Shown here: in pieces, positions 1-64,000 of the stretch | Numbering within the stretch: the first letter of the stretch is position 1 | Layout: each line of letters opens with the position of its first letter | Source: Gimesia chilikensis | GTDB taxonomy: Bacteria > Planctomycetota > Planctomycetia > Planctomycetales > Planctomycetaceae | Assembly: GCF_007744075.1 (NCBI RefSeq) | Contig: NZ_CP036266.1 | Location: 4,015,748-4,079,747, forward strand | DNA: 64,000 nucleotides | Direction: 5' to 3' | Position numbers and translations under genes: made by a program | The notes under the pieces: model-generated | What the model saw: the letters and a program-made list of their open reading frames with translations, nothing else | Told to the model about the DNA's origin: nothing | Database searches by the model: none

Positions 1-256
1 TGTTTTTCAAAAAGTACCAGACACGTGCGCAATCCACAACCCCAGAATGGCTTAGGGATGAATCAACTAACTCTATCAGCACGGTCCCAGAGATGCGTCA
101 AAGTGTCACGCCAGACCCTCATGTGAATTTCACGAAATTAATATGGTTTACCCGGGAGTGAGTTTTCATTTGTCTAGTGGAATCATAAAATTCAGGCAGC
201 AGACGGGAGCAGTCTCACTCATTTCCGGGCCCTGTTAAATCTCAGGATTAGATTTA
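1..256. other. Intergenic region upstream of the Asn-synthetase-like gene
   Basis: I see no convincing coding frame or RNA gene here. It should hold the promoter of the downstream two-gene unit, but no clear -35/-10 pair stands out. An AGGATTA stretch about 7 bases before the ATG at 257 could be a weak ribosome binding site. Confidence 0.4.
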
Positions 257-1594
257 ATGATTCATCACGAGTACGTGGAGCGACTTGTCAACTTACTGGC
301 TCCAGAGGCAAACCTGCTTTTCAATGTGACCTTCGAAGAAGCCACGCAACGTGTGGGCAGTGGTTCTCCTGAACAGATCAGGGAGATCGATGGGCAGTTT
401 GCCCTGGTCCATAAGGAGGGAACACGTGTTCGCATGGCACGCTCCATCGGCAGACCCATGCGTTTCTTCCTGGCGAAACGGGCGGAAGGTCCCTGTCTGG
501 TAATCGCCGAACGTATTGATGAGATCTACGAATTCCTCAAGAGTGAAGGCCTCGACAACCAGTTCCATCCCTCCTACACGAGGATGGTTCCCGCTCACTA
601 TCTGATCGAATTACAGTTGATCGGCTGTCCGGACCCGAATCCACAGGCAACACGCTACTTTACTCCCGAGCGAAACCGACTGTCGAATAAGCTGGATGAT
701 ATCGGCAAAGCGTATATCAGCGCTGTCTCTCAGGAAATACATCGCTGGCTGGACACCATTCCTCAGCAGGAGCCAATCGCAGTTATGTTTTCGGGAGGAA
801 TTGACAGCGGTGCGATCTTCCTGCTGCTGTATCACGCGTTGATTACGCGGGGGGAATCTCCGTCCCGCCTGAAAGCGTTCTCGCTCTCTGTCGATGGTGA
901 AGGCAGCGACTGCAGACAGGCTTTTGAATTTCTGGACCAGCTGAATTTGAGTCTGTTCCTGGAAATCATGCAGGTCCCTGTCGATGCGCTGGACTATAAA
1001 GAAACAATCAAAGTCGTCGAAGACTATAAAGAGCTGGACGTGCAGGCGGCGATGATGACGCATGCCCTGTGCAAAAAGATTCGCGAGCAGTATCCCCATT
1101 GGAAACACCTCATCGACGGCGATGGCGGTGATGAAAACCTGAAGGACTATCCGATCGAAGCGAATCCGGAGCTGACGATTCGCAGCGTGCTGAACAATCT
1201 GATGCTCTACCAGGAAGGCTGGGGAGTGGAAGCCGTCAAACACTCATTGACCTATTCGGGCGGACAGAGTCGCGGTCACGTCCGCACTTATGCCCCTGCC
1301 CGCTCACTGGGCTTCCAGGGTTTCAGTCCCTATGCACTGCCGAACGTCATCGAAGTCGCCGAGGGGATTCCCTTTATCGAACTGACCGACTGGGATCCCC
1401 GCAAACTGTATGCTCTCAAGGGTGATATCGTCTGCCGGGGAATTAAACAGATCACGGGACTCTCTATGCCCGTTTATCCCAAACGGCGTTTTCAGGAAGG
1501 GAGCCTGAACGGCGACTCTTACGAAAATGTCTTTGCTGAATCAGAGACCGTTTATCGTGAGACACTGCTCTCGCTGTTCCAGCAGCCTTCCTGA
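257..1594 (+). CDS. Asparagine-synthetase-related PP-loop ATPase
   Basis: This 445-residue protein has the PP-loop motif SGGIDS at residues 179-184 and a second signature, DGDGGDEN, near residues 287-295. Both are typical of the C-terminal synthetase domain of class B asparagine synthetases, which adenylates a carboxylate. The first 140 residues resemble the glutaminase half (an EIDGQFALV segment near 43-51), but there is no Cys at position 2 as required for glutamine hydrolysis, so ammonia or another amine may be the nucleophile. A radical SAM gene follows after 24 bases, suggesting a two-gene pathway that modifies a small molecule or peptide. Substrate unknown. An ordinary asparagine synthetase is unlikely, because those are longer and keep the N-terminal Cys. 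Confidence 0.75.
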   Translation: MIHHEYVERLVNLLAPEANLLFNVTFEEATQRVGSGSPEQIREIDGQFALVHKEGTRVRMARSIGRPMRFFLAKRAEGPCLVIAERIDEIYEFLKSEGLDNQFHPSYTRMVPAHYLIELQLIGCPDPNPQATRYFTPERNRLSNKLDDIGKAYISAVSQEIHRWLDTIPQQEPIAVMFSGGIDSGAIFLLLYHALITRGESPSRLKAFSLSVDGEGSDCRQAFEFLDQLNLSLFLEIMQVPVDALDYKETIKVVEDYKELDVQAAMMTHALCKKIREQYPHWKHLIDGDGGDENLKDYPIEANPELTIRSVLNNLMLYQEGWGVEAVKHSLTYSGGQSRGHVRTYAPARSLGFQGFSPYALPNVIEVAEGIPFIELTDWDPRKLYALKGDIVCRGIKQITGLSMPVYPKRRFQEGSLNGDSYENVFAESETVYRETLLSLFQQPS

Positions 1595-1618
1595 TTCTGA
1601 GGATAGCCGCCGCATATC

Positions 1619-2545
1619 ATGAGTTTGCCTGTTCGACAATTACACGATCAGGAGATCCTGCAGGCCCGGAGTCCAAAAAACGAAGTCTCGCAGTCCCGAC
1701 CCTATGCATTCCTGAATGAACGAGAGGCGTCAGTCGCAGGTCATCCGGTGGAGATTTCGACGATCTTCCTGACGAACCGTGAATGCCCTTTTCGCTGTCT
1801 GATGTGCGACCTCTGGAAGAATACGACAGATGATCGCGTTTCCCCGGGCGCCATTCCTGAGCAGATCCGCTACGCCCTGAAACAGCTGCCCCCTGCCAGC
1901 CAGATCAAGCTTTACAACAGTGGCAATTTCTTCGATGCTAAGGCGATTCCCCCTGAGGACCTGCCTGAAATCGCGGAACTGATCCAGCCCTATGAACGTG
2001 TAATCGTCGAGAATCATCCCCTGCTCTGCAATCAGGCCTGCCCGGAGTTCCAACAACAGATCCCCGGTCAACTGGAAATCGCGCTGGGACTGGAGACGAT
2101 TCATCCCGAAGTACTGCCGGCTCTCAACAAACGCATGACATTAGACGACTATGCCCGGGCTGTTTCTTTCCTGAGAGAGCACGCTATTGAAGTCCGCGCG
2201 TTCATTCTGCTGAAACCTCCGTTTCTGGAGGAAGCGGAGGGTGTTGAATGGACAATTCGCTCTGTCGAATATGCGTTTTCACTCGGCGTCAGTTGTTGTG
2301 CCATCATTCCCACTCGACCGGGGAACGGCATGCTTGAGCATCTGCAGTCCACAGGCGAGTTTTCTATTCCTCAACTTTCTTCAGTTGAAAGTGTGCTGGA
2401 AGAATGCCTGCAATTACGTCAGGGGCGGGTGCTGATGGATCTCTGGGACCTGGAGTCACTTTATGCTGATGAATTCAATCTAACGCAAAGACTGGATCGA
2501 TTGTCTCAGATGAACCTGATGCAGACCGTCATTCCTTCAGTCTGA
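1619..2545 (+). CDS. Radical SAM protein
   Basis: A 308-residue protein with the radical SAM cluster motif CPFRCLMC (Cys56, Cys60, Cys63), which would bind a 4Fe-4S cluster and S-adenosylmethionine. The C-terminal half looks like the rest of a TIM-barrel, with LEIALGLETIHPEVL matching the mid-barrel segment typical of Elp3/MiaB-like radical SAM enzymes. The general look (CxxxCxxCDLW, then a GLET segment) recalls the family that includes archaeosine-synthesis radical SAM proteins, but I cannot assign a substrate. It lies 24 bases downstream of the Asn-synthetase-like gene and converges with ligA, whose stop codon is only 4 bases away. Confidence 0.75.
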   Translation: MSLPVRQLHDQEILQARSPKNEVSQSRPYAFLNEREASVAGHPVEISTIFLTNRECPFRCLMCDLWKNTTDDRVSPGAIPEQIRYALKQLPPASQIKLYNSGNFFDAKAIPPEDLPEIAELIQPYERVIVENHPLLCNQACPEFQQQIPGQLEIALGLETIHPEVLPALNKRMTLDDYARAVSFLREHAIEVRAFILLKPPFLEEAEGVEWTIRSVEYAFSLGVSCCAIIPTRPGNGMLEHLQSTGEFSIPQLSSVESVLEECLQLRQGRVLMDLWDLESLYADEFNLTQRLDRLSQMNLMQTVIPSV

Positions 2546-2549
2546 CATC

Positions 2550-4577
<2,028 letters not shown>

Positions 4578-4597
4578 TCAGGGGAAGCGCAGGCAGG

Positions 4598-5581
4598 TCA
4601 GGAATCAGACTCTTTGAGCAGTTTTTCCTGTTCCGCCTGTTTGAGGTCGGCTTCGACCATCAGGCGTGCGAGTTCTTCAAAGGTGACTTTGGGTTCCCAT
4701 TTAAGCTTTTCACGGGCTTTGGTGGGGTCCGCACAGAGCAGTTCGACTTCTGCGGGCCGATAAAACTGCGGATCGATTTCAACATATTTTCGCCAGTCGA
4801 GTCCGACAGAACCGAAGGCGGCTTCCAGAAATTCACGAACCGAATGCGTTTCGCCGGTTCCGATCACAAAGTCATCAGGTTTCTCCTGCTGGAGAATGAG
4901 CCACATCGCTTCGACATAATCGCCGGCGAAACCCCAGTCCCGCTTCGCGTCGATATTTCCCAGATAAAGTTTGTCCTGCATCCCGAGTTTGATACGTGCG
5001 ATCGCCTTGGTAATCTTGCGGGTTACAAAGGCTTCCCCCCGTCGCGGCGATTCGTGATTAAACAGGATGCCGTTACAGGCAAACATGTTGTACGATTCGC
5101 GATAGTTAATCGTCAACCAGTAGGAAAAGACCTTGGCACAGGCGTACGGGCTGCGGGGATGGAACGGCGTGGTCTCGCTCTGAGGAGTCTCAACGACCTT
5201 ACCGAACATCTCGCTGGAAGATGCCTGGTAGAAACGGACCTGCTTGCCCTTCTGCTGTTCATAATACCGGATCGCATCCAGCAGACGCAGAGTGCCGACA
5301 CCTGTGACTTCCGCGGTGTAAACAGGAATGTCAAACGAGAGACGGACGTGACTCTGGGCGGCCAGGTGATAGACTTCGTCGGGTTTGACCCGATCCAGAA
5401 TTTCATTCAGATTCGAGCCTTCTGCGAAATCACAGTAATAGCAATTATGAGGGGGTTCACCGATCCCCGGCTTACTGCAGGATGTGATTCCATGGACTTC
5501 ATAGTCTTTACTTTCCAGGAACCGGGAAAGGTAATATCCATCCTGGCCATTAATTCCAGTGATCAGGGCAACTCGACTCAC
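4598..5581 (-). CDS. gmd: GDP-mannose 4,6-dehydratase
   Basis: A 327-residue extended short-chain dehydrogenase. The N-terminal nucleotide-binding motif is [11 protein letters not shown], characteristic of Gmd, and the active site shows SSSEMFG followed by the YxxxK pair in [19 protein letters not shown]-type and NIDAKRDWG segments (here [11 protein letters not shown] and [15 protein letters not shown]) are Gmd hallmarks. The enzyme converts GDP-mannose to GDP-4-keto-6-deoxymannose, the precursor of GDP-fucose and GDP-rhamnose used in surface polysaccharide. No GDP-fucose synthase gene is in this window, so the downstream step is encoded elsewhere. Confidence 0.93.
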
Positions 5582-5707
5582 GACACGAATCCTCTATGTA
5601 AATACTTTGATGGTAGTAAAAAATGACTGGTTCTTCCGCCAGCATCTGCAAGTTTAGTGGTTTTCCCCCAAATCGCAACGGTTGAACGACAGCCTGATGA
5701 AAGCGAT

Positions 5708-7414
5708 CTATTTACCATCCTGATTCTGGGCCGACCGGTGCCCCTTGATGTAGTATTTCAGAATTTCCCAGCGTCTGATGACCCCCAGCATACGATGCGG
5801 CTGTTCGCGTGAAACGACCGGCAGACAATCGTAGGAACCTTCACGAAATTTGCTCCAGACCCGTGCCAGGGAATCGTCGGGATAAACAACGGTTTCCAGA
5901 TTATTCGCCAGGTCAGCCGCGCGGACCAGGGAACCAATCTTGGGATCAAACAGGGTATTACTCAGGTCCTGATAGCGAATGACCCCCACGACCTCTTCAT
6001 TTGGACCAATCACGGGGAATGTATTGTCGTGGCTGTGTTCGATAAACGAAATCACTTCGTTAAACGTCGCCGTCTGGGCAATACCCTTGACGTTTTTCCG
6101 ATAAAGCTGTTCGACCAGAATCTGATCGGGAGGCTGATCGATCTCAGACAACAGGCCGAAGGAGACCAGGAAGCGGCGGATCATTGACTGGAATTCGCTG
6201 ATCGGATCACCGGCGGTATGATGAATCGCATGGATCAGCGGGACTTCCCCTGCCCGCAGGACAGACTGGCGAATCATGATGGGACCGACAATTTCGAAGA
6301 AGACCACCGATCCCAGAATGATGGTCTGCAAGTGACCGCCCAGCACGGGATCCCGGCTGACGGCGATTGCCGATAGTGCGATCGCAGCCCCCGCCTGGGC
6401 AAACAGGGCTGTCCCCAGCCAGAGTGAGACTTCGGGTTCTTCTCCCCTCATCCGGGCCGGTATAAAAATACCGATGTATTTTCCGACCAGACGCAGCACG
6501 ATGTAGCTGCCCCCGATCAACCCGGCTTCAATAAACTGCTGTGGTTTGAGTTCCGCTCCGTGAATGATAAAAAACAGCACACAGAGGAAACCGGTCAACG
6601 GGTACAACTCGGCTTCAACTTTCGGGACATCTTCTTCAGCCAGCGAGTTCGCGACTGTGAAACCCATCGCCAGAAACGTCAGCATATACGGTACGCCTGT
6701 TGTGCGACATAAGCCGAGTGCCAGTGCAATCAGACCGACAAACATGATCAGACGACGGCTGCCTTTGATGATGGAGCTGCCGTAGCTGATCATCAGGCCG
6801 CCGAAAACGCCGATGAATACGGACCCGAAAATATCAAGCAGCAGGTGCCCCAGTTGGGGCAGTACAGAGGCATGTGCACTGTCCCCCTGCAGAAAGAAGA
6901 CTGCTACAAAAATGACTTCGAAAGCGATGATGGAAATCAGGTTGTTGAGGGCCACCAGGATTCCGGTGTATTCTGAGATTGGTCCCTCAGACTGCATTTC
7001 TTTCAATACGAGAATCGTCGTCGCTGGTGCAGTAGCAATCGCAAGCGCTCCGAGCAGAATTGCCGCTCCGGGAGATTCCCCTACCAGCAGCAGCCCCACG
7101 AATACAATGAAAAAAGTACCGAGGACCTCTCCGATCGAAAGCGGTAAGACTCGTTTAAACAGACGACGCAGACGGGAGAGAGTGAAGTGATTCCCCAACC
7201 CGAACAGAACCAGTGCCATGGCCAGGTCCGTCAGCGGCTTGAGCTCTTCCAGGTGTTCATGGGGAATCAAATCCAGAATCGCTGGCCCCAGGATCACTCC
7301 GATCAACAGATAGGCGGTCACCTTGGGCAGGCGAAAGAGCTCCCCCAGGGTACCTGCCAGCAAACCAGCTGCTAGAAAGATTCCCAGAGTAAAGATGATA
7401 TGCCATGAGCCCAT
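5708..7414 (-). CDS. Kef/CPA2-type cation:proton antiporter with CBS domains
   Basis: A 568-residue membrane protein. Residues 1-390 are a run of about a dozen hydrophobic segments with the glycine-rich motifs of the Na+/H+ exchanger family (for example LLIGVILGPAILDLIPH near the N-terminus and LVLFGLGNHFTLSRLRR). Residues about 430-560 form two CBS repeats, which in other transporters bind adenine nucleotides and regulate transport. No TrkA-N domain is seen, unlike classical KefB/KefC. The likely role is K+ or Na+ efflux in exchange for protons at the inner membrane. It stands alone between gmd and the aldehyde dehydrogenase. Confidence 0.85.
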   Translation of the reverse strand: MGSWHIIFTLGIFLAAGLLAGTLGELFRLPKVTAYLLIGVILGPAILDLIPHEHLEELKPLTDLAMALVLFGLGNHFTLSRLRRLFKRVLPLSIGEVLGTFFIVFVGLLLVGESPGAAILLGALAIATAPATTILVLKEMQSEGPISEYTGILVALNNLISIIAFEVIFVAVFFLQGDSAHASVLPQLGHLLLDIFGSVFIGVFGGLMISYGSSIIKGSRRLIMFVGLIALALGLCRTTGVPYMLTFLAMGFTVANSLAEEDVPKVEAELYPLTGFLCVLFFIIHGAELKPQQFIEAGLIGGSYIVLRLVGKYIGIFIPARMRGEEPEVSLWLGTALFAQAGAAIALSAIAVSRDPVLGGHLQTIILGSVVFFEIVGPIMIRQSVLRAGEVPLIHAIHHTAGDPISEFQSMIRRFLVSFGLLSEIDQPPDQILVEQLYRKNVKGIAQTATFNEVISFIEHSHDNTFPVIGPNEEVVGVIRYQDLSNTLFDPKIGSLVRAADLANNLETVVYPDDSLARVWSKFREGSYDCLPVVSREQPHRMLGVIRRWEILKYYIKGHRSAQNQDGK

Positions 7415-7605
7415 TCGAACGTCCTGTTCTAGAGGTGATGAAATTGATTACGGGCCGATTATAGCAGATCAGGGTGAGCGGTCGATCCTGAACCCGGCTC
7501 TCCGGCCTTAAAAAAATGATAGTAAACTATTATCAGATATCAAGTTCGAGCTAACGCTATTTCACCTCTTATTCATCGAGAAGCCGTCCGGGCCTGGTGA
7601 GACGA

Positions 7606-9084
7606 TCAGTCCAGATTCATGGTCACCGTCTTCAATTCTGTATAGTTGGCGAGCCCGGCCGCCCCCAACTCACGCCCGATGCCACTCCGTTTGAATCCAC
7701 CAAAGGGAGCGGCGGCATCAAACACATCATAACAGTTCACCCAGACGGTTCCGGCCTTAATTCTCTGAGCCATGAGGTGTGCTTTTTTCACGTCACTGGT
7801 CCAGACCGCTGCCGCCAGCCCAAACTGGGTATTGTTGGCACGCGTGATGACTTCATCCAGGTTTTTGAACGGAAGAATGCTCATTACCGGTCCGAAAATT
7901 TCATCGGTGGCGATCGGCATATCATCGGTCACCTGATCGAAGACCGTCGGCTCTACGAAGTAACCTTTCTCACCAAAACGGGATCCACCGGTTACGCATT
8001 TTGCCCCGGCTTCAGTCCCTTTCTGGATGTAGCTGAGAATCTTCTCCATCTGTGCCTGATCGACCTGTGGGCCCTGAGTGGTTTCGGGATTGAGAGGATC
8101 TCCCAGCTTACGGGCCGAGGCTCTCTCGACAATCTTGGCCACGAATTCTTCATGAACAGCTTCTTCAACAAACAGTCGACTGCCGGCACAACAGCACTGC
8201 CCCTGGTTGAAGAACAAACCAAACTCAGCCCCCGCGACAGCAGCGTCCAGATCGCTGTCGGCGAATACGACATTCGGACTTTTCCCGCCCAGTTCAAATG
8301 TCAAACGTTTGAGGGTCTGGGCGGCATCAGCCATGATGATTTTCGCGGTCGCATCTTCCCCTGTGAAGGCAATCTTGTCGACATCCGGATGCTTGACTAA
8401 AGCGGCCCCTGCGGTGGGACCGTAACCAGGTACCACATTGATGACCCCGGGTGGATAACCGGCTTCCATCGCCAACTCCGCCAGCCGCAGACAGGAAAGC
8501 GGCGTCTGTTCTGCAGGTTTCATGACGATTGTGCAACCGGCAGCGAGTGCAGGAGCCCATTTCCAGGCAACCATCAGCAAGGGAAAGTTCCAGGGAATGA
8601 TCTGACCGGCGACACCAATGGGTTCCCGTCGGGTGTAGCAGAAATGGTTGCCGCGAATTGGAATAGTCGCGCCTTCGATCTTGTCGGCCCAGCCGGCATA
8701 GTACCGCAGGCAGTCAATCACCAGTGGCAGGTCTGCAGCACGACTGTCACGAATCGGTTTGCCGTTATCCAGAGACTCCAGTGCAGACAGCTCTTCAATG
8801 TTTTCTTCAATCAGGTCGGCCAGACGGTACATCAGCCGCCCGCGATCCCGGGCATCCATCTTCGACCACGGTCCAGTTTCAAAAGCAGCCCTGGCAGCTT
8901 TAACGGCCAGATCGATGTCAGCAGCATCCCCTTCCGCTACTTCTGCGATGATTTCTTCTGTGGCTGGATTGACTGTCGCAAAGGTTTTCCCGCTGACCGC
9001 ATCACGCCATTCACCATCAATCAGTAACTGAGTTCTACGAATCTGGGGAGTAGCTGCTACGGTATCTAAAGCGTCTGTGGCCAT
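7606..9084 (-). CDS. NAD(P)-dependent aldehyde dehydrogenase
   Basis: At 492 residues this is a standard-length ALDH-superfamily enzyme. The general-base glutamate lies in [12 protein letters not shown] and the catalytic cysteine in [17 protein letters not shown], about 35 residues later as expected. The IPWNFPLLM and [15 protein letters not shown] segments are the NAD-binding signatures. It resembles the ALDH1/2 and betaine aldehyde dehydrogenase group and oxidises an aldehyde to the acid in the cytoplasm; the substrate cannot be deduced. It appears to be a single-gene unit. Confidence 0.93.
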
Positions 9085-9271
9085 GACGTGATCTCCTGAG
9101 GTTCTAGCGAGCGTAATTGGATCAGGAACAAAGGTTGTTCATCGACAGACACTAAAGACAGGTCTGCCCTACCCTTTCATTCTGATGTTTTTTGCTCTGC
9201 TTCTCAAGAGGGATGTGGGACTGCGCGCAGAATTCACGCAGTGAGAGTGATTCTTAGCAGAAGCGACTGGC

Positions 9272-10549
9272 TTAGATGGCCCGCAGAATCGCGGCAGCAC
9301 TCTGACCAAAGGATGTACGGCTGACCGACATCGTCGTTGGTGTAATTAGCGGCCGCACTTCACCGTGCACGATATCCAGGTTGCACAATGGATCCGGCGT
9401 TTCGTAGTTCAACGTGGCTGGAGTCGCACCATGCCGCAGCGACAGAATACTGGCTGCGAGTTCAACAGCTCCAGAGCCGGCATCGAAGTGACCGAAGTAG
9501 CTCTTCAGTGCTGTAATCGGGATCTTGACCGCATCATCGCCGAACAGACGGTGATAAGCACGTGCTTCGACCTGATCGTCGATTTTCGTGCTCTTACCAT
9601 GGGCATTGATGTGACCCAGTTCGGAAGGTCTGATTCCTGCCTGACGCACAGCCGATTCAACAGCCCGCATCAGGCCGGTATCGTTCTGTTCGTCGGAGCT
9701 GCCATCACAGCCGGCACCGAGTCCGATCACTTCCGCATAAATTTCCGCACCACGGCGAACGGCGTGATCGTAGTTTTCGACCACGAAAGCTGCAGCACCT
9801 TCACCGAGAATAGTACCGTTGCGATCACGATCGAATGGACGACAGGCACGTTTGGGATCTTCATCGCGTGACAGCAGGTCGATGAGGTTTTTGCGGGACA
9901 GATCGACGGGGTTGATGTTGGAGGTACAGGCTCCGACAACCATGCAGTCGACTGCACCACGCTTGATCCAACGCATTGCTTCAGCCAGAGCCAGTAAGGC
10001 AGAAGAGTCCTGGCTGGTAATCGTGTTATTTGGTCCCTGGGCGTTATGCTCAATCGAAATATGGCAGGCTGGCATGTTAGGGAGCTGTCGCAGCATCCAC
10101 AGTGGAGTGATCTGTCCCAGAACGTCTTCACCCCAGCGGGTGATTTCGAAGGAATCATCGGCGGCACAGCGGTTGACGGCTTCGACCAGTTCATCGGGAG
10201 TCGTCGGAATGTGACCGGCACCAAAGGATACACCAAAACGCTCAGGATCGACGGTTCCCCGCTTGATACCTGCGTTTTTCACAGCATCGGAAGCAGCAGA
10301 CACCCCAAGCTGAATGTCGCGTGACATAACTTTGATGAATTTTTTGTTGTAGAGGTGTTCGTCCGGATTGAAGTCTTTGACCTCTGCAGCCAGTTTGGAC
10401 GGAAGATTCTCGATCGGGATTGATTGCAGACGATCAATCCCCGAAACACCTGAACTTATATTGCGCCAAAAACTGTCTATACCGATACCAATTGGAGATA
10501 CAACTCCAATTCCGGAAATGACCACGCGCGTTTGATTTGACCCAGCCAT
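9272..10549 (-). CDS. Beta-ketoacyl-ACP synthase homologue lacking the catalytic Cys
   Basis: The 425-residue protein has the full FabF/KAS-II layout, starting VVISGIGVVSPIG. The two catalytic histidines are in NAHGKST (His317) and KSYFGH (His354), with Lys349 retained. At the nucleophile position, where FabF reads TACATG, this protein reads SQDSSA: aligned from the preceding GPN, the Cys is replaced by Asp181, next to Gln180. Without the Cys it cannot form the acyl-enzyme intermediate. It could act as a malonyl-ACP decarboxylase or as a chain-length-factor-like partner of another ketosynthase. Neither a FabF partner nor an acyl carrier protein is adjacent. Annotation as an ordinary FabF would be misleading. 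Confidence 0.85.
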   Translation of the reverse strand: MAGSNQTRVVISGIGVVSPIGIGIDSFWRNISSGVSGIDRLQSIPIENLPSKLAAEVKDFNPDEHLYNKKFIKVMSRDIQLGVSAASDAVKNAGIKRGTVDPERFGVSFGAGHIPTTPDELVEAVNRCAADDSFEITRWGEDVLGQITPLWMLRQLPNMPACHISIEHNAQGPNNTITSQDSSALLALAEAMRWIKRGAVDCMVVGACTSNINPVDLSRKNLIDLLSRDEDPKRACRPFDRDRNGTILGEGAAAFVVENYDHAVRRGAEIYAEVIGLGAGCDGSSDEQNDTGLMRAVESAVRQAGIRPSELGHINAHGKSTKIDDQVEARAYHRLFGDDAVKIPITALKSYFGHFDAGSGAVELAASILSLRHGATPATLNYETPDPLCNLDIVHGEVRPLITPTTMSVSRTSFGQSAAAILRAI

Positions 10550-11142
10550 CTTAGCCTGACCCTTAATTTCCTACAGAGAAACAGCTCCAGTCCCTTTTGC
10601 GAACTGTTTCAGCCTATAGTTATAAGATCTACGTAACTCTCGACTTAACACATTCTGTGTCAAGCAAGTGGAGAATTACCACTGCAGCTTATCTCGAGTT
10701 CCTTCTCCTGTTATATTATCGGAAAAAGGCAACCCAAAATCTGAGAGTGATCTCAAACCCTGCTTAATATCCCTTAAAGTAGTCAGATTTAACAAGTTAT
10801 ATCGCTATAACCGGTTAGCAGGCCAGTTGGCAAAAAGGTGAGACTTAATTCCGGACTGCGCCCGCAGAACTCAAGGAAGGTGCTGTAAAAGCAAGGTGGA
10901 ATGAGAGGTAAAACTCCCGTTTCAGGTTGGAAATCCTTTTCACAGTTTTGAGTGAAATCCAGCCAGAACTAATAATATAATTGAGGTCCCCTTCAATCAT
11001 ACCTGGTTTCTGGTAGATACCAATCAAGGTGTATTACACACTTCCCAGACAAATTTGTCAAGCGAATTCACAGAAAAGCCGCCCTGAACGGTACTTTCAG
11101 CCTGACTGCCAGAGTTTGACACTTCAGCAGCCAGGCCGACTA
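10550..11142. other. Long intergenic region without a recognised gene
   Basis: This stretch separates the ketosynthase homologue and ridA, both on the minus strand. Short open frames exist but have no ribosome binding site or protein-like composition. I see no tRNA or clear terminator. It probably carries the promoter of the ketosynthase gene. Confidence 0.4.
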
Positions 11143-11586
11143 TTATGCATCGATAATTTCAAAAATCGCTTCTACTTCAACAGCCACACCTGTAGGCAGC
11201 GCTGCAAAACCGAGTGCACTGCGGGCGTGGTAACCATCGCCGGTCTTGCCGTAAAGTTCGTGGAACAGATCAGAAGCACCATTAATCACCAGGTGCTGAT
11301 CGGTAAAATCAGGAGTCGAGTTGACGCAGCCCAGCAGCTTGATGACCCGCAGCCCATCGAGTGTTCCGTGCTCATCCCGAACTGACCGCAGAATTTTGAC
11401 GGCACAATCGCGGGCCGCAGCAATCCCTTCTTCGAGGCTTACGTTTTCACCCAGACGTCCCTTCTGATCACTCACATGACCTGAAGTCATCAACAGGTTA
11501 CCGGTACGAATACAAAGATTGAGATACCCAGGTTCAATGGGCTCAAAATTCAGCCCCAGTTCAGCAGCTTTCTGCTCAGCGGACAT
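11143..11586 (-). CDS. RidA/YjgF family protein
   Basis: 147 residues, the usual size for a RidA-family protein, with the characteristic ending (RSALGFAALPTGVAVEVEAI) that includes the arginine binding the substrate carboxylate and the strand lining the trimer cleft. Family members hydrolyse reactive enamine/imine intermediates such as 2-aminoacrylate. Many planctomycete copies are longer than E. coli RidA by an N-terminal segment, as here, and could have a different substrate. It has a GAAGGAGTCGACT-type ribosome binding site upstream of the ATG. Confidence 0.87.
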   Translation of the reverse strand: MSAEQKAAELGLNFEPIEPGYLNLCIRTGNLLMTSGHVSDQKGRLGENVSLEEGIAAARDCAVKILRSVRDEHGTLDGLRVIKLLGCVNSTPDFTDQHLVINGASDLFHELYGKTGDGYHARSALGFAALPTGVAVEVEAIFEIIDA

Positions 11587-11669
11587 AGTCGACTCCTTCA
11601 GGAAAGAACATTTAGTAATTCATTCCGCGTACTTTAGAAGGATTGTCCCCGATTTACAATCGAGGTGAC

Positions 11670-12068
11670 TCAGATAAAGAACTGGAAGTCCCCCGCAGGA
11701 GGGAAGGCATTTTGAAAATGCTGAATTTCAGGCTGCTTCTGTTCTGTCTGCCAGAGAATGGAGATCACATCGAACCGTGCGGGGTGCTTCAGCAGACCAT
11801 GTTTTTTAAGAAAGACGCCTGCCAGTCGGGTCAGCTGTTTCTGCTTCTGTCCTGTCACAGACTCGAAGGGCTGACCTTTCGCGGTTGATTTCCTGGTTTT
11901 GACTTCGACAAAGACGACCGTTTCCTGATCGAGGGCGATAATGTCGATTTCGCCGAGTTCAGTGCGATACTGGCGAGCAAGAATCTGATAACGGTGTTGT
12001 TTCAGATAACGGACGGCGGCACGCTCACCCCGATCACCCAGAAATCTGCCAAACCAGTTTCCAGCCAT
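11670..12068 (-). CDS. UPF0102/YraN family nuclease-fold protein
   Basis: About 132 residues from the ATG at 12068; a TTG start 18 bases upstream is possible, but the ATG has a better-spaced GAGG. The protein shows the restriction-endonuclease-like core ELGEIDIIALD followed by VVFVEVKTRK, the D-(E)xK metal-binding arrangement of the family. The function is unproven. YraN proteins are often encoded near rplS, rnhB and trmD, and the position here just downstream of rplS fits that pattern. Confidence 0.88.
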   Translation of the reverse strand: MAGNWFGRFLGDRGERAAVRYLKQHRYQILARQYRTELGEIDIIALDQETVVFVEVKTRKSTAKGQPFESVTGQKQKQLTRLAGVFLKKHGLLKHPARFDVISILWQTEQKQPEIQHFQNAFPPAGDFQFFI

Positions 12069-12125
12069 AAGCAGCCTCTTCAACAAGGGGCAGGCTCAAT
12101 CGTAAGTGCGCACCAGAACGTCTAA

Positions 12126-12156
12126 CAGCAGCACTGCTGCAGTGACAGTGCTGCTG
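12126..12156 (-). terminator. Hairpin between rplS and yraN
   Basis: CAGCAGCACTG at 12126-12136 pairs perfectly with CAGTGCTGCTG at 12146-12156 (11 bp, 9-base loop). Reading on the minus strand, only a short T-poor tail follows, so it may be a weak or partial terminator at the end of the ffh-rpsP-trmD-rplS transcript. Confidence 0.55.
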
Positions 12157-12172
12157 TTTCTGTTTCGATCGA

Positions 12173-12535
<363 letters not shown>

Positions 12536-12608
12536 GACTTCAAGTCCTCTTGGCACGCCTGACTGACTCTGAATGAGCCTCTGGGAACGTGCTGTTTACA
12601 TTAAAAAA

Positions 12609-13310
12609 TCAGGTTGAATTTGATTCCGACTCAGTGAGAAGATCATTTCGTCGCTCGCGAGTTCGCTGCAGACTCTGCTCATGCCGCCAGCGCGCAATCT
12701 CCTGATGATTTCCACTTAATAATACTTCCGGAACTTCCATTCCACGAAAGTTTTGAGGCCGTGTGTACTGCGGATATTCGAGCAGTCCCGATTCCGAAAA
12801 GGAATCATACTTGGCACTGCTCTCGTCTCCGAGTACTCCGGGTATCAGCCGGATCACAGTCTCGATAATCAACATGGCCGGGACTTCCCCTCCATTGGTG
12901 ATGAAGTCGCCTGCCGAAATTTCCATTGGCTCCAGACCAATGCGGATTCGTTCGTCGAACCCCTCGTATCTTCCACACAATAAGGTGAGCTGTCGTTCTT
13001 GAGATAACTCCTGGGCCAGCTTCTGATTCAGTGTTTTCCCCTGGGGGGTCAACATGATCAGCTTACCTGGTTCTGGAACCACCTGTTGAACATGCTCTAC
13101 GCATTGATAGACCGTGTCACAGCCTATCAGCATCCCTGGTCCACCGCCGTAAGGGCGATCATCTACCGAGGCATGCTTGTCTGTTGCCCAGTCCCTGAAA
13201 TTCCAACGCTGAATCTCGACCAGTTGATTTTGAATCGCCCGCTTGAGCAACCCCTGCTCAAGATAGCTGTCAAACAGTTCGGGAAACAAAGTCAGAATAT
13301 CAAATCGCAT
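12609..13310 (-). CDS. trmD: tRNA (guanine-37-N1)-methyltransferase
   Basis: 233 residues from the ATG at 13310 ([13 protein letters not shown], the standard TrmD beginning; a GTG three codons upstream is less likely). The trefoil-knot SAM-binding region shows [13 protein letters not shown] and [15 protein letters not shown], and RPYGGGPGM is the conserved substrate-binding loop. TrmD methylates G37 next to the anticodon of tRNAs reading CNN codons and prevents +1 frameshifting. It lies between rpsP and rplS, as in most bacteria. Confidence 0.97.
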
Positions 13311-13352
13311 AATGCTCACTCACAGAGCAAAACGTCAGGGCTGACGCAGACC

Positions 13353-13748
13353 TTACTCTTCTGTCGGGGTTTCTTCAGTAGCGGTCTCTTCTGCAGGTGC
13401 TTCAGCTGTTTCTGCTGATTCGCCAGCTTCTGCTTCCGGTTCAGGAGCAGGAGGTTCTTTGGGAGCCTGCATGGGAGCCGGTGCCGCAGCGGAACCGAAT
13501 TTGTTTTTCTTGACCTTCTTGATCAGTGTTGCCACGTTTTCGGAAGGTTTCGCACCAACTGACATCCAGTAATCAACACGTTCCATGTCGATCGAGACGC
13601 GCTGTGCTTTGTCAGCGACGGAAGTGTCATAGGTACCAATTTCTTCGATCGCTTCACCGTCACGTTGTTTGCGTGAATCCATTACACAAATACGATAGAA
13701 CGGGCGATGTGTCCGGCCCATTCTTTTCATACGAATTCGAACTGCCAC
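13353..13748 (-). CDS. rpsP: 30S ribosomal protein S16 with acidic C-terminal extension
   Basis: The start chosen is the GTG at 13748, giving (M)AVRIRMKRMGRTHRPFYR, the universal S16 N-terminus, preceded by AAAGGAG at ideal spacing. The longer open frame upstream has no homology to S16. The core occupies about residues 1-80. A tail of about 50 residues rich in Ala, Pro and Glu follows, which most bacterial S16 proteins lack and which probably extends from the ribosome surface. It is co-transcribed with ffh upstream and trmD downstream. Confidence 0.95.
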   Translation of the reverse strand: MAVRIRMKRMGRTHRPFYRICVMDSRKQRDGEAIEEIGTYDTSVADKAQRVSIDMERVDYWMSVGAKPSENVATLIKKVKKNKFGSAAAPAPMQAPKEPPAPEPEAEAGESAETAEAPAEETATEETPTEE

Positions 13749-13823
13749 AAATTTCTCCTTTAGGATACTAACTCTAAACTTTGGAAGATACAAAAATTGA
13801 ATTCAATTGAGATCGCCTCTGAA

Positions 13824-15302
13824 TCAGCGATTCTTTTTTCGCTGCTTCTTTTTGGCTTTCTTGTCTTTTTTTCGTTTCTCACGCAGCTTGCTGATATCAC
13901 CACCACGCTTGCTGCGTTCTTTTTTCTTTGTCATGCCTCCCATGGGGTCCATCATGCCCCCGGAAGAGAGCTCGCGCATCGCTTTCATCTTGTCACGCAT
14001 GCCCATGCCGGCCATTTTCTGCATCATGCCGGCCATATTGTTGAAATCCTTGACCAGACGACTGATGTCCGATGGATCGGAGCCACTTCCCATGGCAATC
14101 CGGCGGCGACGGCTATGATCGATCAGTTCTGGATTTTCCCGTTCTGCGGGAGTCATCGAACCGATGATCGCATCAATCCGCTTCATTTCTGCACCAGGGT
14201 CGACATCCGGATTTGTATCCAGCAGTCCCCCCACTCCGGGAATCATTTTCATGATTTCCCGCATGGGCCCCATTTTGCGGATGGTCGCCATCTGCTTCTG
14301 GAAATCAGTCAGGGTAAATTTACCCTGTGCCATCCGGTTCTGGAGGTCGGCTGCCTCTTCTTCATTAAACTGCTGCTGCGCCTTCTCCACCAGGGAGACG
14401 ACATCGCCCATACCCAGAATCCGTCCTGCCATCCGGTCTGGATGGAATGTTTCCAGGCGATCAAGGGCTTCTCCGACACCGATAAACTTGATGGGAACTC
14501 CGGTGACTTCCTTCACACTCAGAGCGGCACCACCACGGGTGTCACCATCCAGTTTGGTCAGAATGACGCCATCCAGTTCCAGTGCTTCGTTGAACGCTTT
14601 GGCACTGTTGACAGCGTCCTGACCTGTCATCGCGTCGCAAGCGAAAATGACCTGGTCGGGCTGGAGCTTACGTTCGATCTGCTCCAGCTCTTTCATCAGG
14701 TCTTCGTCGATGTGCAGACGACCGGCGGTGTCGAGAATGACCGTATCGACATTCCCGAGTTTCTTCGCCTGGCTGAGACCATTCTGACAGACTTTGACGG
14801 CGTTGTTTCCGTCCGGAGCCTCTGCATGAACCGGCACTTCTACCTGACCGGCAATGACTTTTAACTGTTCAATCGCCGCAGGACGCTGCAAGTCGGCAGC
14901 GACGAGCATTGGCTTGCGTCCCTGCTCTTTCAGCAGGCGGGCCAGCTTACCACAGGTTGTGGTCTTACCACTCCCCTGCAGACCACACATCATAATGACG
15001 GTGATGCCTGACTTTTTGAAATCAAAACCGGGTTCGACCGGGCCCATCAGGTTGATCAGTTCCTGATGTACGATCCCGATGATCTGCTCATCAGGGCGAA
15101 CGGCTTTCAGAACTTTCTCACCAACTGCCTGCTCGGTCACCCGATCAATAAAGCTGGTGGCTATTTCATAATTAACGTCTGCTTCCAGCAACGCCTGTCT
15201 GACTTGGCGCAACCCGTCCCTGATATTGCCTTCGGTGAGCTTTCCACCCTTGGCAAGACCGGTGAGTGCATCTTTCAGATTGGCAGTTAATCCTTCAAAC
15301 AC
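13824..15302 (-). CDS. ffh: Signal recognition particle protein Ffh
   Basis: A full-length (492 residues) SRP54-type GTPase. The N domain is followed by the G domain with P-loop [19 protein letters not shown] and [10 protein letters not shown]. The methionine-rich M domain ([18 protein letters not shown]) binds 4.5S RNA and signal sequences. The C-terminus ends in a strongly basic tail of about 30 residues, mostly Lys and Arg, which is longer than in E. coli. Ffh delivers ribosomes translating inner-membrane proteins to FtsY. First gene of the ffh-rpsP-trmD-rplS unit. Confidence 0.97.
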
Positions 15303-15929
15303 TTTAGATAACCAGACCGTTAAATGTTAATCGTGGGTGCATTTATCGCCTGGAAAAGCGATAAAAACAGTGCCTCAAATCCGCTCGTTCTCAATGGAAG
15401 CTGAGCGCCAACACGCAACGTAAGCCAAGCAATATCCGCAGGTTAAGACACGCGGAGACTGTCGATTTCGCTGTTGGTATTCATGAAGTTATGATGAGGC
15501 AATAACTTGCATCAAGCCGTGGAGTTTAAAAACTGACTGAACAATACACAACGGTTCCAGCCCACCTTTTTAAAATTCTTACCCCTTTTGGTCCACAGAT
15601 TTCCTACAATGTTATACACAAGCCGCAACATTCTGCAATAATGTCATCAGGCAGTGGACTCTGAGTCAGCCGATTATCTGCCCCTGATGGGGCTGCAGCT
15701 GTTTTTTTGGATTTGTTGATCCCGGAAACCTTATAATCAGGCACCAGATCGTGTATGGTTCGTGATTGCGAAAGACTGCTCCCGCCTTAACTGGCCACCA
15801 GTACACAAGAACCGTCCAGCCTGCTAGCGTGTCACGTCTTTTTAGAGTGTGACCACAATTCATCACCGGCAAGACCTGGTCAAACGATTCTGTCAGAGAA
15901 CTATCCAAGTTGGAACGAAGAAAACGAAA
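15303..15929. promoter_or_regulatory. Divergent promoter region between ffh and leuC
   Basis: No gene is supported in these 627 bases. A TATAAT at 15732-15737 is a candidate -10 element for leuCD. At 15680-15708 a GCCCC-TGAT-GGGGC hairpin is followed, after 8 bases, by GTTTTTTT, which could be a weak terminator or attenuator, but it precedes the TATAAT and so would not act on a transcript starting there. Neither element is certain. Confidence 0.35.
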
Positions 15930-17351
15930 ATGAGTAACACACAAAACCTGTTTAACAAAGTCTGGGATTTACACGCTGTCAAAACTCTGGAATCCGGTCA
16001 GGATCAACTGCTGATCGGCCTGCACCTGATTCACGAAGTGACCAGTCCTCAAGCTTTTGAAATGTTACGCGACCGCGGTCTTAAAGTTCTGTTCCCCGAA
16101 CGGACCATTGCCACAGTCGACCACATCGTCCCCACTGAGAATCAGGCACGCCCTTTCGAAGACAATCTGGCAGAACAGATGATGTCCGCGATTGAGAAGA
16201 ACTGTGCCGAATTCGGTGTCACGCTGCTGGATGTCTCCGATGACCGTCAGGGAATCGTGCACGTCGTTGGACCAGAACAGGGACTGACACAACCCGGCAT
16301 GACAATCGTCTGTGGTGACAGCCATACGAGTACTCACGGTGCTTTTGGTTCAATCGCACTGGGAATCGGAACCAGCCAGGTTGCCCATGTGCTGGCCACC
16401 CAGACCATGGCACTGGGACGCCCTAAAGTCCGTCAGGTAAAAGTGAACGGCGAACTTGGACCAGGCGTAACCGCAAAGGATGTAACCCTTTACATCATTC
16501 GCAAACTGGGCGTTCAAGGTGGCGTTGGATACGCTTACGAATATGCCGGCGATGTCTTCGACCGAATGACGATGGAAGAGCGGATGACGGTCTGCAACAT
16601 GAGCATCGAGGGTGGTGCCCGCTGTGGATACATCAATCCCGACCAGACTACTGTCGATTACCTCCGGGGACGTCCGCATGCTCCTCAGGGAGAAGCCTTC
16701 GAAAAAGCAGCCGAATGGTGGCTCAGCCTGGCCTCTGGTCCGGATGCCGAGTTTGACGATCTTGTCGAATTCAATGCAGCTGATATCGAACCTACCGTGA
16801 CCTGGGGTATCACCCCCGCCCAATCCGTCGGCGTTTCCGAGTCGCTGCCCGCTGTCTCCAGCTATCCTGCAGACGAGCAGACACTGATCAAAGAAGCCTA
16901 TCGTTACATGGAACTCGAAGAGAACCAGCCGATCAAAGGCCAGAAGATCGACGTCGCTTTCATCGGCTCATGTACCAACTCGCGAATTTCCGACCTGCGT
17001 GAAGCAGCGAAAGTCGTCGAAGGACGACATGTGGCTGAACACGTTAAAGCCCTCGTTGTTCCCGGCTCTCAGCTGGTTCGTAAACAGGCCATCGAAGAAG
17101 GACTGGATAAAATCTTCATCGAAGCCGGCTTTGAATGGCGCGAAGCCGGTTGCTCCATGTGTCTGGCCATGAACCCGGACAAACTGGTGGGCAACCAGCT
17201 GTGTGCTTCTTCCAGCAACCGTAATTTCAAAGGACGACAGGGGAGCCCCACAGGCCGGACCCTGCTGATGAGCCCGACCATGGTTGCCGCTGCTGCCGTC
17301 AGTGGCTGCGTCACCGATGTCCGCGAACTGTCAGGTGCCGCTACCGCGTAA
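15930..17351 (+). CDS. leuC: 3-isopropylmalate dehydratase, large subunit
   Basis: 473 residues from the ATG at 15930 ([17 protein letters not shown]), the usual LeuC start; an upstream in-frame start would add 27 unrelated residues. Iron-sulfur ligands are visible in FIGSCTNSR and [12 protein letters not shown], and [13 protein letters not shown] is the aconitase-family signature. With LeuD it isomerises 2-isopropylmalate to 3-isopropylmalate in leucine synthesis. leuD follows after 73 bases on the same strand. Confidence 0.97.
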
Positions 17352-17424
17352 TCTGTCACGCTCACAGGACCGTCCAACCTTACGAACAGCCAATTCCATT
17401 TAAGATATATTTGAAGACCGAATC

Positions 17425-18015
17425 ATGACTAAAATTGAATCAGTAACCGGAACAGGTATCCCACTGCTGCTGGATGACATCGATACAGACCGCATCATTC
17501 CCGCCCGTTTTCTGCGGTGCGTGACCTTTGAAGGTCTGGGAGAACATGCATTCGAAGACGATCGCCTGCAGGACCCCGAACATCCGTTCGATAAACCCCA
17601 ATACCAGAACGCGTCCATCCTGATCGGCGGACGAAATTTCGGCTGTGGTTCTTCGCGTGAACACGCCCCTCAGTCATTGATCCGCTGGGGAATCCAGGCG
17701 ATTATCGCTGAATCATATGCAGAAATTTTCTTCGGAAACTGCACCTCACTGGGTGTGCCCGCCGTCTGTGCTTCGCGTAAAGCGCTGGAACAACTGGATC
17801 AGGCTGTGAAGGCCAATCCCGACCAGGAAATCACTGTCGACCTGCTGGCAATGAAGGTTTGCTGTGGAGATCAGGAGTTCGATTGTACGCTGCCTGACAA
17901 CGCACGCTCTGCCTTGACCACAGGTACCTATGACTTCCTGGCACAGCTGCTCAAGAGTACTGACGAAATCAAAGACCGGGCCGCTGATGTGCCTTACTTT
18001 ACTTCGTTTGCCTGA
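17425..18015 (+). CDS. leuD: 3-isopropylmalate dehydratase, small subunit
   Basis: 196 residues containing the swivel domain of the aconitase family: [18 protein letters not shown] near the N-terminus and [15 protein letters not shown] in the middle, which positions the substrate over the iron-sulfur cluster of LeuC. Size and motifs are normal for LeuD. It forms a two-gene unit with leuC, and a hairpin 17 bases after the stop probably ends the transcript. Confidence 0.97.
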
Positions 18016-18031
18016 GTCAACGCGTTCAGAT

Positions 18032-18064
18032 CTCCGCCTGTTTCAGAACGGGCGGAGGTTTCGG
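18032..18064 (+). terminator. Probable terminator of leuCD
   Basis: CTCCGCC at 18032-18038 pairs with GGCGGAG at 18051-18057, followed by GTTTCGG. The T-tract is short, so termination may be incomplete. The position directly after leuD supports the call. Confidence 0.5.
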
Positions 18065-18109
18065 TGTCTGTCAGGCAAGCGCACGACTTGACATACCCAA
18101 GATGTCCCC

Positions 18110-19213
18110 ATGTCTGAAAAAAAATCGACAAGTAATCGGCGAGACTTTCTGACCGGCCGCGTCCTGAAACAGGCTGCGGAGCGGGTCGGTAATGATATTG
18201 CTGATTACCTGAATGATGCGACGGAAGATTTTGCGGCCCCCTCCGGTGGCTCGACAATCCGCCTGAGCACACGGGCCATGGCAACTGAGTTTGCGGTTGT
18301 CATGAATCCTGGCCCCAGTCAACAGGTGATGCACGCCTCCGATGCTCTGGACCTGATCCATGAGCTCGAACATCTGATGACAGTCTACAAGCCCACAAGT
18401 GAGATGTCGCGCGTCAATGCTCAGGCCGCGAACGGTGCCGTCTCCATGGATCCGCGACTGTTTGAAATTCTGGACCGCTCACGCGAAATCTGCGTTGATA
18501 CGAAGGGTGGCTTTGATCCCTCCTCCGGTCCTTTGATTGCCCTCTGGCGGGAATGCCGCCTGCAGGGGCGGATTCCTACTGAAAAAGAGATTTCAGACTG
18601 CCTGTCCCACACCGGCATCGATCAGTTCGAATTTGACAACCTGGCCCACACCATCCGTTATCGTTCGCCCCAAAATGAACTCAACCTGGGAGGCATCGGC
18701 AAAGGCTATGCCCTGGACCAGGCCGGACGGTTTCTGCTCGACCAGGAACTGGAAGACTGGCTCTTCTACGGCGGCTTCAGCAGTATTCTGGCCAGGGGCA
18801 CACACAATCAACTGCCAGGCTGGCCAATCGGTATTAAAAACCCGCTGTTTACCAGCCAGCGACTGGGAACAATTCTGCTCAAGGACTGCTCGATGTCGAC
18901 CAGCGGTTCTTCCGTGCAGCATTTTCGGCATCAAGGGAAGCGTTACGGGCATATTCTCGACCCCAGAACAGGCTGGCCGGTCTCAGAATTACTGTCTGTA
19001 ACGGTTATTGCCCCTGATGCAGCCCTGGCAGACGCACTTTCCACCGCTTTTTACGTAATCGGCATCGAAAAGGCTCTGGAGTATTGCGATAATCATACAG
19101 AAATCGGTACGATCTTAATTCCCCCGCCTGCGCATGGCAGAAAACTCTCTCCGGTGATTCGTGGAATCCCCAATGAGTTTCTGTTCCTGGACCGCGACCA
19201 ATTGTTGTCATAA
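18110..19213 (+). CDS. apbE: FAD:protein FMN transferase (ApbE family)
   Basis: 367 residues. The ApbE core begins near residue 50 (TRAMATEFAVV) and shows NLGGIGKGYALD and HILDPRTGWPV, the FAD- and metal-binding signatures. The enzyme attaches FMN covalently to a threonine of target proteins such as Rnf/Nqr subunits. The N-terminus carries NRRDFLTGR, a twin-arginine-like pair, but no hydrophobic stretch follows, so export by Tat is doubtful. No Nqr/Rnf gene is nearby. Confidence 0.9.
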   Translation: MSEKKSTSNRRDFLTGRVLKQAAERVGNDIADYLNDATEDFAAPSGGSTIRLSTRAMATEFAVVMNPGPSQQVMHASDALDLIHELEHLMTVYKPTSEMSRVNAQAANGAVSMDPRLFEILDRSREICVDTKGGFDPSSGPLIALWRECRLQGRIPTEKEISDCLSHTGIDQFEFDNLAHTIRYRSPQNELNLGGIGKGYALDQAGRFLLDQELEDWLFYGGFSSILARGTHNQLPGWPIGIKNPLFTSQRLGTILLKDCSMSTSGSSVQHFRHQGKRYGHILDPRTGWPVSELLSVTVIAPDAALADALSTAFYVIGIEKALEYCDNHTEIGTILIPPPAHGRKLSPVIRGIPNEFLFLDRDQLLS

Positions 19214-19473
19214 CTGTTTGTCGCTATAAGGGAATCTTCAACAGAACAGACTGATTTCCGGCAATTGTTTTCTCTTCACCAGAGAGGCCTGCCTGCCCTG
19301 TTCTGATGAATGCTGATCTCAGACAAGACAGCCAATGTCCTGTCGTCTTCAGCGTCGTCCGCCTGTCAGAATTCAGCACAGATTGTCTCTGCTGATCACA
19401 CAGCGTCGCGACCACCATTACGGAATCACAAGCCAAACCCATAGAAATCCCCTAAAATCAAGAGGATTGACGA

Positions 19474-20715
19474 GTGCAAGATTTAAAGAAAATTACAGGG
19501 ATTGCCATCCTGTTCATCGTTGTCTTACGCCTTTCCATCGGCTGGCAGCTGTTGTACGAAGGCATGTGGAAAATTGAAACGCTCAGTTCGACCAGGCCCT
19601 GGACCGCTGCGGGCTATCTGAATAATGCCAAAGGCCCTTTCCGCGATCAGTTCCGGGATATGACAGGCGACCCCAATGACCTGAACTGGCTGGATGCAGA
19701 CAAAGTCAAAGCCAAGTGGACTGCCTGGGAACAACGTTTCCTGAACCACTACCCGAACCTGACCGACGAACAGAAGTCCCGTCTACACCAGATGATCCAT
19801 GGCAATAAATATTTTGCTGCTAAACTGAGTGCCTTACCGCCTGAAGTCAAAATCGACGGCAGCCTTGGAAGCGTGGTCAGCTACGATCCTGAACGTCAGT
19901 TGCTGCTCATCGATGGTGAAAAGCACATCACACCTCGCGAAAAACAGCGATTGCAGTCGATGGTGCCCGTCAAAAAAGGAGCCGATGGTAAACTGACTGG
20001 CGGTACCGAACTCGATCGCGAATTCTACGACGCTGTTGATAAGGCCTATGCTCGCTCCTCACGTCTGAGCTACATCGAAAAAATGCAGGCTTCGCTGCGG
20101 GGGAATCCCGAACTGGCAGGGGAGATTGATGTCGAGCAGGAAGGAACGATCGACGGAAAACGGATCGGTAAGATCGAACAGTACAAGATCGCCCTGGATC
20201 GCTACGAACAGAAACTGGCCAAGGCGGACCAGGATTACAAAGTCGATCATCTCAACAAAATCTGGTCTGAAATCCAGCAGATGAAAGGCGAACTGGTCAA
20301 CCCGATTCGCGCCATGGAAGACGAAATGGAGTCGGAAGCCCGGGAGCTTCTGACAGCCGAGCAACTCGCAGCCGGACCGGTTCCACCGGAAAACACACAG
20401 ATCCACCGGGTCAACATGATGACCATCGCCAGCTTGACGGTTCTGGGAATCCTGTTGCTGATTGGCCTGGGAACCCGCGTCGCAGCCATCGCTGCAGCCG
20501 GCATGCTGCTTTCCTTCTATCTGGTAATGCCTCCCTGGCCGGGAGTTCCTGAAGCACCAGGTCCGGAACACAGCTTCATCGTCAACAAGAACCTGATCGA
20601 AGTCCTCGCACTCCTGGCGATCGCTGCACTGCCGACCGGTACCTGGTTTGGCATTGATGGACTGTTTTACCGATTTTTCCAGAAACGGAAAAAAACAGCG
20701 AATAAAGCCAGTTAA
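19474..20715 (+). CDS. DoxX-family membrane protein with large internal soluble domain
   Basis: 413 residues starting at a GTG after AAGAGGATTGACGA. A hydrophobic helix at residues 5-25 is followed by about 290 mostly hydrophilic residues rich in Lys, Glu and Gln with coiled-coil character. Three or four hydrophobic helices complete the DoxX bundle at about residues 315-400 (MMTIASLTVLGILLLIGLG). The insert splits helix 1 from the others and is probably extracytoplasmic. Function unknown; DoxX relatives take part in redox or quinone-linked processes. A Gfo/Idh/MocA gene follows on the same strand. Confidence 0.75.
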   Translation: MQDLKKITGIAILFIVVLRLSIGWQLLYEGMWKIETLSSTRPWTAAGYLNNAKGPFRDQFRDMTGDPNDLNWLDADKVKAKWTAWEQRFLNHYPNLTDEQKSRLHQMIHGNKYFAAKLSALPPEVKIDGSLGSVVSYDPERQLLLIDGEKHITPREKQRLQSMVPVKKGADGKLTGGTELDREFYDAVDKAYARSSRLSYIEKMQASLRGNPELAGEIDVEQEGTIDGKRIGKIEQYKIALDRYEQKLAKADQDYKVDHLNKIWSEIQQMKGELVNPIRAMEDEMESEARELLTAEQLAAGPVPPENTQIHRVNMMTIASLTVLGILLLIGLGTRVAAIAAAGMLLSFYLVMPPWPGVPEAPGPEHSFIVNKNLIEVLALLAIAALPTGTWFGIDGLFYRFFQKRKKTANKAS

Positions 20716-20847
20716 ATCAGGACCAAGTAACGTAATAAGTAAAGGTACAGCTTACAAACGCCTTATTTCCCACCTATAATAACCACTAAACCTTAAATTT
20801 CCTCCAATAAGGTAACACTTACGCGTTGCGTACCAGGGAGAACCAAT

Positions 20848-22395
20848 ATGAATTTGACACCTGAACAGGAACAGATCGGTAAAGACAACTTCAACGAAGC
20901 AGTTTCGTTTACTCGACGTGATTTCATCACGACCGCTGCTGCAGCGACAACTGGCTTGGGAGCCGCCTACTTCGGCTATGAGAAGCTCAAAGGTAAGCCG
21001 GTAAAAGTTGGTTTTATCGGCACCGGTGATGAAGGCAGCGTGCTTATCACACAGCACCCGCCCGAATACATGGAGATCGTGGCGATTGCCGATTTGCGGC
21101 CTTCCAACCGCAAGAAAGCAATGCACGGTCACGGCAACGAACACCGCGTCGGCCTGATCAACAAACTGGGTGATGAAAAAGCAGCCAAGATCAAACAGTT
21201 TGATGACCATAAAAAACTGATCGCCGCCAAGGACCAACTGGGTCTGGAAGCAGTCGTCATCGCTGTTCCCCTGAGCCAGCATGCTCCGATCGCCATGGCA
21301 GCCCTGGATGCAGGACTGCATGTGCTCTCAGAAAAACTGATGGCTCACAACATCACCGAGTGTAAAGAGCTTATCAAAAAAGCCCGCGAGAAAAACCTGC
21401 TGCTGGCTGTAGGTCACCAGCGTCATTACAGCGTTCTGTACGATAACGCCAACCAGCTGGTCAAAACCGGTCTGCTGGGTGATATTCGTCACATCCGCGC
21501 TCAATGGCACCGCAACAACAGCTTCCCCGGTCGTGACAGCTGGCGGAAAGGTGTCCCCAAAGAGGACAAAGCAGCCCTGGAGAAAGTAGTCCAGGAATAC
21601 GGCTACGACAATATGGACGAGCTCATCAACTGGCGTCTGTACAACAAAACCGGTGGCGGTCTGATGGCAGAGCTAGGTAGTCACCAATTGGACGCTTGCA
21701 GTATCTTCCTGGGTAAAGTTCATCCGCTGGCCGTTCAGGGTTACGGCGGGAAAAACTTCTACGGTGTCAAAGGCATCGGATCCAAGGACAAACAGGAAGA
21801 TGATCGCGAGATCGACGATCACGTCTACGTGACCTTCGAATTCCCAGGTCCTCACTACGATCCGGAAACGAATCCGCGTGACATCTGCATCGTGACTTAC
21901 TCCTCGATCAACACCAACCGCTGGGAACCTTACGGTGAAACCGTCCTCGGTAGCCGGGGAACCCTGATCATGAAAACCGAAAAAGAAGCCCTGCTCTTCA
22001 AAGAAGCCAGTCCTTCTACCGGTGGCGGTGGTCCTGATCAGCGTTTGTGGGTCATCAAGTCCAGCGATGGAAGTGGCCCGGTTCTGGATGCATACGAAAC
22101 GACAGCACCTTCCGCTGCCGCTTCAGATACGACCAAAGCCATGGGTGACAAGATCAGCCGCGGTTATACAGAAGAGATGGAACACTTCTGCCACTGTATT
22201 CGTACCGACAACCACAAAGGTCCTCTCGAAGGCGGCCTGAAGTGTAACGGTACGGTCGCGATGGCAGATGCGATTATGGCACTCACAGCCAACCTGGCCA
22301 TGAAGCACAAAGTCCGCATCGAGTTCAAACCGGAATGGTTCGATCCCGATAACCCGGCCACACCGGAAGCCGACTTTGCAGATAAAACTGCCTGA
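20848..22395 (+). CDS. Gfo/Idh/MocA-family oxidoreductase, probable Tat export
   Basis: 515 residues. The N-terminus has a twin-arginine motif [21 protein letters not shown], consistent with Tat export of a folded cofactor-bound enzyme. Next is the Rossmann motif [10 protein letters not shown] (residues about 52-61), then LSEKLMAHN, the EKP-like motif of the family with Pro replaced, and GHQRHY. The C-terminal domain contains [14 protein letters not shown]. Planctomycetes have many such secreted oxidoreductases, thought to act on sugars or inositols. An AGGGAGAACCAAT site precedes the ATG, and a strong terminator follows the gene. Confidence 0.85.
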
Positions 22396-22438
22396 GTGCG
22401 GTCTATTGAATTCCAACTCGAATTCGACAATGATTCAA

Positions 22439-22477
22439 CAATGCCGAGGAGTCCTATCCTCGGCATTGTTTCTTTTT
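22439..22477 (+). terminator. Rho-independent terminator after the oxidoreductase gene
   Basis: CAATGCCGAGGA at 22439-22450 pairs perfectly with TCCTCGGCATTG at 22457-22468 (12 bp, 6-base loop), followed by TTTCTTTTT. A textbook intrinsic terminator. Confidence 0.92.
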
Positions 22478-22512
22478 AAACCGTACTGACTTCTGCTTCA
22501 AAGGGGATCCAC

Positions 22513-23799
22513 GTGTCGGAAGGACGCAAGGCAGGCCTGTTTCTCATCTTCGTAACTGTTTTTATTGATCTGCTCGGTTTTGGAATCGTACTCCCCCTGC
22601 TCCCGCGATATGGAGAGCATTTTGAAGCAGGCGGTACCACGCTCGGACTGTTAATGGCATCCTTTTCCGCCATGCAGTTTCTGTTCGCTCCGATCTGGGG
22701 ACGCCTGTCCGACCGTGTAGGACGCCGGCCGATTTTGATTCTGGGACTCGTGGGCTCCACCTTCTTCTACGGCCTGTTTGGTTTCGCGACCTCACTGGGT
22801 AATACAGGAACATTTCTGGGGATCGGCGCATTAACCTGGCTGTTTATTACACGGATCGGAGCCGGCATCGCCGGAGCCACGATTCCGACAGCACAAGCAT
22901 ACATCGCCGACATTACCGGTCCCAAAGAGCGCGGTAAAGGCATGGCCCTGATCGGTGCCGCCTTCGGTATCGGATTTACGTTCGGTCCACTCATCGGTGC
23001 TGCTTTTGTTTCTGCAGAAGCGGGAGCGACTCCCAGCGCTGCTCCCGGCTATGTGGCCAGCGTGCTCTCTGGCATCGCTGCCCTGCTGTCCATTTTCAAA
23101 TTACCGGAATCACTCCAGCAGAAAACGACAGAGTCACTTACTCGTCGCCACCACTGGTTTGATATCGCCAGCTTCAGGCATGCGCTCTCAAAACCACGGA
23201 TCGGCCTGATCCTGTTGACCATCTTTTTAACCACCTTCGCCTTTGCCCAGTTCGAATCCACCCTCTCACTGCTCACGCAGGAACTCGGATTCGCTGCCCG
23301 CAGCAACTTCTTCATCTTTGCTTACATTGGTCTGATCCTGACGCTCAGCCAGGGCATTCTTGTGCGACGGCTGATCCCCAAGCTGGGAGAATTTCGCATG
23401 GGGCTCATCGGAATCGTCTTAATGGTGATTGGGCTGTTATTAATCGGAGTCGCCGGAAATTCCGGTTCCTACCCTCTGCTCTACGCGGTTCTCCCCATCT
23501 CAGTGATCGGCTTTTCCGCCACCACCCCTTCCCTGCAGTCTCTGCTTTCGCTGAATACTTCAGAGGATGAACAGGGAGGAATTCTAGGAGTCGGCCAGAG
23601 TATCTCAGCTCTCGCACGAATCCTGGGACCGCTAGCCGGGATCATTCTGTTCAAGGGGACCAGTAATGGACTGGTTGCCGGCAGCATCACCGCTCCCTAC
23701 TGGGCGGGAGCAGGGATCATGGTATTGGGACTGCTGTTGATGAGCGGTCTTAAATCAGGCAATTCAGAATCGAATGTTTCTACACAAGTCGAAACTTAA
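22513..23799 (+). CDS. MFS transporter (TetA-like DHA1 family)
   Basis: 428 residues starting at GTG. Twelve hydrophobic segments are apparent, with the DHA1 family start FIDLLGFGIVLPLLPRY and the MFS loop motif GRLSDRVGRRPIL between helices 2 and 3. This is the drug/H+ antiporter group to which TetA belongs, but such proteins are common chromosomal exporters and resistance cannot be inferred. The gene lies directly after the terminator of the oxidoreductase gene and has no obvious partner. Confidence 0.88.
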   Translation: MSEGRKAGLFLIFVTVFIDLLGFGIVLPLLPRYGEHFEAGGTTLGLLMASFSAMQFLFAPIWGRLSDRVGRRPILILGLVGSTFFYGLFGFATSLGNTGTFLGIGALTWLFITRIGAGIAGATIPTAQAYIADITGPKERGKGMALIGAAFGIGFTFGPLIGAAFVSAEAGATPSAAPGYVASVLSGIAALLSIFKLPESLQQKTTESLTRRHHWFDIASFRHALSKPRIGLILLTIFLTTFAFAQFESTLSLLTQELGFAARSNFFIFAYIGLILTLSQGILVRRLIPKLGEFRMGLIGIVLMVIGLLLIGVAGNSGSYPLLYAVLPISVIGFSATTPSLQSLLSLNTSEDEQGGILGVGQSISALARILGPLAGIILFKGTSNGLVAGSITAPYWAGAGIMVLGLLLMSGLKSGNSESNVSTQVET

Positions 23800-23912
23800 G
23801 TCGAGAGAGCGGCTTTCGAACCCGGGCTTGTCCTAACTGCCGGAATTTGATAAAGATACCGCAGATTTGGTATAGATCTTTTCCGGTAATCATTCAGACA
23901 GGCACGGATGCC

Positions 23913-24722
23913 ATGCTCAATCGAATCTTACAGTCAAAATGGACCAGACGCAGCTTACTTACTCTGGCTACTTTACCATTCGTCCTTTCCAGTATTGCTT
24001 ACTGGAATGGTTCTACCGTGCAGAAATCGATGGCAGGAGCTCCTCGCCCTGCCTTGGCATTTGAAACATTTCTTGTCGACCGAGGAATGATCAAAGAGAC
24101 CGAACGTGTCGTCGGTGCCCGATTTCGCTTCAAAAATCTGAGCGATCAGACCGTCACCGTCAAAGAACTCATCCCCAGCTGTGGCTGTCTGCAACCTCAT
24201 CTGGAGAAACGGGTCTATGAACCTCATGAATCAGGCGAGTTCATCCTGAAAATGGAAACGGCGGGCGAATCTCCCGGACAGAAGGAGCTCTTCGTCGACT
24301 TCAAATACGAAGATACGATGGAACGCGTGGCCCGCCTGACATTCAAAGTGGAACTCCCCATCCGCAGACTGGTTGTTAAACCGAAAGCACTGGTGATCTA
24401 CCAGTTCACCCCCGGACGCACTGTCCACCCCGTGACAGTCTCCGATTATCGTGGCGGTAAAGATTTTGAAATCACCAGCGTCAAAAGCACATCCAAATAT
24501 GCCAAGGTGGAACTCGGTGCACTGGAAAACAACGATGGTCTCCGACAGCAAAAAGTGGATGTGATCGTAGAAGATCTTGTGCCGCCGGGAAAACATGACG
24601 GCCTGGTTGTGATTAAAACCAACGACACCGATTTCCCGGAACTCTATGTGCCCCTTATTATCCAGGGCCCCGATCAGAAAACCGTTCTCAGGCCCGAAGT
24701 CGCTTCGCCTCAGGCCAATTGA
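23913..24722 (+). CDS. Secreted DUF1573-domain protein
   Basis: About 269 residues from the ATG at 23913; an upstream TTG would add 22 residues unlike a signal sequence. Residues 8-32 are basic then hydrophobic (RRSLLTLATLPFVLSSIAYW), a signal peptide or anchor. The beta-sandwich region includes FRFKNLSDQTVTVKELIPSCGC, the DUF1573 hallmark with paired cysteines in an Ig-like (ASH/MSP-type) fold. The protein is probably periplasmic or surface-bound. Function unknown. Confidence 0.8.
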   Translation: MLNRILQSKWTRRSLLTLATLPFVLSSIAYWNGSTVQKSMAGAPRPALAFETFLVDRGMIKETERVVGARFRFKNLSDQTVTVKELIPSCGCLQPHLEKRVYEPHESGEFILKMETAGESPGQKELFVDFKYEDTMERVARLTFKVELPIRRLVVKPKALVIYQFTPGRTVHPVTVSDYRGGKDFEITSVKSTSKYAKVELGALENNDGLRQQKVDVIVEDLVPPGKHDGLVVIKTNDTDFPELYVPLIIQGPDQKTVLRPEVASPQAN

Positions 24723-24880
24723 GGCGTCCTCAAACCCTGCGATCAGCAGTTTTTGTGACTTCTAAGACTTTTTTCTGACTATTTTTGTACGAAATCTCGA
24801 CGCCTGCACCACTAATAATGATAGAGAACCCCGAGTTCTCTTTAAATTATTAACTTCTTTCAGCTCAACAATGGTGCAGC

Positions 24881-27265
24881 ATGCGTTTAACACTCAGAAC
24901 TCTGATCGCTTATCTGGATGATGTTTTAGAGCCGGCCCAGATCAAAGAAATCGGCAAAAAACTGGAGGAGAGCAGTTACGCCTCCTCGCTGGTAGAACGA
25001 ATCAAAGATGTGTTACGCAGACGCCGCCTGACTGCTCCGGAAGTCGAAGGCCCCGGGTCTAACCTCGACCCGAACACGGTCTCAGAGTATCTCGACAACA
25101 CGCTCCCCCCGGAAAGTGTGGCCGATGTGGAAAAGATCTGCCTGAACTCGGATGTCAATCTGGTGGAAGTCGCCGCTTCCCATCAGATCCTGACCCTGGT
25201 TCTGGGAGAACCGGCCACCGTTAACCCTGATACCAGAGAGCGGATTTACGCCCTGGGGCCAGCCCTGCGCAGCGACCAGACAGAAGCGGCCCCTTTGGCT
25301 CAGACGGCTGTTGCCGAACCTCCGGCCGCACCTCAGCCAGTTGCAGCAACGGCCCCCGACAGAACCAGTACTCCGCCTCCACAACAGTCTATTCCCGCTC
25401 GAGAACCGGAGCCCTTTTCCTCGCGGATTCCAGACTACCTGAAAACCAAACCGCTCTGGAAGCGTTTTACTCCTTACGTTCTGATTCTGCTCACCGCAGT
25501 CGTCTGGGCTGGACTGTTCTTCAACGATCCGACCTTTTTCCCGTCATTCTTCACACGGACTGATGCTACGCCGCAAGTGGCTGGCAATCAGGTTGACAAC
25601 GAAGAAGTTGATTTATCTAAACCTCAGGAGCCGACACCAGAAAAATCGGCGTCCGCGCCAGCAGAGCCAGGAACTGACGTCGCAGCGATGACTCCTGAAA
25701 AACAGCCAGCTAAAACGACACCGGTTCCCCCCAAACCGGAGCCTGCCGGTGACACCGTGGCAATGAATACCAAGCCCCCCGCATTTGATGCACCACCGCC
25801 CGCTGATGCAGAAACAGCTGCTCCAACTGCAGTTCCCGCTAAGCCCCCCGTGGAGAACCTCCTGCCGACCACTCCCGTAACGACAACACCTGCTGAAACT
25901 CCGACAACACCACCGGCTGCACCTGCAAAACCAGCAGAGAATACCGTGGCCATGAACAGTAAAACTCCTGAAAATGCCGCTCCTGCAGCACCAGCGAAAA
26001 TTGAAATGGCGGATGCCGCTCAGAAAGCACCGGCTGCACAAATTGAATCAGAAGATGGATTCTTCCTGGCCCAAGTCGATCAGAAACGTGAACTGGCTGA
26101 CAAAAATGACTGGTTAATCCTCTCAAAGGTAATGCCGATCCAGGCTGGTTCCGCAGTCGCCTCACCCGCACCGTTCACCGCGCGGATTAATATTCCCGAA
26201 GCCCTGTGTAAAGTGGTTCTACTGCCCGGAACAGAGGTAACTTATCAAGGTAAAAACAAAGCCGCCGAGATGGGGTTCAAGATCCAGGAAGGCCGTCTGA
26301 GAATCGAAGCCTCCCGTGGCCTGAATGATGCCCGGGACGCAGCTGGACCAACTCTGTCGATCAAAGTCAATGATGAGCTGTGGCGTATCGAACTGGTCAC
26401 ACGCGACAGCGTGTGTGGCATTGAAATCGATCCCGTACAACCTACGCATCCCGACCAGAAACCCGGCCCTGACAACTACACAGGGATCCTGTATGCCTAT
26501 TCGGGGATGATCCGCTTCTCAGATGGATCCGGCAAGGTGCACACCATCGATGCTGGCCACTGGATGTCACTCTCCGCCAAAGACCGCAAGGCCGGACGTA
26601 TCAATCCTTCTGATGGTGATAAGCCCCTGCGGGTTCCGCATTGGGTCGAACCTAACTACAAAGACAGCTCCTACCTGGCCCGTCGTCAAATCGCGGCTTT
26701 CGCTAAAGAGCTGAAAGACGACCAGCTGGTATCGCTTACCATGCCCGCCATCACCAAGGACCTGAAACCCAACATATCCGACCTGGCAACCAAATCTCTG
26801 GCGTTAACCAACCGTTACCAGGAACTGGTGAAGGTACTGAATGAAGTTGACCATCACGAGTCCCGAATGGAAGCCGTTAATGGGATTCGAAACTGGCTCT
26901 TGCGTGATCCGCAAAACGGAGAGTTGCTCAAAGCGGCGCTTCAGAAACAGTTTTCTCCCGAGATGGCAGAAACGATGGAACGCCTGCTCTGGGGCTTCCA
27001 GAAACAAGATGCCCAGGATCGCTTCATCTCAGGCAGACTGGTAGAATGGCTGGAACATCCACATGTTGCTGTCCGGGAACAGGCTTTCAATTATATTCAC
27101 GAATTGACAGACCGTCCCATCGACTACTCTGACATTGCGACCCCCACACAACGACGGTCAACAGCCCGGCGCTGGTTCTCCCACATTGAAAAACATGGCT
27201 CGCTGGTAGAACCTCAGGCTGCCCCTGTGAATCCACCTGAGAAGTCATTTAATCCCATCAACTGA
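24881..27265 (+). CDS. Membrane-spanning FecR-like protein with Pro/Ala/Thr linker
   Basis: 794 residues. The first 130 are alpha-helical with two copies of a YLDD/YLDNTL motif (residues 11-14 and 70-74), reminiscent of planctomycete proteins linked to sigma-factor or kinase signalling. One transmembrane helix lies at about 197-214 (YVLILLTAVVWAGLFF). Residues 220-395 are a low-complexity linker in which TVAMN recurs. A FecR-like beta-rich domain (about 410-600) is followed by an alpha-helical C-terminus of about 150 residues. The topology suggests a cytoplasmic N-terminus and an external sensor. No sigma factor is adjacent. A perfect hairpin follows the stop. Confidence 0.6.
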   Translation: MRLTLRTLIAYLDDVLEPAQIKEIGKKLEESSYASSLVERIKDVLRRRRLTAPEVEGPGSNLDPNTVSEYLDNTLPPESVADVEKICLNSDVNLVEVAASHQILTLVLGEPATVNPDTRERIYALGPALRSDQTEAAPLAQTAVAEPPAAPQPVAATAPDRTSTPPPQQSIPAREPEPFSSRIPDYLKTKPLWKRFTPYVLILLTAVVWAGLFFNDPTFFPSFFTRTDATPQVAGNQVDNEEVDLSKPQEPTPEKSASAPAEPGTDVAAMTPEKQPAKTTPVPPKPEPAGDTVAMNTKPPAFDAPPPADAETAAPTAVPAKPPVENLLPTTPVTTTPAETPTTPPAAPAKPAENTVAMNSKTPENAAPAAPAKIEMADAAQKAPAAQIESEDGFFLAQVDQKRELADKNDWLILSKVMPIQAGSAVASPAPFTARINIPEALCKVVLLPGTEVTYQGKNKAAEMGFKIQEGRLRIEASRGLNDARDAAGPTLSIKVNDELWRIELVTRDSVCGIEIDPVQPTHPDQKPGPDNYTGILYAYSGMIRFSDGSGKVHTIDAGHWMSLSAKDRKAGRINPSDGDKPLRVPHWVEPNYKDSSYLARRQIAAFAKELKDDQLVSLTMPAITKDLKPNISDLATKSLALTNRYQELVKVLNEVDHHESRMEAVNGIRNWLLRDPQNGELLKAALQKQFSPEMAETMERLLWGFQKQDAQDRFISGRLVEWLEHPHVAVREQAFNYIHELTDRPIDYSDIATPTQRRSTARRWFSHIEKHGSLVEPQAAPVNPPEKSFNPIN

Positions 27266-27279
27266 GATCAAAATACCAA

Positions 27280-27313
27280 ACCAGATCCGAGTCCGCCCTG
27301 ATTCGGATCTGGT
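27280..27313 (+). terminator. Hairpin after the FecR-like gene
   Basis: ACCAGATCCGA at 27280-27290 pairs perfectly with TCGGATCTGGT at 27303-27313, ending 48 bases after the stop codon at 27265. The sequence after it has only scattered Ts, so this is a probable rather than certain terminator. Confidence 0.65.
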
Positions 27314-27572
27314 TCTATCATAAGATTAATTCTGGACTTAGCTTCGCAATTAATTCCCGATATCACATCAAAAAACGAGAAAAAATCAACGAACTCCTCT
27401 TGCTCGATTTTTTAACGACTGTTATCTTTCGCCCACCTCTCTCCCAGTCATATCCCGATGCGTTTCAAATCGTCAACTAAATCTATCCCCCCCGAACTAA
27501 ACCATTTTCCGACAGTATGACACTTAGAAATGAGTTCTGAGTCCATACTTACAAACGATGGAGCTGTGCACG

Positions 27573-28586
27573 ATGCACTCAACTCGAAACAGATTTTCGG
27601 TTCTCTGCAATCTGGCAATCTTATTTTCACTGGGAACACTGACGTTATCCGGCTGTAATACCATGCATGGCGTGGCCAGTAACGAGATGGGAAATGGTTA
27701 CTATCAACGTGGGGATTATGCTCAGGCTCATGCAGCCTTTACCCGGGCAATCGCAAATAATCCTACAAATCCCGACTACGTCCATAACCTGGCAGTCGTC
27801 ATGGAGAAAGAAGGCGATCTGGCTGGTGCGGAACAGACTTACCGCAACGCCCTGCGAGTTGATCCGACTCACCAGCCTTCACATCACGGTCTGGCGGAAC
27901 TGATGATCAGCCAGGGACGTCAACAGGAAGCCGCTCAGCATATTACCGCATGGCGGGACACTCAGCCTTACATTGCAGAGTCTCACCTGGAAATGGCCTG
28001 GCTGCTGCAACAGAATGGTGACATGACAGGAGCAGAACAGTCTCTGAAAGCTGCTGCAAACATTGACCCCAACCATCCCAAAGTTTTAGCTCACATGGGA
28101 CAGGTCTATCAGCAGAGTGGCCGTAACGAAGAAGCTCTCGCGATGTACGAGCAGTCCCTGCAGTCTGAATGGTATCAGCCACAGGTTCAGTCACGGATCT
28201 CTTCATTGAAAAAACCATATGCCCCCGCCAGCCCACAGGACCGGATTGTTGCCAAGGGATGGGAACATGGCCCCCTGGGTAATGGCAGCATGTTCCGTTA
28301 CCAGACACGCACCGCGCAGGCAAGCTACACACACCCTCTTCCCACCTATACCGGCGGTGCCTCCAGCGGGACAGTGGCGATGATGAACTCACCGCAGATC
28401 AGTCATACGAATGCCTACTCCACCGGCAGCCTTGCCTCACAGCCCATGCTGGTGGCTCCCGGAGCTGTTGGCCAACCTGTCCCCTACGGTGTCGCAACCG
28501 CACCTGAGCCAATCAACGTTGATCCAGCTCACTACCCGACAGAGCCAGCCACAGCCGGTGCAGCTCCCATTGTCCAACCCTATTGA
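27573..28586 (+). CDS. TPR-repeat lipoprotein
   Basis: 337 residues from the ATG at 27573, which gives a good lipoprotein signal peptide (hydrophobic stretch then LSGC with Cys28). Four to five tetratricopeptide repeats follow at about residues 40-190, for example [20 protein letters not shown] and [20 protein letters not shown]. The last 140 residues are rich in Pro, Ala, Thr and Ser and are probably disordered. It is likely an envelope scaffold anchored to a membrane. No partner genes are adjacent. Confidence 0.8.
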
Positions 28587-28634
28587 TTTTCGTGATTTCG
28601 GTCAAAAAGTCGCGAGACTTTGCATCCGACTGCG

Positions 28635-28662
28635 TTGACCGGACATGGCGTCATGATAGAAT
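28635..28662 (+). promoter_or_regulatory. Promoter of the tRNA-Pro gene
   Basis: TTGACC at 28635-28640 and TAGAAT at 28657-28662 are separated by 16 bases, close to the sigma-70 consensus. The -10 element ends 10 bases before the mature tRNA 5' end. Confidence 0.75.
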
Positions 28663-28672
28663 AAGACTCCCA

Positions 28673-28746
28673 CGGGATGTGGCTCAGCCTGGTAGAGCGC
28701 TGCGTTCGGGACGCAGAGGTCGCAAGTTCAAATCTTGTCATCCCGA
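28673..28746 (+). tRNA. tRNA-Pro (anticodon CGG)
   Basis: The 74-base cloverleaf folds fully. The acceptor stem CGGGATG pairs with CATCCCG, the anticodon stem CTGCG/CGCAG encloses the loop TTCGGGA with anticodon CGG, and the T-loop TTCAAAT is standard. The discriminator base is A and CCA is not encoded. The D arm GCTCAGCCTGGTAGAGC is typical. Content changes from housekeeping to accessory genes right after it, so this tRNA is a likely integration target. Confidence 0.95.
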
Positions 28747-28788
28747 CTATTAAGTCATTAAACAGAAACCACTTACAAAAATGCACAT

Positions 28789-28837
28789 TGGTCCGTTATT
28801 CACCAAATCAACTTGGTCCGTTAAGTGGTCCGTTATT
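28789..28837 (+). repeat. Three direct copies of TGGTCCGTTA next to the tRNA
   Basis: TGGTCCGTTA occurs at 28789-28798, 28814-28823 and 28826-28835; the first and last are also followed by TT. Clustered short repeats just inside a tRNA-borne attachment site are typical of integrase arm-binding sites. The copies are seen directly; the role is inference. Confidence 0.6.
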
Positions 28838-28965
28838 CTGTAATTTTTTGTGTAAAATTACAACGCTCCAGGCCTCTCAGAATCGCTTTTCTTGGCCTCA
28901 AAACTCCATACGAGAGTTATCCCTATCTTTCACCCACAAATCCAGACAGAGAGCCTCTCTGACGG

Positions 28966-29100
28966 TCAGATGGCAACCGTCTCCGGTGCCACGCGATAGT
29001 GTGGGGGATTCCAGACAGGCGTAATCCAGGTGATGCCCAACTGATCGATTTGTTTGAGTAGCAATCTGAGCAAATGAATTTCATGATGTTGGGTTCTATT
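28966..29100 (-). pseudogene. Possible C-terminal gene remnant
   Basis: The last 45 or so codons of this minus-strand frame read like real protein (HEIHLLRLLLKQIDQLG, then ITWITPVWNPPHYRV) and stop at 28966. The upstream part of the frame is Ser/Pro/Arg-rich and unlike protein, and no start or ribosome binding site is present. A decayed gene fragment is more likely than a functional gene. Family not recognised. Confidence 0.3.
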
Positions 29101-29244
29101 AAGCGGAATTACTGATTGCTTAGCCGAACTCCATCCCAATGAAGTTGACTGGAAGCAGGGGGGATCACTCGCAAACGGAGCAAAACAGGTAGGTTGCGTC
29201 TTTACCGGTCGTGTCGTTGGACGGTCCGTTCTTTGGACAACTGA

Positions 29245-29412
29245 GCTGCCACTTTTCTTGTGTTTGACGCCTCGGATCGGCTCGCCGATCATGGTTGGGC
29301 TCAAGACTACGTTCACGATTACGCAACAATGCTGGAGAACTGGCTGAACGTGCCGGCTGAAACTGTCCTCGGTCAGAAATACGAACCAGTGGATTGTTTG
29401 AAGACAACTTAG
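29245..29412 (+). pseudogene. Possible C-terminal gene remnant
   Basis: A 55-codon frame between stops reads FLVFDASDRLADHG, then WAQDYVHDYATMLENWLNV and AETVLGQKYEPVDCL, with an amphipathic, protein-like composition. It lacks a credible start and ribosome binding site. It is probably the tail of a gene truncated when the accessory region was assembled. Family not recognised. Confidence 0.3.
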
Positions 29413-29466
29413 CATGTTGATTTTCTCAGCGATTCGTCACGTTCAGATCCAGATTTCAGTAAGCCT

Positions 29467-32400
29467 CTAGGGCAGTTGCAATACTAAAGGGGACTCGCTG
29501 ACAACCTTGGCAGTAACACTACCGGGGGAGCGTTCCTTTAAGACGATGCTATATTCTTCCGGCCTAAAGTCTTTGGGAAATTGCAGTGTGAATTTGCCTT
29601 CCGCATCGGATGTCGCGCGTGAATAGCTCTTGCCTCGCGTCCCTGCCAGGATCGTGGCCCCGCCGACCGGACGATCATAGGCATCGATCAGCTTCCCAGC
29701 CAGAGGAAAGGTCGGCGCCAGTTCGATCGTCGGCAGTTGGAATTCTTTGGCGGCGGCGGGGACCTGGTCTGAAATCAAGATCCTCCCCAGTTGGATCCAG
29801 TCGGCGTATTCACGCGGCTTACTGATTAATTGCACCCCGACCTCTTCTCCCGGAATCAATTCTGCAGTGTAGACGCCTTCTTTGTCAGAAAAAGCGTTTT
29901 GAGAATTGAGTCGGCCCCCTTGTCTGACAGAAATCCAAGCCCCGGAGATGGGCGTTTTCTCTTCCATTGTCTGAATGATTCCCCGGGCGGTAATCGTCGG
30001 TTTGAAGGGGATCGTCGCCCGTGTTGTTTTCCCGGCAACAACTTCGATTACATCGGGGATGACCGCCCGCAATTTCATGTTGTCATCCGGAAAACGAGCA
30101 TAGATCCGATAACGGCCCTCCGCCAATTCGGGAATGGAGAACTGGCCACTGGCGTCAGTTTCCATGTAAGCTGTTCCTTTACTACTGTTAATGCCCCGGC
30201 TCTCCGAATCTACATAGACTATGCAGCCAGAGAAATCGACCGGAGTTTCCGCCGATAATGTTCCCAGGACACGCCCTGTCGGTTTGAGGACGATGGGCAC
30301 GATGCCCGGGGCTTGTTCCAAGCTGGGCAGACGGTTCTGTTGTTCACCATACCCTTCTCCTGTTGAAAGCAGAGAATACAGTAACTCACGATTGCAGGTC
30401 GGCAGCTTGACGTTTCCCTGCACGTCTGTCACGCCACCAATCAATTGCCTGATCGGCTCTGGGACTGTATTGGATGCGCCCAAGGTGATGATTTTATAAC
30501 TCCAGGGATCAACACGAACTCCTGCAATTGGTTTTCCGTAGATGTCTCTGACTTCAAATGCGGTGTTTGTAGCTGGTCCCAGAATCAGGGCGACCGGATC
30601 GCGAGAAAGCTCGCGAAGTTGCCGATATACATTCGCAGTACCAATCTGATGTCCTGGGGCAAAACCCCAGAGTGTTCCAACGAAATGTATTTTATCCTCT
30701 GCTATTACTTTACGTGGAACAAGAATCGAAAAGCGTCCCTGATCATCGGCTCGGGTCTCGATAATGCTTTTACGTAAGCTGGTGGGCAGCCAGAGTCGGG
30801 CCCCGGGAATGCCTTTGCCGGCTGGTGTCATGACCTGCCCCGCCAGGCGAACTTTGTCTTGTGGAATGGCCTGATCGCCCAGAGGCGGAGCCGTTGGTTT
30901 GGGCTCCTCGGATTTGGCCGCAGGCATCTCTTGTATGGGAGGCGGTATTTCCATTCCCAGGTTTGCTGTCTGTTCTTCACCCGCACTGATCTTCACAGGC
31001 AGGCGGAAGACGACATCGCTGCCCCGAGAAGTCCTGTCGCCGATTAGGCGTTCCTGTTCCGGGGCGTAGATCTGAATCTGGTAGGTACCCGGGGATACAT
31101 CCTTGATTTCATAGGTTGTTCCGTCGGCGGAAAGAGTGGCATTATAAAAAGTATCTTCGCCGCTCAACGTGATGTGAGAGATGGTCTTGAACCGCTGACG
31201 ATTGACTTTTCCCCGGAGTGATCCCGTCGCCTGCGTCTTGATCACAATCGTCGTCCGTTGTTTTTTATCGAAGCGTTCCAACCCGGGAAGACGCCCCTGG
31301 GCCACGCCGCCCCCCCAATAGGCCAGTTCGATATCGGGGCTGGAATTCACATTCTTGAATTCAAACTGCCCCTCGGCATTGGTTGTCGCAGACAGGAACT
31401 GCGCGACTTGGGCAACAGACTTGAGATTCCCGTTCTGGACCATGGCCCAGTTGAAGGGAAATTCATTCCGCCCTCCCGTTCGCCGCATACTCGCAGCGAT
31501 CAGACGCAGCTGAACTCCGGGAACCGGCTTTCCATCAGCGGTCACCACTTTCCCCGCGAATGTGTGCAGCATCGCGGGGTCGAGAGGCGTCAGGCGGTAC
31601 TCTTCCATCGGGGCGCCAGATGCTGCACGTGCCAGAACGCGGACGTGGACTTCTTTCTGATAGCCATCGGCCCGAATCGTCACCTGCAGCGGCATGCCCT
31701 GCACGAATTTCCGCAGTTCGAATTCCCCCCTGGCATTGACGATCCGTTCTCCATTCATCACGCGTGCTCCGCTGAGGATCCCCTGGGGGTCGTTCGGCTT
31801 ACGTATGGGTGAAAAAGTGATCTGCACTTTGTAGTCAGTGACTGGCTTGCCGGTACTATCATCGACGACTTTGCCGCGCAGAATGCCTTCTGATTTCATC
31901 GTCACCACGACTGGCTTGTTCTCTTCCGCCGGGAAATCCCGGTTTGTGATCGTGGAATAGCCTGATAAGACGAATGTCAGCGGCGCCAACTGCGTGAGCG
32001 AATCGAACGTGAACTCCCCTTGTGCATTCGTTTTGGTAGAACGCCGCATATTGAGTTCATGGCCATCCGGACCTTCGTAAGAGATCCAGACTCCCTTGAG
32101 GGGCTTCCCATCGGAATCGACGACTTTGCCGGCTATGGTTCGCCCTGGTTGCATGGTGACGTGATACGTGGCTGGTGATGGGGGAGCCCCCGGTGTAACC
32201 AGGAGTTGTTGAGGAGCAAAGCCGTCCGCCTGCACAACGATCTCATAGCGGCCGAACAAGTCACAGAGGTCCTCCAACTGATACTTTCCCTGGGCATTGG
32301 AAGTTGTTTCCCTCGTTTGAGTTGACGAGCGCCCCATATTAGAGAGTCTGGCACCAGCGATGGGATGGCCCTGGGCATCCGTAATCGTCCCGCGAATGGC

Positions 32401-34449
32401 GCCTCCCGTCTTGCGTTTGGGCAGCGTGATGTCGAACTTGCGTTCTCCCATGGGGCGCGGAATTGCATTTACCCGGGGTGAGATCATCTCATAGCCATCC
32501 TTGCGGACTGACAGATCCAGAGATTGCAGTGGAAGCGTTTCAAAGCGGTATCGCCCTTTAGCGTCGGTCTTCATGTACCCGCCGGAACGATTTGAACTGT
32601 CACCGGGTACCCGCGCGTCGATGCCCGCACCTGGAACCGGCTTGCCGGCTTCGTCGCGGACCGTTCCATACAAGGTAAACCCCGGCTTCAGTTTCACTGT
32701 GACTCGGGTCGTCTCTTCACCTGACAGATTAATCGTCTGCGTATTTTTCTCGTAACCTTTGGCCAGGACTTCAAACGTCCATTCTTCAGGAGTTAAGCCG
32801 TGAATCACCGCCGTGTCTGCCGCATTGGTAGCGTAGTCACTCTGCATATCGTGCCAGGGAAAATGCACGCGCGCCTCGGGAACGGGGCGCCCATCCGCTT
32901 CTTTCAGAACCTGCACTTCGAGGGTGTTGGCAGGTGCCAACTTGAGCTCAACCTCATCCCCTGGCTTGACCTTGAGGCCTTGATAACGTTGCTGGCGGGA
33001 GGCCATGTTTTTCCAGTAGGCGGCGATGCGGTTATTTCCCGGCAATACATGATCGAAATGAAATTTACCATGGTCATCGGTGCGGGTTGTGCGATGGTCG
33101 TACCTGCTCTTTGATTTGTTGTAGGTTCTCAAACGGACTTCCGCATTCTTTACCGGCTGGCCGGCTGGCGTCAGAACGATGCCTGTCAACTGCTGTCTGG
33201 CTTCCTGGGGAGGCGTTTTCTCTGCGGCGCGCGCCTGGGCTGTCGTAGCGATGGTCAGCCCCGCTGTGACCAGAGCAACTGTCGCGATGAAAACCAATAA
33301 CAGCGTTGACGCTTTGAGCCCGATTCGCTCTGAAAGCGGCCGTGCTGTATCAATCACGCGCTCAATGCGATCCTCTATTTCGGGCTTGCGGGTCATGCTG
33401 ACGCCCAGTTGCTGATAACGCCGACCGCTGGGTGTGACACGGCTGGACATTTCCAGCAGAATGCGTGCGTAATCAGTGCGTTCGCCGGCGTTGCCAATCA
33501 CGGCATCGTCGCACGCATGCTCCGCCAGGTCGGACAGGGTTCGCTGCAGTCTCCAGGAGACCGGATGGAACCAGTAAAAGATCGTCCCCAAGGCTGCCAG
33601 GAATGAAACGAGCGGGTCGCGTCGTCGAATGTGCTCTGCTTCATGGGAGAGCACCATGGCCAACAGCGATCGCTCCCACGTTTCCCAGTCTTCCGGGAGA
33701 ATAATGGTTGAGTTGACGATTCCCTGACAGAGGGGAACGTTCACTGCGGCTGACTGAACCACCCGCGCACTGCTCACCAGGCCCTGCACCTCGGCCGGCA
33801 ATTTCACCGGCTGACTGCGTCGCACCAGTCGTTGACAATACCAGACCGAACAGGCCAGGCGGAGCGCCAGTACCAGACTGCCTGCGAGGTAGATCAGAGC
33901 GAGGGTCACCACCAGCAGATCGCCTCCCGACAACAACGATGAAGGCGGCTGAGTACTGCCTGGAGGTTCGACTGCCGGAGTTTGTATCATGTCTGCCTGA
34001 CCTGCTGCACGTGGACCGACGGACGACTGCAGGGGGACCGGAGTTGCCCGTTTAGGCTCCAGGTCAGATAACGGGACTGACTGCGGCACCGATGCTGGCT
34101 GCTTTTCGACCGATGCAGGTACGACTGGTGCTGAAACAACTGGTGCCGTTGTGACGGGAGCTGTTGCCGGCTCAGACAGTTGAGAAAAAGATGATTCCCA
34201 CGACTCCATCCAGGCCAGCAACGGGAGTCTGGAAACGGGAATGGCCGGCGCCAGAAAAGAGAGCACAGGCATCCCCAGCATGGCGACCAGGCAGAACAAC
34301 CAGGCGCGATGACGCCAGGTCGCACTTTGCACGCGAGCGATAGCCAGCCCGGCCCAGACGAAGGCAGCCAGCAGTAAGACCTTGATGGAGAGAGTCAACA
34401 GCAACCCTGAAAGCCACCACGCAGATTCGATGAAGTTCGATGAAATCAT
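29467..34449 (-). CDS. M56 (BlaR1-like) metallopeptidase with carboxypeptidase-regulatory-like repeats
   Basis: 1660 residues. The N-terminal 360 residues form the BlaR1/MecR1-type membrane protease: helices at about 10-38, 48-68 and 178-200, and the zinc motif HEAEH at 269-273 with a downstream EHACDDAV. Another helix near 385-405 leads to a very long extracytoplasmic part. This holds about nine beta-sandwich repeats of the carboxypeptidase-regulatory/CnaB type, each opening with a G-x-V-x-D-x-x-G-K-P-V-P-G-A motif (for example DEAGKPVPGAG and TADGKPVPGVQ). A BlaI-like repressor gene lies 12 bases upstream. By analogy with BlaR1-BlaI, an outside signal would trigger repressor cleavage. The large tail replaces the penicillin-binding sensor, so the ligand is not a simple beta-lactam. 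Confidence 0.85.
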   Translation of the reverse strand: MISSNFIESAWWLSGLLLTLSIKVLLLAAFVWAGLAIARVQSATWRHRAWLFCLVAMLGMPVLSFLAPAIPVSRLPLLAWMESWESSFSQLSEPATAPVTTAPVVSAPVVPASVEKQPASVPQSVPLSDLEPKRATPVPLQSSVGPRAAGQADMIQTPAVEPPGSTQPPSSLLSGGDLLVVTLALIYLAGSLVLALRLACSVWYCQRLVRRSQPVKLPAEVQGLVSSARVVQSAAVNVPLCQGIVNSTIILPEDWETWERSLLAMVLSHEAEHIRRRDPLVSFLAALGTIFYWFHPVSWRLQRTLSDLAEHACDDAVIGNAGERTDYARILLEMSSRVTPSGRRYQQLGVSMTRKPEIEDRIERVIDTARPLSERIGLKASTLLLVFIATVALVTAGLTIATTAQARAAEKTPPQEARQQLTGIVLTPAGQPVKNAEVRLRTYNKSKSRYDHRTTRTDDHGKFHFDHVLPGNNRIAAYWKNMASRQQRYQGLKVKPGDEVELKLAPANTLEVQVLKEADGRPVPEARVHFPWHDMQSDYATNAADTAVIHGLTPEEWTFEVLAKGYEKNTQTINLSGEETTRVTVKLKPGFTLYGTVRDEAGKPVPGAGIDARVPGDSSNRSGGYMKTDAKGRYRFETLPLQSLDLSVRKDGYEMISPRVNAIPRPMGERKFDITLPKRKTGGAIRGTITDAQGHPIAGARLSNMGRSSTQTRETTSNAQGKYQLEDLCDLFGRYEIVVQADGFAPQQLLVTPGAPPSPATYHVTMQPGRTIAGKVVDSDGKPLKGVWISYEGPDGHELNMRRSTKTNAQGEFTFDSLTQLAPLTFVLSGYSTITNRDFPAEENKPVVVTMKSEGILRGKVVDDSTGKPVTDYKVQITFSPIRKPNDPQGILSGARVMNGERIVNARGEFELRKFVQGMPLQVTIRADGYQKEVHVRVLARAASGAPMEEYRLTPLDPAMLHTFAGKVVTADGKPVPGVQLRLIAASMRRTGGRNEFPFNWAMVQNGNLKSVAQVAQFLSATTNAEGQFEFKNVNSSPDIELAYWGGGVAQGRLPGLERFDKKQRTTIVIKTQATGSLRGKVNRQRFKTISHITLSGEDTFYNATLSADGTTYEIKDVSPGTYQIQIYAPEQERLIGDRTSRGSDVVFRLPVKISAGEEQTANLGMEIPPPIQEMPAAKSEEPKPTAPPLGDQAIPQDKVRLAGQVMTPAGKGIPGARLWLPTSLRKSIIETRADDQGRFSILVPRKVIAEDKIHFVGTLWGFAPGHQIGTANVYRQLRELSRDPVALILGPATNTAFEVRDIYGKPIAGVRVDPWSYKIITLGASNTVPEPIRQLIGGVTDVQGNVKLPTCNRELLYSLLSTGEGYGEQQNRLPSLEQAPGIVPIVLKPTGRVLGTLSAETPVDFSGCIVYVDSESRGINSSKGTAYMETDASGQFSIPELAEGRYRIYARFPDDNMKLRAVIPDVIEVVAGKTTRATIPFKPTITARGIIQTMEEKTPISGAWISVRQGGRLNSQNAFSDKEGVYTAELIPGEEVGVQLISKPREYADWIQLGRILISDQVPAAAKEFQLPTIELAPTFPLAGKLIDAYDRPVGGATILAGTRGKSYSRATSDAEGKFTLQFPKDFRPEEYSIVLKERSPGSVTAKVVSESPLVLQLP

Positions 34450-34461
34450 AGCCTGTGCTCC

Positions 34462-34881
34462 TCAAGTTCGGTCCGACTTTCCCGGATCCGTGGGCCTGGT
34501 TTGCTTCTCCTGTTGCGCGATCTTGGCTGCCAGTTCTTCCAGTTTCTCCGGAGAAATGACTTCCCGATCGACCATGCCGACCAGCAGGGCCTCGATCGAC
34601 CCGCCGCAAAAGCGTTCAATAATCGATCGCACCGCGTCGGCCGCAACGTTTTGCGAACGCTCCCGGGGTGCGTAGATATAAGTACGGCCCTCGACGCGAT
34701 GGCTGACATACCCTTTTGTTTCGAGGCGACGCAGAATCGTGCGTACGGTCGAGTCTTTCAGAGACTGGCTGGCTTCGAGTTGCTGGCGAACCTGATCGGC
34801 GGTCGCTTCCTGGAGATTCCAGACAATCGACATGACCTTGTTTTCCAGGTCGCTGAGTGGGGGCTTTTCTTTGGACGACAT
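34462..34881 (-). CDS. BlaI/MecI/CopY-family repressor
   Basis: 139 residues with the winged-helix N-terminus of BlaI (LSDLENKVMSIVWNLQEATADQV, then DSTVRTILRRLETKGYV) and a C-terminal dimerisation region containing FCGGSIEALL, typical of planctomycete members. It represses its own operon by binding TACA-N3-TGTA palindromes; such a site is present twice in the promoter directly upstream. The M56 protease gene follows after 12 bases and is the expected antagonist. Start: ATG after CAAGGAGTCCCGC. Confidence 0.93.
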   Translation of the reverse strand: MSSKEKPPLSDLENKVMSIVWNLQEATADQVRQQLEASQSLKDSTVRTILRRLETKGYVSHRVEGRTYIYAPRERSQNVAADAVRSIIERFCGGSIEALLVGMVDREVISPEKLEELAAKIAQQEKQTRPTDPGKSDRT

Positions 34882-34897
34882 GCGGGACTCCTTGTGC

Positions 34898-34945
34898 TAC
34901 AACATGTAACACATACTCTTTAGTGTTACATGTTGTAACTGTCAA
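34898..34945 (-). promoter_or_regulatory. Promoter with paired BlaI-type operators
   Basis: Reading on the minus strand, TTGACA (34945-34940) and TAAAGA (34922-34917) are 17 bases apart. The whole spacer contains GTTACAACATGTAACAC, a TACAACATGTA operator (34937-34923). Its inverted copy, GTGTTACATGTTGTA, lies at 34912-34898 over the predicted start of transcription. The two 15-base halves form a perfect inverted repeat around a 10-base centre. Bound repressor would block both RNA polymerase binding and clearance. Confidence 0.85.
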
Positions 34946-35117
34946 CAGCATTCCTGACATAATGTTCAACTCGCCGTGATTCATTCCCTGTGGAAAACGC
35001 AATTCGCAAGGCACAGCGATCTCTTGAAAGCGAACAAAGACATCTTGACTTTTTATTTCCAGGTTGTTCAAATCCACTCAAAGACAGTTCGTCTTCTTGG
35101 ATATCAGGAGGAGTGGA

Positions 35118-35516
35118 ATGCGACCGAAGCAATATCATGTGACGGATACCGAGCTGCTGGTCTTACAGGTTCTGTGGGATCGTGGTGAGGCGACGACGCG
35201 CGAAGTTTGTGATGAAATCTATCCGGACGGCTCGACTTCGCAATATTACACAGTCCAGAAATTACTGGAGCGACTCGAAAAGCGGAACTGCGTGCAACGC
35301 GACCGGAGTCAACGCGTGCATGTCTTCACAGCCGCCATTGACCGAGAAACTTTGATTCAGGAACGCCTGCGGGGACTGTCAGATACTTTGTGTGGCGGAT
35401 CCATCATTCCAATGCTGACCGGCTTGATCCAGATGCGTCGCTGGACCGCTTCCGAGCAGGAGGAACTGCGCGATCTGCTGGATCAGGTGGCCCCCCGTCA
35501 GTCCCCCAACGACTAA
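35118..35516 (+). CDS. Second BlaI/MecI/CopY-family repressor
   Basis: 132 residues from the ATG at 35118, preceded by CAGGAGGAG. The winged-helix motif (VTDTELLVLQVLWDRGEATT, then YYTVQKLLERLEKRNCV) and the C-terminal LCGGSIIPML segment match the first repressor (34462-34881), to which it is clearly paralogous. It faces the other way and is followed after 53 bases by its own M56 partner. I see no TACA-N3-TGTA palindrome close to its start, so its operator differs or is shared with the divergent promoter. Confidence 0.9.
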   Translation: MRPKQYHVTDTELLVLQVLWDRGEATTREVCDEIYPDGSTSQYYTVQKLLERLEKRNCVQRDRSQRVHVFTAAIDRETLIQERLRGLSDTLCGGSIIPMLTGLIQMRRWTASEQEELRDLLDQVAPRQSPND

Positions 35517-35569
35517 TTCCGCCTTGCAGCGTACCTGGACACAGGAAGTTTGTATCAAGGAGTTATCAG

Positions 35570-38500
35570 ATGTGGTTCGAGTCAGCTACCCAGGTTATTC
35601 TGAGCATTTTGACAGTCGCTGCCGTTCTGTGCCTGATCGCAGAATTATTCAGCCGCATGACTCGGCAACGCTGGCCTGCGATCGAACATGCACTCTGGAT
35701 GGTCGTCCTGCTCAGGCTGGTCATCCCCCCCTTTCTGCCGCTGGGGGTTCCCGGATTTCCCTCTGCGAGCATGACACCGTCTCAGTCAGCTATCCCGAAC
35801 ATTTCCATCGCGAATACCAGTCCCGCTGACTATCCAACCGACATCAAACCTGGAGAGGCTGAAATCCGACAGCTGGAGGATGCTGAGCGTTTTCCTGATC
35901 CTGGAGCCGCGAATACACAGGTAGCTTCCGCTGACACAGTTGCATCGGCCAGTAAACCGGAGAGTAAACCTCCGCTTGTGAAACAGCAGGCGAAGTTATC
36001 TACTGCACAGCCCCCCGCGCTACGTTCCTCTGCCGCTATGCCTGGTCAGACTCAACCTGCTGCAGGCGCGACTACTGTGCATCCCCGGGATGCTGCTCTC
36101 TGGAATGCGTCTCCCATTGCCTGGAGTTTATGCGTCCTCTGGGCAGTTGGTTCTCTGATCGTGCTGCTCAGAGCCCTGCTCTCCATTCGGGCTTTTACGA
36201 AACTGCTCCCCCTTTCAGAGCCTGTCACTCCGGAAATTCAGTCTGCTGTGGAAGCGATTGCCGCCCGCACCGGTCTGCGAAAGGTGCCGACCGTCCGGAT
36301 GCTGCAAGCCACGGTCCCGCCCCTGGTCTGGTCGGGAATCTGGCGAGTCCAGGTCGTTTTACCTGCAGAGCTTTCGGTTCTGCAGGAATCAACAACCCGC
36401 AACCTGCTGCTGGCCCATGAGTTTTCCCATCTCCGCAGACGTGATTATCTCATCCGCTGGCTGGAACTGGCTGCGACCGTGATCTGGTGGTGGTGTCCGC
36501 TGGTCTGGTTGACCCGTTCCCGTCTCCGCGCCGCCGAGGAGACGGCCTGCGATGCCCAGGTACTCACACTCTGGCCTGAGAGTGCTGAGGAATATACCCG
36601 CGCCATTGTAGAAACGGCTGGATTTGTGGCTCAGGCACAGTTTCAGACCCAGTTGGCAACCGGCGGTACGGGTTCCATTCGGCAACTGAAATCCCGCTTG
36701 CGACTGATCGAATCCCGGCGTCTGCGCTCCCACTCAGCCTTTGCCAGGACTTCGCTGATCCTGGTCCTGGCGGCGCTGAGCAGTCCGCTGCTGCTGGTGG
36801 GCAGAACGGTCAGCCAGACGCCCCCACCTCAAACCGCGCAAACAAATCCGGACGAGCCCTCCCGACAATCTTCTGCTGCGGACTCCAACTCATCAGCGAA
36901 AACTGTCCCACCAGTCACCCCGGAATTGCGCGGGGCACCCCACACCGCTTTACCGCCGGAGTGTCGGCCCAGTTACAACTCTTATGCAGTTCTTTCGCCT
37001 GATGGTCTACAGATTGCCTTTACAGGCAGATCTACCGGCCCGAATGGTAAGACCAAATACGGGTTGTTCTGTTTTGACAGATCGACCAGGAGAACCCGTT
37101 GCCTGATCGAGAATCGACTGAATACCAGGGCTGCCTGGTCTCCGGATTCGAAAAAGCTGGCCATTGGTAATTCTTCCGGCAAGAGTATTCGCTTTCCACT
37201 GCTTGTGGTTGATGTGCAGACAGGAGACATTGATGAAACCGGGGCCCAAGGTGCAGGCGCTGCCTGGTCGCCTGACGGTCGGTATATTGCTGTCTCCACT
37301 CAATTTACCAGAGGGAGTTCCTGGGTGGGGGGCATCCCCGCCGACGGTCGGATTGGCATCTGGGACACGCAAACCCGTGAAATGAACTATGTCAGTCCCC
37401 CCGGGATCAACCAGTCTGACCGCGATCTGAGATATCTGTTCGTCACCGGAGGCGTGCATCCCATCTGGTCAGACAATGGAGAATGGATTTCCTGGACTCA
37501 ACTCACGCATGATCCTCTGCCCGGCAGTGATCACAACAGGAAAGCCGAAATCTGGGCTGCTCGTATCAATGGAACTTCGTTACAGCGGGTTTTCAAAAAA
37601 TCGCGGTCTGCGACGTGGTTACCTCACCGGCTGATTCTGAAAGATGAGAAAACGGATCAGCATGCAGCTGTCCAGGAGTCGGAAAGCACTGTTTCGAAAG
37701 ACTGGCCTGCCCTGCCCCTTGAACTTCGGAAAATGCTGACGGAGCAGAAAGCCGCTTCCCGGAGAGTCGCTGAATTCAATCCGGAAGTCGTCCTCAAAGC
37801 CAACCGTCTCTGGCAGAACCCGGAACTGGGCGGGGTCCAGTCCATCGAGTTCATGCATCGGATGTCCCCCGAACGACTCGATGAACGATTTCAATGGGAT
37901 CAGGCAGGAACATTCCAGGTAGAAGTTGTCAACCGTGAGGATCGTTCTGATGTTTATGGAACTGGCTGGACGGTGATTAAACTTCCCGACGGTTCATCCT
38001 TTATGGCTGCGAACGCGCAGGCCTATCCGCGGTATCGCTCGGCTGAAGAGATCATGCAAGAACAACGTTTCAACAAGCTCTCCGCCCGGGAACTGGTGCG
38101 ACGTGATATGCTGAGGCATCTCTCCGGTACCCGTTTGAATTTCACGGCGATCGACTGGGGGCGGAACCCGAATGATTATATCGTTGCCGATTATCAACAG
38201 GACGACAAGCACCGTTTGATCGATGTCCGGCCGGTCCCTTATGCTCGCCGACGGGCGAAGCTTAATGCGGGTGCCATGTTTGAGACAACCTCCTGGGCTT
38301 ACATGCATGACGTGGCTGCGACCCGGTCTCTGTTGACCATCGATGACCGGAACCGCATCGTTCGCGAAGTCGCCTTTATTGATGAAAATGTGGTTGCAGA
38401 AATCGATCTGACAGACTGGATCACCACAGATACAGGTCAGCAGGCCCCCCGGCAGATTAAGATCAACTTTCCCGAAGAAGGTTTTCACGTCGACCAGCGT

Positions 38501-40858
38501 TTTCAAGTCACACCGGAGGGGCTCTGGATCTTAACCAGCGGCACTTCCCATTTTCCGGGGAAGCCCGCGCAGAAAGAAGAAATCGTTGATTTGAAAATCA
38601 ACGCCGGGTCCAAAGCGTTGCAGGCTGCGGTGCAACAGGCACGCAAGCGACATCAGGAGATGACAGCCAGGACGGAATCCAAAAACAAGGTGGCGCTGCG
38701 AGGGCTGACCCCCTTCGAACTGGGTGCGACGTATACGTTCCAAGGAACACCGGATTCAGAACAGAGTCAATTCCGGCCGGTGTCGCTCAAATGGATGCCG
38801 GTGAACAAGTCGCTCAGCAAACCGGGCGAATGGACGGGGGCTGTGACGGCCCCGACTGTGGAACTCAGTTTTCCGTCTCTGAACCACAACACGCTCGACA
38901 GTGACACCAATTTAATGCTGGTGCTGTATGACGAAGATAAGCTCCCCTTGTATTCAGCGACGGTTCCCGAATCAGCCGTGATTGCCAGCAACCGCCCTGC
39001 CGATCAGGTATTGAAGCCAATTCTGGATCAACAGAAACTCTGGCTACATTCTCAAGAGACGCCGCTCCCCAAGGCCACATACCAGTTTTGTTACAAAAAC
39101 GAACAAGGACCGCGGGAACTCCCCAGTGACAACCCGATGATCGGACGTGGCATTGCATTGACACTGGCACTGGACAGTCTCCGCAGTCATCCTGAGCGCT
39201 GGAAAATACCAATCCAGTTTTCTGCGAACTGGAACGGTCGCCCGGTGAAGGTACTGGGCTTGAACGGCCCTCAATTTGAACACAGGTTTGGTTCAGGTCT
39301 CGCTTATCAATCCGGCCGTGCTTCCTATCAAGGAGGGTATTTCAAAACAACGGGCAGAGACCTGGTCCTGGTCGTCGACGCTGAAACCGGCTTTCCCCTG
39401 GTGGAACGGTCTGCTGGCATGGAAATTCAGTTCCGGGACTACGTGGAAGCCGCTCCGGGACAGTTTGTCCCCCTGCGGATCCTCTGTAAGATCGCAGATT
39501 CCGGGTTGGACCTGCGTTTTCAGGTGCTCGACGGAAAACTATGGCTGTTTGATCGGGAAGCAAACCAGGACAATCAGTCTGACGTCTTTGTCAGCGATAT
39601 TTTGATCGACGGTCAGGTCCCTCAGCAGGTGGTGCAATCTCAAGCCCCCGATTCGACCAGAAAACTCCCCTGGTTCCCCTGGGACGAACTGACAGCACGA
39701 GCGCCAATTCAGACGGGAGACCAGCTTTCCGCCTCCATCGCCACTTATACGAAGCCCTGGACTCACCCCTCATGGACCACCCTGGGGGATGTTCGTGTGG
39801 AATCGGCACCAGACAACACGCAGTTAATGCGCTGCAGCCTGCGGTCGTATCCGTCACTGGGAATTGCCCGCTACTGGACGTTGACAAGGTTTTCCGGGGA
39901 AACAGCTGAGCCACTGACGTGCGCTGAGACCCTGGTCAAAAGGGAACAGCGTGAGGTCGCAGTCGTTCCCTTTCAACTTGATCAGACGAGCCTTGTGCCC
40001 CCGCCCGTCTTCGATGCTGCTTCACCAGACAGACGCGGGGCCCTGGGAGGATCGGCATCATCGGAAACGCGGGTGAGGTCATTTTCTATTCACCGCGATC
40101 AGCAACAACGGGCAGTCATCACACCAGAGATCCTGAGCACAACCTATTACACGGGACAGACGGTCCGCATCACCGGCGTACTGCTACGCGATGGGACCGT
40201 GGTAGCTTCAGGTACCAGTTCAGATTCATTCCGCACATACCAAACTCCCGTCAGCTCCCAGCAGTCTCGGATTCTTTTGCAGAATTCCGACCGCCAGACA
40301 GGCACGTCGCTCCTGCTGGGCCACCGCTCGGTCGTAACCAGTGCGCCCGTGGGGAGTACATGGGGAATGTTTACTGGCTTCCATTTCCAGGATTTCCCAC
40401 CAGAGGATTTACTTGCAAGTCGATATGCAGAAATCAGGGAGATTGGTCTGCAGGGCATTTACTTTAAACACGTGAGAGAAATCGAACGACAATTCCGGCG
40501 GGACGGACACAGCCAGAGGCTTCACAGAGAAATGAAAAACTACCGGGATGGGCTGCAGCAGATTCTCAGCGGCAAGCAGGACGATGTTCCGGCTGCGATT
40601 GCACTGGCCTGTCGACTGGCCGGGTTTTCCGAGAGTACAGCCTTCCAGGCACCACTGCAAGGCCTGCTGCATGATCCATCACAAAACGTGCGGGATTCTG
40701 CTGCCATCGGACTTGGATTGCTGGGCCAGGCAGATGCGATCGACCGATTGCGAGAGCTGGCTGCCCAACCGGAACCTGACCAGGAAACGGTGACAGACCA
40801 ATTAGAGCGTTATACCAGGCAACATGCCACGTGGGCCTTAAAACGCTGCGGAAAATAA
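35570..40858 (+). CDS. M56 metallopeptidase with beta-propeller-like and C-terminal repeat regions
   Basis: 1762 residues from the ATG at 35570 (AAGGAG at good spacing); the longer open frame upstream overlaps the repressor gene and is not protein-like. M56 domain: membrane helices at 8-28, 40-58 and 182-205, zinc motif HEFSH at 283-287 and AAEETACDAQ downstream. After another helix near 435-455 come TolB/PD40-like repeats (AVLSPDGLQIAFTG, AAWSPDSKKLAIGN, AAWSPDGRYIAVST). About 900 residues of unclassified mostly beta sequence follow, and the last 70 residues look like HEAT-type helices. With the preceding repressor it forms a BlaI/BlaR-like signalling pair with a different sensor from the neighbouring one. 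Confidence 0.8.
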   Translation: MWFESATQVILSILTVAAVLCLIAELFSRMTRQRWPAIEHALWMVVLLRLVIPPFLPLGVPGFPSASMTPSQSAIPNISIANTSPADYPTDIKPGEAEIRQLEDAERFPDPGAANTQVASADTVASASKPESKPPLVKQQAKLSTAQPPALRSSAAMPGQTQPAAGATTVHPRDAALWNASPIAWSLCVLWAVGSLIVLLRALLSIRAFTKLLPLSEPVTPEIQSAVEAIAARTGLRKVPTVRMLQATVPPLVWSGIWRVQVVLPAELSVLQESTTRNLLLAHEFSHLRRRDYLIRWLELAATVIWWWCPLVWLTRSRLRAAEETACDAQVLTLWPESAEEYTRAIVETAGFVAQAQFQTQLATGGTGSIRQLKSRLRLIESRRLRSHSAFARTSLILVLAALSSPLLLVGRTVSQTPPPQTAQTNPDEPSRQSSAADSNSSAKTVPPVTPELRGAPHTALPPECRPSYNSYAVLSPDGLQIAFTGRSTGPNGKTKYGLFCFDRSTRRTRCLIENRLNTRAAWSPDSKKLAIGNSSGKSIRFPLLVVDVQTGDIDETGAQGAGAAWSPDGRYIAVSTQFTRGSSWVGGIPADGRIGIWDTQTREMNYVSPPGINQSDRDLRYLFVTGGVHPIWSDNGEWISWTQLTHDPLPGSDHNRKAEIWAARINGTSLQRVFKKSRSATWLPHRLILKDEKTDQHAAVQESESTVSKDWPALPLELRKMLTEQKAASRRVAEFNPEVVLKANRLWQNPELGGVQSIEFMHRMSPERLDERFQWDQAGTFQVEVVNREDRSDVYGTGWTVIKLPDGSSFMAANAQAYPRYRSAEEIMQEQRFNKLSARELVRRDMLRHLSGTRLNFTAIDWGRNPNDYIVADYQQDDKHRLIDVRPVPYARRRAKLNAGAMFETTSWAYMHDVAATRSLLTIDDRNRIVREVAFIDENVVAEIDLTDWITTDTGQQAPRQIKINFPEEGFHVDQRFQVTPEGLWILTSGTSHFPGKPAQKEEIVDLKINAGSKALQAAVQQARKRHQEMTARTESKNKVALRGLTPFELGATYTFQGTPDSEQSQFRPVSLKWMPVNKSLSKPGEWTGAVTAPTVELSFPSLNHNTLDSDTNLMLVLYDEDKLPLYSATVPESAVIASNRPADQVLKPILDQQKLWLHSQETPLPKATYQFCYKNEQGPRELPSDNPMIGRGIALTLALDSLRSHPERWKIPIQFSANWNGRPVKVLGLNGPQFEHRFGSGLAYQSGRASYQGGYFKTTGRDLVLVVDAETGFPLVERSAGMEIQFRDYVEAAPGQFVPLRILCKIADSGLDLRFQVLDGKLWLFDREANQDNQSDVFVSDILIDGQVPQQVVQSQAPDSTRKLPWFPWDELTARAPIQTGDQLSASIATYTKPWTHPSWTTLGDVRVESAPDNTQLMRCSLRSYPSLGIARYWTLTRFSGETAEPLTCAETLVKREQREVAVVPFQLDQTSLVPPPVFDAASPDRRGALGGSASSETRVRSFSIHRDQQQRAVITPEILSTTYYTGQTVRITGVLLRDGTVVASGTSSDSFRTYQTPVSSQQSRILLQNSDRQTGTSLLLGHRSVVTSAPVGSTWGMFTGFHFQDFPPEDLLASRYAEIREIGLQGIYFKHVREIERQFRRDGHSQRLHREMKNYRDGLQQILSGKQDDVPAAIALACRLAGFSESTAFQAPLQGLLHDPSQNVRDSAAIGLGLLGQADAIDRLRELAAQPEPDQETVTDQLERYTRQHATWALKRCGK

Positions 40859-41119
40859 CTAATTCTCATAGCAGAAGATGATGTGTTTTCTCCCAAATGT
40901 GAGTTATGACTAGTTTGATAATCACTTTTGAAATTGGCCCGATACGCGGACGCTGAAAAATCCCGAGTAACCTGAAGTTACCCAATATTACCTCAGAGAG
41001 CCTCACAGGTGGCTGGGCTGTTAAGGACTGCCCACACCGCAGAAAGTATTTGACTGTTGCTGCACAGTTGGCAAAATAGACAACACCTTTTCAGTAATAA
41101 TTGTAACGGTGTTAGTATT

Positions 41120-42304
41120 ATGTCAGACAGAGAGCTCTCCCGGCAGCAACTATACGAAAAAGTCTGGTCCGTCCCAGCGTCTCGCCTGGCAACAGAATTC
41201 GGACTTTCTGACGTCGGGCTGGCAAAGCTTTGTAAACGCCATGATATCCCCCGCCCCCCACGTGGTTACTGGGCCAAGAAAGAAGTGGGCAAAGCTCCAG
41301 CACAAACACCACTCCCTCCAGGCGATAATGACGACCAAATCATCGTTTCCTATGTAGAACCAGAACGCTACGAAAAATCAGGATTGAGCGGGCAGATTCA
41401 AAAAAGTGAAACGGAAGAAGAAAAGCCTGAGAAGAAAATTGAAGTTGCCAGCAGTTTAAGAGGTGCCCATAAGCTGATTACCACAACGAAGGAAGAATTT
41501 ATCGGAGCTCAAGCAGGTGATGCTGGAATCCTGGTTCCTGATCAAAATCCATCCTTGAACATCAGCGTCACTCGAAACTGCCTTCACCGTGCGTTTTTAG
41601 TGATGGATGCAGTCATTAAAGCACTGGAGCTGAGAGACCTGACCGTCTCTGAGGGCCCCACTGTTTCCATCTTCGGGGAATCTGTTGCTTTTGGGATCAA
41701 GGAACGTATCAAAGTCACGAAGGAACTACCTGAAGAACATGACCTCACAGGTGCTTACCAATTTGCCTATAAAAACTACGTGACGCACGAGATCGCCACA
41801 GGGGAATTATCTATCTATATCGATGAACCGAATTCGTATCGAATAAGTAGTTATCGCAAGCAATGGAGAGATGCCAAAAAACAAAGGGTCGAAGACTGCT
41901 TAAACAAAGTCGTCAGCGGCTTAGTCAAATTTGCCGCTCGCAAGCGAGAAGTCAGACTCGAGGATGAAGAACGTGAAAGAGAATACAAACGAGCCGCCGA
42001 ACAACGTGCGTTAGAAAAACAACAGCGAGCGGAGCTGCGACAACAACAGGCTGAGGAACAGGAACGGGTAAATAGCCTGGTTCAGGAAGCCAGATCCTGG
42101 AAAACCAGTCGTGAGATTCGGCAGTACCTGGACTTCATACGTGAATCGAACAAATCCAGTTCAGGGGCTATTACTTTATCTCCTGAACTGGAGCAATGGC
42201 TGTCCTGGGCCGAAGATCAGGCTGACCGCCTGGACCCACTCAAAGAGTCTCCGTCTTCGATCCTCGACCTCGATATCCCGGAGGAGCCTCGATCGTGGTT
42301 CTAA
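41120..42304 (+). CDS. Conserved protein with N-terminal helix-turn-helix-like region
   Basis: 394 residues from the ATG at 41120. The first 60 residues (LSRQQLYEKVWSVPASRLAT, then GLSDVGLAKLCKRHDIPRPPRGYW) resemble a DNA-binding segment found in proteins on many bacterial mobile elements. I recall this N-terminus from unnamed families but know no function. Residues about 290-350 are a highly charged coiled coil with many Glu, Arg and Gln. The ankyrin-repeat gene overlaps its 3' end by 10 bases, so the two are probably translated together. Confidence 0.55.
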   Translation: MSDRELSRQQLYEKVWSVPASRLATEFGLSDVGLAKLCKRHDIPRPPRGYWAKKEVGKAPAQTPLPPGDNDDQIIVSYVEPERYEKSGLSGQIQKSETEEEKPEKKIEVASSLRGAHKLITTTKEEFIGAQAGDAGILVPDQNPSLNISVTRNCLHRAFLVMDAVIKALELRDLTVSEGPTVSIFGESVAFGIKERIKVTKELPEEHDLTGAYQFAYKNYVTHEIATGELSIYIDEPNSYRISSYRKQWRDAKKQRVEDCLNKVVSGLVKFAARKREVRLEDEEREREYKRAAEQRALEKQQRAELRQQQAEEQERVNSLVQEARSWKTSREIRQYLDFIRESNKSSSGAITLSPELEQWLSWAEDQADRLDPLKESPSSILDLDIPEEPRSWF

Positions 42305-43503
42305 CACCGACTCGGTACCGTCTGGCACAGTCACGTGAAGAAATTGAACCCCTGGTCCAACTCTGCAGAGAGGGCAAGGTGTTCCAGGTCCAGGAATGGA
42401 TCATTGAGAACAGGCCAGTCGATCCCCCAGCCCCTGCCAATGGAGGTAATCAAAAACATACCCCGCTACGGTACGCGATAGAGCGTGGTTTTCACAGTCT
42501 GGTAGAAGTGCTGCTGGAAGGGGGGGCCTCGATCGGCACTGAATATGGCTACTGTCCCATGAGGCTGGCGATCTCAAAACAAAGGCTGGACCTGGTAAAG
42601 CTGATCGCAGATCACGGATTTCAGGCGTCCAAGATCGACATGGATGAAGTCTTTGAGTCATGGCAACCTGAAATCATGGAGTATTTCATCGATAACGGTG
42701 CCGACGTGGAAACAGGCATGCCACTGGCGACTGCATTGTGTAATCGAACCCGGACCGCACTTCGGATATTCAAAAAATACCGGGAGCGTTTTCCCAGCTT
42801 TCCGGAACAGGCTAATGTGGCATTGCGCCATCACTGCCAGGAAGGAAACCTGAAGTGGGTCTCACTACTGTTGTGGGCAGGCGCTGACCCGTTTACCCCC
42901 GGTGAATCTGAGCCTGGCAGAGAAATCGATCCCGAAGATGGTGGACTATCCGCCCTCGGCTTTGCAGCACTCTGGGGAAACTACAAAGTATTCTCCTTAA
43001 AACAGGTCAAGATAAGCCCCGATCATCCAGCGGTCTACGAAATTTTGAAATACGCCGACAGAGACGAAGGCTACGACCTGATCCATGATCTGCTCAAACA
43101 GGGAATGAATCCGAACGAGCAGGACAATGGAGGCTGTTCTGCTATCCAATCCTTGCTGATTTCACTGGACTCGTGCATGTTCATGAGATACAGCTCCAGG
43201 GACGATCATGGCAGGAAATATGATACAGAGACTGCACGCAACAAGCTTAAACTAATTCATCTGCTGGCGAAGTACGGCGGGAAATGGATACCTGCCGAGA
43301 CTGGCGAGATCACAGAAGCTCGCCGGTCACTATTGAAAATGACTGCTGACTACACCGTGGAATTCGCCTGGATCATGTCAAAGTATCAAGGGTGTTCGAG
43401 AACGGACATCAAGACTCTGCTAAAAACTCCCACGATCAAAAAACATACCAAAGAGAACCGCCAGCAGCTGGATGAACTGATCGATCAACTCAGTACTGAA
43501 TAG
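42295..43503 (+). CDS. Ankyrin-repeat protein
   Basis: 402 residues starting at a GTG that overlaps the previous gene by 10 bases. At least four ankyrin-type repeats are visible, for example TPLRYAIERGFHSLVEVLLEGG, PMRLAISKQRLDLVKLIADHG and GNLKWVSLLLWAGADPF. Such repeats mediate protein-protein contacts, and no enzymatic domain is seen. The overlap suggests it acts together with the upstream HTH-like protein. Confidence 0.75.
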   Translation: MVLTPTRYRLAQSREEIEPLVQLCREGKVFQVQEWIIENRPVDPPAPANGGNQKHTPLRYAIERGFHSLVEVLLEGGASIGTEYGYCPMRLAISKQRLDLVKLIADHGFQASKIDMDEVFESWQPEIMEYFIDNGADVETGMPLATALCNRTRTALRIFKKYRERFPSFPEQANVALRHHCQEGNLKWVSLLLWAGADPFTPGESEPGREIDPEDGGLSALGFAALWGNYKVFSLKQVKISPDHPAVYEILKYADRDEGYDLIHDLLKQGMNPNEQDNGGCSAIQSLLISLDSCMFMRYSSRDDHGRKYDTETARNKLKLIHLLAKYGGKWIPAETGEITEARRSLLKMTADYTVEFAWIMSKYQGCSRTDIKTLLKTPTIKKHTKENRQQLDELIDQLSTE

Positions 43504-43871
43504 TCAGCCGGGAATTCATCTCAGTCTTCGCTATAGCCATCCAACCCCATTCCCCCCTGATTTGTCTTTCAGTATCCCAGGCAGCGTGCACACATAGGTC
43601 TATTATGAAAGTGCAGGATTCGACTGCATCGATGCGTAGCAGCAGCAACCTGATTAATCGAGAGAGACAGGGATGTTAGAAATTTTATTTTAATCCATAA
43701 AAATATTTTTTCATTTCACCTAACCCCTTACTAGAGTAGGTCATACAGCCGAATACTCGTTGACGATGCCATATTGATCTTCGCGATTATGGTTTTGAAA
43801 GTCATGCTGAAGGTCTGTTGGAGCCAAGGGGGCTTCAAGACCACATTCGAACACGCCAGAGGAAAGTTCAA
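43504..43871. other. Intergenic region at the start of the AT-rich stretch
   Basis: No gene is supported. Around 43675-43740 the sequence becomes strongly AT-rich (runs of A and T with a TATTTTTTC segment), which could hold a promoter for the small gene that follows. The base composition from here to about 48.5 kb looks lower in GC than the core. Confidence 0.4.
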
Positions 43872-44060
43872 ATGAGTAATGCAGAGAATTCCAAACAGTT
43901 GGTCAAGTTCTATGTTTCACAAGACCAACACGATCTAATCAGAGTTGCCGCGGCTCTGAATCGGAGGAGCATGGCAGCTTATGCGAGACAAATCGTGATC
44001 GCCGATGCCAAAACCGCTTCGACTTTGTTGCCGCCAGTCAAAGGAAAATTGAGTGGATGA
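43872..44060 (+). CDS. Small ribbon-helix-helix-like protein
   Basis: 62 residues from the ATG at 43872, after an AGAGGAAAGTTCAA site. The segment QLVKFYVSQDQHDLIRVAAA followed by NRRSMAAYARQIVI has the strand-helix-helix pattern of RHH DNA-binding proteins such as CopG or DUF1778 antitoxins. No toxin gene is adjacent, so it may be a copy-number or transcriptional regulator of a plasmid-like element. Assignment rests on pattern only. Confidence 0.5.
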   Translation: MSNAENSKQLVKFYVSQDQHDLIRVAAALNRRSMAAYARQIVIADAKTASTLLPPVKGKLSG

Positions 44061-44234
44061 GTCATCATGGGAAAAGATTCTCGGATCTGGGAGAATCTAA
44101 AAAGCATTATTTACATTCATCATCGTGTAATAGAACAGCTCTGAAGGCGAAGATGAAGCAATCGTATTTATAAAAAATAAACGTCGACACAAGCCTGCAA
44201 AACCAAGTGCCGACGCTCGTAGAAAGCAAGGACT

Positions 44235-44813
44235 ATGTTAACTCAAAACCCGGACCACGGAAAGTCGAATGTTACCGCAAAAAAGCAGCGCACCTCTCGA
44301 AAGTTATCCCCTCGAACATCGATTCAAACCTTCAATGATCTTTGCAGGAACGATGATGATGACAAGTACGGAAGTGCGTCCAAATCCCTCCACAAAGGGG
44401 AAACCCCTCAGAACACATTGAATGAGGAGGCTCGTAAAAAGTTCCTTAATCAGCGCGATCCAGAAGATGTGGATCGTGGCACTTTCGTCCCCAAAGAGGT
44501 GTTGTCCATAACCGGAAATGCTGCCGACGCTCTGACACTGGCACAGATTCTCTACTGGATGAGAAAGTCAGGCAAACGACCGATACCGGACAAGGATCTT
44601 TATTTCACATGGAATGCGTTGTCATCAAAAGAGCTCGGCGAACAACTCTGTCGAACAGAGGACGAGATTGAGAAATCACTCAAGCGGTTGAAGACTTCTG
44701 GGCTAATCGACTGGAAGACAAAAATGTTCGGCGGCTTCCGAAAGCGTCATATCTGGGTCAACTGGGAAAAGATCGCCAGCAAATATCAAAAAGTAAGGGA
44801 AGAAGAGAAATGA
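44235..44813 (+). CDS. Winged-helix protein of plasmid/phage type
   Basis: 192 residues. The N-terminal 75 are basic and probably disordered. Residues 80-185 look like a winged helix: GNAADALTLAQILYWMRK, then SSKELGEQLCRTEDEIEKSLKRLKTSGLIDWK pattern (seen in pieces), as in phage and plasmid replication or regulatory proteins. A region with three palindromes lies just downstream, before another winged-helix protein. It may be a replication accessory or a regulator. No specific family is recognised. Confidence 0.5.
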   Translation: MLTQNPDHGKSNVTAKKQRTSRKLSPRTSIQTFNDLCRNDDDDKYGSASKSLHKGETPQNTLNEEARKKFLNQRDPEDVDRGTFVPKEVLSITGNAADALTLAQILYWMRKSGKRPIPDKDLYFTWNALSSKELGEQLCRTEDEIEKSLKRLKTSGLIDWKTKMFGGFRKRHIWVNWEKIASKYQKVREEEK

Positions 44814-44862
44814 TTGATTTAGTCAAAAGGTGTGCCTGCAGCACCTATTGCTTTCACCAACC

Positions 44863-45122
44863 TGCCAAATGGCAACTTGGAAACCGCTCTCTGTCTGGTT
44901 GGTCAGCAGGTAACCCGCCAAATGGCGGAAACATAACTAAGAGTTACCTTACATAAGAGTTCCTACAAAAACTTACTCAGAAACAGGGCACATCTCGGCT
45001 TCGCCGTCAATGTGCCGGGATCCCATTATTTGATCGGGAGAAAGAAGAACAAATATAAGATCTGCTTTCTCCTGGTGTTTACCCCGATCACCAGGATACG
45101 GAGACCAAACCGCCATTTGGCG
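44863..45122 (+). repeat. Three palindromic GCCAAATGGC sites
   Basis: TGCCAAATGGCA at 44863-44874, CCGCCAAATGGCGG at 44915-44928 and CGCCATTTGGCG at 45111-45122. The first two share the core GCCAAATGGC; the third has the reverse-complement core GCCATTTGGC. They fill the 344-base gap between two winged-helix protein genes and are probably binding sites of one of them, as operators or as iteron-like elements of an origin. Confidence 0.7.
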
Positions 45123-45157
45123 AATTGGTCGAGAATCAATTTCGACAGGAGAGATGT

Positions 45158-46036
45158 ATGTTTGGTTTAGATGATAATGAGCGAGACGCGATCAAAAGAG
45201 AAACCCGTATGGTTTCCCTCACCCTTGAGGTGCTTGGCTTAGAAGATAGTACATCGCGAGTTCGTAAGTCTGGATTTGCCTCAGACTGTCCAATGCAACG
45301 GCTTACTTTCGAGGGGTTCAGATCCACCTTCTGGAATATGCCGATCCATTTAAATTATGAGAATCTATACAAGTTAATAAATCACACTTCCTGTAGACCG
45401 GGCAAAGTGTTGACCAAGCCTCAGAAAATGATAGTTGCTGAGAAATATGAAGAATGCCTGCTTGATGCTTCACCTGAAAACAGAGGACGACCAGTCGGGA
45501 TGATTTTCCCCTACGATCGCATCAGGGGGGGATTGATCATGCACAATGCAGATTTCCTGCTGAATAGATCGAATAGTGATTGTCAGGTTCGGTGGAATGT
45601 AAATGGCCAGCCAAGATGTATTGAACGCTATGCGTCTGTTCTGAGGTATTTACATGACTCCGGATGGCAATCGGGCATTGAGGAGAAAACTGATCGGACG
45701 CCTCCATTCTCCCCGATTCAGCTTATGCAAATCGTTAGCGATCCGTCTGCACTCAGGATAATGCTGTTTTTGAACGAGTTATCGAGCCAGAGTCCCAGCA
45801 TATCGGAAGATCTGGCAGCAGCATCTGCTGAGATTCTCCGGAAACAGCATCGGCGCTGGATTTGCGTCAAGCAGAAAGACATGGCCTTGAAGACGGGATT
45901 AACTCACGATCAGGTCAAACGAGCCGTTGTGTGGCTCAAGAAAGGAGGTTTGATAAGCGTTCATACACAAGGAAGATTGAACTGTTACTTCATAAAGACT
46001 GACACTTGTTATCACATTTTAAAGGACTGGACCTAA
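45158..46036 (+). CDS. Winged-helix protein, possible replication initiator
   Basis: 292 residues from the ATG at 45158 after ACAGGAGAGATGT. The C-terminal 60 residues show a clear winged helix (ICVKQKDMALKTGLTHDQVK, then RAVVWLKKGGLISVHTQGR). The rest is not recognised. The upstream gap holds three palindromes, a layout seen for initiators or autoregulated proteins of integrated plasmids. The next gene starts directly after its stop, so the two are translationally linked. Confidence 0.45.
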   Translation: MFGLDDNERDAIKRETRMVSLTLEVLGLEDSTSRVRKSGFASDCPMQRLTFEGFRSTFWNMPIHLNYENLYKLINHTSCRPGKVLTKPQKMIVAEKYEECLLDASPENRGRPVGMIFPYDRIRGGLIMHNADFLLNRSNSDCQVRWNVNGQPRCIERYASVLRYLHDSGWQSGIEEKTDRTPPFSPIQLMQIVSDPSALRIMLFLNELSSQSPSISEDLAAASAEILRKQHRRWICVKQKDMALKTGLTHDQVKRAVVWLKKGGLISVHTQGRLNCYFIKTDTCYHILKDWT

Positions 46037-46693
46037 ATGACTAATCAACAAACATTCCCATCCCCTCAGAACCTTTGGAAACAATTCGCTGAAAAATTGC
46101 GATTTCAGTATTGGATACGCAGAAATCTTACCACTGGACAAGGCGATGATCAGATTTGGTATGAATTAGCGCGGGCCCTGACGTCTCAAATCATTCCAAT
46201 GGGATTGTTCATCGATTCACAGTTTTATTCATCAGAGAAACTATACAGGTCTCCTAGCCCAAGGGAGCTACTTGGCCAAAAGGCGTTTCAAAGATATGAG
46301 AAATATCATAACAAACAAGCTGATAAGCTTGAAAACACGATGGTCATAAATTTGCGATCTCAAATTCAGAAGGCCAGAACTGAAATAAATTGTAAGATGG
46401 GATTTAGCACATGCACTTTAGAGAGCGCAGTCAGTTACATTCTAGTTACTGAGGAAGATGAACTGTCCCCCCTGTTTTGTTACTGCCTTTTATCTCAAAT
46501 GGAAAGACTCTCATACATGACACAAGACTATTTTGTGAATGCTGTGCTTGAGTACGTGCCACTAAGAGATGAATACGATGCCGTATGGGGCTCGCACATT
46601 CCCGAAGGCTTTCGAGAATTGGCTTTGGATACTTACTGTAACCTGTTCGCTCCTGACCTTGAAGGGAGCCGTTCTCTCGTACAAAGCGAATAA
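46037..46693 (+). CDS. Unrecognised protein co-transcribed with the winged-helix gene
   Basis: 218 residues; its ATG follows the TAA of the previous gene with no spacing, so it is probably translated by re-initiation. It is soluble, Tyr- and Gln-rich and mainly alpha-helical by composition. I recognise no motif or family. Confidence 0.55.
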   Translation: MTNQQTFPSPQNLWKQFAEKLRFQYWIRRNLTTGQGDDQIWYELARALTSQIIPMGLFIDSQFYSSEKLYRSPSPRELLGQKAFQRYEKYHNKQADKLENTMVINLRSQIQKARTEINCKMGFSTCTLESAVSYILVTEEDELSPLFCYCLLSQMERLSYMTQDYFVNAVLEYVPLRDEYDAVWGSHIPEGFRELALDTYCNLFAPDLEGSRSLVQSE

Positions 46694-46739
46694 GTTAAAG
46701 CACTTTTAAGAATTTAATACTTACTCTTTCGATTTCGAT

Positions 46740-47000
46740 GACATGTCGGGTGGTGGGATCGGATAAGTTGAGTGTTTTACAAGGCTCGGGAAATCACTGC
46801 TATCCGTCCCTTCATCCGGGTAGTATGACGGCCTCTTCAAACTGACAACATCTGATTCGCAGATAGCCCACGTCGTATAACACGGCTTGGGCTATCTGAA
46901 TCTAAATAACGCTTTTTGAATCCAAAAACAGACTTCAAACGGATTCTAATAAATGCCACTTTTGACGCTAACCTGAAGTTCTGACACCAGAACACGATAA
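46740..47000 (+). repeat. Non-coding segment with hairpins, element A
   Basis: CCGTC...GACGG is followed by a motif at 46843-46864 (TGACAACATCTG, then ATTCGCAGAT) that recurs at 48822-48843 with two changes. Within it ATCTG/CAGAT can pair. Next are the perfect inverted repeat AGATAGCCCA/TGGGCTATCT (46861-46870 with 46888-46897) and GAATCC/GGATTC. No gene is supported. The segment resembles the one upstream of 48931 and may be a duplicated RNA or protein-binding element. Confidence 0.5.
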
Positions 47001-47082
47001 CGAGCGGACTTAATATTTTTTTGAGAACGTCTTGGACCATGCACTTATCCAGGTTCAGGTCAGCTACCAGTTATTTGAGCTT

Positions 47083-47271
47083 TCAGCTTTCCTTTTCCAA
47101 CTGTTTCAGCCTGTAGACATCAGCGATGCCCAGGCCGGCATACATCTTCTTAGAGCGGAAAAAGTATCCTCTGTGATTCCCATCTTCCAGACGATCTCTG
47201 CTCCCCAGTACCTGACTCATGCTGCGGATTTCGAAGTTGTTTTGTTCCTCTGTGTAGCGTTTTAGTTTCAT
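47083..47271 (-). CDS. Possible small protein
   Basis: 62 residues starting MKLKRYTEEQNNFEIRSMSQ, with a protein-like charge pattern and an AAAGGACCAGATCT leader before the ATG. It is on the opposite strand to its neighbours and sits between repeat element A and the first of two paralogous genes, where it appears inserted. No family recognised; could be spurious. Confidence 0.4.
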   Translation of the reverse strand: MKLKRYTEEQNNFEIRSMSQVLGSRDRLEDGNHRGYFFRSKKMYAGLGIADVYRLKQLEKES

Positions 47272-47527
47272 AGATCTGGTCCTTTTACTGAATACTTGAA
47301 AACATTATTTTCGAATTCACTACTTGAGAAGAAGGTTACAAAAAAAACTAAAAATAATTTTCAACCTATATGCGGCCATTTTTGTCGCATAAACAAGGTT
47401 CTAAAACGCTCCCCCTCAAAGAGGTCATCTATCTGGTCTTGCTCACCTGTCATACAATGTGGGTTTGCACTTTACCAAGTCAAAAGTGCCTGACCAATTT
47501 GTAGTAGACATTAACAAGGAGAAAAAA

Positions 47528-48382
47528 ATGTCGCTTACGAATGAACCCCCTCAATTGAACATGTTCGCACCGCCGTGTTGGCGCTGGAATACGGCTTGCG
47601 AAATCAGCGAATCCTCGCTTGCGGATCAGATCCTGGAAGATCAGATCACTCAGGATGCTGTTGACTATCTAAAGTCCCAGGACGAAGCCCAGTACCCAGA
47701 AATTTATGAAGCCTGCCAGATCTTTCAGGAAGACGGTCTTTGCCGTGCTGAGATGGAAGCACGCATTCTGGTAGGACAATCTGATGCAGAGATCGCCGTC
47801 CACTGCGATCTCACGCAGGAAATTGTTGATATTTATGAAAAACTATTCTTCAGTGTGCGACATCGGACCACGCCCTCCGACTGGCTGCTTAAGCACACGG
47901 TGGGGCCGCCTCACTTTACAGGTTTTAAGGATCACCATCTCAGACAGCTCTGGGCCTGGTTTGCCCTTCATGGAGTACCTGAGGTACTCGACCAAGTCAT
48001 CTGGGCCTACTACGAAGAACTCGAACATACTGATGACACGGGCTTGTCCATCTATCTCCATCCCGGTTCCTACGTTCATTCTGACTTACAGGCCATGATC
48101 GCGGACTGTGTGACACCATACTTCCCGCCACTGTATCAGTGGGATCATGTTTTTCTGCGATACTATCAGTTCATTCAGGAGTTGCCCATATCTGAAGAAC
48201 TGCAGACACCCCCATCCCAAAACTATCATAACAAGATCAAAGTTGCTTATGGTGTCCTGACTTCAGGTCTGAAAGTGATAACCGCCGTCTGGGATTGCAA
48301 TCTGCCTATTAAAGAATCTCCGACTGAAGAGATAGAGAATATTCTTCGAATGCTGGACTTACAGAAGACTGCCAGTACCTAA
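47528..48382 (+). CDS. Unknown protein, first copy of a duplicated family
   Basis: 284 residues from the ATG at 47528 with an AAGGAGAAAAAA leader. It begins with MFAPPCWRWNTA (residues 11-22) and contains EARILVGQSDAEIAVHCDLT and VHSDLQAMIADC. The EARILVGQ(S/T)DAEIA segment followed by a helix resembles a helix-turn-helix recognition unit. It is clearly paralogous to the gene at 48931-49794, sharing these blocks in the same order. Function unknown. Confidence 0.7.
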   Translation: MSLTNEPPQLNMFAPPCWRWNTACEISESSLADQILEDQITQDAVDYLKSQDEAQYPEIYEACQIFQEDGLCRAEMEARILVGQSDAEIAVHCDLTQEIVDIYEKLFFSVRHRTTPSDWLLKHTVGPPHFTGFKDHHLRQLWAWFALHGVPEVLDQVIWAYYEELEHTDDTGLSIYLHPGSYVHSDLQAMIADCVTPYFPPLYQWDHVFLRYYQFIQELPISEELQTPPSQNYHNKIKVAYGVLTSGLKVITAVWDCNLPIKESPTEEIENILRMLDLQKTAST

Positions 48383-48537
48383 GCCATGAGTCCCCCTATG
48401 CCGCCCTGTTTTCCAGGTCATAACTGGGGAATCCCAAAATTTGTAGTGCATAAGCCAGGAGAAATGTATGAAGCGTGACCAGAAGATCGGCAAATAGAAG
48501 TAGCATTACCTCAACCAGGGTAAACAAAGAACATGTC

Positions 48538-48686
48538 GGACGAGGTCAGAAATCCGCATAAGCGGAACTGAGTGACCAGGAAGGGCGTCTGCAGGAATAC
48601 CATGGCCGGTATAACGGCAAGCACATCAGAACCCGAAGGATCGTGTCAGTGCCGCTGTAGATAAGCCTTTCCTGGTCACCTCGTCC
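48538..48686 (+). ncRNA. Candidate structured RNA with a long closing stem
   Basis: GGACGAGGT (48538-48546) pairs with ACCTCGTCC (48678-48686), and TGACCAGGAA (48573-48582) with TTCCTGGTCA (48669-48678). The 3' halves are contiguous, whereas the 5' halves are split by 26 bases carrying a hairpin TCCGC-ATAA-GCGGA (48553-48566). Inside are ATACC/GGTAT (48597-48612) and CGGCA/TGCCG (48615-48654). The 18-bp stem with a side hairpin looks like a selected multibranched RNA. Strand and function are unknown; no known class is recognised. Confidence 0.45.
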
Positions 48687-48687
48687 C

Positions 48688-48910
48688 TGTTTCAGGCGAT
48701 CAGCCTCATAAGCCGTCCTCGTCGGCCAGGAGCGTGTCTGAATACCATAGGACATCCAGAACATATTCAAATACCCGCACCTGTCTACCCACCTTGGAGG
48801 GGCAGACAGGTGCCTGATACGTGACAACATCTGGTTAGCAGATTCCCTGTGACATATAATCTGACTTGATCGTATTCAAGTCGAAAAAGTAATTCGTGAA
48901 TTCGACCTTA
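48688..48910 (+). repeat. Non-coding segment with hairpins, element B
   Basis: The start imperfectly repeats part of the structured segment upstream: CCAGGA, GTCTG and AATACCAT recur in the same order at about 48727-48749. A perfect hairpin follows (GCACCTGTCT at 48777-48786 with AGACAGGTGC at 48804-48813). Then comes the 22-base motif at 48822-48843 shared with element A, and GACTTGA/TCAAGTC around TCGTAT. It immediately precedes the second paralogous gene and may act in its leader. Confidence 0.5.
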
Positions 48911-48930
48911 ACCTTAGAAAGGAATCTAAG

Positions 48931-49794
48931 ATGATTAGAACTAACGCCACTGTAAAAATGGATCCGTTTACCCCTCCCTGCTGGAGGTGGGAAGTTGCAG
49001 AACAGCTTTTTAATAAACCGGCCCTCGACGAAATACCTGATGACCAGGTAACCCGGGATGCATTAACCTACCTCAGAACCGGGGATTCGTCCCAATTCCC
49101 CGAGATGCATACTTCCAGACAGATCTTTCTGGAAGACGGGTTGAGGCGTGCAGCACTGGAAGCGAGGATTCTGGTCGGGCAGACAGATGCCGAAATTGCA
49201 GAGCTCTGTAAATACACGCCGGAACTGGTTCAGGTTTATGCCGATCTATTTTTCTGCGTGCGTGATTTCCCTAAAGCTTCTGACTGGAAACTCAGGTATG
49301 CCGTCGGTAAGCCACATTATTACGGTTATCAAGACCACAACCTGCGGCAGATGTGGAACTGGTTTGGTCTGATGGGAGAATCGTTGGGATTAAATCATGT
49401 GATCCAGTCTTACTACGATGAACTCAGGCCAGATGATGAGCCCACTCTGAGTGTTTATTTACGCCCCACTTCCAGTGTAGACCTGAGACTGCAGGCAGTG
49501 ATAGCAGAATGTATTTTCCCGAACTTTCAGCCCGAAAGCAAATGGGAGTATGAGTTTGCGTACTATTCCCAGCTGATTAATCTGCTCCAGACTCAAGAAG
49601 AAAAAAGTAGTGCTTTACAGGAATACAAAAAAGACCGCATCAAGTACGTTTATCAGTATTTAAAAGGCAAGATTAAAAGCCAGCCACCTGAACGGAAAGA
49701 GTACAGTACAGCCTCACGTTCTCCAGTCAGAGAAATCCGCAAGATTCAGGAGCGGCTGCGATCACTGGAGTTGGGGGCACCGAACCCGATTTAG
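48931..49794 (+). CDS. Unknown protein, second copy of a duplicated family
   Basis: 287 residues, paralogous to the gene at 47528-48382: both share PPCWRW near the N-terminus, EARILVGQTDAEIAELC in the middle, an H-NLRQMWNWF-type block and a YYDEL segment. The C-terminus differs, with a basic region (IKYVYQYLKGKIKSQ) and a helix. The ATG follows TTAGAAAGGAATCTAAG. The conserved centre could be DNA-binding. Function unknown. Confidence 0.7.
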   Translation: MIRTNATVKMDPFTPPCWRWEVAEQLFNKPALDEIPDDQVTRDALTYLRTGDSSQFPEMHTSRQIFLEDGLRRAALEARILVGQTDAEIAELCKYTPELVQVYADLFFCVRDFPKASDWKLRYAVGKPHYYGYQDHNLRQMWNWFGLMGESLGLNHVIQSYYDELRPDDEPTLSVYLRPTSSVDLRLQAVIAECIFPNFQPESKWEYEFAYYSQLINLLQTQEEKSSALQEYKKDRIKYVYQYLKGKIKSQPPERKEYSTASRSPVREIRKIQERLRSLELGAPNPI

Positions 49795-49856
49795 CCCACT
49801 TGATCATAAGGTTCCGAGAACAGAAAAAATCGTTGACACCACCATGGAGAACTACG

Positions 49857-50168
49857 ATGAGCTGGGACGTTAAGGAGAGCGGGATCGCATACTTTTACAG
49901 AAGCGAACGTGTAAACGGTAAACCGACGAAAATCTATGTGGGCCGGGGGCGAAAAGGGGCAGAAGCAGAACAACAGGATCGTGCACGTCGATTGCAGCAG
50001 CAGCGTGACCGGCAGCACTGGGAGGCCATACTGTTCCAGTCTGAGCGGGCAACTCTAGACACTGCTGAGCTGGCATCACTTGTCACGCTGCTGCACAAGG
50101 CGATTCTTATCAATGCTGGCTACTACCTCCACAAAGGGCATGAATGGAGAAAACGGAGAGCAGTATGA
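49857..50168 (+). CDS. Small unknown protein
   Basis: 103 residues from the ATG at 49857; the open frame extends 19 codons upstream, but the ATG gives the protein-like start MSWDVKESGIAYFYRSERVN. The first 40 residues look like a short beta-hairpin of an AP2/DNA-binding or Arm-type domain (YFYRSERVNGKPTKIYVGRG), followed by a basic Gln/Arg-rich helix. The next gene overlaps its stop by four bases (ATGA), so the two are coupled. Confidence 0.6.
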   Translation: MSWDVKESGIAYFYRSERVNGKPTKIYVGRGRKGAEAEQQDRARRLQQQRDRQHWEAILFQSERATLDTAELASLVTLLHKAILINAGYYLHKGHEWRKRRAV

Positions 50169-50686
50169 CGGAACCAACAAGAACCCCCGGTGAGCTTGAG
50201 AAAAAAGCCCTGGAGTCGGTTATCAACAAGGCGAATGCCGGGAACCTGGACGCCCTCAGGTTGTTACGGAAGTTTCTCGATCAGCAACCTCAGATCTGGG
50301 ATGAAGTAGGAGACGTCGCGAAGATCGCCGAGAAAGCGTGGATTACACTGATTGCGAACGGTGACTCCCTGGTCAAGGAATCACTGCAGAAAAAACTGGC
50401 TGCACTCAAACAGGAAATCCTGGGGGACTCTGATCATATCTTGGGGAAGATGTTGGCAGACGTGATTCGAGCGACCTGGCTGGAGATGCATTATCTGATG
50501 AGCGTCGACGCTGACGCCACTAACAGAACGGCTGGCCAGAGCACGTTGATGTTAAAACGTCTTGAATCCGCACAACGCAGATACACATCAGCAATCAAAC
50601 AGTATTGCCAGATCAAGAAAATGCTGCCCGGCGAACACCTTCAGCCGGATCTCAGGATTTACAGACCGCAGCAAGATAGGGCATAG
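50165..50686 (+). CDS. Small helical protein coupled to the previous gene
   Basis: 173 residues from the ATG at 50165 in an ATGA overlap. Strongly alpha-helical and charged, with TPGELEKKALESVINKANAG and a C-terminal QRRYTSAIKQYCQIKKML. I recognise no specific family; such proteins are frequent in planctomycete mobile regions next to the small beta-hairpin protein. It converges with the helicase gene on the other strand, 65 bases away. Confidence 0.55.
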   Translation: MTEPTRTPGELEKKALESVINKANAGNLDALRLLRKFLDQQPQIWDEVGDVAKIAEKAWITLIANGDSLVKESLQKKLAALKQEILGDSDHILGKMLADVIRATWLEMHYLMSVDADATNRTAGQSTLMLKRLESAQRRYTSAIKQYCQIKKMLPGEHLQPDLRIYRPQQDRA

Positions 50687-50751
50687 AGTTAATAGTTTCA
50701 AGGTCGCCACCAAGCTCAAACCAATATGAGGACAGCACAGGGCTGCACGCA

Positions 50752-53700
50752 TTAACTCGTGTTATGTTGGTCACGGCCATACGCTTTATCCATTTCAGCA
50801 GGTTCTGACCATACATGTTGAATGTTTCCGTCGTTGAATGTTGTGTCAAGGAATCGCTCGAAGACCTTCTTCCCATTTTTGTTCATGATACTGCGATCCG
50901 CATTCTGCAAAGTAGCACTATCACCAATCAAGATCAGCTTATGCCTTGCTCGTGAGAATGCAACGTTCAATCTACGTAGATCTTCTAGGAATGTTAGATT
51001 TGCTTTTCCACTTCTTGACGTTCGCACACAGGAGAAGATAACAATGTCCCGCTCCTTTCCTTGGTATGAATCAACCGTCGCAACAGAGTCGGATTCAAGA
51101 TGCAGAAGCCCCCAATCACGAATGTGACCGATTGCCTCCCGAATCTGAAATACTTGATTGCTATAGGGAGTAATGATCGCGAAGGAGATTTTAACTGATT
51201 TTTTTTGCCCCTTTTCTTTTTGACGCTCTAGAATTTTGTGATTGGCTTGCTTGGACGCTTCGGCAAGCCGCTGAAGTATTTCGACTACCAACGCGACCTC
51301 AAGTGGATTGCAGAGACTGCGACTTGTTTTTCTCTGCTCGCCACGGATTTCTTGGTTTAATGGTATCTCCATCAGTTTGGGCTTTCTCTGACGTGGCCAG
51401 TCTCGAGTGTCAACCACGCAAATAGGTGAATCGAAAGGAGCGAAGGGTAATCCGCGATGGAGTGCGTCGCCGCCGGACTGGATGAGCTCTGGATCGTCGT
51501 AAAACACGTCACTCACTAGACGCGCGATCGTAGGGTGCATCCGATACTGAGTAGACAGAATGGCTCGATTACTTGAATGAACCTTAAATATATTTTCAAA
51601 ATTGGGTTCTTTGATTTCAACTCCCTGTAACAATTCAAACAGGCTGATTGATCCATGTAGGGGATTCACACCAGCTTTCATCAGGTGCTCTTTCAAGTCG
51701 GGGAACATTGTCGGCGGCAACTGCTTATGATCTCCTACCAAGACCCAGCGTCTGCCGAGCCTAAGTGGGATCATTGCTTCAGTTTGTGTTGCACGACTCG
51801 CTTCGTCTAAGATAACAACGTCGTAGGTAAGGTCGCCGAAAGGCATTGCCCGACCAGTGCCGATTCCGACACAAGTAGCACAAACCAAGTCGACATGCGA
51901 AGCAAGGCTGTCCCATTCTTTTTGCTCGGCAGCCGCTGCTTCCCGTGCCATCATTTCGTTCTTGACCAAGCCAAATAATCCACCATAATCCCAGGGGCGA
52001 AGGATTGTGGATATCCCTTTTGCAGCCAGTCGCTGCCTCAGTCTGACCTTAGATTCCATATCTCGCGAGTCATAATGGAGTTTTTTGACCGAATCTGAGA
52101 TCTTGCTAAAGTTGCCAATACGAACGGCTAAGACTCGATCTGTGGCGATTGAGATTCGTTCCAGCGCTTCGTCTACTGCAAGATTCCCTTGCGAAACGAG
52201 TAGTACTTTTTTGTGCTCTTTCAATATAAGTTGTAGAACAAGTTCGACGATGAACGTCGTCTTGCCAGTGCCAGGTGGCCCCTGGACCATAGCAACGCGG
52301 CTAGACTCACTCATACTTCGCTGCAACGCAGTTAAAGCAGATGCATTATTTTCGATATGCTTATTGTGCAGAGTGAGCGGCTTCTTACGGAAACTTCCAA
52401 GAAAATTCAGCCATCCGCCACAGGATTGCAGGTTACCACTCACGTAGTTATTAATAGATGCGTCAGTGCGAACCTGGGTCAACGCTTCCCTCTGAGTGCG
52501 TACCGAAATGTCGTCCGATGTCCTCATAAGATGTTTTGCTTGTCGTGCATCTCCCCACACGAGGTTCATCCAAAGCTTTCGCTGGTCTGCTTGAGCTACG
52601 ACCGCGCCAGCTACAGAAACCTGCACTGAGTTATAAAGTACGACCGAATCGCCTGCTTCCCAGTCACGCTTCCCTGTGCACTTTGCAACAACTACTCCAT
52701 CATACCCTGTGTTTTCAACAGCGAGGTTGAGTAACTTTTCTTCCTCGGCTGTTTCCTGTGTGACCAACTCTTGAATAGCAAGGTAATCATCCAATTGCCC
52801 GAAGTGGTGATCTAGCTGCGCGGACGTCAGATGCCCAAGAAGATAGGATCGAAAACGATTAAAAAGTAGTTTTGTTTTTTGTGGCTTAGTACGTTTGCGC
52901 CACCAAACCTTAGCCAGATTTTGGAACTGCGTCGGCTCTTTTTTGGACCAGGTATTGAGCCAGCGGTAATACTCCTCGTTTTTGTTAACAAACTTTTTCT
53001 GGCTGGCCTGAAGATGGGTGACCGAACCTGATGATGCTCCAGTGTGCTGTAATCTTGTTTCGTTATGCTTAAACGACCAAAAATATTGTGGATAGTTCTT
53101 GTTATAATCTTCTAAGGTTGCAAACCGAACCAAATTCCCCCCTTCGACTGCGGCTTCTTGCTCACGAAGTTGTTTGAACAACTTTTGGTGGGTTTTTCTA
53201 TTTCTCCAAAGAACACGGAAAGTTGCGAACAAAGATGAAATTGCTGCCAAGACTGTAAATTCTCGCGGTGACTGCCACTCTGGATAGGTTGGATAGCCAT
53301 CTGGCACCGGGCCACAGGTTGGCGCCGCTGGTGAGTCCAGGCCGATTAACATGAAGTCTTTCGCGTCGTGCTGCCTACCATTTCGGATGACCAGGCGGTG
53401 AAGTTTTTGTTGTGCCCGTGGCATGTATGACAGGCTGGGCAAACGAATTTCTTCAACTCGAAGTACTTGAGTTCCAAATGCCTCAACCAATCCCAGCTCC
53501 ATGTAGATCCATGGGGACGCAATCACCATGAATTCACGTCTAGATGTTTGAGTCGTCACCCTGTCGATTAATGGCGAACAAGAACGGTCGACCAGCGAAA
53601 CGACGCAGGTACGTCCTCGAAACTCCACTACTTCGACCAACACAGAATCACCAACATTCATGGTAGGAACAAGTAACCCTGCGGCGTTGGATTCGCGAAG

Positions 53701-54225
53701 TTCGCACCTAACTCCACACAACTCGCCGATCGAAACAATACCTTGTTTTCCTAGTTCATCGCGATCGGTAATCTTAAGGACCGCCCGACTCCCTTCAGGA
53801 AAGTAGTCTTGGTCAAATACCATCCACGACGCGCCGCGTACCAGCAACATGAATTGGAGCCAGAAATTTGGGTTCTTGGTCGTCGGACACAGTGGCTCGC
53901 CAGTTTCAGGACAGCGGTATCGGTTGCGTCGAAGGATAGCCCACCAAGAACGAGAGTCACTAGCGAACACCTCAGGTAATAGCTCCGCTGCTTGCTTGCC
54001 TTGATCCACTGCCTTCATGGAAGCATCAAAGACTTCCTGGAATTGACGTCTTCGCCATTGCGGAATCCATAAGAATACAATCTTAGTCCGACCACGAGTC
54101 CAGACGAAGTAGAGCATTTTCACTAAAATCGCGACTAGAAAGGACACTGCGCAAATGAGCGGCACCAGTACGAGACGTACCATGAGCACGATCAATATAA
54201 ACAGCATGTAGAGTAAATCGCCCAT
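50752..54225 (-). CDS. Membrane-anchored superfamily 1 (Upf1/Dna2-type) helicase
   Basis: 1157 residues. Two to three hydrophobic helices lie within residues 3-50 (LYMLFILIVLMVRLVLVPLI), so the protein is probably anchored in the inner membrane. Residues 50-620 are unclassified. The helicase core follows: Walker A QGPPGTGKTT near 647, ILDEAS near 806, GDHKQLPP, QYRMHPTIARLV near 893, DSYQGKERDIVIFS near 1056 and NVAFSRARHKL near 1090. These are the AAA_11/AAA_12 motifs of SF1B helicases, acting 5' to 3' on DNA or RNA. Membrane-anchored helicases of this kind occur in some anti-phage systems, but no nuclease domain or defence partner is adjacent. Confidence 0.85.
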   Translation of the reverse strand: MGDLLYMLFILIVLMVRLVLVPLICAVSFLVAILVKMLYFVWTRGRTKIVFLWIPQWRRRQFQEVFDASMKAVDQGKQAAELLPEVFASDSRSWWAILRRNRYRCPETGEPLCPTTKNPNFWLQFMLLVRGASWMVFDQDYFPEGSRAVLKITDRDELGKQGIVSIGELCGVRCELRESNAAGLLVPTMNVGDSVLVEVVEFRGRTCVVSLVDRSCSPLIDRVTTQTSRREFMVIASPWIYMELGLVEAFGTQVLRVEEIRLPSLSYMPRAQQKLHRLVIRNGRQHDAKDFMLIGLDSPAAPTCGPVPDGYPTYPEWQSPREFTVLAAISSLFATFRVLWRNRKTHQKLFKQLREQEAAVEGGNLVRFATLEDYNKNYPQYFWSFKHNETRLQHTGASSGSVTHLQASQKKFVNKNEEYYRWLNTWSKKEPTQFQNLAKVWWRKRTKPQKTKLLFNRFRSYLLGHLTSAQLDHHFGQLDDYLAIQELVTQETAEEEKLLNLAVENTGYDGVVVAKCTGKRDWEAGDSVVLYNSVQVSVAGAVVAQADQRKLWMNLVWGDARQAKHLMRTSDDISVRTQREALTQVRTDASINNYVSGNLQSCGGWLNFLGSFRKKPLTLHNKHIENNASALTALQRSMSESSRVAMVQGPPGTGKTTFIVELVLQLILKEHKKVLLVSQGNLAVDEALERISIATDRVLAVRIGNFSKISDSVKKLHYDSRDMESKVRLRQRLAAKGISTILRPWDYGGLFGLVKNEMMAREAAAAEQKEWDSLASHVDLVCATCVGIGTGRAMPFGDLTYDVVILDEASRATQTEAMIPLRLGRRWVLVGDHKQLPPTMFPDLKEHLMKAGVNPLHGSISLFELLQGVEIKEPNFENIFKVHSSNRAILSTQYRMHPTIARLVSDVFYDDPELIQSGGDALHRGLPFAPFDSPICVVDTRDWPRQRKPKLMEIPLNQEIRGEQRKTSRSLCNPLEVALVVEILQRLAEASKQANHKILERQKEKGQKKSVKISFAIITPYSNQVFQIREAIGHIRDWGLLHLESDSVATVDSYQGKERDIVIFSCVRTSRSGKANLTFLEDLRRLNVAFSRARHKLILIGDSATLQNADRSIMNKNGKKVFERFLDTTFNDGNIQHVWSEPAEMDKAYGRDQHNTS

Positions 54226-54517
54226 TTAAATATTCTCAACCCCAAGGTGAATATAAGGAATCAGGTATTGGATGACGATGAATTAGCGTTTTTGGACATA
54301 CCGAATTCCTCTCCGAGAGTATATCCACTCGGGCAGGCTGCTGCTATTTCACGAAAATCTACAATACCATTTCTTAACCGGAATTTTTGAGTTGCGATAT
54401 CAATAACCGGCTTGAAGATTTAAGAATGGTTCTGGTACAGAGCACCCAGTTATCCTTCCATCGCAAAATTCAGCGATGATTAACCTTCCCACTATTTTAG
54501 ACGGTAAACTGATAGAT

Positions 54518-54563
54518 AAAAAAATGCAGGCAGGCCACCTGAGAGGGTGGCCTGCCTGTTTTC
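54518..54563. terminator. Strong bidirectional terminator after the E1 gene
   Basis: CAGGCAGGCCACC (54527-54539) pairs perfectly with GGTGGCCTGCCTG (54546-54558). A T-tract follows on the plus strand and an ATTTTTTTATC tail on the minus strand. On the minus strand it ends the ubiquitin-like cluster, whose last gene stops at 54605. The rest of the 379-base gap 54226-54604 holds no gene I can support. Confidence 0.92.
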
Positions 54564-54604
54564 ACCTTTGTGATTCATGCATTGCCAATGGCCACAATGC
54601 TAAT

Positions 54605-55264
54605 TCATCCGTCTAATATTGTCTCTCCAGCCAACAGGTTGAGCGTCATATCGTCATCAGTAGAAATATTTCGCAGCCAGCGGGTGAACTGGTGCAGCAT
54701 CATTCCGGCGGCGATACTGGCCGTATAGATGGTGCTACGGGAAGTGCAGGCACCAGTTTGTGCTTCTCCCTGGGAAAACAAAGTGGAGTCATAGTGTTCC
54801 CGTGACTTCGAATCAACGGCCGTCAGGATTCGCAACACCTCCCCCCGTATCCGTCCGTCGCACCAGAACGCACACTGATGTCGCAACGATCGCCAGATTG
54901 CGGTTCGACTACTGATCGAATCCACACAAATAAATACTGCTTCTCCTGTCTCCCTCCCTGGACGGAAACGATCGATTGTCTGCTCTACTTCCAGACTGGC
55001 ATCTATATCCCGTAATGCCCGCGTTGTGGCTTCCACTTTGTACTGCCCCAGGTCCGGTGCCTGATAGCCCTGGGTGGTGATGTTGGTCGGCTCAACCTGG
55101 TCGAAGTCGATCAGCTGCAACCGCTGTGCTCCCAGGCTTGCCAGCTGCAGAGCCACCTGTCGCCCAATAGCCCCTACTCCTATTACCGTGACAGGCAATC
55201 GTTTGAGTTTCTCCATCGGCACCAGGTCTGACTGGCGGACAAAACGATCAGATACAAGATTCAT
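54605..55264 (-). CDS. ThiF/E1-type ubiquitin-like activating enzyme
   Basis: 219 residues from the ATG at 55264, which has an excellent AGGAG; the longer frame upstream overlaps the JAB gene. The Rossmann motif [14 protein letters not shown] (residues 26-38) is followed by [12 protein letters not shown] (51-62), with Asp53/Asp55 and Asn61 as in ThiF/MoeB/Uba1, then Gln65 and Lys76 for ATP. Cys173 in [11 protein letters not shown] is the probable thioester or adenylate-attack cysteine. No zinc CxxC pairs are seen. It would adenylate the C-terminus of the ubiquitin-like protein encoded four genes away and pass it to the E2-like protein. The JAB gene ends 46 bases upstream. Confidence 0.88.
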
Positions 55265-55310
55265 GTGTTCTCCTGGTTCTAACTCGAAGTATGAATGTAA
55301 ACGGGATTGC

Positions 55311-55976
55311 TCAGATAGGAAAAACGGGCCACTGCTCCGAACAGGCAATTTCATCCTCAAACCATTCGGACAGGCCCCAGAGTGGGGACAGCAGTGCCTC
55401 GTGAACACTCTGACGGTACTCATCCTCCCAGGCACTGTGATTGCTGGCAGCAAACTGCGGTTTGAAATCAACGCCGACAGACAGTTTCTCCGCCTTCGAT
55501 CTGCCGGAGTGCTTTAACTCTGCGTAAGTGGCTCCATTACGGGCGAGTATGAACATCACCGCCCAGTCACAGTTCCCAAAGACACGGGCGAATGTTTCCA
55601 CATCCACCTGACTGGGGCGAGCGGAATTACCAGGGTGCGTGTGTATCCAGACCCGCCCAAACTGTTCAGGGTGCCGTCCTGCATCAATCTGGTCGTCAAA
55701 GAAATCGGCGACGGCAGTATCGTCAAAGGCGACCGTGATGTCGGTGCAGGTTTGCTCGACCAGTACGATGTCTTGGACGAATTTCGGATCGTCCGGTTCG
55801 GTAATTCCAAAACCACCCACTTCGGTCGGTCCCCGGTCACGCAGGTAGATCAACTTGGCCCAGGCATACGGACTGAACCGTAGCGGACGTGTTTTGCGCT
55901 GCTTCGGACGTTTCCGCCGGGAACGCTGCAACAGGCGTCGTGTCAGGGGCTGGGTTCTCGGGTGTGGCATCTTCAT
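55311..55976 (-). CDS. JAMM/JAB-domain isopeptidase
   Basis: 221 residues from the ATG at 55976 (55970 is an alternative). The metal-binding signature is intact: Glu52 in TEVGGFGI and His112-x-His114-x7-Ser122-x2-Asp125 in [19 protein letters not shown] proteases of this type remove ubiquitin or trim ubiquitin-like precursors. The basic N-terminus (residues 8-31, rich in Arg and Lys) is probably a loose extension. It overlaps the 3' end of the E2-like gene by 140 bases in another frame, and the E1 gene follows. Likely job here: cleave conjugates, or remove the C-terminal tail of the ubiquitin-like protein. Confidence 0.87.
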
Positions 55977-56919
55977 TCTCCATAGATTCTTCAAGACAGG
56001 ATGAACAGGTTTGATCAGACAGGCAGGAACGACAAAAGCAATCACTGCAAGAGTCACATTCAGAAAGACAATCGCGACAGAACGTGTTATGGCAGGTCTC
56101 ACAGGTGTCAGCACAACTGGAACAGAGGTGATCGCCGCAAGTAGTACAGTTACGACGGCAGTATTCACAGATCTGGTGTTCACAGATGGAACAGGGACGA
56201 CTCTCTTCCTCGGACATCGAATCGTCACAGTCAGCGCAGGATGAATTCCACCAGTTTTCCAGAGGAACATACGCTGATGCCGGGTTATAGGTCCGCAGGA
56301 TCTGCTGCACCAGCAGGAAGAAATCCCCCAGACGCCCCTCTGCCAAGGTATAGCTGAGGAGGATTTTCCCCTCGCCTTCGCAAAGCATGTCTCCTTGGAC
56401 ATGGGGATGATGGATGTCATCCGAGCCGGTTTGAGAGAGCGAGATGACCCGATAGGGCTGGGGGGCACCGATCTCGCTCCAACGGAGCCGGATTTCAAAT
56501 TCACCGAGGTTGACTTGACTCAGAACCACTTCCGGCGTTCGGACCACGATTTCCTGTTCTGACCACTCGATACGGGTTTCATCGAATTCATCTGGCAATG
56601 CACAGAGTTCCGCAGTCAACTCACTCAGGGATGGGAGTCCCTTTGGTCGCTTGAGGGCGACAAGCTCTCGGTGGTACATATTTAATTCATGAATTAAACG
56701 GGAGACATTGTCTTTGTATTGCTCCAGGCAACGCTCGAAGGCGGCTGGATAATGATGTTGCTGGGCTTTCGTCAGCAACCGCGAGAGACGCATAATCCGC
56801 GTCCAGTGATCTACTGGCGGCGATTTAACAATTGGGAAAGCAGTCGCCTGCGACTGATACTGCTCCCGAACCCTGGCAGCAGCCCTGATCCAAAGCCGCC
56901 GCGAGTGTAATCCGTTCAT
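55837..56919 (-). CDS. E2-like (UBC/RWD-fold) domain fused to a cysteine-rich zinc-finger array
   Basis: 360 residues from the ATG at 56919 after AAGGAG. Residues 40-110 are helical. Residues about 115-225 match the E2 plan: beta-meander ([10 protein letters not shown]), HPH at 171-173 in place of HPN, GDMLC with candidate active Cys180, a C-terminal helix, YNP at 211-213 and Trp223. Residues 228-308 contain 21 cysteines, mostly as nine CxxC pairs, resembling RING/B-box/treble-clef zinc modules. An E2-E3 fusion is therefore inferred. The HPN-like motif is nine residues from Cys180, against eight in classical E2s. Neighbours encode the ubiquitin-like protein, JAB and E1. Confidence 0.75.
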
Positions 56920-56935
56920 GATCTGGCATCTCCTT

Positions 56936-56972
56936 GAAAGAAACGAGGTCACCTGCTCTGGCAAGTGACCTC
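56936..56972 (-). terminator. Hairpin/T-tract just upstream of the E2-like gene
   Basis: GAGGTCAC and GTGACCTC (56945-56952 and 56965-56972) form an 8-bp stem. On the minus strand it is followed by GTTTCTTTC and then the AAGGAG of the E2-like gene. It could be a partial terminator or attenuator between the ubiquitin-like and E2-like genes. Confidence 0.6.
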
Positions 56973-57058
56973 CGTGAAAGTAATTACTGATAAAACTCAA
57001 CGTCTCTGCCACTCATTCCGGGGTCAGCGAGAGGTCGGACGAATCTCCTCACTACTTG

Positions 57059-57382
57059 TCAGAGCGGTGATGAGCATATGGCTGTTAAGACGTTGTCGGG
57101 CTCCCATGGGGGCCCGTATTGAAGAGATGATGGTAGATAATAAACATTTATAATCTGTCGAGATGTCGCCCCCTCGATCTTCACAGGTGTGATCGAAACG
57201 CGATCGCCCTCCTGCAAGATATAGTCGGCGGTGGTCGGCTGACGGTTGACGCGGATCAGGTAGTCCTGGGGACGGCCGTGTGAAACCCGCTGCTGAAACA
57301 GGGCTTCCACTGTCATGCCTTCTGCGATCTGAATCTGATCTGCAAAACCTGAGCCGTCGTTGTTGATGAATAAGATCTGCAT
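57059..57382 (-). CDS. Beta-grasp ubiquitin-like protein
   Basis: 107 residues from the ATG at 57382 after AAGGAAATACAT. Residues 1-72 have the size and rhythm of a ThiS/MoaD/ubiquitin beta-grasp fold: [10 protein letters not shown] (strand 1), [10 protein letters not shown] (helix), [11 protein letters not shown], then [17 protein letters not shown] with the closing strand. The fold ends at Gly71-Ala72, where ubiquitin-like proteins usually end in GG, but here a 35-residue tail follows, with no diglycine. The tail would have to be removed for E1 activation. Encoded upstream of E2-like, JAB and E1 genes, so a role as the conjugated modifier is inferred. Confidence 0.72.
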
Positions 57383-57429
57383 ATGTATTTCCTTGTTCAA
57401 GAACACCACTTTGCTGTTGTGGTTGAGTT

Positions 57430-57714
57430 TCAGTAATTTTCCGGCAACAACACAGTGGTCGCCGAACGATCTGCCTCGGTGATAATCCAGAATTTGATAC
57501 CGCCTGCCGTATGGTAGACAGAAAACAGGCGGCCCCCCGTCTGCAGGGCTGCTTCATTGGCACCGCAGTCTTCGAGGCAGCAGTCTCCCCAGTCTCCGGA
57601 CAGGTGCCGGGCCAGAGCCCGCTGTACTTCATATTCAGGAATTTGTTGCAGGACATCAGACGTTGCCGTAATCTGTCCCGCTGTGAAAGAACGCTGGTTC
57701 TGTCGAATCATCAT
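57430..57714 (-). CDS. Small conserved protein of mobile-element type
   Basis: 94 residues from the ATG at 57714 (57711 is equally possible). [45 protein letters not shown] and [12 protein letters not shown](N)Y mark a small family found on plasmids and integrative elements, sometimes mislabelled as restriction subunit. Its function is not known to me. It sits between a 73-residue protein and the ubiquitin-like gene, 40 and 47 bases from them. Confidence 0.7.
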
Positions 57715-57754
57715 GATTCCCTGGAAATGAGTGTGATATTTGATGTCTGTTCCT

Positions 57755-57976
57755 TCAGGCCAGTCCCGGGAATCTGCCGAACGGCTGTGAAAACAGAGAG
57801 ACATTCGACTCCAGCTCCCAGGCATCCCAATCCATGATCTGAGGTGATTGATTATCCGGCTCCGGATCAAAGTTCACATTCAGTGGATCTGCCAGACTGA
57901 AGCCCCGATTTCGGATCGCATGAATGTCTTCACCGGTGACTGAGGCCACAGCATTGTCCAGGTCTTGTTGGGTCAT
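57755..57976 (-). CDS. Small unknown protein in the ubiquitin-like cluster
   Basis: 73 residues from the ATG at 57976 with an ideal AAGGAG. TQQDLDNAVASVTGEDIHAI, RNRGFSLADPLNVNFDPEPD and PQIMDWDAWE recur, as I recall, in similar small proteins of planctomycetes. Acidic and without Cys. A hairpin with a TCTTTTTT tail lies just upstream. Possibly a substrate or adaptor, but no function can be assigned. Confidence 0.65.
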   Translation of the reverse strand: MTQQDLDNAVASVTGEDIHAIRNRGFSLADPLNVNFDPEPDNQSPQIMDWDAWELESNVSLFSQPFGRFPGLA

Positions 57977-57990
57977 CGTTAACTCCTTGG

Positions 57991-58023
57991 AAAAAAGAAC
58001 GACCACCCGCACAGGATGGTCGT
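57991..58023 (-). terminator. Hairpin/T-tract upstream of the 73-residue protein gene
   Basis: ACGACCA (57999-58005) pairs with TGGTCGT (58017-58023). On the minus strand the stem is followed by TCTTTTTTCC and then AAGGAG of the next gene, so it has intrinsic-terminator form but lies inside the cluster. Confidence 0.65.
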
Positions 58024-58066
58024 GAGAAATACACAACCACCCCGCACCAGACGAGGTAGAATTACA

Positions 58067-58312
58067 TCACGGGCTGGAAAACAACCAGTGTTGATTAAGC
58101 CAGTCGTGTTCTGCTGCCAACGCACCAGAACGACGCGAGAACGGCCCCAACAGGGGACCGTTAACCGGAGACAGGTCGGCCGTCCATTGCCCGTCCGCTG
58201 CCGGTTCAACATAAGATCCACGATTGATCACCAGTGCCCCTAGTTGAGTCAGGTCAATCGTTTCGGTATAGATGCAACGGACCAATCCCGCCTGATTGAT
58301 GATCAATTCCAT
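58067..58312 (-). CDS. Small unknown protein in the ubiquitin-like cluster
   Basis: 81 residues with an AGGAG site; its ATG comes two bases after the stop of the previous gene, so the two are coupled. MELIINQAGLVRCIYTETID, ALVINRGSYVEP, WTADLSPVNGPLLGPFSRRS and HDWLNQHWL are the visible blocks, including a beta-rich start and a helical end. I have seen similar sequences next to AAA/ThiF genes in other planctomycetes but know no function. Confidence 0.65.
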   Translation of the reverse strand: MELIINQAGLVRCIYTETIDLTQLGALVINRGSYVEPAADGQWTADLSPVNGPLLGPFSRRSGALAAEHDWLNQHWLFSSP

Positions 58313-58314
58313 GG

Positions 58315-59271
58315 TTACTCCTCCTGAGGGCTTCGCAGGATATTCCGACGCGGGCGATCAATGAGCAGACCATCCAGCGAGGACTGGACTCGCGCCAGTC
58401 GCGTGGCGACCTGCTGTCGCAAAGTACCATTCTCCCGTAACTGTTGCGGATGGATGCCCCCCACAACCTGCTGTGCCTGATCTACCAGGTCATCCAGCTG
58501 TTCGTTGGAACGGACATTCAATTTTCGAAAGCGCGCAAAGAAATCGGTGAGGTTGGTAATGGCTGTGTCCCGGAATACCTTGGGATTACCATCAGACTGC
58601 CCACTCAGCCGATCAGTCAAATGGTCGACCAGTTTCGTGAGCTCATCCAAGAACGCCTGTTCTGCGAGTTGAACCGCTTCATCAAAACGCAACTGCATCC
58701 TGTGACACTCCTGTTCGTAGAGTTCAGGGCTCAGCTGTTGCAGATAACGTGGTGGTTCCACCGCAGGATAATCATGTTCAATGTCAAACATGCCGATCAA
58801 CGAATGCGGATAGTCGGCCGGATTGAATAACTCTCCCAGTCGGTTGCGGGCAGCGGACCGCAGTTCATCAAAGTGTCGGTTCAAATTGGTTACCGCTTCG
58901 TTCAGTTCCTCTCGAAAACCGGACATACGCTGATCAAATTCATGGATGTCAGATTGTTTAATCAAGCGGATGCCGGGTTCCGGATAGGGAAGTGAAACTC
59001 CTTTCCAGTAGGCCACCGCACGTCCGCGTACTGCTGTTACGGCTTTGAAGGCCGGATGCGAGGTATCCAGAAGTTTTTTGCCAGCGGACAGAAACTTTCC
59101 TTCAGCACCAAATGAATCCGCAGCCTGGCTCTTCTGCGGGGCTGTCAGAGACTTACGTACGCCCAGCCAGGTGAAACTGAGCCGGGCAGCCGCCATCGTG
59201 CTCTGCAATCGCATGGAAGCCGTGTTGTGCGTTGGTTCGGTCTGTGGTTCTTCAAGCATGGAATGACTCAT
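58315..59271 (-). CDS. Unknown helical protein
   Basis: 318 residues, ATG after AAAGGAG. Almost entirely alpha-helical by composition, with long amphipathic stretches (GFREELNEAVTNLNRHFDEL near 120 and LTKLVDHLTDRLSGQ near 210). No transmembrane segment and no catalytic motif. Its look recalls DUF3150-type coiled-coil proteins that accompany AAA+ ATPases on plasmids, but that is a guess. An intrinsic-terminator-like hairpin lies 26 bases before its start. Confidence 0.55.
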   Translation of the reverse strand: MSHSMLEEPQTEPTHNTASMRLQSTMAAARLSFTWLGVRKSLTAPQKSQAADSFGAEGKFLSAGKKLLDTSHPAFKAVTAVRGRAVAYWKGVSLPYPEPGIRLIKQSDIHEFDQRMSGFREELNEAVTNLNRHFDELRSAARNRLGELFNPADYPHSLIGMFDIEHDYPAVEPPRYLQQLSPELYEQECHRMQLRFDEAVQLAEQAFLDELTKLVDHLTDRLSGQSDGNPKVFRDTAITNLTDFFARFRKLNVRSNEQLDDLVDQAQQVVGGIHPQQLRENGTLRQQVATRLARVQSSLDGLLIDRPRRNILRSPQEE

Positions 59272-59297
59272 GAGGACTCCTTTGTGGCTGGTGGAAA

Positions 59298-59336
59298 TGA
59301 AAAACGCTGCCAGATCTCAATTGAGCAGGCAGCGTT
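59298..59336 (-). terminator. Hairpin/T-tract inside the ubiquitin-like cluster
   Basis: AACGCTGCC (59303-59311) pairs with GGCAGCGTT (59328-59336); on the minus strand GTTTTTC follows the stem. It ends 26 bases before the ATG of the 318-residue protein. It may divide the cluster into two transcription units or attenuate the distal one. The remaining gap up to 59503 holds no gene I can support. Confidence 0.75.
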
Positions 59337-59503
59337 GCAGCGTAAATTTATGTGAATTATTTGTGACCGATTTTGTCGGTCTGATTAGCGAAACATACTA
59401 TGAGACCGGACCGGCCACGACGATGTCAGACGATACCGGAGAAATGGCTTAGGGGAACATTCTGCGGCTCATCAGTGTCAGAAAATTGGACAAAGCGACT
59501 TAA

Positions 59504-59824
59504 TCAGTCTCTGGTTTTGATTTCAGGAAGAATCAGAGTTCCGATCTGACCGGTTTCACTGAAGTGAGCCTGTTCGGCAGATTCAGGGGTTGAAAACAGC
59601 TCTGGTGTCAGAAATTCGGTTCCCCCGACATTGGTGACAGCATACTTCAGATTTGCTGAGTTTAGCTGTGTCCGTAGCCGTTGAATATCATCGGACGTCC
59701 AGATCCGATCAACGTTCGCATCGCCAGAGTAAATTTTCAGCAGATGAGTATCCTCGGGATCCATCTCCTCGGCCCAGAACTGCAGTGCGGCAATGATAAG
59801 GAGTATATCCTGTCGGGTGAGCAT
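59504..59824 (-). CDS. Small unknown protein after the AAA+ gene
   Basis: 106 residues from the ATG at 59824 with AAGGAG; upstream codons of the frame overlap the AAA+ gene. MLTRQDILLIIAALQFWAEE begins a helix, and ADRIW-like and SDDIQRLRTQLNSANLKYA segments follow. No motif recognised. Its place 25 bases behind the ATPase suggests a partner of that protein. Confidence 0.6.
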   Translation of the reverse strand: MLTRQDILLIIAALQFWAEEMDPEDTHLLKIYSGDANVDRIWTSDDIQRLRTQLNSANLKYAVTNVGGTEFLTPELFSTPESAEQAHFSETGQIGTLILPEIKTRD

Positions 59825-59849
59825 GGTGCTCCTTCCTGGGACGGGGGCG

Positions 59850-61334
59850 TCAGTTGATTGAAGAAAGGTGTTTAATACTTCGACGGGATGTTCTCCTGGG
59901 AGATTCCCAATGGAAGATGCCGGGCCGGTCAGCATCCAGACAACGATCGTTGGCCCACGTTCGCAACTGCTCGACAGACTCAGCCGCAGTCACTGCGATG
60001 GGAACCACGTAGAGCCGTGCTTCCAGCAATGTCACATCGAGCAGGCCCGCCAGCCGGCAGCAACTGCGGATCTCAGCACCAGTCCAGTCCGTATCTTCGG
60101 GACGTTCCTGCTCCGGATTGAGCCCGAATAACCGAATGTACTGTTCCCAGATCTGATTTTTCTGTTCCAGTCCTGGTAGATCCAGAAAGAAGATTCCGTC
60201 AAACCGTTCGCTGCGTCCGAATTCCGGCGGTAGTTTGGAAACGTCATTCGCCGTACAAACTACGAACACATCAGACTGATGATCGGCCAGCCAGGACAAA
60301 AAGGTCCCGAACATACGGGAGGAAACACCGGAGTCGCCATTACCGTTCAGACCGGAAAACGCCTTCTCGACCTCGTCGATCATCGCCACACAGGGAGCCA
60401 TCGCCTCGATCACGCTTAACGCCTGCCGTGTCCGCGCCTCCGACTGCCCTACCAGCGAACCGAGGAGGTTCCCCACATCCAGGTTTAGTACAGGACGCCC
60501 TACCTCCTGCCCCAGAGCCTTACAAAAATGGGATTTACCGCAGCCGGGCGGAGACAGCAACAGAACGCCCCGTGGACGCTTCCTGGGATCATCGCAGCTC
60601 GGTTGCTGCAAAGCCCGCCTACAGAACGTTTTGAGGGCTGTGAGGCCTCCCAGATGGCTGAAATCGTCCTCACCCCGGTACAGTGACAACAGACCACTCT
60701 TTTTCAGGGCCTGAGTCTTGAGTTCCCAGACGGCGTCAGCAGTGATACGTCCCTGTCGCACGAGGCTCAGGCTGAAGGCGTTCTCAGCCTCCATCCGGGT
60801 CAGGCCGGCTGAGGCATCAAGAACCAGCTGGAGTGCATTTCCCTCAGGCATCTCCCCTGCCTCGGTGGCGATCCCCCGGGCGATTTCTTCCAGCTGTCCC
60901 CGATCGGGTAACTCATGTTCAACCACAACAAACATTTTTTCCAGTTCGGTCGGAATCTGAACGACTGGGGCCAGCACCATTACAATTGAGCGGTTTTGCT
61001 TTCCGGCATTGATCTGACGCAACAAGGCCTGGACGACTTCTGCCGATTGCATGAACCGATGGAAATTCTGTAGAACGATAATCGCAGTTCCGTCAGGTGT
61101 CGCCAGCGCATTGACTGCACGGATCGCCGCCAGAGGATCAGAACCGGATGCTTCTGGATCAGGCTGACCGGGGATCTTCAATCCCGCATCGATATCCCAG
61201 GTCGCCAGTTGCCACTGTTCGTCACGACAGAGCGCTGCAATTTCGGTCAGGACTTCCTGGTGTTCGTAAGATTCAATCCAGATTCCCGTAAAGCAGGCCC
61301 GGATATATTCTGTCAGTCGGTTTCGTAGTTTCAA
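59850..61334 (-). CDS. Ycf46-like AAA+ ATPase
   Basis: 494 residues. The first 200 form an inactive, degenerate domain (IIVLQNFHRFMQSAEVVQALL, with TELEKMFVVVEHELP), and the second half is a full AAA+ module: Walker A LLLSPPGCGKSHF near 261, Walker B CVAMIDEVEKAF near 320, sensor VVCTANDV and arginine finger FGRSERFDG. This double-domain plan matches Ycf46, the plastid and cyanobacterial family. It would unfold or remodel a target using ATP. Preceded by DUF1257 and DUF2997 genes, an arrangement also seen for cyanobacterial and planctomycete relatives. Confidence 0.85.
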   Translation of the reverse strand: MKLRNRLTEYIRACFTGIWIESYEHQEVLTEIAALCRDEQWQLATWDIDAGLKIPGQPDPEASGSDPLAAIRAVNALATPDGTAIIVLQNFHRFMQSAEVVQALLRQINAGKQNRSIVMVLAPVVQIPTELEKMFVVVEHELPDRGQLEEIARGIATEAGEMPEGNALQLVLDASAGLTRMEAENAFSLSLVRQGRITADAVWELKTQALKKSGLLSLYRGEDDFSHLGGLTALKTFCRRALQQPSCDDPRKRPRGVLLLSPPGCGKSHFCKALGQEVGRPVLNLDVGNLLGSLVGQSEARTRQALSVIEAMAPCVAMIDEVEKAFSGLNGNGDSGVSSRMFGTFLSWLADHQSDVFVVCTANDVSKLPPEFGRSERFDGIFFLDLPGLEQKNQIWEQYIRLFGLNPEQERPEDTDWTGAEIRSCCRLAGLLDVTLLEARLYVVPIAVTAAESVEQLRTWANDRCLDADRPGIFHWESPRRTSRRSIKHLSSIN

Positions 61335-61381
61335 ATTATTCCCCTTCCATTTTAAATAACGCTATTAAGATCTGAATTCAC

Positions 61382-61576
61382 TCAGGAGCGTTGCTGATTG
61401 GTTTGATGTTGGCCTGCCTGTTGGTGGTATTCTGCAGTCAGCTGCTCCTCTGTTCGCTTCCCGAGCGCTGATTCAAGAAACCGGCTGGCTTCGCGGCACC
61501 CTGCTCCGGAAAAGCCTCTGGTTTCCACGCGGGTCTGGCCATCTGGGGCGACGGTGATCTCAATGATTCGAGTCAT
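61382..61576 (-). CDS. DUF2997-family small protein
   Basis: 64 residues beginning TRIIEITVAPDGQTRVETRG, followed by GAGCREASRFLESALGK and a Gln-rich tail. This matches DUF2997, a small beta-strand/helix protein usually encoded beside DUF1257. Its ATG overlaps the DUF1257 stop (ATGA), so the two are coupled. Cys27 of the GAGC motif is characteristic. Function unknown. Confidence 0.82.
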   Translation of the reverse strand: MTRIIEITVAPDGQTRVETRGFSGAGCREASRFLESALGKRTEEQLTAEYHQQAGQHQTNQQRS

Positions 61577-61941
61577 ACAGCACCTCTTACCTGAACCGTG
61601 AGCCTGATGGAACCATCTGCCTGGGCCTGCTCGGTCACGGTGTGCCCCTTACGGCGTGCTTCAATCCGAGTTTTTTCAACGGCATACGACTGTAGAAACT
61701 GATTCAGGTAGCTCTGATCCCCCCAACGTCCCTCGAAGTTGTCATATTGCAGCTTGCCACTGGCAATGTCACAGACGACAGGATACCGCCACTGCGGCAG
61801 TTCTATCCCCAGTCCGGTCGCCTGACTGCTAAAGAGTTTGAATGTCCCCTGCACCGGCGGTGGCAGCTTGAGACGTTCACACGCTGCAGAAATGGCAACC
61901 GGGTCACGTACCTCCGTTTGGATTTGGACAATGTGAGACAT
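61573..61941 (-). CDS. DUF1257 (Ycf35-like) protein
   Basis: 122 residues. SHIVQIQTEVRDPVAISAAC, LPQWRYPVVCDIASGKLQYDN and FLQSYAVEKTRIEARRKG are clear DUF1257/Ycf35 signatures. Ycf35 is a conserved plastid protein of unknown function. Here it is encoded with DUF2997 and a Ycf46-like ATPase. Its ATG follows the upstream lipoprotein gene by 21 bases. Confidence 0.87.
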   Translation of the reverse strand: MSHIVQIQTEVRDPVAISAACERLKLPPPVQGTFKLFSSQATGLGIELPQWRYPVVCDIASGKLQYDNFEGRWGDQSYLNQFLQSYAVEKTRIEARRKGHTVTEQAQADGSIRLTVQVRGAV

Positions 61942-61962
61942 ATTGAATTTCTGCTTTCTGTT

Positions 61963-62541
61963 TTAAGAGTTCAGAGTACCGAGTTTATTCTGAGCAGGAG
62001 CATCTGAAGACAGTTCTTGGTTCTCAGTGTTCTCTGGCATCAATGATTTGGGATGAATGATCAACGGACTAGAAGAAACAAGGTCATCCAGTAAGAGTTC
62101 GGCGACTTCGTTCTCCGTCGCCGGTTCTACGGTTTGGCGAAGCAACTGCCAGCAGACAACAAGGGGTAACAGGCAGATCAGGATCATGCCGAGTCTGGAA
62201 ATCGCCTCAGCGATCGCAGAGTCAAAGAATCGCTGGCTGGCCAGGGATTTGCGTTCCTGCTCAAGTTGATCCCACCGCTGGTCCATGTTGGAACGCTCGA
62301 TCTGGATTTCATGTTGCATTGCCACGATCTCCTGTCGCGACTGAGCATCAGCGGTCACTAACTGGCGAGCACCAGTAGCCACTTCCTCTTGCAGTTCAAG
62401 CATCTGCCGGCTCTGTTCGGCCTGATCCCTTGCTTGCTGCAGTGCCATCTGCGTGATTCGCTGATCGGGATGCTCCTGACAACCGGTCATCAGCAACAGC
62501 GGTCCGATCAGGATCAGCAATTTCTTTGTCAGATTCTCCAT
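61963..62541 (-). CDS. Lipoprotein with coiled coil and membrane helix
   Basis: 192 residues. The N-terminus is a lipoprotein signal: LILIGPLLLMTGC with Cys21. Residues 30-105 are a long charged coiled coil with many Gln and Glu. A hydrophobic helix lies at about 112-133 (LGMILICLLPLVVCWQLL), and the C-terminus is acidic and Ser-rich. The protein may link the cluster to the cell envelope. ATG after TGGAGGCCAC. The preceding gene overlaps its start. Confidence 0.75.
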   Translation of the reverse strand: MENLTKKLLILIGPLLLMTGCQEHPDQRITQMALQQARDQAEQSRQMLELQEEVATGARQLVTADAQSRQEIVAMQHEIQIERSNMDQRWDQLEQERKSLASQRFFDSAIAEAISRLGMILICLLPLVVCWQLLRQTVEPATENEVAELLLDDLVSSSPLIIHPKSLMPENTENQELSSDAPAQNKLGTLNS

Positions 62542-62671
62542 GTGGCCTCCATCGAAAAAGTAAACGGTTTAAAATGTTCTGCAACGCCAAACGCAGTCGG
62601 CGTTCCTTCAGGAATGCCGCAATCGCCAACAGCAAAGCGACAGAAACAAAAGTTAATCCAACATAAGCCAA
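62396..62671 (-). CDS. Possible small membrane protein at the head of the cluster
   Basis: 91 residues from a TTG at 62671 with AAAGGAG at good spacing; an ATG at 62770 is an alternative. AYVGLTFVSVALLLAIAAFL is one transmembrane helix, followed by a basic segment (KERRLRLALQNILNRLLFRW). The last 48 codons overlap the lipoprotein gene and are less protein-like, so the true protein may have been shorter before loss of a stop. Function unknown. Confidence 0.45.
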   Translation of the reverse strand: MAYVGLTFVSVALLLAIAAFLKERRLRLALQNILNRLLFRWRPHGESDKEIADPDRTAVADDRLSGASRSANHADGTAASKGSGRTEPADA

Positions 62672-62801
62672 TGCACGGTTCTCCTTTCTGGGGATGATTG
62701 ATAAACGAGATACGAAAAGTCCTATGACTCCCTGTATCCGCTTGGGTATTGCCTCATTTTTTGAATCCATCTACAGGAATCCTGTGTCTTACTGCAGGCG
62801 T

Positions 62802-62842
62802 AAAAAAACGCCTTGCATTACGAAATGAATGCGAGGCGTTTT
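62802..62842. terminator. Strong bidirectional terminator
   Basis: AAACGCC (62806-62812) pairs with GGCGTTT (62835-62841), extended by inner pairs TGCATT/AATGCG, giving about 14 bp. T-tracts lie on both sides. It ends the partial gene at the window edge on the minus strand and marks the upstream border of the ubiquitin-like cluster. Confidence 0.9.
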
Positions 62843-62904
62843 ATGCAACTTAGAAGAATCCAAGCCCCCGGCCAGAGTGGACAATCAGCATGGTTACGGG
62901 AGTG

Positions 62905-64000
62905 TCATTCTTGAATTTTCACCAGCCTGTTAGATCCCTGAACGACTTTCAGGGTTTCTTTGTGTTTGTAATTCGTATGGGGAAAAGATACTTCAAAGTC
63001 AATACTGTCTGGATCAAAACCCAGTCCTTCCGCTGGTGTGTAACATTTCTTGGTTTCCCCTTTCGTCCAGGAATCATAATCCCAGTACCATATTTTTTCC
63101 TGATCTTCCTTTCGAAACGTGAGATTAACACGACACTTGGGAAGAAATGATAATCCATTCATGGTAAATCGAGCCCCACGCTGAGTATCCCAAATGACTC
63201 CAGCTTCGTAAGGCTGGTATTCGCCCTGGAACGTCAGCTTTTCACAGCGATAGGCAACGTCTTTATCTTTTTCGTCTCCTTTGTACTTATAATAAATCCG
63301 AGTTGCGAACTGCGGTGAATAAATCGTAACCCTCATTTCTTTCACGTATGTCACTGTGGTTCTATCCACAGTTCTTCCCAGGATTTTCTCTCCGTTTTGA
63401 TACCTCCCCCACATAGAGGCAGACTCAGGCCATGTTTTTAGAAAATGTACGTTTTTTCGTACCTCTCCGTTCGCGCCAGTCAGTTCCACCAAAATGGTAC
63501 AATCTTCCAGTGTTTCCCCAAGATTCTTAAGAAAAAGCCAGTCATCAGGGCCAGAATCTCCCCAGGATTCGTTAAAATCGACGTAGATTAGCCCGGTTGA
63601 GTCACCTAAAGTAGCCGAATACTTTTCTGCAATTTTGGGAAGCATTTTTTGTGCTGCATCAATCCTGTCAATAGCGGCAAGCAGCGGCTGCATTTCTGAA
63701 TTCAAAGCATTCTGCTTTGCCTCTGCATCAAGGCCACGGTGATAGCCTCCTGCAAAATTACCAAAGAATCCATCAATAAATGAACCAACAAACAGTGTTC
63801 CCTCATCGGAAGGCTTTGGCAGGGAATTTAAGTTGTCTAAACGCTCTAAGATAACGGTGACGGCGTCTCGAACCTGATCTGAAACATACATGATTTCGTT
63901 ATCGTTCGATTTGATCTCACGTAAGTCCAATAAGGCAGACTGTAACTCCGCCATGACTTCTGATGTCTCACGTTTTTTCTGAAGTTGAGCTGGATCTGAC
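62905..64000 (-). CDS. Unknown protein, 5' end outside the window
   Basis: The frame stays open to the last base of the window. An ATG lies at 63954, but 15 protein-like codons precede it (AQLQKKRETSEV continuing into MAELQSALLDLREI), so the gene probably starts beyond 64000. The N-terminal part is helical with a glycine-rich membrane-inserting stretch (LFVGSFIDGFFGNFAGGYH). The rest is beta-rich with FLKNLGETLEDCTILVELTG, a segment typical of small binding modules. Family not recognised. A strong terminator follows. Confidence 0.65.
   Translation of the reverse strand, partial: SDPAQLQKKRETSEVMAELQSALLDLREIKSNDNEIMYVSDQVRDAVTVILERLDNLNSLPKPSDEGTLFVGSFIDGFFGNFAGGYHRGLDAEAKQNALNSEMQPLLAAIDRIDAAQKMLPKIAEKYSATLGDSTGLIYVDFNESWGDSGPDDWLFLKNLGETLEDCTILVELTGANGEVRKNVHFLKTWPESASMWGRYQNGEKILGRTVDRTTVTYVKEMRVTIYSPQFATRIYYKYKGDEKDKDVAYRCEKLTFQGEYQPYEAGVIWDTQRGARFTMNGLSFLPKCRVNLTFRKEDQEKIWYWDYDSWTKGETKKCYTPAEGLGFDPDSIDFEVSFPHTNYKHKETLKVVQGSNRLVKIQE

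Follow-up and report, generated by a model that had tools for sequence, protein, structure and literature searches.

A candidate ubiquitin-like conjugation cassette and a separable AAA+ ATPase module in Gimesia chilikensis, other cellular genomes and viral contigs

Gene content of the cluster

The window analyzed here is a stretch of 64,000 nucleotides from Gimesia chilikensis (contig NZ_CP036266.1). All the genes of the cluster that it contains lie on the minus strand, at positions that were confirmed on rechecking:

54527..54558, minus strand: terminator-like hairpin, 47 bases 3' of the E1 gene (13-pair stem, 10 GC, T run)
54605..55264, minus strand: E1, ThiF-type activating enzyme (219 aa; GVGAIG, Cys173)
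55311..55976, minus strand: JAB/JAMM metalloprotease (221 aa from the ATG at 55976, start inferred)
55837..56919, minus strand: E2-like protein (360 aa; UBC-like domain about 98-225; HPH171-173, Cys180)
57059..57382, minus strand: UBL, beta-grasp modifier (107 aa; core end KIEGA with G71 and A72, then a 35-aa tail)
57430..57714, minus strand: s146 family protein (start inferred; in a subset of loci; 7 ORFs including the window's own)
57755..57976, minus strand: s93, small conserved protein (start inferred; mostly in cellular loci; 20 ORFs including the window's own)
58067..58312, minus strand: s81, small protein of the AAA module (18 ORFs)
58315..59271, minus strand: p318, DUF3150-like protein of the AAA module (profile match to a plasmid gene annotated DUF3150)
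59504..59824, minus strand: s143 family protein (start inferred; in a subset of loci, at variable position; 6 ORFs)
59850..61334, minus strand: AAA+ ATPase, here called Ycf46-like (494 aa; Walker A PPGCGKS, DEVEK; PF00004, 98.8 bits, cut-off 21.2)
61382..61576, minus strand: DUF2997 protein (Pfam, 65.2 bits, cut-off 24.1)
61573..61941, minus strand: DUF1257 protein (Pfam, 27.3 bits, cut-off 22.2)
61963..62541, minus strand: up192, putative lipoprotein or membrane protein at the cluster head (11 ORFs including the window's own)
62396..62770, minus strand: up124, small putative membrane protein overlapping up192 (8 ORFs including the window's own)
62905..63954, minus strand: up349, protein without assigned family at the head of some clusters (3 ORFs including the window's own)

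An earlier note, made from the sequence alone, had described four core roles side by side on one strand (UBL, E2-like protein, JAMM protease and ThiF-type E1), preceded by an AAA+ ATPase, DUF2997 and DUF1257. The arrangement is correct, and each of the three upstream families scores above its curated Pfam cut-off. The same note had counted at least four extra small proteins; additional genes are indeed present, but the set is wider than it stated, with p318, s81, s93, s146 and s143, as well as up192, up124 and up349 upstream, all recurring with the cluster. The lipobox-like start and hydrophobic stretch of up192 were judged by eye. A direct DUF3150 name for p318 was rejected, PF11348 having no match in its own genome at E<=10, and the link runs via the plasmid gene only. 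For the hairpin downstream of E1, the longest stem found was 12, against 9.5 expected from shuffled sequence. Further stems, of 12 and 10 pairs, precede the E2 and s93 genes.

The modifier matches ThiS in Pfam (23.1 bits; cut-off, 22.5), and its structure model is a beta-grasp with a tail devoid of predicted structure. By both Foldseek and VIA the model matches C. subterraneum Ub, ThiS, MoaD and SAMP1, with MoaD and TtuB ranking first among the structures in VIA, so that the beta-grasp fold proposed in advance for this small protein is borne out. Because the core ends in KIEGA and is followed by the 35-residue tail, the window modifier lacks Gly-Gly, which is found in three viral relatives in place of Gly-Ala. 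Gly71 is kept in 47 of 49 covered rows of the alignment and the neighboring Ala in all 44 covered rows, another 10 being gapped at this site, including the three Gly-Gly rows. In 35 of 45 rows, 0-5 residues extend beyond Gly-Ala, Gly-Gly or Gly-Ser, and some viral loci carry tandem modifiers.

The E1 matches ThiF (PF00899, 81.7 bits; cut-off, 28.1) and, among PDB structures, PaaA, MccB, ThiF, MoeB and E1s; Cys173 is kept in 50/50 covered rows, in agreement with its first description. The JAB protein, whose ORF overlaps the 3' end of the E2 gene, falls slightly below the Prok-JAB cut-off (22.7 bits versus 25) and aligns weakly with Rpn11. Its JAMM residues E52, H112, H114, S122 and D125 are nevertheless kept in 47/47 aligned rows, and the motif can be called intact, as had been claimed. 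These catalytic-residue alignments include a few duplicated loci.

The E2-like protein consists of a helical N terminus, a UBC-like domain and a cysteine array that begins at about residue 228. No Pfam family matched it at E<=1. Cys180 is invariant in all 49 rows with a residue at this position (of 67 rows, 18 are gapped here), and an HP motif lies 9 or 10 residues before the Cys in 45/45 rows with the pattern, 6 rows lacking it; the HPH of the window protein is HPN in four rows. The putative catalytic cysteine read from the sequence thus held up. As to the fold, UBC-fold proteins top the Foldseek list of PDB matches to the model, but the best has E = 0.17 and none reaches E<=0.001. In VIA, UEV rows score Z 6.8-7.0, and the top rows are unrelated helical proteins aligned over residues 28-93, that is, over the helical N terminus and outside the UBC part. 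In BFVD the best match (E = 1.8e-4) heads a list of mostly unnamed giant-virus and phage proteins, which is of no use for judging the UBC part. A UBC fold is supported by model and motif, although not proved. One Prok-E2_B match in the same genome lies at a separate locus, where an E1 profile gives the only match (E=3.8e-23), and is not such a cluster.

Protein families, catalytic residues, the beta-grasp model and linkage together support the view that the gene set is a candidate for a complete ubiquitin-like conjugation cascade. In the AAA+ ATPase, the AAA domain was matched and PDB matches are of the Cdc48/AFG2 type. No Ycf46 model was among its family matches, and we take the name Ycf46-like, with the N-terminal likeness that it implies, as an assumption, just as the DUF1257 protein is presumably of Ycf35 type. 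NCBIfam FtsH models reach 39.5 bits on this ATPase, against a cut-off of 600.

Linkage, mobility and occurrence on viral DNA

The gene order is seen again in related and in distant loci, and the cluster is therefore more than a chance assembly. The order UBL>E2>JAB>E1 occurs in 19/23 cellular and 17/23 viral loci (L021 and L052 were left out of these counts as duplicates of L035 and L051), so the linkage in relatives set beforehand as a check was recovered. Two modules can be separated, namely the UBL>E2>JAB>E1 cassette and an AAA module comprising DUF1257, DUF2997, the AAA+ ATPase, p318 and s81. The ATPase stands beside the cassette in 15 of 23 cellular loci; conjugation genes also occur without the AAA, DUF1257 and DUF2997 genes, and the reverse holds for 79 of 80 AAA-bearing viral loci, as far as their sequence was read. 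The proposal of one pathway coupled to the ATPase is thus upheld by the linkage in those 15 loci and weakened by the occurrence of each module alone. Of the small proteins, s81 was found in 44 of 105 viral loci and s93 in 2 of 105, both on one contig.

Six copies of the cluster reside in one G. chilikensis genome, and the phylum sample of genomes shows a patchy presence. Of the 22 recombinases, 12 lie no more than 15 kb from one of the six clusters, where 0.48 were expected and none of 20,000 random placements did as well; the window copy has no recombinase within 34 kb. Between two genera, the DNA is 95.2% identical over 8430 bp, compared with 70.9% in the Ffh match, and to judge from these identities the cassette is recently transferred between genera. 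A search for direct-repeat att sites yielded a shared island motif that flanks the clusters on one side only.

Profile scans located both the cassette and AAA modules in large viral contigs, the AAA module being common there. One carrier contig is clearly a phage, with terminase and portal. A terminase family matched 9 of 24 conjugation-type viral records, a family that also matches 11 of 14 control genomes, and the portal family tested matched in 1 of 29 records. In the E1 tree, cellular and viral sequences interleave, and viral-contig E1s span much of the tree; since cellular genomes were sampled more narrowly (one contig scan with a single modifier sequence plus one phylum sample, as opposed to profile scans), the greater spread of the viral rows is no fair comparison. 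Before counting, we left out three of the 11 genomes of the phylum sample (G026, G046 and G123), which match the Cys array only, and two loci with a weak short match (L029) or a weak one (L072). L001-L019 are short loci at the places of longer ones and were not counted, and L162, L164, L165 and L166 lie outside the analyzed loci.

A tblastn search with E2 gave no match among cultured phages (50,697 records) or plasmids, and the modifier search of plasmids likewise gave none. E1 matches at about 30% occur in 38 cultured-phage records, two of which were checked and have no UBL, E2 or JAB nearby. We thus found no cultured phage that carries the cassette, by the E2 search and at these two E1 loci, while AAA relatives are present in cultured phages. 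No published description of a phage-borne cassette of this kind was found among the literature compared here.

Comparison with known systems

In bacteria, a few anti-phage systems are already known to use ubiquitin-like conjugation. The Bil system (PMC11354881) has the same four roles (Ubl, E2, JAB and E1); its BilA has two Ubl domains, its BilB has a CEHH motif (Glu +6, His +8 and His +13 from the Cys), and its E1, BilD, combines a Cys domain with two adenylation domains. The Gimesia cluster differs in having a single Ubl, an HPH-Cys E2 that carries a fused Cys array, a 219-aa E1 with a single ThiF match, and the AAA module. The 15 residues after C180 do not show the CEHH motif.

The FtsH-ternary conflict systems (Kaur et al. 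2020, PMC7159879) combine a Ubl set with MoxR, vWA and a double FtsH-type ATPase; in them the Ubl is fused to E2 and EAD1, RING has a gene of its own, and the effector is caspase-like. The likeness lies in a complete Ubl set with JAB, E1, E2 and a RING-type part, in the adjoining AAA+ ATPases and several helical proteins, and in the occurrence in planctomycetes too, whereas Ubl and E2 are separate genes in Gimesia. No match to MoxR, vWA, FtsH, EAD1, RING or caspase-like families was found by Pfam among the cluster proteins scanned.

Operon type 6d (Iyer et al. 2006, PMC1779556) likewise has separate Ubl, E2, JAB and E1 genes and a helical protein, but its E2s lack a His at the usual place and carry one downstream instead, unlike the HPH E2 of Gimesia. 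Our E1 scores 31.9 bits against the NCBIfam model PRTRC_ThiF, below the cut-off of 144.75. The PRTRC cassette is presumably linked to operon type 6d. The E1 is also sequence-related to the PDB chain BubCD, whose name and length of 458 aa suggest a fusion. No CD-NTase matched in the cluster, E1 and E2 are separate genes, unlike the E1-E2 fusion of type II CBASS, and the Cap3 model reaches 14.1 bits on the JAB protein (cut-off, 200). On plasmid CP114554, an AAA-DUF1257-DUF2997-DUF3150 set comprises the same four genes as in the AAA module, but the 19-kb stretch read has no UBL, E2 or E1 profile match, and a gene annotated as JAB-domain, two genes before AAA, gives E=0.0044 only.

A proposed mobile, phage-shared cassette

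We propose that UBL-E2-JAB-E1 is a mobile conjugation cassette shared with phages, likely for conflict between mobile elements, a reading to which we give a probability of about 0.58. The conjugation set of the first interpretation is supported, but that interpretation missed the six copies, the transfer, the viral contigs and recombinases, and the defence genes that lie just outside the window. Our best reading is that the cassette travels on phages and integrative elements and that Planctomycetota mostly pair it with the AAA module; the purpose would likely be inter-element conflict, either defence of the carrier or counter-defence. What the sequences show directly is the gene content and its order, the conservation of the catalytic residues, the mobility and the occurrence on viral contigs; from these we infer this purpose and the following mechanism. 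The JAB protein would trim the modifier behind its Gly-Ala end, which E1 would adenylate and take up as a thioester on Cys173 before handing the modifier to Cys180 of E2. The cysteine array may act as a built-in E3 or as a substrate-binding part, the target would be modified in a manner that JAB could undo, and, in operons with one, the AAA+ ATPase may remodel the modified target.

An unlikely but serious alternative is a host anti-phage defence of the Bil/CBASS kind, residing in defence islands and acquired as cargo by phages. No farther than about 40 kb from the cluster lie genes for an SNF2 helicase, an MmeI-type methylase, an MZB protein and a PLD nuclease, a group that we take to be DISARM-like, together with AAA_21+DUF4435 and GmrSD_N genes; Gabija and CRISPR I-C genes are found near other clusters. 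The flanks were scanned for 97 of 105 ORFs at 16 loci (L041 had none; five ORFs of >1,130 aa and three others were left out), and defence genes are more numerous and clearer there than in a random control of 97 of 114 ORFs, which nonetheless gave some defence-labelled matches as well (Cas3c, mad3, mad6, mad8 and WYL). The patchy presence and the weak IetA match of the ATPase also favor host defence. However, PADLOC matches single parts only (IetA-type AAA, E1-E2 and JAB) and none for modifier or E2, no recognised effector gene is in the cluster, viral contigs often carry the AAA module, and viral E1s span much of the tree, albeit against narrower cellular sampling.

We regard as quite unlikely that the genes serve a phage function in infection (replication, host takeover or assembly) and were captured by bacterial islands. 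Although the modules sit in large viral contigs, one with terminase and portal, and AAA relatives occur in cultured phages, none of the latter was found with the cassette; cellular copies keep their catalytic residues, six of them in one genome, which suggests use by the carrier. Very unlikely, too, is a regulatory switch in which the E2-like protein would be non-catalytic and the modifier would tag only the machinery to which it belongs or the AAA+ complex, as the weak fold statistics of E2 might suggest, given the invariant Cys180 and the HP motif before it. A sulfur-carrier pathway of ThiS/MoaD type with no protein conjugation would suit the ThiS, MoaD and TtuB matches and the ThiF-type E1, but is hardly credible beside an E2-like protein with an invariant Cys, a Gly-Ala rather than Gly-Gly end and a scan of cluster proteins that turned up neither a rhodanese nor a cofactor enzyme.

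Under the preferred reading of a mobile, phage-shared cassette, ubiquitin-style tagging looks as if it belongs to the arms race of mobile elements with their hosts. More tentatively, and at slightly less than even odds for the whole, phages (some with genomes of about 168 kb) may encode full Ubl cascades, comprising a Gly-Ala or tandem modifier, an E2 that incorporates a zinc-type ligase array, an E1 and a JAMM protease, for infection or against rivals, and planctomycetes, which keep six copies in one genome, may repeatedly have exchanged such cascades with phages. If a cassette with a Cys array and a Cdc48-type ATPase neighbor is indeed shared with phages and mobile between genera, ubiquitin-style tagging on the attacker's side becomes directly testable. 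The E2-like proteins themselves are very diverse, some having the canonical HPN, and offer material on the origin of the ubiquitin system.

Cassette genes and the AAA module

The G. chilikensis genome is a single contig of 8.29 Mb, and the cluster in the window lies on its - strand, where the genes are transcribed in the following order:

up349, gene at the cluster head
up124, gene at the cluster head
up192, gene at the cluster head
DUF1257 gene
DUF2997 gene
Ycf46-like AAA+ ATPase, 494 aa
s143, small protein
p318, DUF3150-like protein
s81, small protein
s93, small protein
s146, small protein
UBL, beta-grasp modifier
E2-like protein
JAB, JAMM metalloprotease
E1, ThiF-type

Matches above the curated Pfam cut-offs were obtained for DUF1257, DUF2997, AAA, ThiS (the UBL) and ThiF (the E1), and the Prok-JAB match of the JAB protein fell slightly below its cut-off; a Pfam search with the E2-like protein matched no family. 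The AAA domain is nearest in sequence to Cdc48/AFG2-type ATPases. Of the terminator-like stems in the stretch, the longest stands directly 3' of E1; two shorter ones precede E2 and s93. The last part of the E2 gene (window 55837-55976) is shared with the JAB reading frame, and conserved JAB residues are encoded within the overlap. A separate Prok-E2_B-type gene (39.6 bits) lies away from the cluster at C1:7068078-7068380 (loci L001 and L047).

The earlier note had described these genes as one conjugation set coupled to the ATPase. The linkage of the four cassette genes stands: the order UBL, E2, JAB, E1 is found in 19 of the 23 tabulated cellular loci, the other four (L022, L023, L024 and L026) being partial or cut at contig ends. 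The coupling to AAA holds only in part, at 15/23 loci; L026, L028, L036, L038 and L043 have no AAA in the stretch read, L022 and L023 carry p318 or part of it without AAA, and the contig of L027 measures only 3.5 kb. DUF2958 genes adjoin the distant cassettes L028 and L043.

Scanning IMG/VR with the E1 profile gave 25 viral loci, of which 23 were tabulated after removal of a duplicate and a weak match; 17 of these carry all four cassette genes in the cellular order. The AAA profile gave at least 80 loci. Among the 105 viral loci of both scans, AAA was matched in 85, DUF1257 in 77, DUF2997 in 76, p318 in 73 and s81 in 44. UBL, E2, JAB and E1 were unmatched in 79 of the 80 listed AAA-found loci, with up to 8 kb read per side, and nine of these 80 contigs are 197-205 kb long. 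AAA lies downstream of the cassette, some distance off, in L054, L059 and L067 (contigs of ~168 kb) and L058 (55.9 kb), and a 69.5-kb viral record (L048/L073) holds a window-like set from up124 through E1. AAA relatives occur in 96 cultured-phage records, at ~27-32% identity in the best 40 of the 96, with DUF1257 and DUF2997 nearby in one of two such loci inspected; a Manganitrophus plasmid carries AAA, DUF1257, DUF2997 and a DUF3150 gene matching the p318 profile. The AAA gene of five viral loci (L128, L132, L140, L141 and L143) is split into two pieces that lie apart, as an inserted intron or homing element would leave them.

Predicted folds, catalytic residues and the modifier end

That the small modifier adopts a beta-grasp fold, as proposed from the sequence, is borne out by a confident model core and by matches to ubiquitin-like folds, the best in Foldseek being Caldiarchaeum ubiquitin and ThiS (E ~7e-4) and those in VIA including MoaD, TtuB and SAMP1, with Z-scores of 9 to 10. 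In the E2 model (mean pLDDT 80), a helix and four strands are followed by an HPH loop with Cys180 and then by two helices, an arrangement shared with UBC proteins. UBE2H, UFC1 and UBE2W head the Foldseek list, the best at E 0.17 and none at or below 0.001, and VIA aligned 124-128 residues with UEV domains at Z 6.8-7.0, unrelated helical matches ranking higher. The predicted UBC fold is supported rather than established. The E2 Cys array weakly matches B-box, FYVE and RING-type chains (best E 0.008), and may be RING-like, acting as a ligase part.

Residue counts come from aligned cellular and viral relatives, among which a few loci are duplicated. E2 Cys180 is present in all 49 rows covering the site (67 rows, 18 gapped), His171 and Pro172 in 48 of the 49, and residue 173 is His in 42 and Asn in 4. 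From the HP-motif His to the Cys the spacing is 9 residues in 38/45 rows with the pattern and 10 in 7/45; the HP...Cys search left 6 E2 rows unmatched. The JAMM residues E52, H112, H114, S122 and D125 are kept in 47/47 JAB rows, and E1 Cys173 in 50/50 covered rows (52 in total).

At the modifier end, Gly71 occurs in 47/49 covered rows and Ala72 in 44/44, 10 of 54 rows being gapped there. All 23 cellular modifiers have Gly-Ala; a script found Gly-Ala in 13 of 22 viral rows, Gly-Gly in 3 (L063, L065, L168), Gly-Ser in 2 and none of these in 4. By eye, several of the six rows scored as Gly-Ser or as lacking a pattern also have Gly-Ala close to the end, with L059 and L060 lacking it. At most five residues follow this point in 35/45 rows. 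The window modifier and its near relatives have a tail of 28-35 residues, some of them shared, modelled with low confidence, which JAB might remove. Two or three modifiers stand in tandem in four viral loci (L051, its duplicate L052, L061 and L062), and in L051, L061 and L062 two or three modifier domains share one ORF and the E2 ORFs reach 724-804 aa.

What is shown is gene content, catalytic residues, gene order and mobility; beyond this, we infer a conjugation chemistry in which the modifier would first be trimmed, then activated, passed on by transthiolation and transferred to a target, with the E2 Cys array as a built-in ligase part; JAB would reverse the modification and the AAA+ ATPase, where present, would remodel. 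All four roles are already established in bacteria (Iyer 2006, PMC1779556; Bil, PMC11354881). The nearest of the published systems compared, the FtsH-ternary system (PMC7159879), likewise combines a complete set with AAA+ ATPases, although most of its parts differ from those of the window cluster. What distinguishes the present cluster is its Gly-Ala modifier, an E2 carrying a fused Cys array, the AAA/DUF1257/DUF2997/DUF3150-like partner and the fact that viral contigs share it.

Viral carriage

On one carrier contig (L053/G299), terminase (6.7e-36) and portal (3.1e-56) were matched, and baseplate weakly so. Terminase (4.3e-55) and integrase genes are also present in the 69.5-kb record, but a number of its remaining genes resemble kinase- and esterase-type families, so that it could be a prophage within a piece of chromosome. 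A terminase-family match (E<=0.001, some very weak) was found in 9/24 conjugation-type viral records and in 11/14 control genomes, and the one portal family tested in 1/29 records. An E2 search of cultured phages gave no match; E1 matches occur in 38 cultured phages, at ~30% identity among the matches listed, and UBL, E2 and JAB profiles found nothing near E1 in two such loci checked. From these results, viral carriage is demonstrated in one record and probable in several.

Copy number, mobility and genomic surroundings

The genome holds six cluster copies, each with both modules. The E2 was matched in 11 of 294 genomes of a phylum sample (the Cys array alone in 3 of the 11), and four of the six genus members listed are without it. 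Of the genome's 22 recombinase matches (9 PF07508, 13 PF00589), 12 are no more than 15 kb from a cluster, against 0.48 expected and 0 of 20,000 random placements, these points being non-independent in that two clusters are 44 kb apart and several clusters are similar paralogues. From this pattern the window copy departs, with no recombinase closer than 34 kb. Clusters of two genera (genomes G247 and G024) are 95.2% identical across 8430 bp, and the sole DNA match of their Ffh regions is 70.9% over 832 bp, hence recent horizontal transfer between these genera. Viral and cellular rows interleave in the midpoint-rooted E1 tree, where bootstrap is unsettled and well-supported branches force at least two changes; given narrower sampling of cellular genomes than of viral contigs, transfer may have run in either direction.

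The genes ~1-28 kb past the right window edge (L157, L158) form a defence island: SNF2 helicase, AAA_21+DUF4435, Eco57I/MmeI-type methylase, GmrSD_N, AAA_15/DUF3696, MZB protein, PLD nuclease and integrase. We take the helicase, methylase, MZB and PLD genes to be DISARM-like and the DUF4435 gene to be PARIS-like. Around 16 cellular loci, the window's own flank excluded, 97/105 ORFs were scanned and matched 153 PADLOC families, the best 25 of the 153 including GajA, GajB, mad2 and Cas3/Cas8c/Cas7/Cas5 (type I-C); 97/114 ORFs from 17 arbitrary places matched 44, counts that overstate because many models can match one protein. In the best 25 of these 44, 17 were PD-T4-6, a kinase, and Cas3c, WYL, mad3, mad6 and mad8 models were matched too. 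By Pfam, the flank proteins around the cellular loci include five integrases and four resolvases.

Because the cassette is shared with viral contigs, stands beside recombinases and defence genes and reaches six copies in a single genome, conflict between mobile elements is the purpose we favour. Host defence is a less likely alternative purpose, and a function in phage infection a slightly less likely one again.

A 31-base motif (<=3 mismatches), containing a GGCC-centred palindrome and with TATAAT close by in several copies, has seven sites in the genome, six of them no further than ~12 kb from a cluster; a control search with the reversed motif gave zero sites. The sites are:

4080529
5357046
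5361990
5399989
6831600
6833672
7104042

The one site that is not near a cluster lies 2.5 kb from an integrase. In one cluster copy (L031:559-3953, C1 ~6991058-6994452), the DUF1257 gene is split by a ~2.9-kb insertion, which brings in an ORF for a 711-aa recombinase as well as another, differing copy of DUF1257.
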